A DNA stretch of 64,000 nt, from positions 3,468-67,467 of the forward strand of contig KV424023.1 in NCBI GenBank assembly GCA_001632435.1, in the 5' to 3' direction. The first letter of the stretch is position 1. Each line of letters starts with the position of its first letter. The notes under the pieces were generated by a model. That model did no database searches, had not been told where the DNA came from, and was given only the letters and a program-made list of their open reading frames with translations. Source of the stretch: Calocera cornea HHB12733 (lineage: Eukaryota; Basidiomycota; Dacrymycetes; Dacrymycetales; Dacrymycetaceae). Positions 1 to 64,000 of the stretch are shown piece after piece. Made by a program: the position numbers and the translations under genes.

Positions 1-822
1 GGCGGCGCGGTTGACAGTGCTCGGAAGTGATCCGCACAGCCTAGATCTGTAAAAAGAGATCGGAAGTTGGAACGTCGTCCAAGTCCGAGCAGAGCGTGAT
101 CTTGCAGACGACGTGGTGACAACAAATCAAGAGAGGGAGGGAGGACCACTCAATCTCAGACGGAGAGTCAGATGGTGGGAAGAACGCAAGGACGGAAGGG
201 GACACGAAACCCGCGAGGCGCCCTTTTATACGCGTTGCCCACCTTGCGCAAGGGGCAACACGCCCAGGGTCTCATTGCCATCAACCCGTTTGGGCCGCCG
301 ATGGTCTCGGAATGTGTGCCACGGGTTGCGGGTTCAAATATCGCTCCGGTGCGTCTGTGGCGGGGCGAACTGTACAGTTTCACTCGGGTTGCAAGCTGCT
401 GACTTGCAGCAATCCTATGGAGATGTGGTAAGTTACGTGCGTAGCCAAAATGCGGGGGTGCTACGTCGCAGACTAAGTACCCATGGCAAAGCGACCCGCT
501 ATTGCACTATGCGGTCCGCTATCAGTAACAGATAAGTAACTTATGACCTGTTCAATCGTGGCCAAACAGCACGCAGATCTGAGGGATGCTTCTCCGGTGT
601 CCGCCAGCGTCGGCTCATACGCACTGCGTCTTTCCGCTCTGCGGACCGCTTCTTTCCACTCCCAGCCGAAGCGCTCAGCATCCGCAACTGTGGATACTAC
701 TACTGAACCGCCGGGTAGGAGGGCGGCGGGGCGGATGATGGGGAACGTGTCGTCCCTGCAGCTGTTACAGCAGAGAAACGTACTTACTGTACTGTACACG
801 ACTGAAGGCTACGTGCAGTCCC

Positions 823-860
823 GCTTGGCCGCTGGGCCGCTGGGCCGCTGGGCCGCTGGG
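823..860. repeat. 9-bp tandem repeat (GCTGGGCCG)
   Basis: About four head-to-tail copies of the 9-mer GCTGGGCCG lie in non-coding DNA. Copies are near identical, so this is a young minisatellite. No function is visible. Confidence 0.8.
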
Positions 861-999
861 CAGCTTCTACTGTACATAGCATCGATGCAAGCACGAGCCC
901 GTTGCTCCGTCAACCCGCTGCGAATCGACCCCGCCGAGCATGGGACCTGTCCAGGCTGTGAGCGGGACAGAATATCAGACTACAGTATCACGCGCTGTC

Positions 1000-1060
1000 C
1001 CCAGCTGCCAGCTGCCAGCTGCCAGTAGTCAGCTGCCAGCAGTCAGCAGTCAGTAGTCAG
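1000..1060. repeat. CAGCTGC / CAGTAGT degenerate tandem repeat
   Basis: A run of 6-7 bp units alternates between CAGCTGC and CAGTAGT or CAGCAGT. It looks like slippage-driven expansion in non-coding DNA. Confidence 0.75.
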
Positions 1061-2428
1061 CACTCTTCTATGTAGACGTGTAGACGGTCTTGACACACGC
1101 CGAGCGTACCACTCAGGCGCTTTTTGAGCCCACAGAGCGGTATTGGAAAGCGGGAAAGCCACTTGTTGCATTCTGTGTTCGACTTTCCGCACCTCGGGTC
1201 CCCGCCTTCCTGCTTTCCGGGCAGCACGTGCTGTCTCGGAAGGGGGAAGTGTTCGCAGCGAGTTGTTTGTTTTCGTTCGCGAGGCGTGGAGATGGAGATG
1301 TTCTGGAGTGTACTGTACTGTCAGTGACTATTACAGTGGTGAGTTGTTGCCGCCGGCACGGAGGGGATGATTATCGCCCGATCTCACGGGATCGGATGCG
1401 TTCGCGTTTCGCGCGCCTTGCCGGCCGGCGCGACTCGGAGTTCTGTGCACTCACCAGATCAGTTCAGGTCAGCGTCAGACGGAGGGGAGGGCCTCGACGT
1501 TATTGTACACATTGGCGCAGTGGTGGCTACAACTGAGCAATGGCGTGTGATGAGCCCAGTGTGCGTTTCCAGTGATTTTAGGGGTGTCCGACGGGGTGGC
1601 TTGCCCGACTCCAACTCCAACATTCCAGTCCGAACCCACCGGCGGGCGAGGGTGACCCCACCGAGGCTGTCGACAGAACATGGCCTCATCCTCCTCGCAG
1701 TGCGACCGTTCCCCTTCCCCTCCGTCGTTCTCTCGCTCCCCTTTGCAAAGGGCCCTTGGCCGGCCAGGGCCTCCTTCCCCCCAACGCCCCCAACCCAACG
1801 CCGGGCTGTGCTCTGCTTCCCCCAGCTTCGCGCGCCTTCCCCCCTCCGGTTTTCCTCGTGGAACGTCGCGCTGTGTTTTGATCCCCTCAAGAGCGCCGCC
1901 AGACAGGGCCGACACGCCCACGCCCCCGCCTCGTGCCCGCGCCCCGCGACAGCTGCCTGCCCTGCCCTGCCCTCACGCCTATCGAGGCTACTGATACGAA
2001 CAACGCACGACCCACGATACACGACACTTGTGGCTCACACGAGGCCAGCACGAGGTCGCCACATACCCTGCCTATCGCCCGCCTCGCTAAATCTAGACTC
2101 CCACGCCCCGCCTCGCCGGCCAGGAACCACCCAGTTCCTCCCGCGGCGCCTCCTGGGATTCACAAAGTCACGCACGCGGCGAGCTTGTTGCCTCCTGCTG
2201 CTGCTGCTGGCATTCAGTGCCCTGCGGCGACAGGCGACACGGGGCTGCATACGTGAGGCGCGAGGCTGGGAGCGGACCGGAGTTTACGATCGATCGAACG
2301 CGCGAGCAGTAGCACGGACGGAGGACGGAACGAGCGGGCCACGACCGACACGACACGAGACGAGTGACGTCCCGCCCCGCGAGCTGAGCTAAGCTTCGAA
2401 GCGCGAAGAGAAGAACCCGGGTCGAGTG

Positions 2429-2453
2429 GAGAGAGAGAGAGAGAGAGAGAGAG
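2429..2453. repeat. (GA)n microsatellite
   Basis: About twelve GA dinucleotides lie in the leader region upstream of the gene at 2801. The wider context is purine/pyrimidine-asymmetric, as is frequent in fungal promoters. Confidence 0.85.
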
Positions 2454-2800
2454 GCTGGAGGCTGGCACAGCGGACAAGGGGGCATATAGACGGCGAGCAA
2501 TCCCTGCTGCGAGCGCATCATCCCTCCCTCCCTTCCCACCACCCCTACCCCCATTCCACCACCTTCCCCACCCACCCTTCCCTCCCTTCGCCCCACCCCG
2601 ACGCTCACCCAGACCACGACCACTAATTGACGAACGCACGCTCACGTCCTACACACGTACACGTACGGCTCCCCTGCACCACGCTACAAACTCCAACTTC
2701 CACCCTCCAAACCGACGCTGCTAGCGGCGTCCAAACCCCACTACATCCCTACATCCCTACCCCCTACCCCCTACCCAGCAGGTGAAGTGGTGAAGCAACC

Positions 2801-5800
2801 ATGCCGACTAACCACCCTCACCACCATCATCACCACCACCAGCCCTCCTCCTCCCTCTCCTCAACCAGCTCCCTCCCGCCAACCGCACCCCTCCTCCCAA
2901 CCCCGTCATACACAAACCCGCCCTCCCACAGCGCCTCCCGCTCCCGCTCCAGGGGCAGGCGCAGCCCAACGCCCCCGCCCCTCTCCCCGCGCACCCGCGC
3001 ACTCCTGGCGGCCGACACGCCCTCCCCGCCTCCTCCCCCGGGCTTGGGGATCACACCCCCGCCCACCATCCCCCGCGCACCGGCACCTTCAGTGCCCTCA
3101 GCACCCTCGCACACCACCTCCCAGCCCCACTCCAGGCAGACGAGCGACTCGCTCCCCCCGACGTGGCTCGGCCCCGCCCCCGCTGCCGGCCCGAGCAACG
3201 GCAGCGGATGGGCGTGGAACGCCAGCCAAGCAGAGACGTTCGACACCTTCGCCTCCGCCTCCCATTCGCGCGCGACAAGTCTGAGTACCGCCTACCCCAG
3301 CTGGCTCCCACAGCGGCCTGACGGGCCGCTGCCCGAGGGCTGGCTGACCGCCACGGCGACGAGGGAGAGCGTCCTCCAGCCGCCTGTCGAGATCTTCCCG
3401 GCGCCTTTGCCTGCCGCTGCCAGGCATGCTCAAGGACACGTGCGCTACAGCGCTCCGAACGGTGCGAGCGGCCCCGGCTCCGGCTCCGGCTCCGGCATGG
3501 AGCAGTTGTTGCGCGCCGAAGAGCCGAGAAAGCGCGAGTCCACCTCCGGCCCTCTGCTCCCCTGGGAGATCCCGGAGAACAAGCGCCTGGGGCTCGTCGC
3601 GGATCGCGAGCGGGAGCGGGACGAGGAGGTGCCGGTGCGGCTCTCCGCAGCCTCGGACGGGACGGCCATGGTCCCTTTGCCGAGCCTCGAGGCTAGCACG
3701 AGCACGGCGACGCCTGCCAAGGTCCGGGAGGGGAAGGGGAAGGGGAAGGGCCGCGAGCAGGCGCGAGACCGGGAGAGGGAACGGGACAGGGAAAGAGAGA
3801 GGGACGCGGGCGAACGGCAGGCTACACCCAGGCGCGTGCAGGTCGGGGTACCGGTGCCGGCTCTGCCCCCGCCAGCACGGACGAGCGAGGACCGCACACG
3901 GGTGTCGTTCCCTGTCACTGCACGGGACTCCCGCGCTCAGCAGCAGCAGCAGCAGCAGTCTCAGCGCCTGTCCCTCCCCGCCCAGCCGCAGAACCTGCAG
4001 TACGCGACCGGCCAGCATCAGTACCTCTCCGTGCCGCGCCCTTCCTCCTCGGGCTCCCAAGTCGGCTACAACCCCCACCTCCAACTCCCGAGCCGCTCCC
4101 CCTCCGCAGCGACAAACTCCAGCGGGGCGTTCCTGCACCCGCGCCCGGTGCCGACGTACAAGCACCCGCTCTTCCGCCCGTCGCTCCTGCTCGACCCGAC
4201 CGTCCGCGCAAAGCTGCACTACCGCCTCTTGCCGCTGTTCGCCTTCGCCCACCTCCCCGCACAGGTCTTCCTCGACATCAACACCGTCTACGTGCTCGTG
4301 CTTGCCGCCCGGTTCCCGGACGCGGACGCGCCCGGGATCCCCGGCAGCGGCCGCAACTGGGCGCTCGCGACGGCCGCCTACGCCCTCTGCGTCTTCCTCC
4401 AGCTCGTCGCCGTCTTCCTCCTGTACGAGCTGCTCTACTCCTTCTACCGGCGCTGGCGCGTCTCCCGGCCCCCCATAACGCCCATCTACCTCTCCCGCCC
4501 CGCCTCCACCCTCGTCAGCCTCTTCTCCTTCGAGCACTACAGCTTCATCAACCAGGTGCGACGCTCAGCATGGCGCTCCCGCAGCCCGCGCTGCCCGGGC
4601 GGGTGGAGGGACGGGTGCGCAGAACAGTGCTACCTGTACGCGCAGAACGGGTGGACAGTCTGCACCCTCCTCCCGCGCGGAGCCCTCGCAGTCGCACTCC
4701 TCATCGCGTTCTGGGCACCGCCGGCAGCCGCACAGGTGTTCGGCGCCTTCCAGATCACGGACGGGAAGGACGGCCTGTACTTCAATGCGAGCGGGGCGCT
4801 CACCACGTACGCCAAGGTCGTCCTGGCGATCAACGCGGGCTGGGCGGCGTGGCGCACGCTCGTGCTCCTCCTCTCCTGGCTCGGCCTGTGGCTCCTCTCC
4901 GGCCTGGCCTGCGCGGGGCTCTGTGGCCCGCGCAACAAGTGGGAGGAGTCCCGCTGGGGGGAGAAGGACCCGCTGCCGCTCGCCTTCTGGGGGGAGAGGG
5001 AGCTCGACGCGCTCCGCTGGGGCTGGCGGGAGCGCACGCGCGAGCGGGTCAGGGAGGCATGGGAGTTCTGCCTTGTTGATAGGGCCGGGAGGAGGGTCTC
5101 GGCGATATCCCAGGTGTCGGGCCTCTCCCAGGAGCAGGAGCACGCGGAGCCGCTCAGCCCGCGCGGTGTCGAGGAGGCGCGCAGGCGCGCAGGGCCCCGC
5201 ATGAGCCTAGACGACCCGAGCCCCGAGCCGGAGATGGTCGAGCGCGAAAAGCGCAGCTCGGAGCTGAGCAGGATCATGCAGAACTTCCTTGCTGCGCCGC
5301 TCGTCCCCGGGCCCGTGTCGGCCGTGCAGAGCCCACGTGCGCTTGTCGGCCCGGGCGTGTTCGCCCCTCAAGCGCAGAGCTCGGGACCTAGCTCGGGCGG
5401 GCAGACGGTGCACCCGACCCCCGCACTCGCTGGCGCTCCATTCGCAGCGCAGACAAGACAAGCGCGGCAGGAGATGCGCGGGCTGCCCAAGATCCAGAGT
5501 CCGCAGCGGGCTGAACTCGTCCGCGCGCCCAGCAGGCACAGCGTCGCCCCCCAGCTCGGGGAGGCGGAGCTCGCTGCGCGCGTGCAGCAGATTCTGCTTG
5601 ACTGGGTGGATCCGGACGAGGACGACGCGCTGACCCAGGCACTGCTCGGGTACGCGCAGCGCGAGGGAAGGCCGAGCGGGAGCACAGAGGAGCACGAGCG
5701 GGCGCTGAGCCGCGAGGAGCAGCGTAAGCGCGAGCGAGAGGCGATCGCCAGTGCTCAGGGCACGCTCGTACCCATCGAAGTCGTCACCATGGCCCAAGCC

Positions 5801-7111
5801 GCAGCGGCGGAGGAGCTACAGGAGCCAGAGGAGGGCGCAGGGGAGAGAAGGAGCTACCCGCCCGAGGAAGGACGCTCTGCGAGCATGTCCTCCCTCGGCC
5901 AGCCGCTCCACCCTGCGCAGAGCGCGTTCGCGCGCTACAGGCGGGAGAGCCCGAGCCAGTCGGCCGCGAGCGGCTCGGCTGTGCCTCGTGTGCCTCCTTC
6001 ACGTGCGCAGACCCACTCCCGCGGAAACTCCCAAAGCATCTCCAACATCTCAGCCAGCGTCTCCCCGCCGGCCACGGCGGGGCATGCGTACACAGACTCG
6101 ACCGGCTCGCAGGCACCCTCGGACCCGGGCGTGCCAATGCTCGCTACTCGCTTCGATCCGTCTCTGCCGATCATCCCGCCTCCGCCGCACGCGCACCATC
6201 CACCAAGCCAGGGCTCCAGGCGCAGACGCACCGAGGTCAGCTCGGGCGAGAGCTCCCCAACTTCCGTGGCCGACGTGTTTGTGCGAAGGCCAGTAGGCGA
6301 GGTCGGTGCTCCGCAGAGACTTAGGGAGCAGGAAGGTCAGGAACACGACACCGGCGCAGAAGGCGACGAGGAGGAAGTGAGTCCGGAAGAGAAGGATAGT
6401 GTGGGTGAGGGTCCGAGCCGGGCGACCTCTGTCGGCCGCTTGATGCGGCCCGGACGAAGTCTGCACTCCGGATCGGCTTCGACGGATTCCGACTCGCCTC
6501 CCGGACGCTCACAGGCTGAGCCTGAGCTGTCTAGTTCGAACGGGCTTCCGAACAGACAGCACAGAGCATCCGAGGGCGGGGCGTCCTACTACTCCGACGC
6601 GCGTTCGCAGGCGCAGAGCGCCTCGAGCAGCCCCGGTGGCGCGCGCGTGTCGCCGAGTGACGAGGACGAGGAACCGATCGTGGACCGGACATTTGGCAGG
6701 CAATCGGATTGGACGTCCCAGCTCGAAGCTGAGGATGCCCCTAGGTCTGTCAGAAGTACCGCGTCAACACGGCCGACCGTCATCGCAACTCCGAGACGAC
6801 AGGGAAGTATGGACACGGGATCGCCGAACTTGACGATTCGACGGTCCCTGCCGGCTGGCACGCTCTCGTCCACACTTCCTGCTCCCATCCCAATACGCTC
6901 ACCACCCACTGCTCACGTCAGACCTCAGCCCTCCGGCGACACGATTTCTGCAAGCTCGGGCCGACCTGTCATGAGCAGCAGCGCCAACGAGTCTTTCGTC
7001 ACTGCGCCCATCATGGCAAGCGACTCCGATCCTCCTCCAGTCCCCAGCTATGGCAGATGGCTCGGTCGACATCGGCCCGAAGGCGAAGGCTTGGGCGGTG
7101 CCCCGATGTGA
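2801..7111 (+). CDS. Large low-complexity multi-pass membrane protein
   Basis: I do not recognise a named family. The frame is open for about 1436 codons. Residues 1-440 are Ser/Pro/His-rich, with a His run at residues 7-13, Arg-Glu repeats near 320-345 and a Gln run near 385. A hydrophobic core follows (about residues 470-715) with roughly four membrane segments, for example LFAFAHLPAQVFLDI, ALCVFLQLVAVFLLY and LALLIAF-like stretches. The remaining 700 residues are a charged, Ser-rich tail. A probable 72-nt intron at 4556-4627 (GTGCGA...AACAG) is in phase; removing it joins FINQ directly to CYLYAQNGW and deletes an Arg-rich stretch that does not look like protein. The topology suggests a basidiomycete membrane scaffold with long disordered ends, but function is unknown. 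The start is the first ATG after the CT-rich leader. Confidence 0.75.
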   Translation: MPTNHPHHHHHHHQPSSSLSSTSSLPPTAPLLPTPSYTNPPSHSASRSRSRGRRSPTPPPLSPRTRALLAADTPSPPPPPGLGITPPPTIPRAPAPSVPSAPSHTTSQPHSRQTSDSLPPTWLGPAPAAGPSNGSGWAWNASQAETFDTFASASHSRATSLSTAYPSWLPQRPDGPLPEGWLTATATRESVLQPPVEIFPAPLPAAARHAQGHVRYSAPNGASGPGSGSGSGMEQLLRAEEPRKRESTSGPLLPWEIPENKRLGLVADRERERDEEVPVRLSAASDGTAMVPLPSLEASTSTATPAKVREGKGKGKGREQARDRERERDRERERDAGERQATPRRVQVGVPVPALPPPARTSEDRTRVSFPVTARDSRAQQQQQQQSQRLSLPAQPQNLQYATGQHQYLSVPRPSSSGSQVGYNPHLQLPSRSPSAATNSSGAFLHPRPVPTYKHPLFRPSLLLDPTVRAKLHYRLLPLFAFAHLPAQVFLDINTVYVLVLAARFPDADAPGIPGSGRNWALATAAYALCVFLQLVAVFLLYELLYSFYRRWRVSRPPITPIYLSRPASTLVSLFSFEHYSFINQVRRSAWRSRSPRCPGGWRDGCAEQCYLYAQNGWTVCTLLPRGALAVALLIAFWAPPAAAQVFGAFQITDGKDGLYFNASGALTTYAKVVLAINAGWAAWRTLVLLLSWLGLWLLSGLACAGLCGPRNKWEESRWGEKDPLPLAFWGERELDALRWGWRERTRERVREAWEFCLVDRAGRRVSAISQVSGLSQEQEHAEPLSPRGVEEARRRAGPRMSLDDPSPEPEMVEREKRSSELSRIMQNFLAAPLVPGPVSAVQSPRALVGPGVFAPQAQSSGPSSGGQTVHPTPALAGAPFAAQTRQARQEMRGLPKIQSPQRAELVRAPSRHSVAPQLGEAELAARVQQILLDWVDPDEDDALTQALLGYAQREGRPSGSTEEHERALSREEQRKREREAIASAQGTLVPIEVVTMAQAAAAEELQEPEEGAGERRSYPPEEGRSASMSSLGQPLHPAQSAFARYRRESPSQSAASGSAVPRVPPSRAQTHSRGNSQSISNISASVSPPATAGHAYTDSTGSQAPSDPGVPMLATRFDPSLPIIPPPPHAHHPPSQGSRRRRTEVSSGESSPTSVADVFVRRPVGEVGAPQRLREQEGQEHDTGAEGDEEEVSPEEKDSVGEGPSRATSVGRLMRPGRSLHSGSASTDSDSPPGRSQAEPELSSSNGLPNRQHRASEGGASYYSDARSQAQSASSSPGGARVSPSDEDEEPIVDRTFGRQSDWTSQLEAEDAPRSVRSTASTRPTVIATPRRQGSMDTGSPNLTIRRSLPAGTLSSTLPAPIPIRSPPTAHVRPQPSGDTISASSGRPVMSSSANESFVTAPIMASDSDPPPVPSYGRWLGRHRPEGEGLGGAPM

Positions 7112-8463
7112 AAAAAGTGCTCGAATTGTAGACGGCACGACTCTTACGACGCATATGGACCAGTGTACAGTCATGATCCCCATCCAATACCTCCCTTTTA
7201 CCGCTATATTTGTTCGAATACGCTTGACCCCCTTGAACATCCTTCGTCCTTTCCCACACCACATTTTGCTCACATCATGACTTCTTGCACTAGTCTACTT
7301 CTTACTGCATCGTTTTATTCGTTTCTATGGTCGCATCGTCGCACCGCGTGACACTACTTTACTTGTTTTTGTTCGGTAGAATGGGTCTGTATCCAGCCGC
7401 ATGTCGACTGGGTCAGTTCGGGTGGGCAACATTCTTCTTAGTTGTAGATCGCAGCTCATGTAGAGCTGCGGGTAATGGTCAATCCACGTGTTTTACGCCT
7501 CATTCATACGTCCATGTGCAGTACGGGAACGCGTTACAAACAGGGCCAAATGCGGTTACGGCACGTTACGGCAAGCAGTACAGGCCCTTTGCTAGCTTCG
7601 AATGTCGCGCAACCTCGTCTGATATTGCAACACCTGCATGCTCTGCAGGATCCCGTTAGCTTCGGATGACGTTGGAAACAAGCTTGAATCACGCTCGGAA
7701 CCGCAAGCCAATCCAAATGAAGTTCTGTTGCTACACGCTGAAACCGCGCAACCCGCTTCTTTCCCTCCCCATTTGCGACGTCGGCAGATCCGGCCAGCAC
7801 ATGCCAGACTCTACGCAACAGCAACCCGCCTCCTCGGCCATCATATATTCACACGGTGCGTAGCGGGCCAGGGTCGTCCGAATACGGCCTGTCAGATCAT
7901 CTCCTCGGCACCCGCCTCCCGAAGGCCGAACGCCTTCTGCAACCGTCGTACCACCGCCTGGAGCATTCGACTTGCTCGCGAAAGTTGTGGTAGCGAGCGG
8001 TTTGTCGAAGCCTTTCCCGGTCGCAACGCGGGCCTGATCACCGCCCTGGCAACCCGAAGAGCGAGCGAGACCATCCCTGAACGGACATGGCATCGTCGGG
8101 CCGGCTCAGGGCGACCGAGTTCGTTCGAACGTCCCGAACATGCGGGACAGAAATCCGCGCCAAAACCCTTTGCCTGGAGCGGGTTGTAACAGCCCCAAGA
8201 TCGTGTCATCCCGCTGCTTCGTCATTGGAGCCTCTCCTTCTGGCGTGGCTGCACAACCGGCACTGCCCATACAGCAGCAGCCCGACAGCGGGGATGCACC
8301 AACTGCTAGCAGGGCGGCTGCTCAGCTGTATATAGCGATCGGCATCAGAGCGTCGAACGAGGGCCGAACAGCCCCAATGCGGGCGTCAACGGGTACCAAA
8401 CATGGCCGCACAGCTTCTTCGGCGTTTCCCACGGCGCGCGCGGCGCAGGGCCGGAGGACCCGC
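7112..8463. other. Intergenic spacer up to the transposon target site
   Basis: This holds the 3' flank of the preceding gene and the host DNA into which the transposon inserted. I find no gene I can support. The longest frame (7638-8189, plus) has no recognisable domain and no intron signals. Confidence 0.5.
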
Positions 8464-8471
8464 TCGTTGAC
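8464..8471 (+). repeat. Left target-site duplication TCGTTGAC
   Basis: This 8-bp word directly precedes the left terminal repeat and recurs exactly at 27628-27635, directly after the right terminal repeat. Confidence 0.93.
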
Positions 8472-8644
8472 CACCCTAGGCAGCTACGATAAGCGACCTA
8501 TTAGGGGTATTGCGTCGGGGACGCGCGACGGGCCTGTTAGGGGTCTTCCCCAACCAGATCTGGTCGTGATGCGGTCGCCTGCGGGCCGCTTACCAAAAAC
8601 AGATCTGGCGCGATCTGGTCCCTTGCCCGCCGTATCTGGGCGCC
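8472..8644 (+). repeat. Left terminal inverted repeat
   Basis: It matches the reverse complement of 27465-27627. The outer 14 bp are perfect. A variable stretch follows, then long near-identical blocks (8503-8545 and 8554-8610), ending in TATCTGGGCGCC. It contains CCAGATCTGG at 8554-8563, AGATCTGG at 8601 and GATCTGGTC at 8612. The element's own palindrome is thus repeated within the end, the layout expected of transposase binding sites. Confidence 0.92.
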
Positions 8645-8744
8645 AATCCGGCTGGCCCCCTCTTCTCCCTCCACATCTGGTCGGTTGTCTGGCCGGCCAT
8701 CCGGCTATCCGACCTCCTTGTCACCGGCTAGCATCTAGTGTTTA

Positions 8745-8776
8745 ACGGCCAGGGGGTTCTCCCACCCCCTGGCCGT
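8745..8776. repeat. Perfect 13-bp hairpin next to the left end
   Basis: The arms ACGGCCAGGGGGT (8745-8757) and ACCCCCTGGCCGT (8764-8776) are perfectly complementary, with a 6-nt loop. The hairpin lies about 100 bp inside the left terminal repeat and outside any gene I can support. It could be a subterminal protein-binding or structural site. Confidence 0.8.
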
Positions 8777-8954
8777 CAAGCATCCACTCTCACCCTCTCC
8801 TCGTCAACCACCACCCCCTCCTCGTCGACTCGCCCGGCTCTTCTCGTCGGCCTCTTCGACCTCTATCACTTCCCTTATCGATCTGCGTACCCATCGCTGG
8901 CCGGACGGCTGTCTGCGACGCAACATCCCACGATGGCCGCCATCTTGTTGCGGC

Positions 8955-9945
8955 TTGCTGTCTTCGCCTTTCGAGCCGCGAGCAAGTTCGGCTTGCGTAC
9001 TCGCAAGTCGTTATCTTTCGCGCCGCTCGCGAGTTCGAAACTGCTTTCGGCTTGTTGAGCTCCTCGTTCTCGACAGCCGCCTCGTTCTGCTTGGCCTCCT
9101 CATCGTCCTCGACCTCCTTCTCGACCTCCTTGGTGACGGACTCCCACGGCCGGCCAGCCTTCCTCCTCCGGCTCGCAAGTAAGTATTGCGAGTCACACGC
9201 GCAAGCCCTTCTCTCGCCCGTCGCTCGAGTCAGACTAGCCTTGGTCTTGTTGAGCTCCTCGTTCTCGACGGCTGGTCTTGTTGAGCTCCTCGTTCTCGAC
9301 AGCCGGCGAGAACGGGGCTCCTGGCCTTCTTCTTGTCCTTGTCATCGACTTCTTCAATCTTGGCCTCGTCCTGCTTGGCCTCCTCATCGCCCTCGACCTC
9401 CTTCTCGACCTCCTTCTCGACCTCCTTGGTGACAGCCTCCCACGGCCGGCCAGCCTGCGTCTTCCCTCTCCGTCTCCCGAGTTTGGCTTACGAGTTCGAG
9501 TTCGACTCGCAAGCCCTTGTCTCGCGAGTCGCTGGAGTGAGACCTAGCCTGGTCTTGTTGAGCTCTTCGTTCTCAACAGCCTTCGAGAACGAGGCTCTTG
9601 GTCCTCTTCTTGTCCTCGTCATTGACCTCTTCAATCCTGGCCTCGTTCTCCTTGGCCGCCTCATCGTCCTCCACCTCCTTCTGGATCGACCTCCTTGGTT
9701 ACGGCCTCCCACGGCCGGCCAGCCTGCCTCTTCCGGCTCGCGAGTAAGGCTTGCGAGTCACACTTGCAAGTCCTGCACTCGCCCGTCGCCTGAGCGACAC
9801 CAGGCGTGGTCTTGTTGAGCTCCTCGTTCTCGACGGGTCCTACTTTCTTCTTGTCCTCGTGATCGACTTCTTCAAGCTTGGCCTCCTCATCGTCCTCGAC
9901 CTCCTTCTCGACCTCCGTGGTGACGACCCTCGTCCGGCTGGCTAG
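8955..9945 (-). pseudogene. Tandem captured hsp90 charged-linker fragments
   Basis: Read on the minus strand, four units carry peptides of the Hsp90 charged linker: VTKEVEKEVE, a run of Asp/Glu, KIEEVDDKDKKK and ENEELNKT. The units lie at about 9055-9139, 9248-9432, 9550-9710 and 9812-9935. Each of the first three is preceded, in minus-strand order, by the dispersed GGCCGGCC motif, and the units share a spacer related to GCTCGCGAGTAAGGCTTGCG. They differ in internal length and are partly out of frame with each other, so I read them as non-functional capture products and not as a chaperone gene. Hsp90 identity rests on the well-known linker and the EELNKT motif that precedes the middle domain. 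Confidence 0.8.
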
Positions 9946-10254
9946 CCCTCCTTGCATGAGATCTGCTCGTGCCTTAACCCTACTGTAGATGGTTGGCCGG
10001 CTGGCTCCCAACCAGACTCCAATCCCACAGCCGCATGCCTACACTCGCCGCCCTACGCGCATGCGAGTGTAACCACTCCGTTATGGGTACACCGCTCCTC
10101 TGTCCCTATGCAAACGTACGCGGCCGATCGGCCGTCATCTTGTTGTTTGTCACTACCACGCACAACGACGATGAGCAGTACACTACATCCGGCAGTCCGC
10201 TGCTGGTGGCACCTTCACCATCACCCACGACACCATCCACCCCCGCTCGGCCAT

Positions 10255-10476
10255 GGTACCGAGATCCGCCTGTACCTCAAGGAGGACCAGCTCGAGTACC
10301 TCGAGGAGAAGCGTATCAAGGACATTGTGAAGAAGCACTCCGAGTTCATCTCCCAACAGGGACGGCTGGCTGGCCTCACGCTCTCTCGAAGTACCGAGAT
10401 CCGCCTGTACCTCAAGGAGGACCAGCTCGAGTACCTTGAGGAGAAGCGTATCAAGGACATTGTGAAGAAGCACTCC
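10255..10476 (+). pseudogene. Two captured hsp90 N-domain-end fragments
   Basis: On the plus strand two nearly identical copies (about 10255-10353 and 10390-10476) encode [19 protein letters not shown] followed by IKDIVKKHS. This is the conserved end of the Hsp90 ATPase domain. In an intact Hsp90 this peptide lies directly before the charged linker, which here sits next door on the opposite strand. Copy 1 runs on to EFIS. Copy 2 lacks EFI and continues SYP, so it has a small deletion. The two are separated by a GGCTGGCTGGCC block. No start, ATP-binding residues or middle domain are present, so they cannot make a chaperone. Confidence 0.88.
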
Positions 10477-10624
10477 TATCCTTGTTGCCCTTGCTCCTCC
10501 CCCTCTTTCCCCCGCGTTCCTTGGCTATAGTGTCGGCTGGCCGGCTGTGCTATGTTGTACACATGCAGGACGCCCCGCTTCAATCAATTCCATCGATGAT
10601 GTCCATACACAGCTAGCGAACTAT

Positions 10625-13600
10625 CTACCGGCCAGCCGGTTGGCCTTTGTACTTCTCCTTGTCCACAGCCGGCCACGTCATTATTTTGTCGAACATCGCC
10701 CGTCGGAATGCGAAGGCGCTCGGTCCTTCGCTTCTTGCAAATCCTCTACATATGCTGAGCGCGTTCATCAGCAGCCATGTACCGCAGTCGTAGCCATTCT
10801 TCTGTTGTACCACCTGCGCCGTAAGTACATTGTTAGAAGGTGCACATCGGTAGCAATCAGGGCACGTACTTGACCATCCCGATACAGCCAGCCGGCCCAG
10901 CCAGGGAGTGCTAGACCGGCCATTTCTCGCGCCTTGTCAATACAGTCTCGAACCCACTGCCACTGAATCAGCGACAATTGCAAGCAGGTGCAACGCGTCG
11001 TACCTCTCGATACTTTCGGTGTGAGCCACACCCTCTCAGACTGTTCAAGAACGAGATCGTCTTCGTCTCGAATTCCACCTGCACCAGGATCCAGTGGGAG
11101 TTGACGGCGTCATGAAGCGGCATGAGCCAGAGCGGCCTTGTGAAACTGTATTGGCGATCGTGCTGCTGCTGCGGCGGCCGGTCAGCCAGCTGGCAGCCAC
11201 GCCAAGGTGTGGGACTGCGTACCTCATCGCTATCCGCCTCCTTCGGGATCGCGTAAGAAAAGTACTTGTCGAACCAGAATTGTTTGCTTCGATCGTCCTT
11301 GATGTATGCGAGGTCCGACAGCATATGTGGATCGAATATCCGGACAGCCGGCAGGCCGGTCGGAGCCGCATTCTCGAACCACTCGTATGGCTGGCCTTCC
11401 TCGAAAAGCTTGCCAAAGACCGAAATGATTTGATCATCGATCCATTCGTTGTGCTTGTACAGAATTCGTTGGGCCACATTGTCCACTGTTAGCCGCTCCC
11501 TTCCAAACACCCTGCACCGCCATGGTACTGTTTCCCAGCTTGCAGGTGCAGGTACATCCTTCACATCCGACGCCAGCCACTGCATAGGATCCGTGATGGG
11601 GACTTGCGGGGCTTGATTGCCACCGGATTGCTGGTGGAGTGGATTGCCGACAATGGGGTTCGCTCCCAGTGAAGTGGGCCTGGTTGCCGGCCGGCCAGTT
11701 GCAGGCCAGCCAGCCGGACTACCCCCTCTTTCCCTAACCGGCTCAGCAGCGTTCCTCCCCGTCCCCACAAACACCTCCTCCTCTTCAACCTCAGCTCTGT
11801 CTCTTTCGTCCACCTCATCATCGTCAACATCCACTTCCAGCTGGGCTTCGTTGTGGCGTGTTGGAGCATCTCTTGCCAAGATCGCTTCCCATGATATGCG
11901 GTTTTCGAGGGATGACGGCGAAGGAAGAGGGTCAGCGAACAATGCCCTTGGACGTGCGACGTGTCGTAGGAGCTCAGACGTCATCCGCTGCTGTTCTCGA
12001 CGAGGGCTAGCCGGCCGGCCAGCCGACTCAGGTGTTATCGCCGGACCAAAGACGGAATCAGGAAACAGAGCTTCGAGCCGTACAGGCCGCCATTCGGGTG
12101 TCATCACGCGAGAGGGCGGATCAGTGACATATGGTGGGACAGACATGGCCCGCAATGCTGGGATCGGTACGTATGCGTGAGGCGCGACGTTATCGGGTGT
12201 TGGCACACCAGGCGGCCAAGGAGGAGATTGCGAGCGCGAATGATGTGAAGAGGTGTGCGGCGGCCACGGAGGTGATGACCCGGGAGGCGGCCATGGCGGA
12301 GACGATGAGTGCGATCGCCTCACGGCTGGCTGGCCGTATGGCCCCCCCTCATCATTGTTCTCTTCCATCTCTTCATCTTCCACCTCCTCCTCAGCATATA
12401 GTCCCCTCTGTTTCCCTCTCACCGCACTGTCCATGACCGTCCCACCCAGCTCTTCCACTGCTACGTCTGCATCACCCATGACCCGATCGAACGCATCTGA
12501 GTTTTCCGACAACCCCTCGTCCCAGTTCCCCCCCTCCTGGTCCGATTGGCCGGCCGGCCAGTCTTGATAGCTTGGACCCAGCTCTGGAACACGGTACGGC
12601 GAGGCCGAGATGGTTGCCATGGCCGGAGTTGCCAGTGACTGTACGCTCAGCGGGGGGGAGGGCGGCGGGGCCGGCTGGGCGTTTCGGGCTTGGTCTTGCA
12701 GCCAACGCTGCGTCCTCGCAGCAGCAATCCTCGCAAGTTCGATTGTATCCATGCTTGGACTCGGGCTCGGTATGTCGTCGTGGTTGTGGTTGTTCCAACG
12801 CCGACTAGCAGGGGTGAGGGGAGGAAGAAAGGTGAAAGGGTCTGCGTCTGCCGCCTTCGAACTGACTCCTGGGCTGGCCAGCTTCTGATCGATAATCATC
12901 GCGCGCCTCCACTTCACTTCTGGAAGTGCTCGACACGTCCATTTTTGCCGAATATGTGTGTGTTGCGTCTGCATACGTTGCAGGCGCAATACATCGCCTT
13001 GAGCTATGAAAACTTCAGGTTGCGGAATGGCCAGCCGGCTGCAATGGACGCACCACTACATTCTGCAGTTGCAACCTCCAGCGCTTGCATCTCTTCCTGC
13101 CACCATCGTATCATGTTGTCCGCTTCTCGTCCCAGCCTTCTCTCCTCCTCATTGCATCTGGCTCGGAGGAGCCAACCGGTCACTCCATGGCGTACATCCT
13201 CGTTCGTCACCCATGCCGCGGGCGGCTGGACAGCCGGCCACCATACGTCGTCCAACAGGTGATGATCTTCGGTGGGGCTCTCCAGACTATCCGGGTTGAG
13301 TTTCAAGGGTAAGGGTATGTTCCAAGCGGGGTTGAAGTGCTTTTCTAGCGACTCAACATATCCATTATATCGCCGAATGGCGGCTTGGGTGGTGCTCCAG
13401 CGAGGCCCGTAGCCTCGCAGGATCTGGTCCCTCAGCTTAGTCCCTGAGTCTGCATCAGGACAAGTGTTTCAGGTGGCCGGCCAGCCAGCGCTTACCCAGT
13501 GGTTCACGGCCCCCTCCTCTTGCTCGATGAAGACGCGCTAACTCCCACATATGTGCGATCACCCGTTCGCAAATATTCATCTTCTCCTGCCTAGCCAGGA

Positions 13601-16077
13601 CAAGATAATGAAGGAATACAGTTGACACGTCCCGAAATTCTGGGAAAGCTTGCTCGATATGAAGTTCGGTAAACAGCTGCTCTCCCTTTTTCATTAGCTC
13701 CGCATGGCTGTGGTTGAGCGCGTCAAATGCGGCACGGTTGGCTGTCCGGCCGTGAAACTGGCTTATACTGGCTTGGGCTTCTTGGATGATGGCTTCTACT
13801 CTGAGCATTTCGCTTTGCAAACGCTTATAAATGCCGATCTTGCCCTCGATGGCTTTCACAGATTCTATCCAGACATTTAGGCCGGCCGGCTGTGCAGCTC
13901 TCAAACGCACGCACCGGACTGTCTTGATTGTGGCTGCTCGAGCTGAAGTCTGTGCTGCTCCGCAAGCTCATGCTCTGTCATGCCGCTGTCTTGTATGAGC
14001 CGATCGGCCCGATGACGATGAAGGGCTAGTAACTTCATCTTCTGGTTGAACCATCGGCCCAAATTCTCCCTCATGGTCTCTCCACAATGTCGAAATTTCC
14101 GGTCCAGGGCCATTACACGACGTGCCTTCTGTTTGCTTGTTAGCATATGTGTCGCTCCCGGCTGGCTGGCTGGCCGCTCTTCAGCAAAGGCAAGAAACCT
14201 ACATCGGCACGCCGCAAAATTGGTATCTCCCTCCGAGTACGACTCCATACCCTTTCACTCCCCTCTCCATCGCTCAAACCAAACCCTTCTCTTCGGCGCG
14301 GATGATATGCCACTTGGCATGCCCATTCATGCCCATACGCATGCAGGACGCTGCATCCCATGATGATTCGAGGGAACGCTGCCCCCAGGTAACCATACTG
14401 GAAAAGGTCAATTGAGCATATATGATTTCGATGACGGTGGCTGGCCGGCTGTCATGTCACTTACCAGTCGAGAGCTGTGGTCCAACTGACAGCCAATATC
14501 ATACAGTAGGCCGACTGTGGCCTGGTCCGGTAGCTCTTTCAGGAGTTCCAACAACATCGCCACGACATACTTCTGCTGTTCACCCGGCGTGGTGATGTCA
14601 CAGGCCAAGAGCGGGATATCGTGTCGACAGAGCAAAACGACCACTCCAGTTGGATCGAACAGCTTCTCGTTCACTAGTGCGGCATCCTCGTCCGCAACTT
14701 TGAACGATTTTTTGCAACGTTCTAGCGCGTCGGCGCTCAAACGCGCTGCCATGTGATTGGCTGGCCGGCTGGCTCGCATGCGAGCCATCTCTCTGCCCAC
14801 AGCGTCCACCGCTTCCGAAGTCATGAAAATCTCAGGGCTATACACGGGAATGCTCTCCCCACCCCCGCGGAAACGGCGGAGCTGCCTATTACCGTCCGCA
14901 CAGACAATCACATCTGGTCCTCTGGAGCGGTCTTGAGTTCAACAGCCAAACGGTATTGACATCACCACCTACTGGACGGCTGGCTGGCCCCACATCTCCT
15001 GTGCGAAGCATGCGGGACAATAGCGTCTCAATCGGGCGGATGCTAACCCTCGCTGCCTCGAATCGAGTACTTTGGTTGTCTCTGTTAGCTGAACCGCTTC
15101 GGCTGGATGGCGGGCATCGATCATCTTCAACAGTCGTCGGTTCCACTCTATGTCGGCCAAATCGTACCAAAGGGCCGCACTGGCGAAGCTTTGTCGCCAT
15201 GGATCTCGCCACACCACTCCCTGGCAGCAAAAATCATCTGTCTGGCCGGCCAGCCGGCGGGCCACAGCATCACTCACATTCAGGGAGTCCCGATAAAACC
15301 ATCCATGGTCGCCATGTTTTCTCCGTAAGCCTTCACAGAATGCATCCAGCGGTGTGGCGCAGGTCCTGTACAAGTGCAAATAGTGCAACAGCAGGCTTTG
15401 ACTGAATGCCATCTTCGCCTTCGTAGGGGTGCTCGGCCAAACACCAGCAAGAACCAGGCTACCAGCTAACGGATGCTTCTCGCAGTGTGCTATCTTCAGT
15501 GGCTTACAACCTGCGGCCAGCCGGCTGTTAGCATTCTGCAGGCCATATCTGGGGCGACTTGCGGCGCACCTTCAAATGTCACACAGTCGACCGTATGTAC
15601 TCGAGAGCCTTCGCAAGACTCAGTACAGCTCCTCACGCACATGGACGGGAGAGGACTCTGGAATCCATTCGTGGCGGCGTAAACTTCCAGGAGACTGTTG
15701 AGGAGTTCAGGGAGCACAGCCAGCCATCGAAGATATGTCTGCGCTTTCTGAGCAGCATAGCGTGCGCCAGAGGCTGGCTGGCCGGCCGAAGCTGCTGGAG
15801 CCACGTCTTCCCACAGCTGCTCCCATTCTTGGTTCTCTGGCGCGTAGAGGCTACTCGCTTCAACTGGTATCTCGAATCTGGTCCCAGCAATGTACTGCGA
15901 CCCTGGCTCCAAGGAGGGCAAGGTCTGGCCAGCCGGCCTTATCGTCTTATCCCGCCGTCGTTTGATTTCTCCTTCTCGAGCTCTATGGGGCACTTCTTGC
16001 GGAGTACTGGCTTCTAGTCCGTGCTCAATGGGACGTCGTCGCTTTCTTGAAATGAAGGTGGGTGGCCTGCTGGGCAT
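10625..16077 (-). CDS. KDZ transposase fused to Ulp1/C48 peptidase
   Basis: Twelve exons join in phase: 16077-15570, 15510-15278, 15220-14994, 14921-14465, 14397-14203, 14128-13915, 13864-13496, 13449-13054, 12997-11223, 11168-11004, 10962-10870, 10813-10625; 1606 residues. Order: a basic N-terminus; a CxC1-like cysteine cluster (C-x3-C-x3-C ... DC ... C ... HC) leading into VWPSTPTKAKMAF; the DDE core with first Asp in DVIVCADGN (~14895), second in YDIGCQLD (~14490) and Glu in LSDGEGSE (~14255), plus HAYGHEW; a helical region; READNMIRWW; about 450 disordered acidic/Pro-rich residues; and a Ulp1 domain with His in SHWILVQV (~11095), FLNSL (~11040) and Cys in NGYDCGTW (~10785). Exon 9 alone runs from transposase tail into the peptidase, so the fusion is visible in one frame. 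The usual catalytic Asp of C48 peptidases is Asn here. Likely role: excision and integration, with desumoylation of host or self. Confidence 0.9.
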
Positions 16078-16227
16078 GGCCGAGTCGGTTGGTCAGGGTG
16101 AGGTTGAGGTAACCGCATCCGGCTGGCTGGCCGCAGAATAAAGGGGAGCTTGGTTTGGGAGCTTGCCATCACCTCTGTACAGCGGGTGATCGCTTATGTG
16201 GCGCGGCCAATGTGCGCCCGGAATGAA

Positions 16228-16359
16228 CAGATCTGGTCGCGCTGGTCTCATCATCATTTAACATTGACAGGGTCCAACCAGATCTGGTCGCGCTTTGACC
16301 AGATCTGGTCACTCGCAACCAGATCTGGGCCAGATGTGGTTGGACATGACCAGATATGG
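16228..16359. promoter_or_regulatory. Six CCAGATCTGG-type palindromes in the divergent promoter
   Basis: Between the start of the transposase gene (16077, minus) and the start of the 314-aa gene (16494, plus) lie CAGATCTGG (16228), CCAGATCTGG (16278, 16299 and 16319), CAGATGTGG (16331) and CCAGATATGG (16350). The same 10-bp palindrome occurs in both terminal inverted repeats. If the terminal copies bind transposase, this cluster would let the transposase control its own promoter and that of its divergent neighbour. Confidence 0.75.
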
Positions 16360-16493
16360 CCCGCCAATCGTTTTCCAACCTATGACGGTGTAGCTGGCCG
16401 ACCGGCCGTTCCTCATTGGACTCATATCCAGGCAAGGGAGGACGCTTTGCTCGCCGTAGGACGCAACTCCACCTGTCCCGACGCCGGCCTCCA

Positions 16494-17509
16494 ATGACCT
16501 CTTCAACCATCACGCCGCCGACGTGTACCCAGGTCGACTTCGAGGCGGCTGGCCAGCTGTATTGCGACAGTCCCAGATGGCTGCCTCTTGGGTCACAACC
16601 GCAGACGTGGCTCCGCTTGCTCATTATACGGGATTGGTACCTCGTAGATGATCATACGCAGGAACATATACTGTGGACAGATGAACGGCTGGCTGGCCTA
16701 TCTTATACATATTCCGCCACTGGATCTGGTCCTCGGCACGCAAATGAACATGAGGTCTGGCCATTCACAAGTCGCGAGGCCATCAGTCCTGCTCTGGCTC
16801 ATGTGTCTCCCCCCGCCATCTCGATCTGTGGAGAAGCGTTCTCGGTTCCCATCCAAGGCTTCCAGAACGCTTGGAACAATGAGTTCTTCGTCCACACACC
16901 TCTGCAGCGACAGATGTTGATCGCGCAAGGACGACTCTGTGGACCTGCTCGACGGCGCTTTCCGGGCGTTTCCAACGCGCTTTTCGATCTGGAGCATGCC
17001 GGGATGTATTATCGGTACGTTTGGCCGGCAGGCCGGCCAGCTGCGCATTACGACGTTGACTAAACTAATCGGCAAAAAAAAATAGAGGCGCCTGGATAAC
17101 AGCCATCTGCCAGGTGTTTGTCTACATTCCCGAGCTTCACGTTGTGTGTATGCTGCACGATCCTTGTACTCCTGGTCGGCCGGCCTTTGAAGCATGGAAG
17201 GAAGAACAAACCCAGCGCCTAACGAATCAGGTGGTCCCACTCTCTTCCGCCCCGTATTCGTTCCATGAAGCCCACATGCTACCCCCGGTCGGATTTACTC
17301 CACCTTTGGTGCAAGCATGGTACGAAATAGGTGAAGCATACGGGTTGACCCGTCATCAGTGGATGGAACACGACTTTCCTGGTCTACTTTTGGCTCAGTT
17401 GATATCTTTCCGCGGTGGACCGGTCGAATGGGACATGGCTACACGCCTGGAGGGGCCGGAGACAGACTGGGATACTGTCGAGGAAGGGGATGATGTAGAC
17501 CAAAGTTAG
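16494..17509 (+). CDS. Unknown 314-aa transposon cargo protein
   Basis: Two exons, 16494-17014 and 17086-17509, join in phase. The 71-nt intron has GTACGT, CTAAACTAAT and AATAG signals and carries the GGCCGGC motif just after the donor. The product is a compact, probably globular protein with many aromatic residues (RDWYLVDDH, GFQNAWNNEFFVH, GAWITAICQVFVYIPELH) and an acidic C-terminus ending WDTVEEGDDVDQS. I recognise no family. I looked for the HxD...H signature of TET/JBP dioxygenases, which accompany some fungal KDZ elements, and did not find it. It is transcribed divergently from the transposase across the CCAGATCTGG cluster, so it is likely co-regulated with it. An upstream in-frame ATG at 16416 exists but would place the start closer to the operator cluster. 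Confidence 0.7.
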
Positions 17510-17681
17510 ACAGGTCCTGCTCAATGTTAGGCGAGATATTGGATCTATCATACACCGGTGCTACGCTGGCTGGCCGGCCATGTATCTTGTCAATTGACTT
17601 CACACAGAATGTTTACATGTTGGAACTCTTACTATTTTACCTCTAAAAATAACATAATCAGCCTGCAGCTCCGTGAGGTTT

Positions 17682-17899
17682 GGATAACCGAAGGGTTATC
17701 CGCAACAGGCAACATGACGGATGCGCTCCGGGGCCAACAAGTTATCACTATGCGCACGGCCGGCCAGCCTACAATTACCATATATCAATAAGAGTATATG
17801 GTAGGTGATCTTGAAGAGTTGCACCAACTGTGTCTGGTCTGTCCACAGAAAGCGGGTGGTGGAAGTAATAGATCTTGTTCTTGACACAAGAACAAGATC
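17682..17899. terminator. Three hairpins between convergent cargo genes
   Basis: In the 1.26-kb spacer between the 314-aa gene (plus, ending 17509) and the 1053-aa gene (minus, ending 18766) are three inverted repeats: GGATAACC/GGTTATCC (17682-17701), TACCATATA/TATATGGTA (17776-17803), and a perfect 13-bp pair GATCTTGTTCTTG/CAAGAACAAGATC with a 3-nt loop (17871-17899). The spacer is more AT-rich than its surroundings. A role in ending convergent transcription is inference; protein binding is equally possible. The rest of the spacer (17900-18765) holds several GGCCGGCC motifs and no gene I can support. Confidence 0.5.
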
Positions 17900-18765
17900 A
17901 GGTCGGCTGAATCCCTACACAATCGCGGGAGTCAACTTTCTCAAGTGCGCTGTGGGCTCTCAACAATCAAACTACACTGGAACTCCAAAAAAAGGCCCAG
18001 GTTTAACGTCATGTTGATGTAGTTACAGTTTGCAGCCAGCCAGCTGGCCGCCAACACCATATATAAACAACATATTTTACAACAATGTATTGACACAGTC
18101 CATTGCATTGACAACATTGGGCTGTGACCGGTTATCATTACATGTACTACGAAAGGAAAATGAGCGTTGAAACAACGTAATCCTGGGGAGAAGTACGTGG
18201 GATCGCCACGCTTTTAGGCTCTAGTTGCTTGCCGGATGTTCTCCCAGTGAAGCCTTTCGTGATGATGTCTCGGGGCCCTGAGCACCGGCAGTCGTTCATC
18301 ACGCTGATGTGGTGCACCGTATTGGTGTTACCAATTCAGAGACATCCGTATCATGTCTCACACAATAGATACGATGAAGATAGCCATACCCAAGTTCAAC
18401 CTTCAGAGGTCCGGGACTCGGTGATGAGAACGGCGGGCCGGCCGTGTGATGGGAGAGTATGGAAAGGACAACGTCTTGTCGCCGAGACAACTCCTCGGAA
18501 TAGGTGCAGAGTCGGAGCCTTCTCCTCATGAACGAGCGCCGCGCACATGCGCCGGAACACTCCTATGTTCCCTAGATGGGAAAGCAATAAAGGAGTTGCT
18601 CTTATTGCGGACCAAACAAGCCTATTTGCAAAGTACATACAATACAGGCAGGAATCCGTGGTGTCACTGGTTGGCCGGCTGGCCACCTCACCCAATCCTT
18701 TCGATGACATAACATTACCAAAGAAACAGAACTCAGGACAGTATCATATCGACGTCCACCCGCTC

Positions 18766-21700
18766 TTACGGAGGATCTCTTCTACTGGTACCTCTATTGT
18801 AGTAGCGCGGTTGAGGCGGCGGAGAGACCCCTCTAGTCCATGCGTGAGGCGGAAGGCGAGCCTCGGTGTCTGCGGTGGGGGGAGGCATGGGTCGAGGAAG
18901 GGGGTATGGATACTGGACATGGGGGTAGGTCATCATTTGGGGATATCCCCCGTTGTCGGTCGGCCCCCCAGGCTGATATCGGGAAGGGGCCATTGCACCT
19001 TCATCTGGCCGAGGGATGGCCGGCCGGCCGGCAGTATACCAATCATGGTCATAGGCGTGACCTTGGCTTCGCGCGGCCGGGACATCCCGCGTCTGGAGGT
19101 AGCGACGCTCGTGCAGCCCATCCTGACTCGGAAACCCAGGCACGGAAAGAGGATCAGTATGATCGGCCCGCCGGCCGGCTGAAGGAGAAAGAGCCCTTGT
19201 TGCCGGCCGCGTGGAATCTATATGATGTCGGGTGTAGGCGGGGCCATGATCACGACCTTGCGGCTTGGTTCGGCCGGTGTATGGCGCCTCATCATCGAGA
19301 TCAAGATCGAGATCACTCCGATTGGTCCTGGCCGGACGGGAATAAGTGGCCTGCTCACTGCGGCCGGCTGGCGGAGAGAGCGCTGTGCGCAGGTGGTGGT
19401 GCCCGGGCGGCGGTGGATTGGGTCGTGGGTGGTCTGCCTTCCAGCGATCATCTGTACGCCGCGCTTGCAAACCATGGTACTCCTGGAATGCCGCATCCTC
19501 TGCAGAGGGCAGCTCCTCGTTGTCAGATTCGAGGATGTCCGAGAGCTTGCGCTTCAAGGGTTTTGAATGAAGCCCGCTCGGACGCTCGGTCGGAGGGCCT
19601 GCCGGCCCTGAGTCGCGATTTCCCCCGTGAACGGCGGAAGGCTGCTCCACTGGCGTTGAAGTTGATGTGTCAGCGATGTCTTGATGTGCCTTTCGCGCGG
19701 CATGTCTGGCTTTCGGGCGTGGGGTCGGCCGGCTGGCCGGTTCGTCAGACTTCCTTCTTGTACTGGCGGGTCGGCCTGCGTGCTGCTCAGGATCATCTTC
19801 TCCTGACTCTCGGGCTCGATTTTCTTCATCTCGGTAGCTCCATAGCTGGCCATCCGGCCGTATTACCAAGGGAGGGTTGTGCTTGGAAGGATCCTGTATT
19901 GCGTCTACAATAATGGGGTCAATCGATCTATCTCTCCAGCCATGTAGGGTCGCACCCTTGGACCATAACTCGACACGCACTGCAAGCGTGGGATTTTGAG
20001 TGGTGAAGGCACGCCAGATGGGCACAAGCTCGTCCTCGACGCTGTTCTGGAGCTGCTTACGAAACTCATGTGGCCAAGGGGCATCGGCAGGCCAGTTGTG
20101 GATAGTGCATTTGTGTTTGATGGCGAACTGGAGCCAGCGGGCACTCCATGGGCAGCTGGCCGGCTGGACCGCGTTAGGATCGGATAGCAACTTCATTTCA
20201 TCTACAGAAGCCGAACACCTCAGCGGGCGGGTGGTTAGGGATGAAGAGAGGCAGAGCACGAACGGAGTAGTCGTTTGCCCGTTCTCTGAATGTCCTCCCG
20301 AGCAATCTTCAGATTCTCTGGCCGGCGGCGATCGACAACCTCTGGAGGAGGGTTGTTGGCTAGCCCATGCGCTTGTTTCCTACAAGCTACATGAGAACGG
20401 GAATATACGGGGAAGTGGGTGGCCGGCCGGCTGGCCATACGCTGTGAAGTAGACCCAGGCAATCTTGCAACCGTCCGCTGTCCGCCGATACGCTTCCTCT
20501 GTGTACTGATGCATGGTTAGCTGTGAGCCTGTCCCGTCAGGGCAGATACTGCGTACTCCTTGCATGCGCTTGGTTTCGTACACGTGGTACATATCGGCTC
20601 CATCCAACGGATGGAGAGAACCGATCTCGACGCGGGCGCCGATATCGCAACAGCGGTCATACATGGAATACTAAATGAAGGACATCAGTGCATCTGTTGC
20701 TTAGCTCGATAACGGCGGCAGGCGAACCATGTGCGTGGTACATTTCAGTAGGTCCGCCATTATTTTGCGGCGTTCGGCCGGCTGGACGGCCCGACCATCT
20801 GGAGCCATATGTGCTTCGTGCCACGCAGATAACCGGGCATGGAGCTCTACTGGGTCTTGAGCGGCTTGTTCGATATATGCCGCTCGGCAAGCTGCACTGT
20901 TGAATGTCTCTGCCACAGACGTCAGTAGATATGGTGCCCAAACTGAAGAAACCACTTACGGCCACGCGGCAGCTCGTCTCTCCATTTCCGTTGAAACATG
21001 TTCCACGCATTGATAGATCGCGCCCAGCCTACAAAGGCGCCTATCTCTTTCCATACCCGTTGCTGCTGCAGATTGTAGTGCTGGCAAAGAAACTCCACCA
21101 AGCCCCGAGTCATTTGGCGGCAGAACTTGATGGCCGTCCGGCTGTCCGGTGGGAGAGCTCCGCTTGCATGTCCAAACGTATCTTTGTAATACGTGGAGCA
21201 GATGATCTTGGCTCGCTTCTTAAACGCTTCTGCGATCTCTTGTCCATCCTCATCGTCATCTTCGAAACTGGATTCCATGATCTGGTCCCAAAAGGGGTTG
21301 CCAGACTCATCAGCGGCGACTAAGGCACCTGCTGATGGAGATTCGTCCTGGCCAGTAGAGGACGAGCTCGAGCTATGATCGGGAGTAGAGTGGGAGGCGG
21401 GAAGGTTGGAGCTTGATTCGCTTGAGGATCCATCGGGTACACACGGGACCAGGCTGCAAGAGTGCTCGGCGTTGACTATCTCGCGGCCGGACGGCCGTGC
21501 AGGTTCCGAGTGAGAGGGAGGATCAGTCTGGCCAGCCGGCGGGCCAGATCCACCATCCTCGCCAGGCATTCCGTGTGTGACGAACAGAGGCGGAAGATCT
21601 TTGAGAACCGCTGAATAGCTGATATCCGATCCATTATGTGGTGTAATGGCCGGGTCCTGGAGATCGCGTAGTAGAGATTCCAGATCTTCTGGCGCCAGGA

Positions 21701-22268
21701 TCCGTGCAGCATCAGAGATGCTAGCCTCATGGTCAGCAGGTGGGCGAGGCTGGCCGGCCAGAAAATCGGAGAAGGAGTGACCGTCCAGGCCCTCGAGCAT
21801 CATGTCGGTGGAGAGGTCGTAGGAGCGCATAGAAGTCCCTAACCAGGCTCCAGGTGTTTCCGGTACGAATGAGCCAGTACGAGGTGAATGCTGAAGTGAT
21901 CTCCAATAGTTGAGCATCTCTTGTGAAACCGACCCAGGACCTGGAGGGCCGGGCTGGCCAGCCGTCTGGCCGGCTGTTGTATGATGAGTCAATACGTGAA
22001 CAGGGCAAGGAGAACATCAAAGGCGCACAAAGTTCAGGTACGGGTGGAACCTCTGCTCCATCATGACGGGGTGTTGAGTCTGAATACTTCCGAATGAGAC
22101 TGAGGCGTGTGGCAGCGGATCACAAAGGCACGTACGTGCGGGCAAGGCATAGCCGGTGTCCAGGGGTGACGAGCTATCGGCTGGATGGCAGGCTGTCTGA
22201 CGCGAGGCCTTCGTACCGGCGAAAGCAGGAGAGATGACTTGGTTAATACCCAACTCAGAAAGTGCCAT
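18766..22268 (-). CDS. Unknown 1053-aa transposon cargo protein
   Basis: Seven exons join in phase: 22268-22136, 22079-22029, 21973-20960, 20909-20728, 20670-20441, 20379-20264, 20201-18766. Two donors are GTTCGY, less usual than the others, so the middle of the model is less secure. The product starts MALSELGINQVISPAF. It has acidic and Ser-rich stretches, a conserved-looking core (residues about 290-470, with GFVGWARS-like and INAWNMFQRKW segments and a basic/aromatic stretch HVYETKRMQGVRS), a second ordered part (ELVPIWRAFTTQNP ... VELWSKGATLHGW), then a long disordered Arg/Pro-rich tail. NAWNMFQRKW followed by helices is reminiscent of HMG-like domains in some basidiomycete proteins; this is weak. 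Introns 3-4 lack the element's motif; the intron at 20380-20440 has it directly after its GTATGG donor. Confidence 0.6.
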
Positions 22269-23168
22269 GATGATATGGTTGAGTGGAGATTACGATAGAT
22301 GGATATCCAAGAAGGGTCGCGAAACGCTCGGAAGGTAGCGGGTACAGGAGTAGCGTGGAGGGAGATTGCGAATCCCTGTTCAGTGCATGCACGTGAGAGC
22401 ATACACGTCGCGAGGAGGGACGCGACGCGACGCGACGCGTCCCTCCACCTCCAATGGCGGGTCGGCCGGCTGGCTGGCCAACAAGTGCGCTCACAGCATT
22501 GATTATGGTGTAACTAGTCGAACCTACACGAGACCCCGATGTAATCTACCAGTGTCCCATAGAGTGTTATAGAATCACAACACATGACCGCCCCACTCGG
22601 CGGTAACATTCACTATCAGCAGCAGCAACAACATTTCCGGCGGAGCCGGTGGTACATCGATGGGAAGGGGATTGATACGATTTTTTTGGGGTTTGGTTTG
22701 GGTTTTGGACGGTGCAGATGATGGCCGGCCAGCCGAGGGTGGTGCAATAAGTCGAACAAGGGTTGGTGGAGGAAGTCGTGCGGCTGGCCGGCTGGTCGAG
22801 ATTGCGGTCGAGACGAGAGAATGATACAGGAGGAAGCCGACGCCCGCCGATGGGTGATAACAATTGCAGCAAGGGTTGGGGGAGGAGTCGTGCGGCGGGC
22901 AGAAGTTCCAGCTGACCAGAGTAGAGATGCGCATCTGCGCGAGTATATACGTACGTGTCGAGGAAAATGAGAGTGCTGATTGTGGCCAGCCGTCCGTCCG
23001 GGTCATTGTAGTAGCCCGACATGTTGTAGCGTGAACCATCCTAGAGCAGAGAAAAAGAGTAGCGAGAGAGTAGAGATAGGAAAGGTTTGGCAGGTCAGCC
23101 GGCTGCGATGTGCATGGTAAGGAGTGAAAGAATATTGGCCAGCCGGCCGGACCTCAGTCGGAGAGCAG
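22269..23168. promoter_or_regulatory. Spacer upstream of the 1053-aa gene: hairpin and direct repeat
   Basis: GGAGGGACGCG (22414-22424) and CGCGTCCCTCC (22436-22446) form an 11-bp stem around a loop of GACGC repeats, about 150 bp upstream of the 1053-aa gene start. Farther up, the segments 22757-22784 and 22870-22896 are near-identical direct copies of AAGGGTTGG-GGAGGA-GTCGTGCGGC. GGCCGGCC-type motifs occur near 22461, 22720, 22781 and 23136. The frames on the minus strand here (to about 23039) lack splice-consistent continuation, so I do not call a gene. Confidence 0.55.
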
Positions 23169-25600
23169 TCATTCGGTAGGCGGAGCGCGGTGATTACGCC
23201 GGGCCCAATCCTCATACTCGCGCCGTTGCTCTTCCTCCTGAAGACGTCGTCCCTCTTCGTCGATCTCGCGGTTCAGGGCACCTTCGACAGCACCGCGAGT
23301 CTCCTCCGGGAGGACGTTCGCGTCGGCCAGAATACTGGCAGCGAGGTGCAGCATGGTGAGCCGGGTCTGGGGTCCGGGCAGGGAGGCCAGAGCTGCAAGA
23401 TCACGACGCACGTATTCGGGATCAGGCGCCTATAAAGCGGTCGGCTGGCTGGCCGCAAAAGGAAAGAACAGAGTGCATACCAGTCCGATGGGCCAAGTAT
23501 GAGATCCATGCCAAGATCGCGGCCCACGCGGGGTAGTAGGAGGTGCTCCGGTCTCGGATGAGCGGTCGGAAGTGCCCTGGCAGGTTGTTCAGCATGACGG
23601 CCAGCCAGCCAGCGGGCTAAACAGTGGACGTACAAGGCGGCGACGCTGCGCAGGAGGCGCATCATCGGGCTGTTCCTCCGCCGAACGCTTCTCGACCGCT
23701 TTCCCTTTCCCTTTATCGACACGCTGGCCTGTGTCCGCCAGCTTGTGCACCCGCGTGTCCGCCTGCGTATCTTCCTTCGTATCCTCAACATCGACGTTGA
23801 CCTCACTGTCCCGGGCCTGTGGCTGGTGTGCGGGCGACGGCTGGCCAGCCGTTGGGATGAGGTCTTGAGACGTATCAACGGGGTAAGGAACCCCGGTGAT
23901 CTCCGCATATTGGTTGCGAAATGCGGCCGTGTTGGTACGGCGGAGAGCAGGAGCAGAGTAGCGGGCGGGGCGGGGAGGGATAACAGGCGTGGGTGAGGGC
24001 GGTTCTATGTGGCGGGGTGACTGCACGACGGGGAGGGGCGATTCGCCAGGGTCGTAGTGTTCCGCACCAATGCTGGGATCGATGGCTGGGCCGGCCGGCT
24101 GGCTGGCCTGCCGAGCAGCGTACTCAGCGCGGATACGATCGCCTTCAAGACGAGCCTGTCTGAACGTTTCTTGCAATTCATTGTAACGCCGCTGATTTTC
24201 GCGGTTGCGCATATCACGGATATAAGCGATGCGCGGATCGATGCGCTCAGGCGGACGGACAATCAGATTGGCAGGCGGATAACGATCAGGCTCTTCACCG
24301 GGGGGGAAAGTGACGGTTCCTAGCTGGATCTTGCCATCGGCGCGCAGGGGACCCTCATAACCTAGGGGAAAAGACGCATATAGTGAGCATATGCATCAGG
24401 CGGCCGGCGGGCCGTACGTACTGAACATCCTGCAGTCCTCCGGATGTCTGTTGAAGGAACACTCTGCGACGGAAGTCAGTTAACGGCTGGCTGGCCGGCA
24501 AACAAGTATGTAAACTTACTAAAGAACTTGGCCCCGGGGTTCTTCTGCGTTGAGATGAACCAATGCGCCTTTTTGCAGTGGAGGCAGGGGATCCACGGGT
24601 TGTCTGGGGTAGGATGCTTCCAGTCAAGATGCAGCTCACCCGACCAAAAATGGCGGGTGCCCCATTGCTCAGGAGACATGTAGTTCAGGCCTTCCGGCCA
24701 CCAATCGAGCGACCATGGGCCAGCCGGCCGTGCGCGGGTAAGGAGATCCCATTCTTCGAAGCTGACCATGCGCACAGAGTCATCACCAGTAGCAGCTGTG
24801 CTGGGCAGAAGGACAGGGGAGGCCGGCCGGTGGGCCGCGGGCCGAGGAGCAGGCTGGCGGGATGTGGGCTGATGCGCAGGCGGATTAGGTCTGGCGGTGG
24901 ATTGCATCGTGGTGGTCGAGGCCGCGTCACCCTGCATGGTGAACTTCCAGGGAGCCGTAGACCTTTGAGGGAGAGGATTGGGTACAGAAGGGACCACTCC
25001 AGCAGGCGGCTGGCCAACCGCAAGGGAAGGAGCCATAGTGCGCGGCGTGGCGGCCGTCGTCATCGCGGTGTTCGATGACACATCCTCCCTAAGATTGTAC
25101 CCCCACTCAGCGCGTTGACCAGCTTGACGACCAGCAGCATAGCCAGAACTGGGATTGTTGGCGGGTGTAAGCCGACGCGATAGATCCTGCGAGGGCTGGG
25201 GCTGGGGCTGGGGCCGAGGTGTGTCCTGCCGGCTGGCTGGCCGTGAACGGTTATCGCCGCGCGTGCTGTTGGAATGGGTACGCTGGCGGGTGTTCGAGAT
25301 CAGCCGAGGGGAGGCAGCACTCGGCTCGTCCGTGCCAGAAGTGGGTCGAGACGGACGGGGCCGAAGCTGGTACGTATATGCGGGTGTCGGGTACAGTATA
25401 GGAGGACCATCGGCCGGAGCAGGAGGATGTCCATGCGGCAGCGAGCGCGGCGGGGCAGGCGGCGACGGAGGCGGTACTTGCTGACTGTCACCACCGGCCG
25501 GCTGGCTGTCGTCTGCGTCGTCTGCCGGCGCATTGGACGCGGTGCGAGAGCGGAGATTGCGAGTCAGGAGCGTCGGTGTGAAAGGCTTGTTGGGCGCCAT
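23169..25600 (-). CDS. Unknown 735-aa transposon cargo protein
   Basis: Five exons join in phase: 25600-24520, 24463-24422, 24361-23634, 23576-23481, 23429-23169. All four introns (51-60 nt) contain the GGCCGGC-type motif. The N-terminal 270 residues are Pro/Ser/Arg-rich and disordered. An ordered segment follows, with WSLDWWPEGLNYMSPEQWG, a CLHCKKAHWF pair of cysteines and FNRHPEDC after the first splice, which together could form a small metal-binding unit. After that come a coiled, highly charged stretch (RNRENQRRYNELQETFRQ), a KGKGKAVEKR basic patch that could be a nuclear signal, and a C-terminal helix rich in Glu/Arg. I recognise no family. It may be a structural or DNA-binding cargo protein. 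The start is the first ATG of the open frame. Confidence 0.68.
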
Positions 25601-25889
25601 AGGGTTTGGCTGGCCGGCTGGCTGCCAGAGAGGGGAGGGAATGAAGACGGGAATGAAAAGCGGAGAGGGGAATAGGAGTGTGGTTGATATAGGGGGCCAG
25701 CCGGCCCCACTGGATATATGCTATGATGTTGTACAGAGAAGAGGGGAAGAAGGAGAGATGGAGGGGCGTCCAATTGTCGGCGCGTACCTTATGAGAGAAC
25801 GCGCTTCAGGGCTCAGTTTGCTTCCGGCTGGCCGGCCTTCGTGCAGAAGCGGCTCAGTCGCAACCTCCATCAGAAACACAGAGCAGACG

Positions 25890-26461
25890 ATGTCCGAACC
25901 ACGGGATGCCAGAACAACGGCGGCACAAGGTGCGGCCAGACATCCTTAATCGCAGCTGATCTGATGGGAAGAAGCAGGAGAAGTAGCTGATCGCGGTTCT
26001 GGCGGAGATATCGGCGAATACCAGGAAGAGATGGCGCTCGCCGTGGACGTCTTTGCTACGCGCCTGCAGGTGATACGGAGAAGTTCTGCTCGTGGCCGGC
26101 CAGCCATGGCTGACACATTGAACAGGAAGCACTGCTGGCCGATCTGGAGGACAATAAGCGCGACGTAGCTGCACAAGGGAAGGGTGGGAAGAGCAACCCC
26201 ACGCGTCGACGGCCAAGGCGAATGGAGCAGATCCTACAAGGGCTGTTCGAATACATTGACGTGCGCAATCTCGTGTGTATTCGCCGAACTGCTTCTAAGA
26301 TCGTTGCTTGTAGGGACTGGCAAGAGACGACGCGAAGGAACTTCATGTGGAAGAAGTTTTGGATGAGAAAGGCAAAGGAAAGGAGATTGAAGAGGGCGAG
26401 AAGGAGCGCTAGGGGCTGGCTGTGGTCGGATGGCTGTAGGCGGTCGGCCAGCCGGCCGTAG
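25890..26461 (+). CDS. Small basic cargo protein, 155 aa
   Basis: Three short exons (25890-25929, 25978-26069, 26126-26461) join in phase; the second intron holds GGCCGGCCAGCC. The first 45 residues are acidic (GGDIGEYQEEMALAVDVF). The middle has GKGGKSNPTRRRPRR. The C-terminus has LFEYIDVRNLVCIRR and is then strongly basic (WMRKAKERRLKRARR), fitting nuclear localisation or DNA/RNA binding. The end of the frame runs through a GGCCAGCCGGCC block, which supplies the last residues SASRP. I do not recognise a family. Without the spliced reading this gene would look like several unrelated scraps, so transcript support would matter. Confidence 0.55.
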
Positions 26462-26492
26462 GAGGGCAGGACGCATGACTTTGTATTAATAG

Positions 26493-27373
26493 CTACGTGC
26501 CACAATAGCCTATGTACATTTGATTCACGCGTGACGTTATACGGCTGGCTGGCCCAAGCGACGATGCGAGGGTGATACCTTCAAAAAAACACAGCACCCA
26601 AGTGGTTGCTGGATCGGGTGTCCTGTAGAGCAATGGTAAGCCATCAGAACCGGTTACGCATGCGCATGCATTGCGTACCCAGACTTGCCTCACGGTCGTG
26701 CTCAACTCAAGCAATTGCTCCAGGGTGCAGGGAGGAGAAGGATACAGATGCCATGTCCACCATTGCCGTAGTGCCGAGCGGACAGCCGGCCTGCCAGCAG
26801 ACAGAAGCAGCTGTAGATACGATTCAGAGCGATCATTACTTGAGTGATTGTCTGAAATACAATCAGCGTAAAGTCGATATCGGTGAACACGCGAGAGCGA
26901 CGCACGCGTATGCCCAAGAATGTCACATTTCATGCAATAAAGATCCCAAAGGCTGGCTGGCGGTGGTTGCCAATGACGAACGTTGCATATGTCCGCATAG
27001 ATCCACAGAGCAGGGGTCCCGAATCGGGGGGAAATCCAAGATACGAGGCCGTCGATGATCGATGTGACACGGGTCGGCTGGCCGGACAGCCCGCCAAGAG
27101 AATCAGACAAATTGAAGTCGAGAAGGACAATGTAAAGGGCTTGGGCAACATAGACGCTCTCCTGGATTGAGGCGGGGAATGGTTGTTCGGCGATAGGATA
27201 TAGACAGGAGTAAGCTGCCGAGAAAAGGAGCAACGCGAATGGACGAAGGTTGTGTGCAACAGAGGGACAACCAACGAACAAGCTAGGATTGGCGGGGGCA
27301 GCCGGGAGCGTGTCGCAGGAGAGAGACATGTCGGACCGCGTCGAGAGAGCAGGCAGAGACATGCCTTTGCATC
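26493..27373 (-). CDS. Possible membrane protein gene near the right end, structure unresolved
   Basis: The minus strand is open from an ATG at 27373 to 26493. The N-terminal part reads like a membrane protein (RPFALLLFSAAYSCLYP, YVAQALYIVLLDF). Good intron signals occur inside it (GTGCGTCGC...TTTCAG and GTACGCAAT...CTACAG), so the true product would differ from the open frame, and I could not settle the exons. It contains several GGCCGGC-type motifs. It may be a fifth cargo gene or a decaying one. Confidence 0.3.
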
Positions 27374-27464
27374 TATGTGACAGCCAGCCGGCCAGCCAGA
27401 AGGAAGAGGCCCAGGGGAGGGGGGGCAGCCAGAAGACGGGTAGGAAGTGGTCGACGACCAGACA

Positions 27465-27627
27465 GGCGCCCAGATATGGTCCACGTGCGACCAGATCTGT
27501 TTTTGGTAAGCGGCCCGCAGGCGACTGCATCACGACCAGATCTGGTCGAGAAAGACCCCTAACAGGCCCGTCGCGCGTCCCCAACGCAATACCCCTAAAA
27601 GGGCCCGTACGGGAGCTGCCTAGGGTG
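27465..27627 (-). repeat. Right terminal inverted repeat
   Basis: This is the reverse complement of the left end, with scattered substitutions and small length differences. It holds CCAGATCTGG at 27536-27545, CCAGATCTG at 27491 and CCAGATATGG at 27471. The two ends have diverged slightly, so the element is not a brand-new copy of a perfectly symmetric parent. Confidence 0.92.
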
Positions 27628-27635
27628 TCGTTGAC
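27628..27635 (+). repeat. Right target-site duplication TCGTTGAC
   Basis: This is an exact copy of 8464-8471 in the same orientation, next to the last base of the right terminal inverted repeat. Confidence 0.93.
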
Positions 27636-29188
27636 GTAGACGCGCGGGGCCAAGGCGGGGCCTGCGCTCCTCTGGAAAATTTTCGCGCACAGGCAGAGGA
27701 GGTAACGGTCGGGCGCTTAGGTCAGCCGGAGTCTGTTGAGCGGAACAAGCTCGCTCGGACTCGGACTCGGAACTCGTACGCTGCGGTCGTCATGTACAGT
27801 AGCTGTCAACGGCCACGGTCTGCGGCGGGCCATACCGACACACCGACACACCGCCCTCCGGAGGATGCATCAGCAACCCCCCCACGCCCATCCCCCGGTG
27901 CACATCCTGGGCGCGTTCCTGGCGGCTCGCCCGTCAAGCCAAGAGCCAGAGCACCGCACCACGATCCCCACCGATCCTGATCCTCACAATTGAAGTTTTC
28001 CGATTTGAATTCCAGCTGATGAACCTGGGACGATCAGAGGTGCCGCCGGTGACCAGCGGGCGCCAGCGGGCGGGGTGCACAGGCCAATTTGGGCGCTTGG
28101 GAGGGGGTAGCCGTGGACCGCGTGGACGACACAAGTAGCGCCCAGTCGAAGCGTGCTTCAGCGCTCCGTCCGATGGCAGCTCCGGGTGCGCGTCGAGCGG
28201 TGGGCAGCGGGCCAGCTAGCGCAGGGGCGTGCCCGCGGCCCTGAGCGGCGCGCTTGCATCGGCTTACCGCCTTCAGTTGCACTTCGGCGAGCGAACATCT
28301 GGTTTTCCAGATCTAAGACAAGACATGACAATAATAATGCTTATTACTTGCTCTGTGTGTGTTCCATGCCCGCGGTCATATCCGTCAGCGTCCCGGGGGA
28401 ATGTATTGTTTCACACGCGAGGTTCTCCGGAGGCCGAGGCGCTCGCGAGGGTTCGCGATCGCTCCGAAATGCCTCGTCATGACATGACATGACACGCCGC
28501 GGCAGGTGGGACCCCCTGAGAGGGCGCGAGGGGGAGATTATCCAAAAGCGATCAATAACCGGGCTGGCCCTGGGCTATCTACTCTAGCTGAGCACAGAGA
28601 GCGCCGCAGTGCTGACCAACGGGGGTGGTGATGTGTAGCGCTATAAGGCGGGAGAACAGCGGAAGTCATGTGAACAGGAGTGAGGAGAACAGGAACAAGA
28701 ACAAGACAAATGAGGAAAGATCCAAGACTGAGTGGGCGGGCTGTGGAAGCCCGTCCGGCGCCTAGAGGGCAGACCGCCACGACCGAAAGACTAGTGTTGA
28801 AACATCCCGCGATGATTGTATACGGGAGGGGACCAAGTGGACCAAGTGGAGTTGCTGATGTTTTCGTTGTTGGCTTGTGGGTGGTTGATACAGGATTAGC
28901 CGCGTCCAGCGGAGTGTTGTTGTACGGACAGAAGAACGACGAAGCACCGGAGGCGGGGAACGGAGGCAGCAGCGAGGCAGTCATTATTGCGGGGTCAGCG
29001 TCGGCGGGCGGGGCCTGCTGAAGCTGCCGCGGGGAACGCGCAGCCGCGTCTATTAGATGGTCGTTATATGGGCGGGTGAGAGCGAGCGAAACGAGGAGTG
29101 GAGAGCAGAAGCGGGCGCAGCCGCATTAAGTGAGTAATATGATGCCGAGAAGCAGATCCAAGAAGCAGAGAGAGGGGCGGAGAGAGGA
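27636..29188. other. Intergenic DNA right of the transposon
   Basis: This is host flank between the target-site duplication and the stop of the Sfp1-like gene. Frames on both strands are compositionally driven and unsupported. I see no RNA gene and no further copy of the element's terminal repeat. Confidence 0.5.
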
Positions 29189-30603
29189 TCACGCGTCCAT
29201 GGTGATGTCGCCCATCGATGGAACTGCGTAGCCCGCATACGGGTTCTGCTCCCACATGAGCTGCTGCTGCTGGGCCGGGGTGAGTTGCTGGGGCTGCCAC
29301 TCGCCCTCATCGGCCATCTCTTGCTGCAATGGCGAATGCATCTGCAGCCCGTTCTGCATGTCCATCCGCTTCTTCTGGTGGCTCAGCCCGCTCTTGCCCG
29401 GCAGCGGATGATGCTGCCCGCTCGCGAGGAGCGCGAGGCCGATGGCGCCGTGCGCGCCCGAGTGCTGGTAGTGATACCGCAGGCCGTTCATGTTCTTGTA
29501 CCGCCGCTCGCAGTTACCGCCGACGGCGCACGCGTACGGGCGCAGCTTCTCCTCTGCCTCCTGCTCGGTGAGCCCCTCCAAGCTCGGGTCCTTGGACGCA
29601 AAGTTGCACTGCCCGTGCAGGCGGTGGTACTTGAGCCCGTTCGCCTGCAGGTACTGCTTGTTGCAGCCGGGGGTGGGGCACTTGAACGGCTTGTTGCGGG
29701 TGAGGGAGGAGGCAGGGCGGGAGATGGTCGTGGTGCTGTCTGAGAACTCGCCGGAGGGCGAGCCGGCGCGGGAGGAGAGTGGGGTGGACGGGGCGGAGAG
29801 GAGCGCGGGGGTGATGGACGAGGCTGGGGAGTTGGGCGAGTCGAGGCCGTAGGGGAAGCGCTGGCTCATCGGCGTGGACGCGCCCGAGCGAGTGGGCGAG
29901 GTGGTGCGGGAGCCGGTTTGGATGGAGGGGAAGGAGCCGCGCGGGCCGGTGCGCAGCACCGAGGTATCGAACGCGGACTGTAGGTTTGACGACATCATGT
30001 TCCCGTTCTGGTTCTTGGACGGGCGGGGCTCGAGCTCCATCTCGCTCGGGTCGAACGCAGCTGTGGCCATGCCCTTGGGGTTCTGCGGGCCGACCTCGGG
30101 CGACTCCATCACGACGACGTGGACGTCCTCGTAGTGCTGGAGGAGGGAGTGGAGGTCCTGGAGGACAAGGCCGCAGCAGGTGAAATCGCGGCACTGGGCG
30201 GACTTAGTCAGCATGAGTTGTGGATACAGGGGTTTGGGCAAGTGCTCACAAAGTCATCCCTCGCGAGAGGGTTGTTCTCCGCGGCCAGGAATGCCTTGAA
30301 GGAGCGGGCGCGGTCTGACTCTGCCGAAGTGCCGAGCTTGGAGATGTTGTTCAGCATGTTCCAGCTGCGTGGTGAGGAGGAGTAGTCAGAACGGGGCGAT
30401 CCAAACGCGTACGGGGGAGGTGGTACGCACTCGAAGGAGGAGCCGCCGGAGCCGGACATGTTGAGCCAGTGTGAGAGGGAGGTGGGAGTGTTCTTGTAGG
30501 ACTGGCGCTGCTGGGAGAAGTCCCCGCCGTGGTGCGGGTGGGTGTCCATGATGTATGCATCGTTGGCGTTGTGCCGCATGGAGATGGGCACCGCGGACGA
30601 CAT
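29189..30603 (-). CDS. sfp1: Sfp1-like C2H2 zinc-finger transcription factor
   Basis: Exons 30603-30431, 30364-30250 and 30193-29189 join in phase to 430 residues; the introns are 66 and 56 nt. Near residue 100 lies a first finger-like segment CRDFTCCGLVLQDLHSLLQH with a C2H2 layout. The C-terminal third has two more: CPTPGCNKQYLQANGLKYH followed by LHGQC, and CAVGGNCERRYKNMNGLRYH followed by QHSGAH. The pair with NGLKYH/NGLRYH is the hallmark of fungal Sfp1-type factors, which in yeast drive ribosomal-protein and ribosome-biogenesis genes downstream of TOR. The segment between is Ser/Pro-rich. A Gln run (PAQQQQL) near the end may act in activation. Family assignment is firm; orthology to yeast Sfp1 is likely but not proven. 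Confidence 0.82.
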
Positions 30604-33005
30604 GGTTTGGTAGGATACGTAAGCCAGGGCTGCTGGGTGGGGGTGGGTGGGATTGGGGGGCAGATGTATGCGCTTTATAGGGCGGCTGGGAGTGTGGCTG
30701 ATGGTGTGGTGGGTGCGGGGTGGTGGGTGGATGCTGTGGTGGCTGTCTGTAATGTAGCCTTTTGGTGGAAGGTGGGTTGGGGGGGGGGGGGGGAAGGTGG
30801 TGGTCGTCTGTGGCGAAGGAGGACGGCGGGAGCGGGAGCAGGCGCGGGGGAGCGTCGGTAGGGGGAGGGTGAGGGTGAGGGGAGTGTCTTGACCCGTGCG
30901 GTAATATATAGCGGGAGGGGGCAGGAATCGGACGGTGAGTCTCGTCTCGGTCAATCGAGGTGAGCCCAGAGGGAAGTGGGCGCCCCACGCGAGCGGGCGA
31001 GCAGGGAAGGCAGGCGAATAATACGGCGGACAAGGATGGCCCCAGAACGGCCCTCCGGCTGATTGTGATTGGGCGGTGTCCCCCCGTCCCCCCTCTGCCG
31101 CTCGACGCTGGGCGAACCGTGTGCTGCACAGGGTGCGGCCGGCGTACCCCCCAAGCACAGGGACCCCGGCCACTCCGGTCTGCAACGCCCGCCAGACCAA
31201 GCGGGCGCTCTCTTCCGAGTCAGGCCGCACTCTGTCAGACCCCTGCACAGCCCACCAGGATCCCACCAGGATCCCTTCCCCCCCACCTACCAGCAGGCGA
31301 GGGCCTCCGGCCGCAGCGGGCGGTGTGCAGCGTGCGGTCAGGCACAACCGACTCCGAGGACATCAAGATCCAATGTCCCATCCGCACCCGCCACCGTTGC
31401 CTGCCCACCAGCCCCGGAGACCACACAATGACCACATTTCCCCAAAGGTGCTCCTGCTCCTGCTCCTCCACCCTTCCCCAGTTCAGCCCAGCGCGGAACA
31501 CACACGGGCGAACCCTCGGTCCATGCCCACCGGCCGCTCCCTCGGCCCGCGCTGCGCTGACCAGCCCACTGCCGCGTGTTAACCTAATTCCACCCTCCGC
31601 TTCACCAACCCGAACATGAACACGACACCCCGTTACCTGCCCCCCAGCGCGCGCTTATTCAAACTCCCTATGTACAGTATTCATTGAGCCCTGCCTTCCT
31701 CCTGTGCCAAGCGCGGGCCCCCAGCCACCCGCATGTAAGACCCCTGTCGCACCCCGCGGGCGCATTTCGGCCTCGACAGTCTCATCACGGCTATTGGCCC
31801 CTTCCTGAGTCCTGAGGCTGAGCTGCACGCGGACGCGCAGTCGGCAGGGACCGGCTCGGGCTCGTGTGGGCTTGTGCTCCCACCCCACCCCAACTCACGC
31901 TCATGCTGTGGTCGTGGTCAGCCAATCGGTCGGCGCTTGTCCCCTTCGCTCCTGCGGATCTCCCGCCCACAGTGCTGGTCGCATAACGCCGACCCCGAGC
32001 TAATCCCTCGCTTCGTCGATGAGATCGTAGGCTAGGCAACCCCGGCCTTGCCCCAGCACAGTCACAGACCACGGGATCCTCCTCCGGCTACTCGAGGGGG
32101 TCAGTACTCAGTGACTCGGTGACGTGCGCTCGTCAAGCCGCCCGGTCGCCCGGCTCCATCGGCTCGGGAGCACAGAAGCGCCCGTCCTATGCCCCGTGTG
32201 TCGTGCGTCGTGCGTGGCCGGGTCTGCGACGGCGAGCGGGTGAGCGGTCGGCGGGCCGCTTCATCAAGCGTCAATCATCCATCACTGTACTGTATTGCCT
32301 ATGCGCATCTTGCATCTGCAGCCGCCGGAGCTGTGAACCCCACACAGCTCATCTTGCATCGTGCATCTTGCATCGCACCGGCCCTCAGGCGCCCTTCCGT
32401 GCACCGGCACAGAAGCCGCCCACCGACCCGGGCCAGCGGGTGGAGTGCCCAGAATAGCAGGTGCAGTGGACCATGTGGGACTTTCCGAATACAGGTTCGC
32501 CCAGACTACGAACAATTTCCAGGACCTTCCGGCGCCTGTGCTCGGTAGTGCAGTGTACTGTAGGATTGCAAGTACTAAGTCTGATGTGGTGCTGGCTAGT
32601 GTTCCCGCAGGACCGTCCTACCCCGACCGCCCACCCATCCATCCGTCCATCCCTTGTCCCAATCCCTCTCTGCCATCGGGTGCTAAAGGGTAACACCTAC
32701 GTTCCGCAATTCGGGTGTCAATGCCAGCTGCCAAACGGAGCGTGAGCACTGATGAGATTCTGGGCGGTGCACGCCGAGAAGGAGGGGCGACTTACAAGCT
32801 AGTGCGTTACGCGGCGGAAATGACGTGGAAGGACGGAGCGGTTACGAGGAAGGTTGCCGGTCGTGAGGGTCAGCGAGGTTCATAATCCAGGATTGAATAA
32901 AGGCGCAAAGCGTTGGTCCGTAGCAGGACCGAGTCGAGCCCCGACCCCGGTCGGAGCTGGGCCGCTGGCGGAGTGTGGATGAAGCGAAGAGCGGAAAAGC
33001 TGGAC
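30604..33005. other. Promoter of the Sfp1-like gene and spacer
   Basis: About 2.4 kb with no gene I can support. Directly upstream of the Sfp1-like gene the minus strand is strongly C/T-rich with a C run (30779-30793, read as G on plus), fitting a long 5' leader. Around 31.7 kb and 32.3-32.6 kb there are TACAGTA/TGTACTGTA words. Open frames here overlap on both strands and lack domains. Confidence 0.5.
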
Positions 33006-34619
33006 TCACCCGGTGATGGTCATTGCGGCCGCGCCCGCAAACAGCGCTGCTAGCGCGAGCACCTGGCGCTTCCACGAGCTGTCCCGCACGCCGTGGCTCT
33101 CGAGGAAGTCGCCCGCGAGGAGCTCGACGCAGCCCGAGTAGATGAGGACGCCCGCACTGATAGCCGACATTATACCGCTCATCAGGAGCGTGGTCGGGCC
33201 TGACGAGCGCAAACGCAGCACATGAGCACGGGTGAACAACGTTTAAGCCGACCAATCAAGAGAAGCCGAGACGGGGGCGATAGCATGTGCGGAAGTTGAT
33301 TGATAGCCACTTACCGCGAGGGTTCAGGGATCGTCCGACCAGACCGGCCGCGATTCCAATCGGCGTCGTTATGGCGAAGGTGAACGCGAGGATGTACGGG
33401 ATCGTGGATCCCCTGCGGAGGGGAAGCGAGGCGAGGCGGACGCCCAGTGTCAGGCCCTCAAAGAGCTGGTGGAAAATGATTGCGAGCAGAAGCGAGGCTG
33501 CAGGAAGCGAGTAGGTGAGGCCATCAGGGGTCAGAATTCTAGAAGGAAGGCGGGGAAGCCACCCACAAAAATTAGAACCCGACGTGACCACAAGAGTCAG
33601 ACCAATGATGATAGAGTGCAGCATGATCCCAGCTTGCAAGACCTACGCGAAATGATATTGTGAATGAATGGGCGGGCCATCGAGGTCTCAGGGGGTCCGC
33701 AGACGAACTCACCACAACCCCAAGAACCTGCACAGCAGCCTCTTGATGGGTAAGGGCTTTGCGCCCGTGCGCATGGTGCTGGTGGAGATAGCCGTCCCAG
33801 AAGTGCGTGTCACGCTCCCTATCGTCAGAATTGGCGATATGCGGCTCCCCGTCACGCACGGAGTCGAGGTCTTCCTCGGCCGGCGGTTCATCATTCACCG
33901 GATCGTCCCGGTACTCTACTGCTGGAGTTGGCAGGAATTTGTCAATCGCAGAGGGCCGCGAAGCAAGGTGCTCAACGTAGGAAGTCGCGCAGTCTACGAA
34001 GTCTTTTCGTCAGTCACAGTCCCGAGCGTGGAAGGCGTGGAGACCGGGTACATTCGACCAGGAATATCCCAAGACATGATATCATGCTGTATCATGCGCA
34101 GATCTGCGTGAGCTTCGCTCGGACCCGTCGAAACAATGGGAATCGACGCACACAATCACACCGGGCCAATGGCTACCAATTTTCACGGTCAGGCAAGGGT
34201 CTCCAAGGGCTGAATAAGCCTTGTTGAGCAAGTGCACAAAAGAAGTGGCAATGATGACGCCTAAAGCAGTGTTTGGCGAGATGAGCATCCGATTACGCAC
34301 ACGCAAACACAGCCTGAAGCACGCAAAAGAGCGGGGCGCACCTGTGCCGAAATGTTTCCCCACGAAAAAGGCGAGCGGAGGGATGTGTAAGTAGCTGACA
34401 CGCTTGGCGAAGGTTGGGAACATCGCGGCTAAGCCGGACATAGGGGTGTCGTCAGCTTCAGTGCACGCGCTGAACTACGCAGCATTGAACGCGCGTACCA
34501 AAGCATGAGACGAACAAGATAACGAACAGCGCGATTATGCGGAGAGGCACGTCCGAGTCGACAGAGTCGGTGGGACAGTCCGGTTCCATGGCCGCGAGTA
34601 CCCGGGCAGGATCGGCCAT
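33006..34619 (-). CDS. ZIP-family zinc/iron transporter
   Basis: This multi-exon gene starts at MADPARVLAAMEPDCP (34619) and ends MTITG (33006). Hydrophobic segments include PLRIIALFVILFVSCF, GVIIATSFVHLLN, GIMLHSIIIGLTLVV, LLLAIIFHQLFEGLTLG, ILAFTFAITTPIGIAAGL, and two more before the stop. ZIP signatures are clear: HSIIIG in one helix and HQLFEG (H-x3-E) in the next, which form the metal site. A hydrophilic loop with DGYLHQHHAHGRK provides the usual His-rich cytosolic stretch. Exon edges are plausible (for example 33182-33303 as an intron between LNPRG and PTTLLMSG), but I did not fix all of them. The protein should sit in the plasma or organelle membrane and import Zn or Fe. It shares a divergent promoter with the F-box gene to the right. 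Confidence 0.85.
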
Positions 34620-35213
34620 GGCACGCCTATTCCTTGGTTTTTGCAAGAATGTGCTTATTGCAGCCTATTGTTGTCACAGACCAGAGTGCACAGGAATCCC
34701 GGCAAGTAGACAAGCAAGTCGAATGTCAGTATTGGTAATGTGGATGGGTGTAGAAAGCAGCAGGAGTTCGGTTGTGCCGCGCTCGGCGCGCGCCTTACGA
34801 GAGGCTGGGAGGGCACCGGCCAGCAAATTCCAGCCCATTCGCGCTACGTCATTTAGTCACGGAGGTGGCGATGCAGGTTCCTAGGGATTTGCCTCCGTTC
34901 CTCTCCGCGCTTTTGCGGATCTTGGCGCCGCGAGACCACACTCGGACGCTCAACTCCCGTAGCCCCTTTGTATCTCCCTCTCCTTCGTCCGGTCTGACTC
35001 TTGGACCTGCTTATTTCTGTCGGAATTGCCGTCCATACAAACGCTCATCTGTAGCATCTATATCCAACAATAGACTTGTCTCAAGGACGCGTCATCGTCG
35101 GACTGGAACGGAACTCGCTGTGGCCCTGCTCAGCCCAGATCGAAACCTGCTCTCTAAGCGAGCGCTGCCCTGCCATAGCCGTCCTATTCTCCCGCTCTCA
35201 ACCGTGGCTTCAC

Positions 35214-37005
35214 ATGCACCCTCTCTTCGCCAGCCCCGCCGTACTTTCACGCGTGCTCACTCACGTCGACGATGACTCGCTAGCTGCCTACGCTACCGTC
35301 TCCAGGCCCTTCCACGAGGCCGCCCTCGCCGTCGTGTGGCGCGAGGCGACCCCGAGGAAAATATGGAGGCTATTTCCCGATGGGTACCTAGATATGGGGT
35401 CGGAGGATACACTGGTGCGCACGATCCCTCGCGGGATGACAAAAGCTGTGTCTGACCGAGTGACAGGTCCTTCCGGTTCCCATCGACGGGGCGACATGGG
35501 ATCGGGTCCAACAGCGCACGAAGCACGTACGCGTCTTCACGTACGGTCGCGAGCCGAAGGGCGCCCCTGACTGTCTACTCGCGCTGCTCCTGTTCCGCCG
35601 GTCGCTGCCGGTCTTTCCCCGCCTTCTTGAGGTGAACTTTCAGATTCAGAGCGTGGATGAGCTGCGTGTAATGTGTCTTCTAATATCGGACGAGTTGCGC
35701 GTGCTCCGTTGCACCATGTGCATATACGACCTCGTGGACGAGATCCAGGAGCCCACGTCGCTTATGCAGCTCGTGGCGGCGCTACGCGAGACCAGTTCTC
35801 TAGACCGGGTCGACTTCCACTTCTTCCTTCCGCCGGGAGATGACACTGCCGATGACTATTTGGAGTATTCTGCGCCCCTATTTGCGCTTCTCGACAGGTT
35901 CTTGGTCGGCTTCTTAGCGGACTGTCCAGCGCTGAAAGAGCTCAGTCTCAAAGATGTACCTTACACTGCAACATTGTTCAAATACATTGCGTGTCTGCCT
36001 AATCTGCAAGAGTTTGATTGGAAATTGCAATCCCCTTTGGACACCATCCGCTCGCGCCGTCTCCCCGTTACGCTCTCGGACCTGGAAATCGACGATATCA
36101 CTCCATTCCCATCGCTGCGAAGCTGGTACCTCGACCTCAACCTGGACGAGGTCGTAGACGCGTATCCCAACGACGGGTTCATTGCTGCCTTCATTGATCT
36201 CACCGCGTACTCGCCAATTCGATCCATCGTTCTGTCCTGGGTAGCCTCGAAGGAGTACGTCCGCGATGTGGTGGGGTCGATTGCGCTCACTTGGCCGGCA
36301 CTCAGGGATGTGACGCTGTCCATAACTCCTCCTCTGGATGACGGACTCGTCCACACGCATCGTTCCCTTGGACAAGTTGCAGCCGATGCCAACACTTCAC
36401 AAGCTTGGGATCGTTGGACGTTGCAGACTTTCCGACCGTTGCTGATGTGCAAGAACCTCCAGATCGTGAACCTGCATGTGCACCTCAACTACTCTTTCGC
36501 GTTCACCGACAAGGACCTGTCCGAGATGAAGGCCTGGCCGCAGTTGCGCTCGCTGAGCATCATGCACGCTAACGATCCGTGCAAGTGCCAGCAGCTGCAG
36601 GTGACGGTGATGGGGCTCATCGCGCTCCTGCTTGCGTGCCCCTCGCTCCGGGAAGTGTCGATGGAGATCGACTTGAACCCGGCGGTGCACCCGAACCTCC
36701 TGCAGGTATGGACGACCAACCTCGCCAACTCGCAGCTTCACCATCTCCGGATCGGAAACGCAAGCATTAGCAAGCCGGAGCAGATCGCGTCGCTTTTGCA
36801 TTCGATCGTCCCCAATATGGAAAGCTTGGAGTTTGGCCCTGTGCGGTTGCCGGAGGCAGACGCACTTCAGATCGGCACGGATGAGGATATTGCGGAAAAG
36901 ATTGCGGAGACCCAGGTGGAGCTTGTCAGGATCAAGAATGCACGAGCGGTCAACCAGCTGCTGAAAAAACTGCGAAATGGGAAATCACACAAGAGAGCAA
37001 GGTAA
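35214..37005 (+). CDS. F-box protein with leucine-rich-like C-terminus
   Basis: Exons 35214-35414 and 35467-37005 join in phase to 579 residues; the 52-nt intron has a GTGCGC donor and a GTGACAG acceptor. Residues 1-45 (FASPAVLSRVLTHV ... LAAYATVSRPFHEAAL) have the pattern of a basidiomycete F-box. WDRVQQRTKHVRVF follows, and then a long series of Leu-rich segments (LKELSLKDVPYTATLF, LRSLSIMHAND, LREVSMEIDL) typical of the family's substrate-binding part. By family knowledge such proteins recruit substrates to SCF ubiquitin ligases through Skp1. The target is unknown; the family is highly expanded in Agaricomycetes. The start was chosen as the ATG directly before the F-box. Confidence 0.8.
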
Positions 37006-37398
37006 TGATGGGAACACCGCACGTCGGCCGCCGTCTTTTCACTTTCTTCTTGTTCCTTTTGGGTTGTATATGGCTACCATCTTGGGCTAAGGATACCGCA
37101 TGCCATCATGTCTTACGCGCATTTGCCCTACTACATACCACGGCGTTGTATATACACCAGCCATGAATATAACACCACAACACGAGTCAATATCTGACGC
37201 TCCTTAGACCCACTAGCGCCGGGGTGGAAATGCACGAAAAGCGGCGTGCTAGGCTAAAAGTGCCTTCCAGAAGGCCGAATCCCGCGACCGAAGCTCACGT
37301 GGCTTAGTGATGGCCGCTGCCACCGAGATTTCGACCAATACACTTATCGAGTGTGCCGCTGAAACTATCCTGCCCGCGAACGACGACCATCCCCAAAT

Positions 37399-37980
37399 AT
37401 GGCTCGCTCGGTACAGGACCGCGTCCCCGACTCCGATGACGAGACCAACCAGGCTACGAATAGCGAAGAAGACAGATCGCAGATGACCCGCTCTGCCGGT
37501 CCCGCGCATCGCTCGACCGAGAGTCGCCAGGCGCGCGAGCCCGCGAACTCACGTTACGAGCCGTCGTCCGACCCCGCGTCTCAGGTTCCAAGGCAGAAGA
37601 CTGCCGTGACGGTGAAAATAGGTGAAGAGGGTGAGGCTATTGATTCCTTCGATGCTATTTACTAGAATATTGGGTTCAGAAATGAAGTTCAACCTGAGTC
37701 GCTCGATCCCCTTTTGGAGGGTCTTCTCGAAGGTAGAGGTTCGCCGTTCAGCCAATTTTCCTCTGACCGCAGCACTGAGCTTCCTTCAGAACAAATTCCG
37801 CATGCAACCCGATACGCTTCGCTTTCTCTACGACGAGGTACGCATCGGTAAGGACGATACTGTTGCCAGTCTCAACCTCGAAGACGACGCCGTTATCGAG
37901 GCCCACCTGGAGCAGGTAGGACCCGCATGATGATTGTCGATCTTGTGTCTGATCATCTCGCATAGGAAGGAGGAGCGTAG
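37399..37980 (+). CDS. SUMO precursor (copy 1)
   Basis: Exons 37399-37621, 37680-37732, 37790-37915 and 37966-37980 join in phase to 138 residues. The first 70 residues are a disordered, charged tail. The ubiquitin-like fold follows: VTVKI, EMKFNLSRSIPFWRVF, NKFRMQPDTLRFLYDEVRI, LNLEDDAVIEAHLEQ. The last exon is only 15 nt and encodes EGGA, so the mature Gly-Gly end is made only after splicing; an unspliced reading ends in VGPA and would hide it. SUMO is conjugated to nuclear proteins after trimming by a Ulp protease. The exon plan matches that of the gene at 38262, including an identical 126-nt third exon, so the two are tandem paralogues. This copy is more diverged (FLYDE for FLHDG). Confidence 0.85.
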
Positions 37981-38261
37981 GGGAGTTACATGTTCACCAA
38001 TATTACTGAAATCAATGTAATCACCGACATTTACAAGACAATGGTCTAATACATGTTGTGTTGGCGAAGCTTAAGACGTCCTCGTGTGTTCGGGAAGAGA
38101 TTGGCATCGGGAGATATCGCCTTCACGTAGGAGAGCTTATGTCACGGACGCGCGCTTCAGGGTCGCGTCAAACGGTCGCGTCAAGTCGTTCGACTCACAG
38201 TTCTCCCGCAATCAATCACACGACATCATTTGCCCTACACTCTGCATCTAGCTAGCTGCCC

Positions 38262-38751
38262 ATGCCATCATACGACGAGGACGACGAGGAGTTTGAGCAG
38301 GCACAGCAGGAGGACTCACAGCCGCAGAAAAAGACAAAAATCCGTCTGACCATCCAATGTCAGGGCCAGCGTACGTCCTCTTCCCCACACTTCGCGGTGT
38401 TCCTAGTCGGCTGACATGGCGCAAGAATGTCAAGTGGACGTGAGCGCGACAACCCAGCTTGGGAAGGTGTTTGATGCTGCCTATGTACGCTCATACCACC
38501 CTTGAACCCGACAAGCGCACATGCTGACGCGCTGTCTTTGCCCATCACAGAAACGATTCAACAAGAAGAAAGGCACGCTCCGCTTCCTGCATGATGGAAA
38601 GAGGATACGGGAGCACGAGACACCGAAAATGTTGGAGATGGAGAATGAGGATGTTATCGATGCTGAGCTGGAGCAGGTGCGTCTGAAGCATACTTCCGTT
38701 TCGGTTCACACGTTGATGCTGTGCTGGCAGCTTGGTGGTGCAACGTGGTGA
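38262..38751 (+). CDS. SMT3: SUMO precursor (copy 2, canonical)
   Basis: Exons 38262-38370, 38426-38484, 38551-38676 and 38731-38751 join in phase to 104 residues. The N-terminus is acidic (YDEDDEEFEQAQQED). The SUMO fold follows: IRLTIQCQGQQCQVDVS, LGKVFDAAY, KRFNKKKGTLRFLHDGKRI, MLEMENEDVIDAELEQ. The short last exon gives LGGATW, that is Gly-Gly plus a three-residue propeptide removed by a Ulp-type protease. Size and spacing fit yeast Smt3. It lies 280 bp downstream of copy 1 in the same orientation. Confidence 0.9.
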
Positions 38752-38972
38752 TGACAAGAGCGCTTGCATGCCCAGCTTCTGTTTCTTTCCCTTCACGCTA
38801 CGCCTTGTTCGCCCTGTCGGGCCTTTTATGTCTACCGATACCGTCCAATTACTGTCCAAAACATTATATAATCATTCTGCCAGAACCCTCTTCATATAGC
38901 CGACCGGGTCAAATAAGCAAAGGGGATAAGCGCATACCAGGCTCTGTCGCTTCAGACATTTTACCATGACGC

Positions 38973-40840
38973 CTACACGACGACGGCCTTTGTCTTGTTG
39001 AGACTCATGACGAAGTCAATCGGGAGCTGCAAGTGAGCAGAAACCATCTCCGGGGGGGTGAGCGCGAGCCACTGCGTCAAGCTGATGTCCTGGTAGAGGG
39101 GCGCGTTGAAGATCTCGAGGAACTTCATCGGTCCGGTACCGATGTTCTCGACGTAATGGCCGTCTTTACAATGGGTCAGTGGGGGATCAAGTGCCCGTAG
39201 AAAGTAGACTCACACGAGGGAGGGATGTATGCGATGTCGCCAGCCTGGTAGGTGAACGTGCGAGCGGCAGCGGTTGAAGCGAAAGACGTGATCCTCGCAT
39301 TGCCCTCGCTACTCCCAGGTTAGCATGGACACCTATCTCAAGCACCGTTACGTACATGAAGAAGGTCCACTCAGGTTCCGTGGGGTGCCACTGCACACAC
39401 GCACACACTTGTCAGCGGGAGTACGGGAACGGTAGGTGGAGATTTACGTGAAGCTCCCTCAGACCGCCAGGGTTCACGGTGACCTCCGCTGCGGAGATCG
39501 TTGTGGAGATGGGGAAGGTACGAGTATCCACGACCTTGACCGATCCACCCTCCAACGGGGTGGCCGCTATCTTCGACAACGGATAAGAGAACGGTGTTGG
39601 AGTGGTACCAAGCGGGCCATCCGCGAGCTCGCAGTCGACCTCGATGGAAGGTGGTACCGGGGCAGGGAAGATGTACAAAGCATTCTCGGGGATGTGATCG
39701 AAGATGGAGACGTCGGCGTGGAAATTCTTAGCGAGAACCTCTTTGGGAACATGGGCCAGCCAGTCGGTCACCATGAAAGTCGAGTCCTCACTGAAACTGC
39801 CGTTGTCGAAGACCAGCAAGAACTCGCAACCATCAGCTGTGTCGTTCAGACCCTGGATCGAATGAGGAACGCCAGCGGGGAAGTACCCTACAAGCCGTTA
39901 GCATCAATGCGTTGCGGAGGAAGTGGTGTTCTCACAAAGATCACCCGGGTACTGAAAGAATACGGGTGAGCGAGCACGCCAGAGGACGGTCGGAGATTGG
40001 AACGTACAATGTCCTGGATGTAATTTTGGCCATCGGCGTTGACCGCTGTTATGCGGGCGCTTCCCTGAAGGCAATAATATCAGCCGATTATCGGGAAAAC
40101 ATTAGTAAGATAAATCGAACAGCAAGCATGTACGACCACTGCAGAGAGCTATTATTAGAACGGGTTCCCTTCCAAAAACAGTAGCTGCGTACCTCCGCTG
40201 CAGTATGCCAGTGCAACTCCCTAAACATAGTTCAGATGAAACATCCTTCGGGAAGAACGGCCGACAAACCGAATAGAGCCAGCCGTGAGCCGCATGTTGA
40301 CACCAGCCATAGTTGTGGCGATAGGCATGTCCGTCACTGTGGCATGATAAGAACGGCGAGCCAACACAGTTTAATGTAATGGGTACCTGTTTGCTGACGC
40401 GCAAAACCACCGCTTTGTAGGCGATTCTTCGACTGGCTGAAAGACCATTTCGAGTTCATTCTAGAGCTGTCAGTCAATTGCATACAGCATAAACAGGAGT
40501 GAGCTCACACGCTGCCGGCGTCGGTCGAAGGAGGAGCCAAGAGATCTGGGTACTGTTCTTCCATTGGGATGTTCTGAGGGCCAAGGATGTCGGCTCCAAT
40601 AGGGCCAAGACCGACCCTGGTGCGGATGGCCTCAGGCGTCTCCTCCTGGAAAAGTTCATAGTAGGAATCATTCGGGTCATCGCTGGCGTAGGCTCCTGTC
40701 GGTGCAGCAGCCAGAGCAGGTGCAATGTTGCTTGCGACGATTGCGGACGCTTCCGCATAGGTGAGACGCTTCTCGATCACAGCCGCAAGGCCACGAGTTG
40801 CGAATGCGGCGGACAGGGCAACGGAGAGCAGAGAGCGCAT
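38973..40840 (-). CDS. oxdC: Secreted bicupin oxalate decarboxylase
   Basis: This multi-exon gene (about nine short introns) starts MRSLLSVALSAAFATRGLAA, a signal peptide, and ends LNKTKAVVV. The first cupin has RLTAGSIRELHWHTAAEWAY with H-x-H ... E metal ligands, then [20 protein letters not shown] with the third His. The second cupin repeats the pattern (TVNPGGLRELH, spliced to WHPTEPEWTFF, then GDIAYIPPSC spliced to GHYVEN). Two Mn-type cupins plus LLVFDNGSFSEDSTF match fungal oxalate decarboxylases, which convert oxalate to formate and CO2 outside the cell. The enzyme regulates oxalate in wood- and litter-decay fungi. It runs convergent to the SUMO pair. Confidence 0.9.
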
Positions 40841-41747
40841 TTTGACTTGAGGACGGTGATGAGTGACGGTCTGGCTTGAGCCCTGAGCCATTCGTGGTTG
40901 AGGTTTTTATGGCGATAAGGGCTCCCCTCTCCGAGAGCCGGACGTACCTCCTTTTGGTAGAAGGACTCGCTCCTGAGTGGGACGAGGTTATCGAACGAGT
41001 GGGCCCAACAGTGGCCAGAAATTTCACCCTCATGGTTGGTAACTCCGAAAAGCCAGGACAGACCTTCCGATAAAGGGAGTCTCAACATTTGCCCGGTTGC
41101 AGCACAGAGCGCCGCACCATGCGGAGAGGCAGGCCAAAAATTGCTGAGAGGTGGAGGTTCCGACGATTCAGAGTCGGGGCCCGGACAGAGGACACTGTAC
41201 TCGCTGGAAGCAGCAGTTGGAATGTGGCGCCCGGGTGAAAGGTCGTCACGTAGCCTTCGGGGGATTTTGCTCCAGCCCTGAGTGCCGAGCGGGCTACAGA
41301 CAAAAGAGCCGAAAGCAGTGCACGACCGACTCACCCTGAGCAGGTAGAATGGAAGTCATCAGGGCGAGGCAGTTTCAACAGACCACAGGATTAGATAACC
41401 ACGTTTTCTTCGCGAAGTCTCGTTTCACGCGTGAACCATCTTCGACAAGGACCAATGGGGCAACCGCATCAGTCTTCTTTCTAAGCGTGTCCGCGGCATT
41501 TGGGCGCGTTATCAATAGAAGCAGCATGGCGTGTTGGGTTCTCGGATCCACAAGCATAGAGATTGAGATTGTATACGAGAAGGAAGGAGAAAGGCAAGGT
41601 AAATTATCAGAAACGTTTCATACGGAGCTCGCTACTGACCCAAGTAGGAACCGTTTGAGAGGAAGACGTGATCGCATGTAGGAAAGTGAACGAAAGAGCA
41701 GTGTATCGCCGATCTTTGCCACCCGTCCCTTCGGGTATAAGGGAGAT
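40841..41747. other. Spacer between oxalate decarboxylase and beta-tubulin
   Basis: This holds the promoter of the oxalate decarboxylase gene and the 3' flank of the tubulin gene, both on the minus strand. I see no further gene. The minus-strand frame at 40777-41334 overlaps the decarboxylase start in another frame and is not supported. Confidence 0.5.
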
Positions 41748-43561
<1,814 letters not shown>

Positions 43562-44288
43562 CCTGCGGAAACGGAACAGCGTGAGTATATGCGCGAAAAT
43601 ATTGAGGATAACAAGGGAAAGGGGCCGGATGGAGCGACAGGGACAGGCGCAATATTGACACGAGGCAATGTTATCCCACGTTGCCAGGTAAGGGAACGGA
43701 AAAAACACGTGTCGTCCAGACATATGCGCAATGTATGCGCTCCAACCAGGCCCCACAGTGTGTAACAGACGAAAGGACACGTACTTGAGCTGTTTGGGGG
43801 GAGATTGAGAACGCAAAGATTGTGGTGATGGGTGAGGGGCAGACGACGACGGAGAGGGAAGGGTCGCACAGAAAGGTCGACGGACGCAGAACGTGGACGC
43901 GCTTCGCGCGCTGCACGGACCACTAGTCGCGTCTTCCCTACCCCAATAGAAGCCGAGCACGCGTCGACCTCGCGTTCCACGCATGCCATAGGGCGGGTCC
44001 CATTAAAACAAAGTTTTCATTGTTCGAACTCTTGACGAGAGTGGACAATGACACTACAACGCGCATATATCGAGGTGCTAACCCTCCCAGGCCTCTTATC
44101 ACGGCACTCTGGGCGGTCTGCTGTCCGCCATAAGTAGTACTCCGAAACGCGCGGCGCGTAAACCTTGTTCTGAGACATTTCGAGCACGCGTCAAAACATT
44201 GCCAACTGTTGACTACTGATACAAATGCTCTATCACGTAGTTCGCACATCATCTACACCTCAGCCGCAGAGGACAGAATACATGCGCC

Positions 44289-47068
44289 TCATGCCCCGTC
44301 ACCACCGATTCTAGCAGGGAATAAATGCCTCACATGCGCCGGGATGAGTTCCGGCCTGAGGGGAGCCAGCTCAGCAAGAGGAACGTGGCGGGTCATGGTG
44401 AGCAGGTTGAGCCGGAGTTTCCGCATCTCAGGGTCTTCCTTGTCCCTATCATCAGCGTCCTCGCCCTCTTCCGCACCAGCCACTGTGTCCTCGACCGCGG
44501 TCCCGTCGGATACCTGGGTCGAGGAAGTGGAGGCGCCCGCTCTGCCCGAATGTGACAAGCGCAGAATGGATTCTGCGGCTTTCGCAAGCCCGTAGTTGAT
44601 GTACGCTGGAGAGGCTGGCGCGAGACCGTTCGCCGCGGGCGTAGTGGCAGATACGGTCGAGTCCTCGGTCCTAGCACCCTTCTTGCTCCGTTGGGTCCAC
44701 TCGTCATCCTTGAAGAAGAATTCGTCTGGTGCACGTAACACAGCACCCATGTCGAGTTGCTCGCCCACAATGCCCGTCATCTCCGATACGTGCTTCTCCG
44801 CCTCGGGCACCTGGTTGACAGAATTGTCCAAGTGCTTGCCGAGTTGAGGAAGATGCCGAGGAAGGGAGAGCTCTGGGTCCTCGATAGACTCGCCGATACG
44901 GTCAAGGATCTCGTGCAAACCACTGGTGAGGGGGTCAATGACGAGATCGGAGACGTAGTCCGGCAGCGGCTTTGGTAGGAGAATGCTCTCGTCGACCTCT
45001 TCGGTTCGTCTGCGTTTTCGAGGTCGTTCCGGCTCAGCATCCATGTCGACGTCCTCCTCTTCCTTGACGGAGGACTCTTTTACGGGCTCTTCCTCGTCGT
45101 GCTTCGCATACTTCATCGCCTTGCTGACGAACGAAGCGATGCTCTGCACGTACGCGATGCCCTCCGGCCCACCGTAAACCACATCTCGTAACCAGGCCTC
45201 TCCGCCATAGGCAGCCTTTTCCAGCTCCCTCTTAGCTTCGTCGACAGGCTCCGCATCAGCCTTCTTCTTCCCACCTGCCCGTAGCCGCTCAGCCGCCTTG
45301 CGGATGTCCTCGCGGATCTTCATGTGCAGCTTGGACTCGTCCGACCACCAAGTGCTGTCGCCCACGGCCCACTTCATTGGAAGCGTACCGAAGCTGCCCC
45401 AGTCGGTAGGCGCAGGATCACGGACCTCGACCTCCTTCGTCTGGCCCTCGCGCTCAGCTTGCTTGCGCAGTTCTTCCTCCTCCCGGGCATAATACGAGCG
45501 GTAGCTGTTCATCCCTGGTCGCTGGATGGACCAGTGGACGCTGTCGTCCTCGATCGGCTCGTCCTCGGCGATACTTCGCATGGAGATGGTTGTGGGAGGA
45601 ACGGATACGGAGGGGTAGACACCAGGGTAGGCAGACACTTCCGTCTTCGGCTTCGGTACGGCGCTGGTAGACGCCGGCGGGACGAGCTCCAGCTGGGGTT
45701 GACCAAAGGGCTCGGGCAGGAATACCGACAGGAACGCATACGGGTCTTCCACTATTGCAGACCAGTCAGCGATTGTAACACAAACTGTCACAATGATACA
45801 TACTCTCCGTGTAGTCGACACTGCCATCAGGAGCAATAGGTCGCCGTAGAGGATGTCGCTCCAACTTGGCCCTTTCTTTCTTCGTTAGCGTTTTCCGGCC
45901 TGAACATATCCCATGAGCACCAGCATCCAACGAGCACTATCACACATACCCATAATTTCAAACTCAAGCATCAGCCCCGCCAGGTCGCTCCCATAAGGGA
46001 ACGTCCCTATGCCCGTCTCCGGCCCGGGGATCTTCCACAGCTCATCAATGCTCTTCGGTGCACCCCGGGGCCTGTACCCGCCTCTCCGCTTCCCCAGGCG
46101 CATCTGGGCTGCCTGCCCCGGCGTAGGCGCAGCAGACACGGACCGACTCCCGTGCTCCAGCGACAGCCCGCGCGGGGCATCCTCGGGGCCCTCCCCATCA
46201 CTCTCCACCTTGATGACCTCGTCCTGGTGCTGCATGTCGTACTCGTGCTGGGCTGCGAGGGCCACTGCCTGCTGCTCGGCCCACACCTGCGCCTGCTGCT
46301 CCGCTTCGACGAGCTTCTGCTGCGCCTTCTTGATCGCGTCCAGGCCGTACTTCTCCAGCTTGACAGCCTCGGTGTGGAAGATCGTGCTGGGCGGGTTGAA
46401 CGTCTTAGCGTTGGTCGTGACGAGCAAGAAATCCTCCTGCCACAGAATGAGCACCTCTGACCGCTCCCACAGCATCCCAACCGGCGCACCTTGAACTCCT
46501 CCATGGACTTGTACCGCCCCTTGTCGACCTTCTGTGTCATCGTCCCCAGGTCCATAGGATGCTTGATAATTGTCCTATACCCCGGTACCTCCTTCTCGTC
46601 CACCGGCTGCAGGAAGAACGCATAATTATCGCGCCTGTGCCCCCAATCAGCACTTCCCGCCACCGATCAATTGGAAAGCACGCACTTTCTCAGCTGCGCA
46701 ACAAGCCGCTGCAGCGTCCCCTCGAGCGTCCGACCCCTCTTAGCCGCCGGGCTCTCCACCCCCACGGCCCGCGCAGACGCCCGTGTCCTCCCTCCCGAAG
46801 CCGGTGTGCCCAGGCCATTGACGCCCGGTGTCGAGAGCGACAGCCTCCTCGCGGTCGCGGCGCCTGCCAAAATCGGCGTGCTCGGTGTCCCAGGCCCGCT
46901 GCTGCCCTGTACACTGCTGCTGCCGATGGCCGACGCGCCCGGCGCGCTCGAGTGCTTCAGCTGGCTCAGCCGTCTGCTCATCGGCGCCTGCTTTGCGAAG
47001 GGACCGTGCACGTCCATGTCCGGGTTTGCTTCCGGCAAGAGGGGGGCGGCAAGCACCAGGATGGGCAC
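44289..47068 (-). CDS. Bromodomain protein, BRD7/BRD9-like
   Basis: This multi-exon gene ends ARIGGDGA at 44289. The start is uncertain: 47068 gives the longest frame, while ATGs at 47017 and 46981 (MSRRLSQLKHSS) are alternatives. The N-terminus is Ser/Ala-rich and basic. The bromodomain spans exons with DNYAFFLQPVDEKEV, PGYRTIIKHPMDLGTM and NAKTFNPPSTIFHTEA, where the Asn of TFNPP is the acetyl-lysine contact. A long coiled, acidic C-terminus follows (LTKKERAKLERHP, WGSFGTLPMKWAVGDS, PRKRRRTEEVDES). The layout resembles BRD7/BRD9-type subunits of SWI/SNF-like remodellers; the fungal protein could instead be a lineage-specific bromodomain factor. Confidence 0.85.
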
Positions 47069-47408
47069 ACGCGCACAAAGCGGGTCTCGGATTATTTACC
47101 TCCGGGCCGAGCGGGGCAGCCGCCAGACAACCGTCAGAACTCTTTTGTTCCCCCCGTTTCAAGGAAATGATAGTTACACAAGATTGCCATTAGGATTAAT
47201 TTCCTCAGACCGAATAAAGAGATTCTATCGAGAGAGCGAATAAAAACATATGCGAGATTCAAAAGAAAGCTCAAAACTCAAAAACTGCGAATGCAAGGAG
47301 TGCAAGGAACCAGATTGCAAGAGAGTGCAAAGTGTGCAAGACGTGCATCAAGAAAGCCACCTCATGATAGAATACAACGACCGCTCATTCCCATTCAGGC
47401 TCAGTGCA

Positions 47409-49379
47409 TCAGCGGTACCTCAACCCCCCCACAGGCACATCCCACTCCTCCGCCTCCCAGACCCTCTCCATCGCCCGTCCCGTCCCTCGCCCGCCCATCC
47501 CCCTAACAGGCGCCGGCGGCGGGCTGGAAAGACTGTACAAGCTCTCGCTCGTGCTCTGCCCCTGCCCCTGTGCTTGCGCCTGCATCTGCATCTGCAGGCG
47601 CGGCATGCGCGGCATGCGCGGCGTGCCCGTGGGCGGCGGACTGGCGAGACTGTACACGCTTGCGGTCGAGGCTGTCATGGGCGTTTGGAGCGGATAGTCC
47701 GGAGTGGATGGGTAGGGCTGGTGATCCTGCGCGTGCTGAGGCTGGGAGGGCTGGGAAGGATACTGCTGGGCTTGGCTCTGGGTTCGGGAGTGGTGGTGCG
47801 AGTACCCCGGCTCGGCCCGACCAGGTTGCACCCGCTCAGGCAGCGCAAGCTCCCTGATCGGCCTGACCCGCTCAACCAGCAGCCGGCGCACGACTTCCTC
47901 CTGCTCCTCACCCGCCGGGTGCTGCTGGGAATAGTCGTGCTCGTGCTCGTAAGCGCGAGCGGGGGCGCTACCGTCCCACTGCGGGCCGTAAGTCGGCGGT
48001 GCTGCTGCAGCAGGATGGTGGCCCCGCGGGGGTGCAACCCGAGGGCCGTAGAGCCTCCCCTGCCCCTGCCCCTGCCCCAGCCCCTGATCCAGCCCCTGAT
48101 CCAGTCCATGCCACCCCGCAGTCTGGGGCCTCACGAACCAGCTCGGCCTTCTCGGCAACAGCCTCGACGCCGCCCTGTACAGGCTCTGCCCGCGGGTCGA
48201 CTTGGGCTTGGGCTTGCTGGGGGTTGCGGGGACTGGCTGGTACGCTGCTGCTGCGCCGAAGCCGAAGCCGATGCTGGGCTGGGTGTAGCCGGTTCGCTGA
48301 GGCTGGGCGTAGGCGGTCGGATGCGAATCCGGGTCCGAGTTGGGCTGCGTATATGCGGGCAGCGGCGCCGAGGGCTCCTCGCCGAAGATGTCTGTGCTCG
48401 AGTAGCGGAGTGTGTGCGCCCTCCAGCCGTGCACAAGCGCCTCCGTCGCGTCCTGCGGATCCGGACTCCCAGCCCGCTTCTCCTCATCGTACCCGCCGTG
48501 CGCAGGATAGCCAGCAGGATCGGACTTGGACATGGACTTGGAGCCTATTCCATAGGCGCGGGCCGACCCAGACTTGCCATCGTCCTCCCACCCCAAGTCC
48601 GCCTCCTGCGTATACAGGCTGCCCACGCCCACGCTCCGCCCTCCCCTTCCCCTGCCCGCGCGCCGCTGCCTCCTCCTGTATAGCCACCGGCCCACGAAGT
48701 ACCCCAGCACGCTTAGCAGGAGCACCAGCACGGGCACGAGGTAGATCGGCTTGAACCCTGCCCCTGTGCTCGCGGACCCCGAGGTCGAGGCGGAGTTGGC
48801 CGTGCCAGAGGAGGGCAGGGAGCCGGCGGTGGAGGAAGGAGGGGAGATGGTGGGGACCGTGTAGGGGGAGAGGGTCAGGTAGTAGTTCCCTGTTTGGGGA
48901 GGGGGCTCGACCCAGGAGGTGTAGGGCGATGAGGAAGCGGTCGAGCTGGAGGATGATGGGGACGCCGAGGCTGATCCGGAGGAAGTTGATGCTGATGAGC
49001 CCGATGAGGCAGTAGGTGAAGCAGGCAAAGAGGTAGCCGCAGCCGAGCTGGACGCCACCGCACTAGTCGCAGCAGCAGCAGGGGAAGACGCAGCGGAGAC
49101 AGCCGTAGCCTTCACGCTCGTCGGAGACGGAGCAGCGGTAGCCCTCGCGGCCGTCGTGCCCGTCCAGGGAGTGTACTGCCCGTTGTTGTAGGACGGTGAG
49201 GCAGCTGCGTCGCCCGCTTGAGCGTTTCGCTCCATTAGATGGGAGTCGGAGTCCAGGTCCAGCTCCCTGCGTCCCACTGGATGCGAGAGGTCGGCCATTC
49301 CCGGTGAGGCGGCGGTGGTGGCGGTGGTGGCGACGCAATACAATACAAGTATGACGGCGACGGTGCGCGCCGAAGACAT
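47409..49379 (-). CDS. Single-pass, Ser/Thr/Ala-rich membrane protein
   Basis: A 656-residue open frame. Residues 1-24 (RTVAVILVLYCVATTATTAA) look like a signal peptide. An extracellular part rich in Ser, Thr and Ala (to about residue 215) is probably heavily O-glycosylated. The single membrane helix is YLVPVLVLLLSVLGYFVG, followed by the stop-transfer RRRQRR. The 400-residue cytoplasmic tail is Pro/Gln/Gly-rich with GQGQGQ repeats and PPPP patches. The layout is that of fungal cell-wall sensors or mucin-like proteins, but no named domain is visible. Confidence 0.75.
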   Translation of the reverse strand: MSSARTVAVILVLYCVATTATTAASPGMADLSHPVGRRELDLDSDSHLMERNAQAGDAAASPSYNNGQYTPWTGTTAARATAAPSPTSVKATAVSAASSPAAAATSAVASSSAAATSLPASPTASSGSSASTSSGSASASPSSSSSTASSSPYTSWVEPPPQTGNYYLTLSPYTVPTISPPSSTAGSLPSSGTANSASTSGSASTGAGFKPIYLVPVLVLLLSVLGYFVGRWLYRRRQRRAGRGRGGRSVGVGSLYTQEADLGWEDDGKSGSARAYGIGSKSMSKSDPAGYPAHGGYDEEKRAGSPDPQDATEALVHGWRAHTLRYSSTDIFGEEPSAPLPAYTQPNSDPDSHPTAYAQPQRTGYTQPSIGFGFGAAAAYQPVPATPSKPKPKSTRGQSLYRAASRLLPRRPSWFVRPQTAGWHGLDQGLDQGLGQGQGQGRLYGPRVAPPRGHHPAAAAPPTYGPQWDGSAPARAYEHEHDYSQQHPAGEEQEEVVRRLLVERVRPIRELALPERVQPGRAEPGYSHHHSRTQSQAQQYPSQPSQPQHAQDHQPYPSTPDYPLQTPMTASTASVYSLASPPPTGTPRMPRMPRLQMQMQAQAQGQGQSTSESLYSLSSPPPAPVRGMGGRGTGRAMERVWEAEEWDVPVGGLRYR

Positions 49380-49518
49380 GTTTTCTTTCCTTCCTTTTCC
49401 TTCGTCCCTTCAGCGGATGGTGTACAACCGCCTCCCCGTTCGGTGTCGGCGGTGGTGGTAATGATGTGACGAAACCCAGAGACGATACCAAAAAAATGCC
49501 AATCAAGCAGCCAATAAA

Positions 49519-50336
49519 TCAATAGACAGCCCTTCCCTCGGGTAGCAGCCTCACGTCCGTATCCTGACCCTCCCTACGCCGGGGGTGATAACAGAGGAAG
49601 GCGAGGTCGTCGGTGATGAGCTCGGGGAGCTCGTGCCCCGCTACGATGAAGGAGGCGGAGCGGACGAGCTGGGAGGCGGGCGCGTCTGACGGCCGGCCTA
49701 GGGCGGTCCGGTAAGCGTTTTTCCAGAAGGTTGTTGGGCGCACTGGGGAGGGAGTTAGTATGGGAAGGTGGGAGGGGGACAGGGAGGGAGGGGGGACGTA
49801 CGGAGCGGCTGCTCGGGCGGGGTGATGTACTCGCCTGTTGGGCGGGCTCGCAAGCGGCGCGAGGGCGACTCGTGCTGGACGAAGGCAAGGTATCCCGAGG
49901 GGGAGTATGGCAGGCCGACACTAGACTCCGAGGCGGAGTCGCGCGGGGAGAAGGAGGAGGGGGAGGAGGGCGTGAACGTCGGTGTTGAGCGGCCCGAGTT
50001 TGGTGTTCCGGGCGGGGAGGAGGAGCGGGATGAGCTGGGGGAGAAGGGGTGGTCTGAGTATGCCGAGAGCGGGGGCACGGCGTACTCCAGCGACGTCCTT
50101 GGTGAGGACAGGGGTGGGGAGCTAGGGCTGGAGCTGGAGGGTGACCAAGGCACAGGGGGTGTGAAGGCCTTTGGTGGTTTTTGGAGGATCTTCTGGGGGA
50201 GGACGAGGGGACGCTGGCCCGGGCGCGGGGGGGTATAAGCTACGTGGACTTGCACTGGGTGTTGCGGTTGGGGGAGGACATGCACTGTCACCGGGGGTGC
50301 GGCGCGGCGGCGCCTGCTTGTAGATTGTGCGGGCAT
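49519..50336 (-). CDS. Ser/Pro-rich protein with conserved-looking C-terminus
   Basis: Exons 50336-49802 and 49742-49519 join in phase to 252 residues (intron GTACGT...CCCCAG). The first 180 residues are disordered, Ser/Pro-rich, with tyrosines and a possible SPSGYLAFVQHESPSRR linear motif. The C-terminus (RPTTFWKNAYRTALG ... FIVAGHELPELITDDLAFLCYHP) looks ordered. I recognise no family. The start is the ATG of MPAQSTSRRRR; longer frames upstream are C/T-rich leader. Confidence 0.6.
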
Positions 50337-51951
50337 GACGGCAGGAAGGGAGGTGGATGTTGGGATGGCGCGCCGGGGGCGGGCGTGGTGTTGGACCGCG
50401 GGGTGCTTCTGCCGAGGGTGCCTTGGGCAAGGGGGTTGGCGGCGAGGGGAGGGGAGGTGAGGGAGGTGAGGGAGGTGAGGGAGCGTGGTGCTGTGCGAGC
50501 CTGTGGGATGGGCTGCCTCTGCTGGTAGTGGGTAGGGTCTAGTGAGCGTGGGTGGGTGGTGGTGGGTGGTGGGCAGGTACCGGTGATGAACGAATGACTG
50601 GTGGTGCTCCGAGCTCTGTACGGCTGCTCTGCGCTGTGGGAGGGTAAGCGAGAGGGGGTGTCGAGGTGGGTGAGGTGGGTGAGGTGGGTGAACACGATAG
50701 GACAAGAAGGGAAGGAAGGGCTGGGCCGAAGACGCGCTGTCTGCTCCCTCCCTCGCCCGCGCCTGCAAAATCGAATACAATCGGCCTTGCCATAGAAGCG
50801 CGGGAGCAATTGCACCACGACGCGCGAAGAGGGGCCTGACACCCCACCGCCCGCTTCTGTCGCGCACACCGCCCACCGCCCGCTTGACGACGCCTAATAG
50901 TAAGGCGTGACCGTGGCGACGACGGCGACAGTGCGAACTGCGCACGGCCCACCGCATATATTAAGGAGGGTGGTTCAGCCGGGACTGTTGTATAACCTGT
51001 CGACGCTGCCGCTCGTCACACCCGGCTCTCTCACGGGTTTTGGCCCCCCCATGCTCTGGCTTCGTCCTACTTCCGCTCTTTCTCTTTGCTCCCACCGCAA
51101 CCCCGTTGCAGATGAGCAGGAACATTTCGTGGCCAGTGGGTCGCGAGCGGGTCTCGTCTCCTCCCTTATTATTACACTGACGATGTTCTATACTGTACTC
51201 TCTGCCTGCAAGGGACTGCCATCCGCCACACCGCATGTCCAGCTGGCCCGCAGCGGTGTTTACGCCGCACGCAAGGCAAGGATAACCTCCTCCTCCTCCT
51301 CCTCCTCCTCCTCCATCATCCATCCGCAGGGGCTCCTGCCGACTAATGGGGCTGTCGCAACCCTGTCTCTCGCAACCCCTGCATCATTCGCGGCCCCAAC
51401 CGTCCACTGGCCTACGCACGCGGACCCCCGTGCCAGTAGTTCCAAAGCTGAGCTGTCCATACAAGTCACTCGCCCCCCGCTCCCAGAAGTCTTGGACGCC
51501 AGGACAAGGCCATATTCACGCGGCTGATGTCTCTTCCCCTCTTCCCCGGGATCTCCAGCTGATGTGGACGGCCACACCCTGCACTACAGTACCGATCTCC
51601 CGGGCACGTGACCCGTGTGGTCCGGGCGACACTTCGAAACCCCAGTCTGGGCAGATGAGCGCGTATGAGCTGCGAATGAGACAGTACTCCAGCACCCTCT
51701 TCTCGCCGACGTCGCTCGCATCTCTTGAGCGGATCAGTCGTGTGGGCGGTTGTCCCCACTGACGGGGGAATACATATGTGTCTCACACCATGGGCGCAAA
51801 ATGCATGATGAGACATCTGTGACTGAGGCCGTTGAAGCCAGCAGGCCTGAATACCGCGAGTTTGTGCAACATGACCATCGTAACATTTCTGTCATCTCTC
51901 CTCTCATTATACTGTACCACCAACTGTCTATGGGATCCGCCACACTCACGG
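50337..51951. other. Intergenic region with a (TCC)n run
   Basis: About 1.6 kb without a gene I can support. It contains the C/T-rich leader of the 49519 gene, a TCC microsatellite at 51286-51314 and TACTGTAC words near 51190. The frames on both strands span the microsatellite and are compositional. Confidence 0.5.
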
Positions 51952-52954
51952 TCATGCCTGGGATGTCCGCGCGACCTGGAAGCTCAGCCCGGCTTCGTGT
52001 GCTTTGGCCGTACCGGCCTCCGAGTGCATGGTGAGTTTTGGCACTGATGACAGGGGGCCGTGGGCGCGCTCGAGATCAGCCTCCTGTGCTTTGATCATAC
52101 TGGCATCCGAGCACATGTTGTGCTTTGGAGGGTCGACGTAGATGTCACGCTTTTCGTAGAGCTGTGCCGGCAAGCGCCATATATACGTGTCGCCTCGCTT
52201 CGAGGCGATGATAGCCATGGTCAAAGTCCAGCCGAACATTCCGATGAGCATGACGAACGTCATCCAGCTGAAGGCGGCAAGAATGCGGATCTCGCTGCAG
52301 ATTGAAGCCGTAAATGTGTCTGTGGCAAGTATCGGCCGTCGCCGAGTCATATAAAAACAGAGCTCAAAGCCTCACTGCACAGTTCACAAGTTCCCCGATG
52401 GTAGGAAATATCTGAAGCAGCCTGAAAATCCACAACTGGAATTGTTGTCGTGGGAGGCAAGACCGCCGGTGGCTATAAGTCCACAAGTCAGACATCACGG
52501 CGGGTGGGCGCATTGCCAACACGATTACTCACCTGCCCAGAATACAATCATTGTGAACTGACACGACAGCTCGACCGCTGTCCATGAGGCCCACATGACA
52601 GGGTAGAACGTCTCCATCCCTAACCTGTGATCCATGGTGTGCAGTAAGCCACGATGAACCCCCTGGCTAGGGAACCCGCCTTATAGAAATATGCACAGCA
52701 CCATTTGTAACACCGCTGTGGCAATTCCAATACCATAGGGGAAGCCGTTGGGGAAGCCGTGAGTGCCGCCCTGGACAATGACGGACGAAACTGCCAGAAC
52801 GATGATCGAGAAGAGGAGCGAGATCACTGAGGTCACGTTTAGAGGTCAAATGTGCGTGGCCGACTCCGAGCAGGCTCACCCAAAACGTAGATCCGAACAG
52901 CCCTCGAAGTACTGTAGGCACCTTCAGCATGGGGACAGACTTGGGGTTGGCCAT
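51952..52954 (-). CDS. MARVEL-like four-helix membrane protein
   Basis: A multi-exon gene. The start MANPKSVPMLKVPTVLRG is at 52954. Exons then give FSTFW-like and ISLLFSIIVLAVSSVIVQGG, then PYGIGIATAVLQMVLCIFL, then SWTAVELSCQFTMIVFWA, then IRILAAFSWMTFVMLIGMFG WTLTM. Four helices, with a Trp-x3-Glu in the third, are typical of the many small MARVEL-domain proteins of basidiomycetes. The cytosolic tail is hydrophilic and ends FQVARTSQA. It should act in membrane organisation or vesicle traffic; no specific role is visible. Confidence 0.65.
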
Positions 52955-53836
52955 AGTTGAAAGCGAAGAAGGGAGCAATGCCGCTGTTTTCGGTTCCGCG
53001 CTGCGCCCCGCAGGTCTTCACGGGGCCTGCATGCCTGTGGACGTATATATGGACGTATGGTTCTTGACCCTTTCCTGGCAAAGCCCACTGAGAGCTGGGG
53101 CAACAGGGCGACGACGGGCTGCACCCTGCTCCTCTTTGACCGAAGCTGGAAGAAGGCTTCCTTGGCGCCGAAATGGTACTGTACTGCGCGTGACGTTGAT
53201 ATTCTGTTACACTCAGCCGTAACAGACAGGCCCAACTCCTTTGCGCGCAGTGGGCTGACGAAGCGGATACTCGGGTCCTTCACGCCTTGCTCCGCTGCTG
53301 GAAGCGGGCGAAGGAGGCTGCGCAGTGGTAGATCGCCCCCACCACGTCACGATGTCGCACCGCGCACGCCGCCTGGCGCACCTCCTCGCGAGCCCAGCCG
53401 ATGTTCAACCTCCGTGCGCAGTGCGATCAATCGAGCCAAGAGTGTATCCAAACGTATGTGTGTAACGTATGTATGCGTAGTAAGTTATGTATAGTACAAC
53501 AAAATCATTCGTCGTCAGCAGTAGATCGTGAGCGCGAGAGAAAGGGATATGAACACGTGATTGATCGGTCAACGCGCATGCCAAGATTGGAGGAATCCAA
53601 GATTGAAGAATTGGAGGAATCAAATATTGAAGTTTAAAGATTGGAAAATGGAAGATGGAAGATAAGTTGATACGCTTTGGGGGTATGCAGATGGTGCTCC
53701 GGGGGTGTCAGTAGATGGTGGGTGGGCAGCGCGTGGCGCTTGGCGCTGCGGACATTTTCGTCTCTTCGTTCGTCCCTTCGTTTTTTGGCGGGTATATGCG
53801 CGACCCTCGGATCGCTTTCCCAGTGGGGCGCCGGGC
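52955..53836. other. Spacer between the MARVEL-like and Eos1-like genes
   Basis: About 0.9 kb holding the MARVEL-like promoter and the 3' flank of the Eos1-like gene. Near 53.6 kb an A/G-rich stretch has GGAGGAATC repeats. No gene is supported. Confidence 0.5.
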
Positions 53837-55724
53837 TCACCGGCTGAGCAGCTCCCTGTCGAGCAGCATGGTCCAGCACGTGACAAAGTACAGGACAAAG
53901 AGGGGGATGACGCTCTGCCTGACGACTTTGCTCCAGTCGATCTTCCTCTTTCCGAGCCAGTAGTCGAGCCCCATGCCGACGGCGAACCAGCGCCTGCTCT
54001 CCCGCTCGTCCTTGCTCGCCAGGCGGATGTTCGAGGTGACCCAGATCTGGACGCTGTGCGAGATGGACGTCGTCGTGCCGATGACTACCCAGGCTGTGAG
54101 CGGCCGGGAGGGGCCGAACACTTGGATGGTCAGGTGCGTGGAGGACCAGCAGATCGCTTGCAGGGAGAGCTGCCGGATCAGCGTCGGGAAGAGCGAGTAG
54201 TATGTTAGCCAGCGGCGCAGGAGGCCCGAGGCGAGCAGGTAGCACCACACGCCCGTGGCGATGCTCTGCCCGGGGGGAGACAGGGGGTTAGCATGTGGTC
54301 CGGTCGGATCGGGGAGGAAGCGAGGCGCACCCAGCAGGAAACGATCGCGTGGTCCATCCCCCCCATGCCGACGACCTCGGCCGCCTCCTCCCCCGCGCCA
54401 AACCGCCCCCAGCGCCAGGGGATCTTGTAAGCCAGGTACAGATGCCACGCCGTCCCAAGCACGGCGGGGACGATGGACAGGCCGCGGCAGAAGAACATGA
54501 AGAGCGGGACGAGGCGGCGTGCGAGGGGCGGTTTGTCCGTTTTGGGAGGGGGGATGCGTGCGGTGGGGAGCTGCAGCTGCAGCAGAGCGATGGTGTCAGC
54601 TAGTGCGAGGGGCAGAGGAGGAGGTAGGGACACACAGGCTCCGTCTCCGTCTCCGTATCGCTCCTCACCGTCACGGGCAGCTTGCGCCGCCCTCCCCGGC
54701 CAGTGCGGTTCAGCAGCCCCAGCCCGACTTCCTCCCCCGCGCGCCGCGGATCCTTCCTTCCCTCGGGGGGGAAGACCACTCCCTCCAGCACGGTCGCGGG
54801 CGGGGTGCGGGAGTACGCCGGCGGGAGCGGCGGGTGCACGGCGGTGCTGCTGCCGCCGAACGAAGGCATGTCGGTCATGCTTCTCACTCTTGGGAAGGCG
54901 GCGAGCGGGCTGCTGACGGGGAAGGACGACGGGCCGGGGCTGCCGAAGATGCGCTCCCTGTCCCTGTCCCTGTCCGGCTCCCGCTCCGTCTCCTCGTCAT
55001 CGTCGTCCTGCTCATCATCAAGCCGCTGGAAGCCGTACCCCGGGCCAAGGGAGGAGACGGCGTACGGCGCTACGGGGGAACTGCCGAAGTACGCCGAGAG
55101 GGAGGCGGTGCTCTTGCTCCGGGGGCGGTTGGCGAGCGCGTCGGCGTCCGTGCCTCCCCCGCCCGCCGCGGCGCGGGAGGGCGAGGTGGAGCGAGACGAC
55201 CACGCGGACTGGGTCTTCCTCCTGGGTGTATGCTGCGAGCCTGCCGCTGTATTGGAGTGGGAATGGGAGTGCTGCCGTCCGTGGGGAGGCGGGTGCAGGG
55301 CCGAGCGGGGGAGGGTCGGGCTGGTCAGGGGGGAGGGGAGCGGGGAGATTGTGAGGGGGTGCAAGGCCGCACGTGACCTTGGGGAGATGGGGATGGGCGG
55401 CTTGGACGGGCCTGGGCCGGGGGGGTCCATCAGCTCGCTCTGGAAGGCGGGCAGCGCATACAGCGGGCTCGGGCTGTCGGGGGAGGAGTGGGAGCGCGAT
55501 CGGGAGGGCGAGGAGGGGGAGCTACAGCCGCGTGACGTGCCGGCCAGGTCGCCCAGGAGGAGCAGCGGGTGCTGTGCAGGGGAGGAGCGGGAGGAGGGCG
55601 AGGAGCCGCCGGGGAATGGGGCGAATACTGGGGAGGAGGACGGGGGAGGGAGGGGAAGCACGTCCCCCATCGTCCCACTCTCTCTTCTCTTCTCCTCGTC
55701 GATTATGGGCGCGGTGACGGTCAA
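53837..55724 (-). CDS. Eos1-like N-glycosylation membrane protein with long N-terminus
   Basis: Exon 1 begins MTVTAPIIDEEKRRESG and encodes about 350 disordered, Ser/Pro-rich residues. A splice from KLPVT (GTGAGG donor) to LQLPTARIPPPK (CTGCAG acceptor) and a second from AIVSCW to SIATGVWCYLLASG keep the frame. The C-terminal 250 residues carry the membrane part: CRGLSIVPAVLGTAWHLY, GLLRRWLTYYSLFPTLIRQL, TAWVVIGTTTSISHSVQIW, VTSNIRLASKDERESRRW and VVRQSVIPLFVLYFVTCW. This order and the LRRW...YYS and TSNIR segments fit the Eos1 family, ER proteins linked to N-glycosylation and oxidative-stress tolerance in yeast. The long N-terminal extension is unusual for that family. The assignment is by pattern only. 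Confidence 0.6.
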
Positions 55725-56103
55725 CTGACGCTCCGGCTACTGGACTCGCCCTCTGCGATGACACGGGGCCACACCTCGAATGAATGCCCACCGCACTTCG
55801 GGCGTGCCAGGCCATTACGTCCTCCCAGGGTCCATCAGCTCCCGCAAGGGTTGATCCCGCTCCAGCCACGCCACAGCCGCTGACTTGGGAAGCCGAGCTG
55901 ATACGATACCGTCAGAGAGCCGCGGGTGACTGTAATACAGGTCGCACGAAACTGCATACACGCAAAGGTAAGGTCGGCTTTCCTTCGCATCTGCGGGATA
56001 AAGTACGATGTAAGCTAGACTAGTACTGCGCGTCCAAAGACACGCGCACGCGCACCACGCACGAGAACAACGAGAACCAGAACGAGACGTGTGCTTCGTC
56101 ACG

Positions 56104-57505
56104 ATGGCAGCAGCAGAGCGCAACGAGTTCAAGCGGCTCGTCAAGGACCTGCTCGACTCGTCAAAGGGGCCCAAACATTCCGTGCGCCCTTTCTTGCCGA
56201 AAAACCTTGTGCGCGGGCAGGGGTATACTCACGCGTTTCTTTCGAGGTAGGATACGGTCGGGCTGCTGCTCAAGCTCAAGAATCATGCGGTGAACGAGGA
56301 GCTGCTCAAGGTGCGTCTTTTTCTAACGGACGACTTCTTCCTTCCTTCCTACTTTCGGCTCCCACTTCCCACTGCCTCTTCATCCTATCCATCCTTATCC
56401 ATCATGTTCCCATGATCTTGCATCGGCATGACTGACACCCCGTGCGCTGCAGGAGACCAAAGCGGGGCTCGCGGTCGGCAAGCTGCGCTCGCACGCCAAC
56501 AGCGGCGTCGCGGACGCGGCGAAGGACGTGGTGCGCAAGTGGAAGTCCGAGGTCGAGGGGCAGAAGAAGGCTGGCGGCTCCGGCTCCGGCTCCGGGGCCT
56601 CCCCAGCCGCCGCTAAGAAGGTTGCCCCCGGTACGTTGCCCCGTCCTTATTAACCTTACCTACTTGCGCTCGGCCCTGACGCATACACGCAGCGAAGCCG
56701 ACGGTGCAGACGAGTGTCTCCCCGGCGCAGGGGAGCAAGTCCCCCGCGCCGGCCACCGCGGGCCCGCACACGCCCCTCTCGCCCGGGGCGCTGCGGACGA
56801 GCAAGACGGACGGGGTGAAGCTGGACGAGTCGGGCGACGACACCCGCGACAAGTGTATCCTCATGCTCTACGATGCGCTGGCGAGCGACAGTACTGCGCG
56901 TGCGTGCCTGTCCCATGCCGTCCCTTCCCGCTCCATCAGTCCCCGGCGATCCTGACTGACGTGTGGCCCATACAGCCGCGGACCAGATCCTCGCGAGCGC
57001 GCGCAAGATCGAGGCGCAAGTGCTCACGCAGGCGAACGGCAACTCCGGCAACCCGTACCGGAGCAAGATCCGCAGCCTGTACCTCAACCTGAAGGAGAAG
57101 ACAAACCCGGGGCTGAGGGAGGCGGTCGTCAGCGGGGACCTGAGCGTCAAGAGGCTGTGTACGATGAGTGTGCAGGTGCGTGCTGTCCGTTTGGTCTGCA
57201 CCGCTCGTGGTGCGAAGAGGGGGGGGGGGGGGGGCTAGCTAGGTACAGTATGAGCATGCGCTGACGTGCCGGTGTAGGACATGGCCTCCGAGGAGCGCAA
57301 GGCCGAGGCGAAGCGGATCGAGGAGACGAACCTGTTCAAGGCCAAGGGCGCGGAGGAGGCCGGCGCGGAGACGGACGCGTTCAAGTGCTTCAGGTGCGGC
57401 CAGCGCAAGACGCGCTACACCCAGGCGCAGACGCGCAGTGCCGACGAGCCCATGACGACCTTTGTCACGTGTGTCAATTGCGGGAATAGGTGGAAGTTCT
57501 CCTAG
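56104..57505 (+). CDS. DST1: Transcription elongation factor TFIIS
   Basis: A multi-exon gene from MAAAERNEFKRLVKDLL to GNRWKFS. Domain I (LW/TFIIN) spans the first exons (TVGLLLKLKNHAVNEELLK, GLAVGKLRSHANSGVADAA). Domain II follows DKCILMLYDALASDST (RSKIRSLYLNLKEKTNPGL, LSVKRLCTM). Domain III is the zinc ribbon: CFRCGQRKTRYTQAQTRSADEP then FVTCVNCGNRW, with the acidic Asp-Glu hairpin intact. The factor binds stalled RNA polymerase II and stimulates cleavage of the backtracked transcript. Two partial relatives of its zinc ribbon lie just downstream. Confidence 0.95.
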
Positions 57506-58633
57506 GCGGCGGGCGCGGGCGCACTTGCCAGTGCTGTACAGTACAGACGTGAGGGGGGGCGGCTGCGACTGTCCCGTCTGCCAGTGGCCGGGTCGCTCAT
57601 ACCGAGGTTTCCTACGGCCGCGGGGGCCTGCTGTATTCCATAATTTCACGCTTCAGTTTCCCATTCCCACTCTGTCCATCTCTGCGCGTCTGCCTACGTG
57701 AAGTGTACAGTGAGGGAGGAAGGCAGCTGCATATATGTAAGACTGTCAGTCATTTTCCTCTTCATGGTCAGGCGGGTGTGTCGGGTTGTTGTACTGTATG
57801 TACTGTACGGCCATATAGCCACTTTGGCGACCAGAGCCCAGCTGCATGCATAGCAGTACTGTGGAGTACAGTAGCCCACTGCTGACCAACTCCTACAGGT
57901 CTATACAATGACTCGCTTTGATCACAAGCATACGCGTCTACAGTACGTCCTCGCCCACCCCGCCCAGCATCCTCAGTGCTCACTCCTCCTGCCAGGCAGC
58001 CGATGACTCACACCGTTGCCATGTATGTACTGTACTCAGCTATGACTTCGCCCATCCGTCACCATGCACGCGCGGTATGATTGTGTGCCTTTGCTAGTCG
58101 GGGGGTTGACGGGGGAGGCAGCTTGACGTGGGCAGGGGGCTGGGGAGGTCGTTCGAACACCGTGACTGTCCTGGGTGAGGGAGGCGTTGGCGTACTTGCT
58201 TCGTTGAGACGTTGGACTGCTCGTTCATCAGCTCACAACCCATCTATCTGCAGCCAAGAGAAGGGAGCGTGTGATACCACGCAGGCGCCTCAGGTGCCTT
58301 TTTCGCCTTGTATTGCGGACCTTGCAGTGTGTGGCCAGTGACCAATCTTTCCGTGCAGAAAGCTGTCCGCGGCGAGCACCGTGTGGAGGACGCTGTCGGG
58401 CACCTGAGCGGGATTAAACTGCATGGACAGCACAGTCCTCAGGGAGCGTGGGACAGGTTGAGGTCGGGTAGAGAGGAGGTGACCGCGAGCGAAGGTCCGA
58501 CCGAGATCCCGAGTGCCCCTCCGAAGGGCGGGCAGCACCAAGTCGGCCCCCGGAAGCCGCTACCGGCGCAGGCGACGAGACCGCGCCAAAGCAGCTGGTC
58601 GGGTTCACGGCAGAGGGTATAGAGCAGTGGGGT
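57506..58633. other. Spacer with TACTGTAC words
   Basis: No full gene is visible. The words TGTACAGTACAG (57535-57546), TGTACTGTATGTACTGTACGG (from 57789), AGTACTG/AGTACAGTA (57853-57872), CTACAGTACG (57939) and TGTACTGTACTC (58027) cluster here. Near 58520-58620 the DNA upstream of the next zinc-ribbon copy could be a decayed piece of the duplicated TFIIS gene, but no frame proves it. Confidence 0.5.
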
Positions 58634-58774
58634 ATGGCGACGGACGCGTTCAAGTGCTTCAGGTGCGGGGAGCGCAGGACGCGGTATAGGCTCGCCCAGA
58701 CGCGTAGTGCCGATGAGCCCATGACAACCTTCGTGACTTGCGTCATTTGCGGGAACGAGTGGAAGCTCTCGTAG
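58634..58774 (+). CDS. TFIIS zinc-ribbon duplicate, 46 aa
   Basis: A short frame, MATDAFKCFRCGERRTRY ... RSADEPMTTFVTCVICGNEWKLS, is very close to the last 45 residues of the TFIIS gene 1.1 kb upstream. All four Zn-binding Cys and the Asp-Glu pair are kept. Domains I and II are missing, so it cannot bind the polymerase as TFIIS does, unless an upstream exon exists. It may be a partial tandem duplicate that is still expressed, or a young gene fragment. Purifying selection on the ribbon seems likely, because nucleotide changes outnumber residue changes. Confidence 0.6.
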   Translation: MATDAFKCFRCGERRTRYRLAQTRSADEPMTTFVTCVICGNEWKLS

Positions 58775-59158
58775 AGAGGCAATCCGGGAGGCGGATCATA
58801 CGTGTCGTGGCGGTATCGAGGTAGCTGTAGACAGTCGTTTTGTGACAGTTCTTCTTGCAGAATGCTTATCCTTGCGGACTTGTAAGGTTGTACGCAGTGT
58901 GGCTCACGCCCACATGTCTGCAAGCCGCAGCGCGCTTGCGCAGCAATTGCCGCAGCTTGAAAGTGCGGCGCAAGCCATCAGAGCCCTCACTAACAATATC
59001 AGCGTAACGAAAGAGGAAGTTCTGCCTGTAAAGCTCCGGACAGCAAAGTACGATGTGTATAAAAGAGCCTGACGCATGTCTCGGAGCCCAGGGACCAACA
59101 AGATAGCTTAACGCGATTCGCAAGGTGGCCTTGCCTCGAGCCAGTCTCCACGAGCAAC

Positions 59159-59537
59159 ATGGACAGCGACCTGGTCACCCAGCTTCAATATTCTGCGAAG
59201 GAAGGACAGGTGAGTGGCTCTCGTGAGAGCACACGGCATCGGGCGTATGGATTGCAGTCTCATGAAGCATGCATCCCAGGAACGCCAGGATGAGGAGACG
59301 TCAGGGACGACTCAGACGGCGACCCTTCATATTGTCACAGTCAAGGAGGACGAAAAAGCAGAGATAGAGACCACGAGCACCAGTGACATCGTCAAGGCCG
59401 CCGAAGAGCCCAAGTGTGCCCGATGCGGAAGACGCAAGGCCCACATGACCGAGTTTGGCGAGCGCAGCAAGTTCGAGTCGTGGAGGAGGTTCCCGACTTG
59501 TGTCGACTGTGCAAACGGGTTCATGTTCGTCTTGTAA
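59159..59537 (+). CDS. Divergent TFIIS-type zinc-ribbon protein, 102 aa
   Basis: Exons 59159-59209 and 59280-59537 join in phase (GTGAGT...TCCCAG). MDSDLVTQLQYSAKEGQ is followed by an acidic middle (VKEDEKAEIETTSTSD) and a C-terminal ribbon with CARCGRRKAHMTEFG and FPTCVDCANGFMFVL. Cys spacing follows the TFIIS ribbon, but the acidic dipeptide of the cleavage hairpin is gone. It is the third ribbon in a row, so I infer further divergence of the same duplication. Function is unknown; it could act as a competitor or adaptor. Confidence 0.6.
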
Positions 59538-59742
59538 ATTCACCGTCAGGATGTTTGATATGCTTGTATATTTGTGAGGCGATATTGTTGCTTGGATAGT
59601 TAGTGTTGAATCCAGAACATGACAGCTCCGACTCGACTATGCTTGTCGAGTTCGGCTCCGGACGATCGACTCCGAAAGTCCCTGAAAAGCCTCGACATTT
59701 TGGCCCCGCAGCGCCCGTCCGCGCTGCCCAACTCATACGACC

Positions 59743-61368
59743 ATGGCCACCGCGACAGAAGGGCAGCTGCCCCCCCTCTCGGGCCTCTTGGCCTCCTCGT
59801 CAAGGCGCACAGCTGCCATATTCGCCTCGTCTTCTGTTCCGGCGCTGTCGGATGAACTCAGGTGCGTTTCTGTGCGTTGAAGGAGGGACGAAAGCTGATG
59901 AGCCCGGCAGCTCACGCGCCAAGTTGGCGGTCAAGATCTCGAGCGAGTACGAGGCCGTGCGCGAGCTTCCGATAGGGCTTAGGCAGCAGCAGGGACCTCA
60001 GGCTCCTAGGCCGCCGAAGGCGATTGAGGGCCGTGAGTGATGATCTTATGCAGTGCAGTGTTGGGAAGCTGACGACTCCGGAATAGCGCCGCAGGAGACC
60101 ACGAGGCTTATTGAGGCTGCCGCGGGGTCGACGGCACCTCAAGCTGCATTGACGCTTGCCCCTACCTCTGTGAGTCTTGATCTATTGCTATAATACGGTG
60201 ACACTTTGCTCACAGAAGTTGCAGACCCAAACCCCTCTTCACCGTGCGCTCTCAGTGCGGAAACAACAACGCGAAATAAAGCCCGACTACCACCCTCAGT
60301 GGCGCCTCTCGCGGGTCATCTCCGGTCATTTAGGCTGGGTACGCAGCGTCGCCGTCGAGCCGGGCAACAAGTGGTTCGCGACCGGCGCAGGCGACAGGGT
60401 CATCAAGATCTGGGACCTGGCAAGCGGGGAGCTGAAGATCTCGCTCACGGGGCATATCTCGACCGTGCGCGGGCTGGCGGTATCGCCGAGGCATCCGTAT
60501 TTGTTCTCGTGTGGGGAGGATAAGATGGTCAAGTGTTGGGATTTGGAGGCGAATAAGGTTATTAGGCACTATCATGGGCATCTGTCGGGTATATATGCAC
60601 TTGCGTACGTTTTCCATTACTGTCTCCTACCAAAAATGACGACTGACGAGGGCCACAGTCTCCATCCAACATTAGATCTTCTTGTCACTAGCGGTCGTGA
60701 TGCTTCAGCGCGTCTATGGGACATGCGAACAAAAGCCCAAATCCATGTCCTCTCCGGGCACACCGCGACCGTCGGCGCCCTCTTGACGGCACCCGTCGAC
60801 CCGCAAGTCATCACTGGGTCGATGGACTCAACAGTAAAGTGAGTTACCTTATAACGCCGACGGTGTACATGCTGACCATATATTCAGATTATGGGACATT
60901 ACCGCAGGCAAGGCGATGATGACGCTCACGCACCACAAGAAGTCCGTCCGGGCACTCGCTATGTCTCCGTCCGAATTCTCCTTCGTCTCTGGCTCCGCCG
61001 GCGGCAACAACATCAAGAAGTTCAAACTCCCCGGCGGCGAGCTCGTCTACACCTGCAAAGGGCACGAGGCGATCATCAACGCCATGTCGGTAAATGCGGA
61101 CGGGGTGCAGTTTTCGGGCGGTGATAACGGCAGCCTGACCTTCTGGGACTACAAGACCGGCTTGCCCTTCCAGCACATGGACGACATCCCCCAGCCGGGC
61201 AGTCTGGATGCCGAGGCAGGCGTGTTCTGCTCGACGTTTGACATGACGGGGACGAGGTTGATCACTGGTGGGGCGGATAAGACGATCAAGGTGCGTCGTG
61301 TTTTGCCAAATTGTGAGGCACGTTTGCTGACCTGCCATCTGCAGATTTACGCCGAGCGGACTCAATGA
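59743..61368 (+). CDS. prp46: Pre-mRNA-splicing factor Prp46/PLRG1 (WD40)
   Basis: A multi-exon gene from [16 protein letters not shown] to IYAERTQ. A short N-terminal region leads to [16 protein letters not shown], the classic entry to the PRL1/PLRG1 propeller. Repeats follow: [20 protein letters not shown] ... [116 protein letters not shown]. The protein is a core subunit of the NineTeen (Prp19) complex in the active spliceosome. The last exon is only 27 nt. Introns are about 50 nt. Confidence 0.95.
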
Positions 61369-61701
61369 GCTTCCACGTAGTGCAGCGCGTTGCCTTTCTA
61401 CTGTATCTTAGACAGAGTGTATGATAATGCATGGAAGACTGCGACGTCCCTAGTTGCATGTCAACGCGGGGATCAATAGATTGAACAAATAAGGCAAATC
61501 TACAACAATCAGCATTAGATGTAGCTTGCATTCTTCGTTGCTTCGCCGCAGCGCCATACTAGGGCGTGTACTACAGCCCTGACCACAACCGACGTCAGTG
61601 CCACCGGGCCACAGGGACCCTCCATCATCTGTGCCCCTCCTCAAACGCCCTTGAAACTTGCCCCTCCCTTCCTCCCTCCCTCCAGCTCCTCCCGCCCCGT
61701 C

Positions 61702-63163
61702 ATGTCCGTCTCCAACAACCCGTTCGCCCCACCCGGCACGCAGTACGTGCACCCTGATGTGCAGGCGGCAGCATACCAGTATCCCGACATCTCCGGCGGG
61801 TCGTACTCCCAGCCAGCGTACCAGCAGCAGCAGTACTCTGGCCAGCAGCAGCAACAGCAGCCTCAGTACCTCTCCCAGTCTACTGGAACCTCTGGTATAT
61901 ACGGGCAACAGCAGCCACAGTACACCCAGCAGGTACAGCAACCCCAGCAGACCCAGCAGTGGAGCTACGCCTCTGGCTCGGCCCTGACCGGCATGCCGAC
62001 CGGCCAGTCGCTCTCGGCCCAGGGCAGCGGCTTGTACGGCCAGCAGCAGTATGCCGTGCAGCCGCAGCCGCAGCCGCAGGTGCAGTCATATGGCGGGGTA
62101 GACATGAGTGGGATGGGCATGCAGCAGTACGGAGGGTACCAGAACGGCGGGTACGGGTACGCTGGCACGGGCGCTGGCGCGTCGCACGCTGCTCCGAACC
62201 CCGCTGTTGCTGCCTTCGACCCCCTCTCTCAGCAGCAGCAGCAGCAGCAGCAGCATCAACAACAGCAGCAGCCGTCCGGGTACCACCAGTCGCAGCCTCA
62301 GCTCCAGCAACAGCAGCGACAGGAGCCCGTCAAAATGCAGCCTGGGCTCACCCCCACCATTTCCAACTATGGCGCGCCCGACTCGAAGTACAACGAGCAC
62401 CCGAGACAGCTCGTGCTCCGCACCAAGCAACAGCTCGAGTCGTTTGACAAGAGCGCGTGGAAGAACCTCGTTGAGTGCGTCGAGGCGCTGCGGGAGGCGT
62501 GGCAGGCTAGGAAGGCGTACCTTGACCAGCTACCGAAGCAGTGGCCCGGCATACATATCGACGTCCCGGCGAAGATGAAGGAGGCTACCGAGCATATTGG
62601 TATGCATTACAACTCTAATTCTCCGCTTTATTGACGTATTGACTGCTCCTTTAGACGGCATCACCGCCGTCCGCTGGCAGCTGGCCGAGATCCAGAACAG
62701 CTACCAGCTCTCGCACGACACCGTCTCGCGCAACCGAGTGAGAGAGCAGCTGAACGCGGGGTTCAAGTCTCTCCCCGACTGGCCAGAGCGCACCGACGAG
62801 CTGCGCAACTCGCTCCCCGAGCTGCTGGCCCAGCAGCGCATACCGCCCAATGCGCTCAGCCCTCCTCCGCCGTCGCCGCTCGGCTCGCTCCCGCCGCAGC
62901 AGTATGGGCAGCAGCAGTATCAGCCCCAGCAGCAGCAGTATCAGCCTCAGCCTCAGCCTCAGCAGCAGTATGGGGTGATGCAGATGCCTGTTCAGCAGCA
63001 GCAGCAGCAGCCCCAGGGGCAGCAGGCTACGATGTGGACGCCCCAAGGACAACTCACGCTGCAGCAATATCAGCAGCTCAACATGCAACAACAGCAGCAA
63101 CAGCAACAGCAGATGATGGGGCAGTATGGTGTCCAGGCCGCCCCGCAGTATGGCTGGCGATGA
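61702..63163 (+). CDS. Gln-rich protein with conserved helical core
   Basis: Exons 61702-62599 and 62655-63163 join in phase to 468 residues. The first 210 residues are Gln/Tyr/Gly-rich and prion-like, with Gln runs near residues 48-55 and 175-195. The middle (YNEHPRQLVLRTKQQLESF ... WQARKAYLDQLPKQWPGIH, spliced to DGITAVRWQLAEIQNSYQL) is helical and looks conserved. A second Gln-rich tail follows. The core may mediate assembly while the Gln-rich ends favour condensates, but I recognise no family. Confidence 0.7.
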
Positions 63164-63584
63164 GGAGCTTTCAATCTGCCTGTTGGGTAACTTTGGGGCG
63201 CGGTTTACGAATCTCACGTCCTCTCTCCGCTCTCTGCCTTGTTTCTATGCTGCTTGATACTGCGACATCGCTGTTGTACACGATACCTTTGCAATCCCCT
63301 GCCGAGCTTCCATCTATAACGTGTGTTGTAACGAATATATCCGATTCAAAACTGCGTTGTCGTCTTCTCACAAAGGGGATCGGCGGTGACCGTTGGCGTA
63401 ATGTAGCAGTCGGCCCGAACGCAATGATGGTCCCTGTATGCGCATGCGACCAGACCTCCGGCATCGCTATCGCGGTGCTGACACGTTCCCTGACCACGTC
63501 GACCATCCCGCCGTTGTCCAATACATTATTAGCCCCCAAACGGCTTCAGCAGGGCTGTTTGAAGCTTGCTGGAACTCCAGAAGG

Positions 63585-64000
63585 ATGGACATCGCCGATC
63601 TCTTGTGTGAGCCTGCGCCATCAACGAGCGGGCAGTCCTCGCTGGACGAGGTGCGTAATGCCCGCATGACCTGATGCATACCCGGCTAACCATACTCAGG
63701 GCGTCCTCCGTCTCCTCCCCCCACCCATCCCCTCCTCCCGTCATTCTCCAATGCCCGACCTCCGCTCGGAGCGGGACAACCTCCTCGCGGACGCCATCGA
63801 GCTCGCCGACACGCTCACGGCGATGCTGGAGCAGATCGAGCCCCGGCGATCGATGATCAGCACTTCGGGGCGGGAGCTCAAGCCAGGCGCAGTGCTGCAT
63901 ACCACACACATGCTCGAGTCGAAGCTGCACCGAAGAGTGCAGCGCATCAACGAGCGGAGGAACGATGCCCTCGCGCCTGTGAGCCGGCTGCCCGACGACG
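63585..64000 (+). CDS. 5' part of an unknown gene, cut by the window end
   Basis: Exon 1 (63585-63650) gives MDIADLLCEPAPSTSGQSSL followed by DE. A GTGCGT...ACTCAG intron leads to exon 2, which starts GVLRLLPPPIPSS and continues with a coiled-coil-like stretch (SERDNLLADAIELADTL, AMLEQIEPRR, LHRRVQRINERRNDAL). The frame is open at 64000. No family is recognised; the N-terminal acidic/Ser-rich segment fits a nuclear protein. Confidence 0.55.

Follow-up and report, generated by a model that had tools for sequence, protein, structure and literature searches.

How a transposon tells its own DNA from that of its host and of rival transposons is a long-standing question, and a locus of the fungus Calocera cornea raises it in an unusual form: a short, near-palindromic word recurs at regular intervals across genes and spacers that otherwise have little to do with each other. 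The locus lies in a 64,000-nucleotide stretch of DNA (the window), where positions 8472-27627 are a 19.2-kb KDZ DNA transposon (19,156 bp, here E110) and the remainder amounts to 44,844 bp. What such a word is for can be approached through its distribution in this element, in its copies and in its relatives. The explanation proposed here, which we put at about an even chance, is that the word forms a family-specific address array, bound by a protein that the element itself encodes and most likely serving to keep the element open against silencing.

The element and its genes

E110 is one of five full copies of a family designated A, of which three (E110, E42 and E204) are bordered by an exact 8-bp target duplication; that of E61 is 10 bp long and E64 has none at its ends. 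The 137-nt left inverted end is 91% complementary to 27491-27627, and the inter-genic stretch between the divergent genes partially resembles stretches in contigs C162, C42 and C273 (Table 1). The KDZ core of the transposase occupies the exon 14411-14938 and continues in 14143-14400 (Pfam KDZ PF18758, E 3.6e-24; in contig coordinates C110:17941-18381 and 17673-17840). A CxC-like cluster in 14972-15571 resembles CxC3 (E 6e-5) and CxC1 (E 1.1e-4), in each case short of the curated cut-off, and CxC1 scores above the cut-off in family B, described below. In the gene with protease-like pieces, the Peptidase_C48 Pfam matches (E 0.0027 and 0.017) are both below cut-off. Each of three element proteins, used as a query for homologs, found two proteins, exclusively from Calocera, and structure models of two element proteins reached mean pLDDT values of 30 and 40.

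KDZ core, CxC cluster, inverted ends and 8-bp target duplications are all features of the fungal KDZ (Kyakuja-Dileera-Zisupton) transposons and of KDZ1 of Cryptococcus neoformans, as far as the available parts of two reports describe them (PMC12810828, PMC12730594). Dispersed words or subterminal repeats are not described for KDZ elements in the accessible parts of the literature searched, to which most subscription journals do not belong.

Table 1. Features of E110, in window coordinates.
Feature	Position	Strand	Remarks
Left target site duplication	8464..8471	.	TCGTTGAC; identical 8 bp after right end
Left terminal inverted repeat	8472..8608	+	starts CACCCTAGGCAGC; two CAGATCTGG-like palindromes inside
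Dispersed motif array, RGCY tetramer runs (GGCTGGCCGGC and relatives)	8648..27397	.	68 blocks (10 nt or longer) with a median spacing of 267 bp
Gene whose 3' end carries Ulp1/C48-like protease pieces	10628..13055	-	pieces 10628-10936 and end of 10971-13055
KDZ transposase gene, several exons, limits inferred	13007..15571	-	conserved in E42, E61, E64, E204
Transposase-gene intron	13450..13495	-	motif 6 nt past donor; in the matching gap, family B carries a word of its own
Intron inside KDZ core	14398..14464	-	motif 13 nt past donor; family B has its own word there
Intron	15221..15277	-	motif 19 nt past donor
Inter-genic stretch of divergent genes	16228..16370	.	five CAGATCTGG-like sites in about 120 bp; palindrome also in inverted ends
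Divergent gene, two exons, unknown family	16386..17506	+	70% to C42-copy protein, 68% to Calocera viscosa protein
Divergent-gene intron	17015..17085	+	motif 7 nt past donor
Conserved gene, unknown family	20383..22016	-	one exon matches Calocera cornea CALCODRAFT_485860 at 100% identity, with 80% of the query covered
Gene of P0005-like protein (712 aa)	23172..25720	-	homologs P0005, P0006
Intron	23577..23633	-	motif 20 nt past donor
Intron	24464..24519	-	motif 20 nt past donor
Intron-like GT...AG stretch, no gene model seen	26070..26125	+	motif 23 nt past GT
Right terminal inverted repeat	27491..27627	-	palindromes near 27489 and 27534
Right target site duplication	27628..27635	.	TCGTTGAC; copy of left 8 bp

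The word of family A

An earlier note on this DNA had described an 11-mer, GGCTGGCCGGC, recurring about every 270 bp over 8690-27395, with some 60-70 blocks inside and strays outside. The exact 11-mer is found in the window 10 times forward and 10 times in reverse, all 20 occurrences within those limits, which approximate the interval from the first to the last block and fall short of the element proper; it is real, but it is one form of a broader word of at least three RGCY units. Runs of this kind number 280 in eight copies and 0 in 44.7 kb of the non-element window. When a block is taken as at least 10 nt of the motif family, there are 68 blocks in E110 and 4 in the rest of the window, in agreement with the note, and so is the measured spacing; when the element was shuffled ten times at order 2, the blocks averaged 2.6 and never exceeded 6. 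The word of family A is confined between the inverted ends: 302 blocks lie in the 96,951 bp of the five full copies and 4 in 87,049 bp of sequence outside them, three further partial copies hold 2.75-3.56 blocks per kb and none in their flanks, and the fragment E40, with bounds set by hand, holds 1.52 per kb and one block in its flanks. Both orientations do occur, but unevenly (GGCTGGCC 155 times and GGCCAGCC 87 times in the five copies, read in the direction of E110), and the captured hsp90 units, said to have been seeded with the word, have motifs at 10363-10375 and 10534-10547, which sit between and after the two units.

The spacing of the words is even, in family B as in family A. In each of the five full A copies its coefficient of variation (0.47-0.57, against about 0.98 by chance) lies below all 2,000 random placements; distances below 240 bp are depleted, with a peak at 240-320 bp, and the even array spans 18.5-20 kb, its outermost blocks lying 177-545 bp from the element ends. 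Transposase sites restricted to the ends are therefore rejected as an explanation. In the subterminal repeats of Ac/Ds and Spm, short repeated words are bound by element proteins and cluster near the ends; the Calocera words are likewise short and repeated, but they span the whole element.

The sites of family A also hold their place between copies while the flanks change, 44-65% of them recurring within 15 alignment columns where the null is 7-9%; this is true of all 20 ordered pairs. For this comparison the motifs were swapped for random bases ahead of alignment, which rules out an alignment artefact as the cause of the kept positions. The motif is, moreover, better conserved than its neighbouring bases: identity is 0.73 in the motif and 0.53 in the flanks for E110 and E42, and the difference has the same direction in all 6 pairs tested, out of 10 that could be formed, the motifs being present during these alignments. 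A slower motif clock is absent between E110 and the 95% identical E40 (11/211 motif changes vs 133/2,841). By inspection, 8 of these 11 motif changes preserve the RGCY pattern.

Related elements and their own words

The word is family-specific, since related KDZ elements in the same genome use other words. A second KDZ family (B) carries (ATGATC)n in place of word A, of which the two loci read, C12 and C82, hold 2 and 0 blocks. Its 16-mer, TCATGATCATGATCAT, is found 38 times on one strand, against once for the reversed control, and in 7 of 302 contigs; five of the seven are those of the five non-A KDZ cores that are split as in A, where it lies within about 12 kb of the core, and the remaining two hold a single site each. 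C13, C34 and C81 were assigned to family B from the split core and the word alone. In the transposase gene, most B sites sit at A positions, with 6 of 7 and 6 of 8 falling within 25 bp (null 18%; 0 of 5,000 shifts), where intron sites were placed by interpolation, L039 has two of its seven sites in a single intron, and the two copies compared, L039 and L040, are related. These shared positions are in large part conserved introns.

A third case is E3 (C3:348.66-370.2 kb), which has A-type ends and, in place of word A, CGTACGKAC words in 17 rows (13 separate sites), against 0.23 rows expected; 9 of the 17 rows fall beyond the 3.4 kb used for word discovery. These sites are uneven, with 12 of 17 rows within the first 5.3 kb, and a test over 1.5 kb showed no positions shared with A (p 0.54). 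Across the genome, CGTACGKAC occurs less often than its reversed control does (172/191 vs 511/470). E3 is a young insertion, since its 157-nt end pair is 100% identical. Related elements without the word, which the earlier note had held against its idea, thus occur literally in family B and E3, but each has a word of its own, and the idea is therefore refined rather than ended. For two further KDZ lineages (C228 and C233) words are suggestive only: they are raised genome-wide over reversed controls (160 vs 64, and 242/247 vs 33/30), in a test of dispersion they occupy 6 of 15 and 8 of 16 bins, against 3 to 8 bins in 14 slices of background, and among the first 100 sites listed they are widely scattered, small clusters lying at about C13:339 kb and C8:246-253 kb.

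These comparisons bear on the strongest rival explanation, that the array serves transposition, an accessory protein binding the sites and compacting or pairing the 19-kb element so that its distant ends meet. Such a role would suit a very large element whose sites are even from end to end, and no short internally deleted copy with two ends was seen among 15 inverted-repeat matches, a search that diverged ends could escape. A precedent exists in maize Spm, whose TnpA binds repeated motifs and has roles in both transposition and demethylation. E3 speaks against it, having A-type ends and a young insertion, yet another word; moreover, end recognition more likely proceeds through the CAGATCTGG palindromes, which occur in the ends of the A copies, in the ends of E3 and in the A divergent promoter, than through the array words. 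A function in transposition is accordingly considered unlikely.

Words in introns, exons and spacers

The seven introns that the earlier note had named all start with GT and end with AG, and all carry the motif 6-23 nt past the donor; in the intron inside the KDZ core, full or degenerate forms are kept in five other aligned A copies. In a pattern scan, 13 of 30 candidate donors had the motif, the candidates including overlapping and improbable introns, and in the deposited gene models, of which three of four were fitted, the strict motif lies in 4 of 7 introns. Of seven printed blocks of family B, three or more lie, by inspection, a few nt behind a donor-like GT. Introner elements are known as introns that share sequence at many sites; most Calocera sites share a word of 12-16 nt only, not an intron, and the word is also found outside introns. 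It occurs in spacers and in frame in exons, where inspection of the deposited element proteins reveals peptides such as AGQPAG, and its density in E110 is 3.24 per kb in the more conserved half and 3.86 in the less conserved one.

The position behind the donor, in A introns and in the B blocks alike, is what would be expected if the word acted in RNA, for example as an intronic splicing signal or a nuclear retention signal for element transcripts. The use of both strands is compatible with this, because the consensus is near-palindromic. It is set against the similar density in the two halves of E110, the words in spacers and in-frame peptides, and the absence of the strict word from 3 of the 7 introns of the fitted models, and we regard an RNA role as distinctly improbable.

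Less likely readings: spreading repeat, base modification and host recognition

Another suggestion of the earlier note was a spreading, homogenising repeat. A repeat of this kind, or a neutral one resembling a microsatellite, spread within each family, would account for the long (GGCT)n runs, which are expansions at some word A sites, for a left-arm tandem repeat with the motif inside its units, and for two distant site pairs that share 44 nt at 75% and 41 nt at 78%. These pairs are exceptions: by inspection, the flanks of different A sites are unrelated and the same site takes different forms in different copies, and for these reasons the spreading repeat is disfavoured. Such a repeat would also have to account for even spacing, for the avoidance of near neighbours, for sites that hold their place as their forms change, and for the different words that two families have where their positions match; we find it very unlikely.

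A platform for DNA methylation or another base modification, with a CCGG or CpG core, fits the YR junctions of word A, which read CG, TG or CA, with 12 TA where 73 would be expected, a pattern that decay of CpG would produce. As a general explanation it is disfavoured, because (ATGATC)n, for the most part found at the positions of word A, is free of CpG. CpG observed/expected is 0.90-0.98 in seven A copies and 0.75-1.00 in other sequence; since the A copies fall in the range of other sequence, there is no trace of methylation decay. A normal CpG content is also expected if the host leaves these elements unmethylated. No TET/JBP dioxygenase gene was found in the elements, so that a cargo of this kind is rejected, and a search of the whole genome gave two sub-threshold hits, on C49 and C100. 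The chance that the array is such a platform appears very slim.

That the host reads the words as a sensor of foreign DNA is slimmer still: a reader that knows the family would likewise explain family-specific words, but a word that marks its bearer for attack should be lost, yet this one is kept in place. Packaging, also suggested earlier, finds no support, a KDZ transposase being present and the scanned ORF stretches holding no capsid or packaging domain.

A proposed family-specific address array

Among the DNA-level functions that had been put forward, a binding array for an element protein is thus the one favoured, because the word is family-specific, is even in A, keeps its place and has a similar density in both halves of E110. 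In the address-array explanation, each large KDZ family would repeat a near-palindromic short word of its own throughout the element, in A at intervals of about 280 bp. Tightly packed coding sequence would often accommodate it in a small intron just past the donor; in other places it would lie in spacers or in frame in exons. A putative sequence-specific DNA-binding protein, encoded by the element, would occupy many sites at once and coat the DNA of its own family while passing over that of the host and of other families. This coat would most likely counter host silencing by keeping the element open, comparable to what VANC proteins achieve for VANDAL transposons. Binding, its encoding by the element and the anti-silencing purpose are what we infer from the distribution of the words. 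Counting against this explanation are the motif clock between E110 and E40, the uneven and unshared sites of E3 and the genome-wide scarcity of its word, the merely suggestive words at C228 and C233, the large part of conserved introns in the positions common to A and B, and the introns of deposited models that lack the strict motif.

In Arabidopsis, VANDAL21 and VANC21 are a case of sequence-specific anti-silencing, and the available parts of two reports describe a short word (YAGTATTAY) that is dense in one family and rare in others, other words in a related family, and fast change in word-bearing regions (PMC5735166, PMC10398659). The Calocera elements resemble them in having a word that is enriched in its own family and different in related families. 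As far as those parts go, VANDAL words lie mainly in non-coding tandem repeats and in one orientation, whereas the Calocera words are near-palindromic and evenly dispersed over the whole element, exons included, with a single word-bearing tandem repeat in the left arm. Furthermore, their positions are kept between copies, unlike those of VANDAL words, and the host and the transposon superfamily also differ.

A candidate for the reader of the array may be the P0005-like protein, in which a weak GRF-type zinc finger (PF06839, E 0.042, below cut-off) and a long helix are predicted (mean pLDDT of the model 40). A sequence search of P0005 against solved structures gave a single match at E 0.73, counted as none, and fitting P0005 to its locus gave no seed.

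The wider reading, to which we give somewhat less than an even chance, is that of a whole-length self-address code, swappable between lineages with similar ends and transposase core, in which two families share positions and each has its own reader. If so, each reader would coat the full element and separate self from host and rival families, and a code running over whole elements, exons included, would exceed the non-coding tandem arrays described for VANDALs. Families with distinct words in one genome make the question directly testable, as which family's protein binds which word. The words could also aid in sorting fungal KDZ families from sequence alone.

The KDZ Element and Its Copies

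The window, C110:3468-67467, belongs to a 32.1-Mb genome, and a protein read from it matches CALCODRAFT_485860 of Calocera cornea HHB12733 (Dacrymycetes) at 100% identity across 80% of the query. Its element, E110, contains a KDZ (Kyakuja-Dileera-Zisupton) transposase core, together with a CxC-like cluster and Ulp1-like pieces whose scores lie under the cut-off. Searching the genome for the left end turned up 15 matches. Five full copies of this family, here family A, were found (E110, E42, E61, E64, and E204, numbered by contig), 18.5-20.0 kb long and 54-72% identical in pairwise alignment; E106, E162, E273, and E40 are partial copies within the stretches examined. The target duplication is of 8 bp in three of the five full copies and of 10 bp in one; the fifth, C64:116213-136163, is full-length, lacks a target duplication and has perhaps recombined. 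The hsp90-like pieces of the left arm appear to be captured host-like sequence that was duplicated recently. A divergent gene of the element is 68% identical to P0004 of Calocera viscosa TUFC12733, the sole C. cornea relative found being 70% identical.

Features of E110 and of the related element E3 (window positions unless a contig is named)
Feature	Position	Description
E110 element	8472-27627	137-nt inverted ends; 8-bp duplication TCGTTGAC
hsp90-like pieces	10256-10341 and 10391-10476	Left arm; 99% identical to each other; Pfam HSP90 in two stretches
Palindrome CAGATCTGG / GACCAGATCTGGTC	16228-16370 and inverted ends	Two per inverted end; between divergent genes, a group of five similar sites spanning about 120 bp
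Candidate reader gene	23172-25720	Relatives named GRF-type zinc finger by UniRef; Pfam match under cut-off
E3	C3:348664 to about 370209 (L043, L044)	157-nt inverted repeat in two outer stretches, 100% identical

The Dispersed Word of Family A

The partly palindromic 11-mer described in the earlier note is real, but it is only one form of a wider run of RGCY tetramers. Runs of at least three RGCY number 280 across eight copies, against none in the 44.7 kb of the window outside the element, and are built from GGCC (413), GGCT (241), AGCC (199), and AGCT (56), with few TA junctions between units (12 observed vs. 73 expected). On one strand genome-wide, RGCYRGCYRGCY occurs 757 times, against 308 for its reversed control, with 399 overlapping matches within the nine copies or copy stretches examined. 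Blocks of the motif family of at least 10 nt number 302 in the five full copies and 4 outside, counts that hinge on an 8-mer list derived from this very window; defining the word by RGCY gives a matching picture. In the C42, C61, C64, and C204 copies, some motif sites have expanded to extended microsatellites of (GGCT)n or (CAGC)n.

The even spacing of about 270 bp that had been proposed holds in each of the five copies: the median is 267-314 bp, and the coefficient of variation (0.47-0.57) lies under that of all 2,000 random placements. Block pairs less than 240 bp apart are depleted (0.22, 0.45, and 0.63 of expectation), whereas the excess is greatest at 240-320 bp (1.35), with a second, smaller one at 560-640 bp (1.23). 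Word density is hardly tied to conservation (3.24/kb vs. 3.86/kb when E110 is divided into a more and a less conserved half), and the near flanks of words are slightly less conserved than the element (0.48 vs. 0.53, p 0.006, in E110). At 9051-9961 lies a degenerate tandem repeat with one motif per unit; its units are 222-296 bp apart, and their length is thus near the element-wide spacing.

All seven introns named for carrying the word have GT...AG ends, with the word 6-23 nt past the donor. Among the deposited gene models, three of four of which were fitted, four of seven introns hold the strict word, as do 26% of 62-nt stretches drawn at random from E110, and by inspection full or degenerate forms are present in the KDZ-core intron of all six aligned copies. 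Two sites far apart in the element, 13458-13501 and 26077-26120, are 75% identical over 44 nt, a likeness suggesting that copying may relate a few word sites.

Positions Kept between Copies

When the copies were first aligned, 47-76% of blocks lay no more than 15 columns from a block of the other copy (null 8-10%). Because aligners may draw motifs together, blocks were swapped for random bases and the copies realigned; 44-65% of blocks were still in place (null 7-9%), in 20 of 20 ordered pairs. Among the positions listed, inspection often found a different form or orientation at one position, with unrelated flanks.

The comparison of motif with neighboring bases suggested in the earlier note gave a divided answer. 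Motif identity exceeds that of the flanks (0.73 vs. 0.53 for E110/E42), and does so in all six pairs tested of ten possible, on an alignment made with motifs present; in the E110/E40 comparison, at about 95% identity, the motif does not change more slowly (11/211 vs. 133/2,841 elsewhere, an equal rate), which counts against its strict conservation. Eight of those 11 changes stay inside the RGCY pattern.

Different Words in Related Elements

A second KDZ family, family B, was read at two of its five loci, C12 and C82 (L039 and L040), which are 73% identical to each other; word A forms 2 blocks at the first and 0 at the second, and CATGATCATG words are abundant in both. A one-strand count across the genome found the 16-mer TCATGATCATGATCAT 38 times (reversed control, 1), on C12, C13, C34, C81, and C82, the contigs of all five A-like split KDZ cores outside family A, and at a single site each on C17 and C142. 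B words too are evenly spaced at C12 and C82 (coefficients of variation 0.37 and 0.45). In 6/7 and 6/8 cases a B word has an A word no more than 25 bp away (null 18%; 0 of 5,000 shifts reached that), a match based on tblastx anchors within the transposase gene, with intron-internal positions interpolated, a single intron holding two of the seven words of L039 and the two loci being relatives. This match is largely intron conservation, the same introns carrying words in both families.

In the third element, E3, the inverted repeat starts like the A ends, and its perfect identity suggests that E3 probably inserted recently. Two stretches of its KDZ core match that of family A at 68% and 85% identity, and others at 46-52%. 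The sequence GACCAGATCTGGTC, found in the A ends and the A divergent promoter, also occurs on C3 at 348.8, 360.8, and 370.0 kb; the palindrome to which it belongs is probably a site for the transposase or for autoregulation. Of the RGCY3 sites listed, two are in E3, and its own word, CGTACGKAC, gives 17 rows, equivalent to 13 separate sites (0.23 rows expected). Eight rows fall in the 3.4 kb of E3 read, where the word was discovered, and the other nine in 18 kb outside that stretch (about 0.2 expected, scaled). Across the genome CGTACGKAC occurs less often than its reversed control, so that the evidence is the E3 cluster and not the total count. CGTACG reaches 4.11/kb in the 3.4 kb read against a background of 0.27. 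The sites are uneven, the first 5.3 kb holding 12 of 17 rows, and showed no match to A positions in the 1.5 kb compared. With A-type ends and a different dispersed word in one element, ends and word look separable.

Proposed Function of the Words

The words are confined to the DNA between the ends, specific to the family, evenly spaced and kept in position, features that together favor a site acting at DNA level, for a protein that has to recognize the family. The reading to which we commit, at about an even chance, is that an element-encoded reader protein would bind the words and coat the element, countering its silencing. The nearest tested precedent for an anti-silencing reader is VANC21 (PMC5735166). 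The product of the putative reader gene, modeled with a long predicted helix and otherwise poorly, is a lead only as a candidate. More broadly, large KDZ transposons might carry a whole-length, family-specific self-address code, each with its own reader, a proposal that we place just short of evenly balanced because the E3 sites are uneven and lie partly in the sequence in which their word was discovered.
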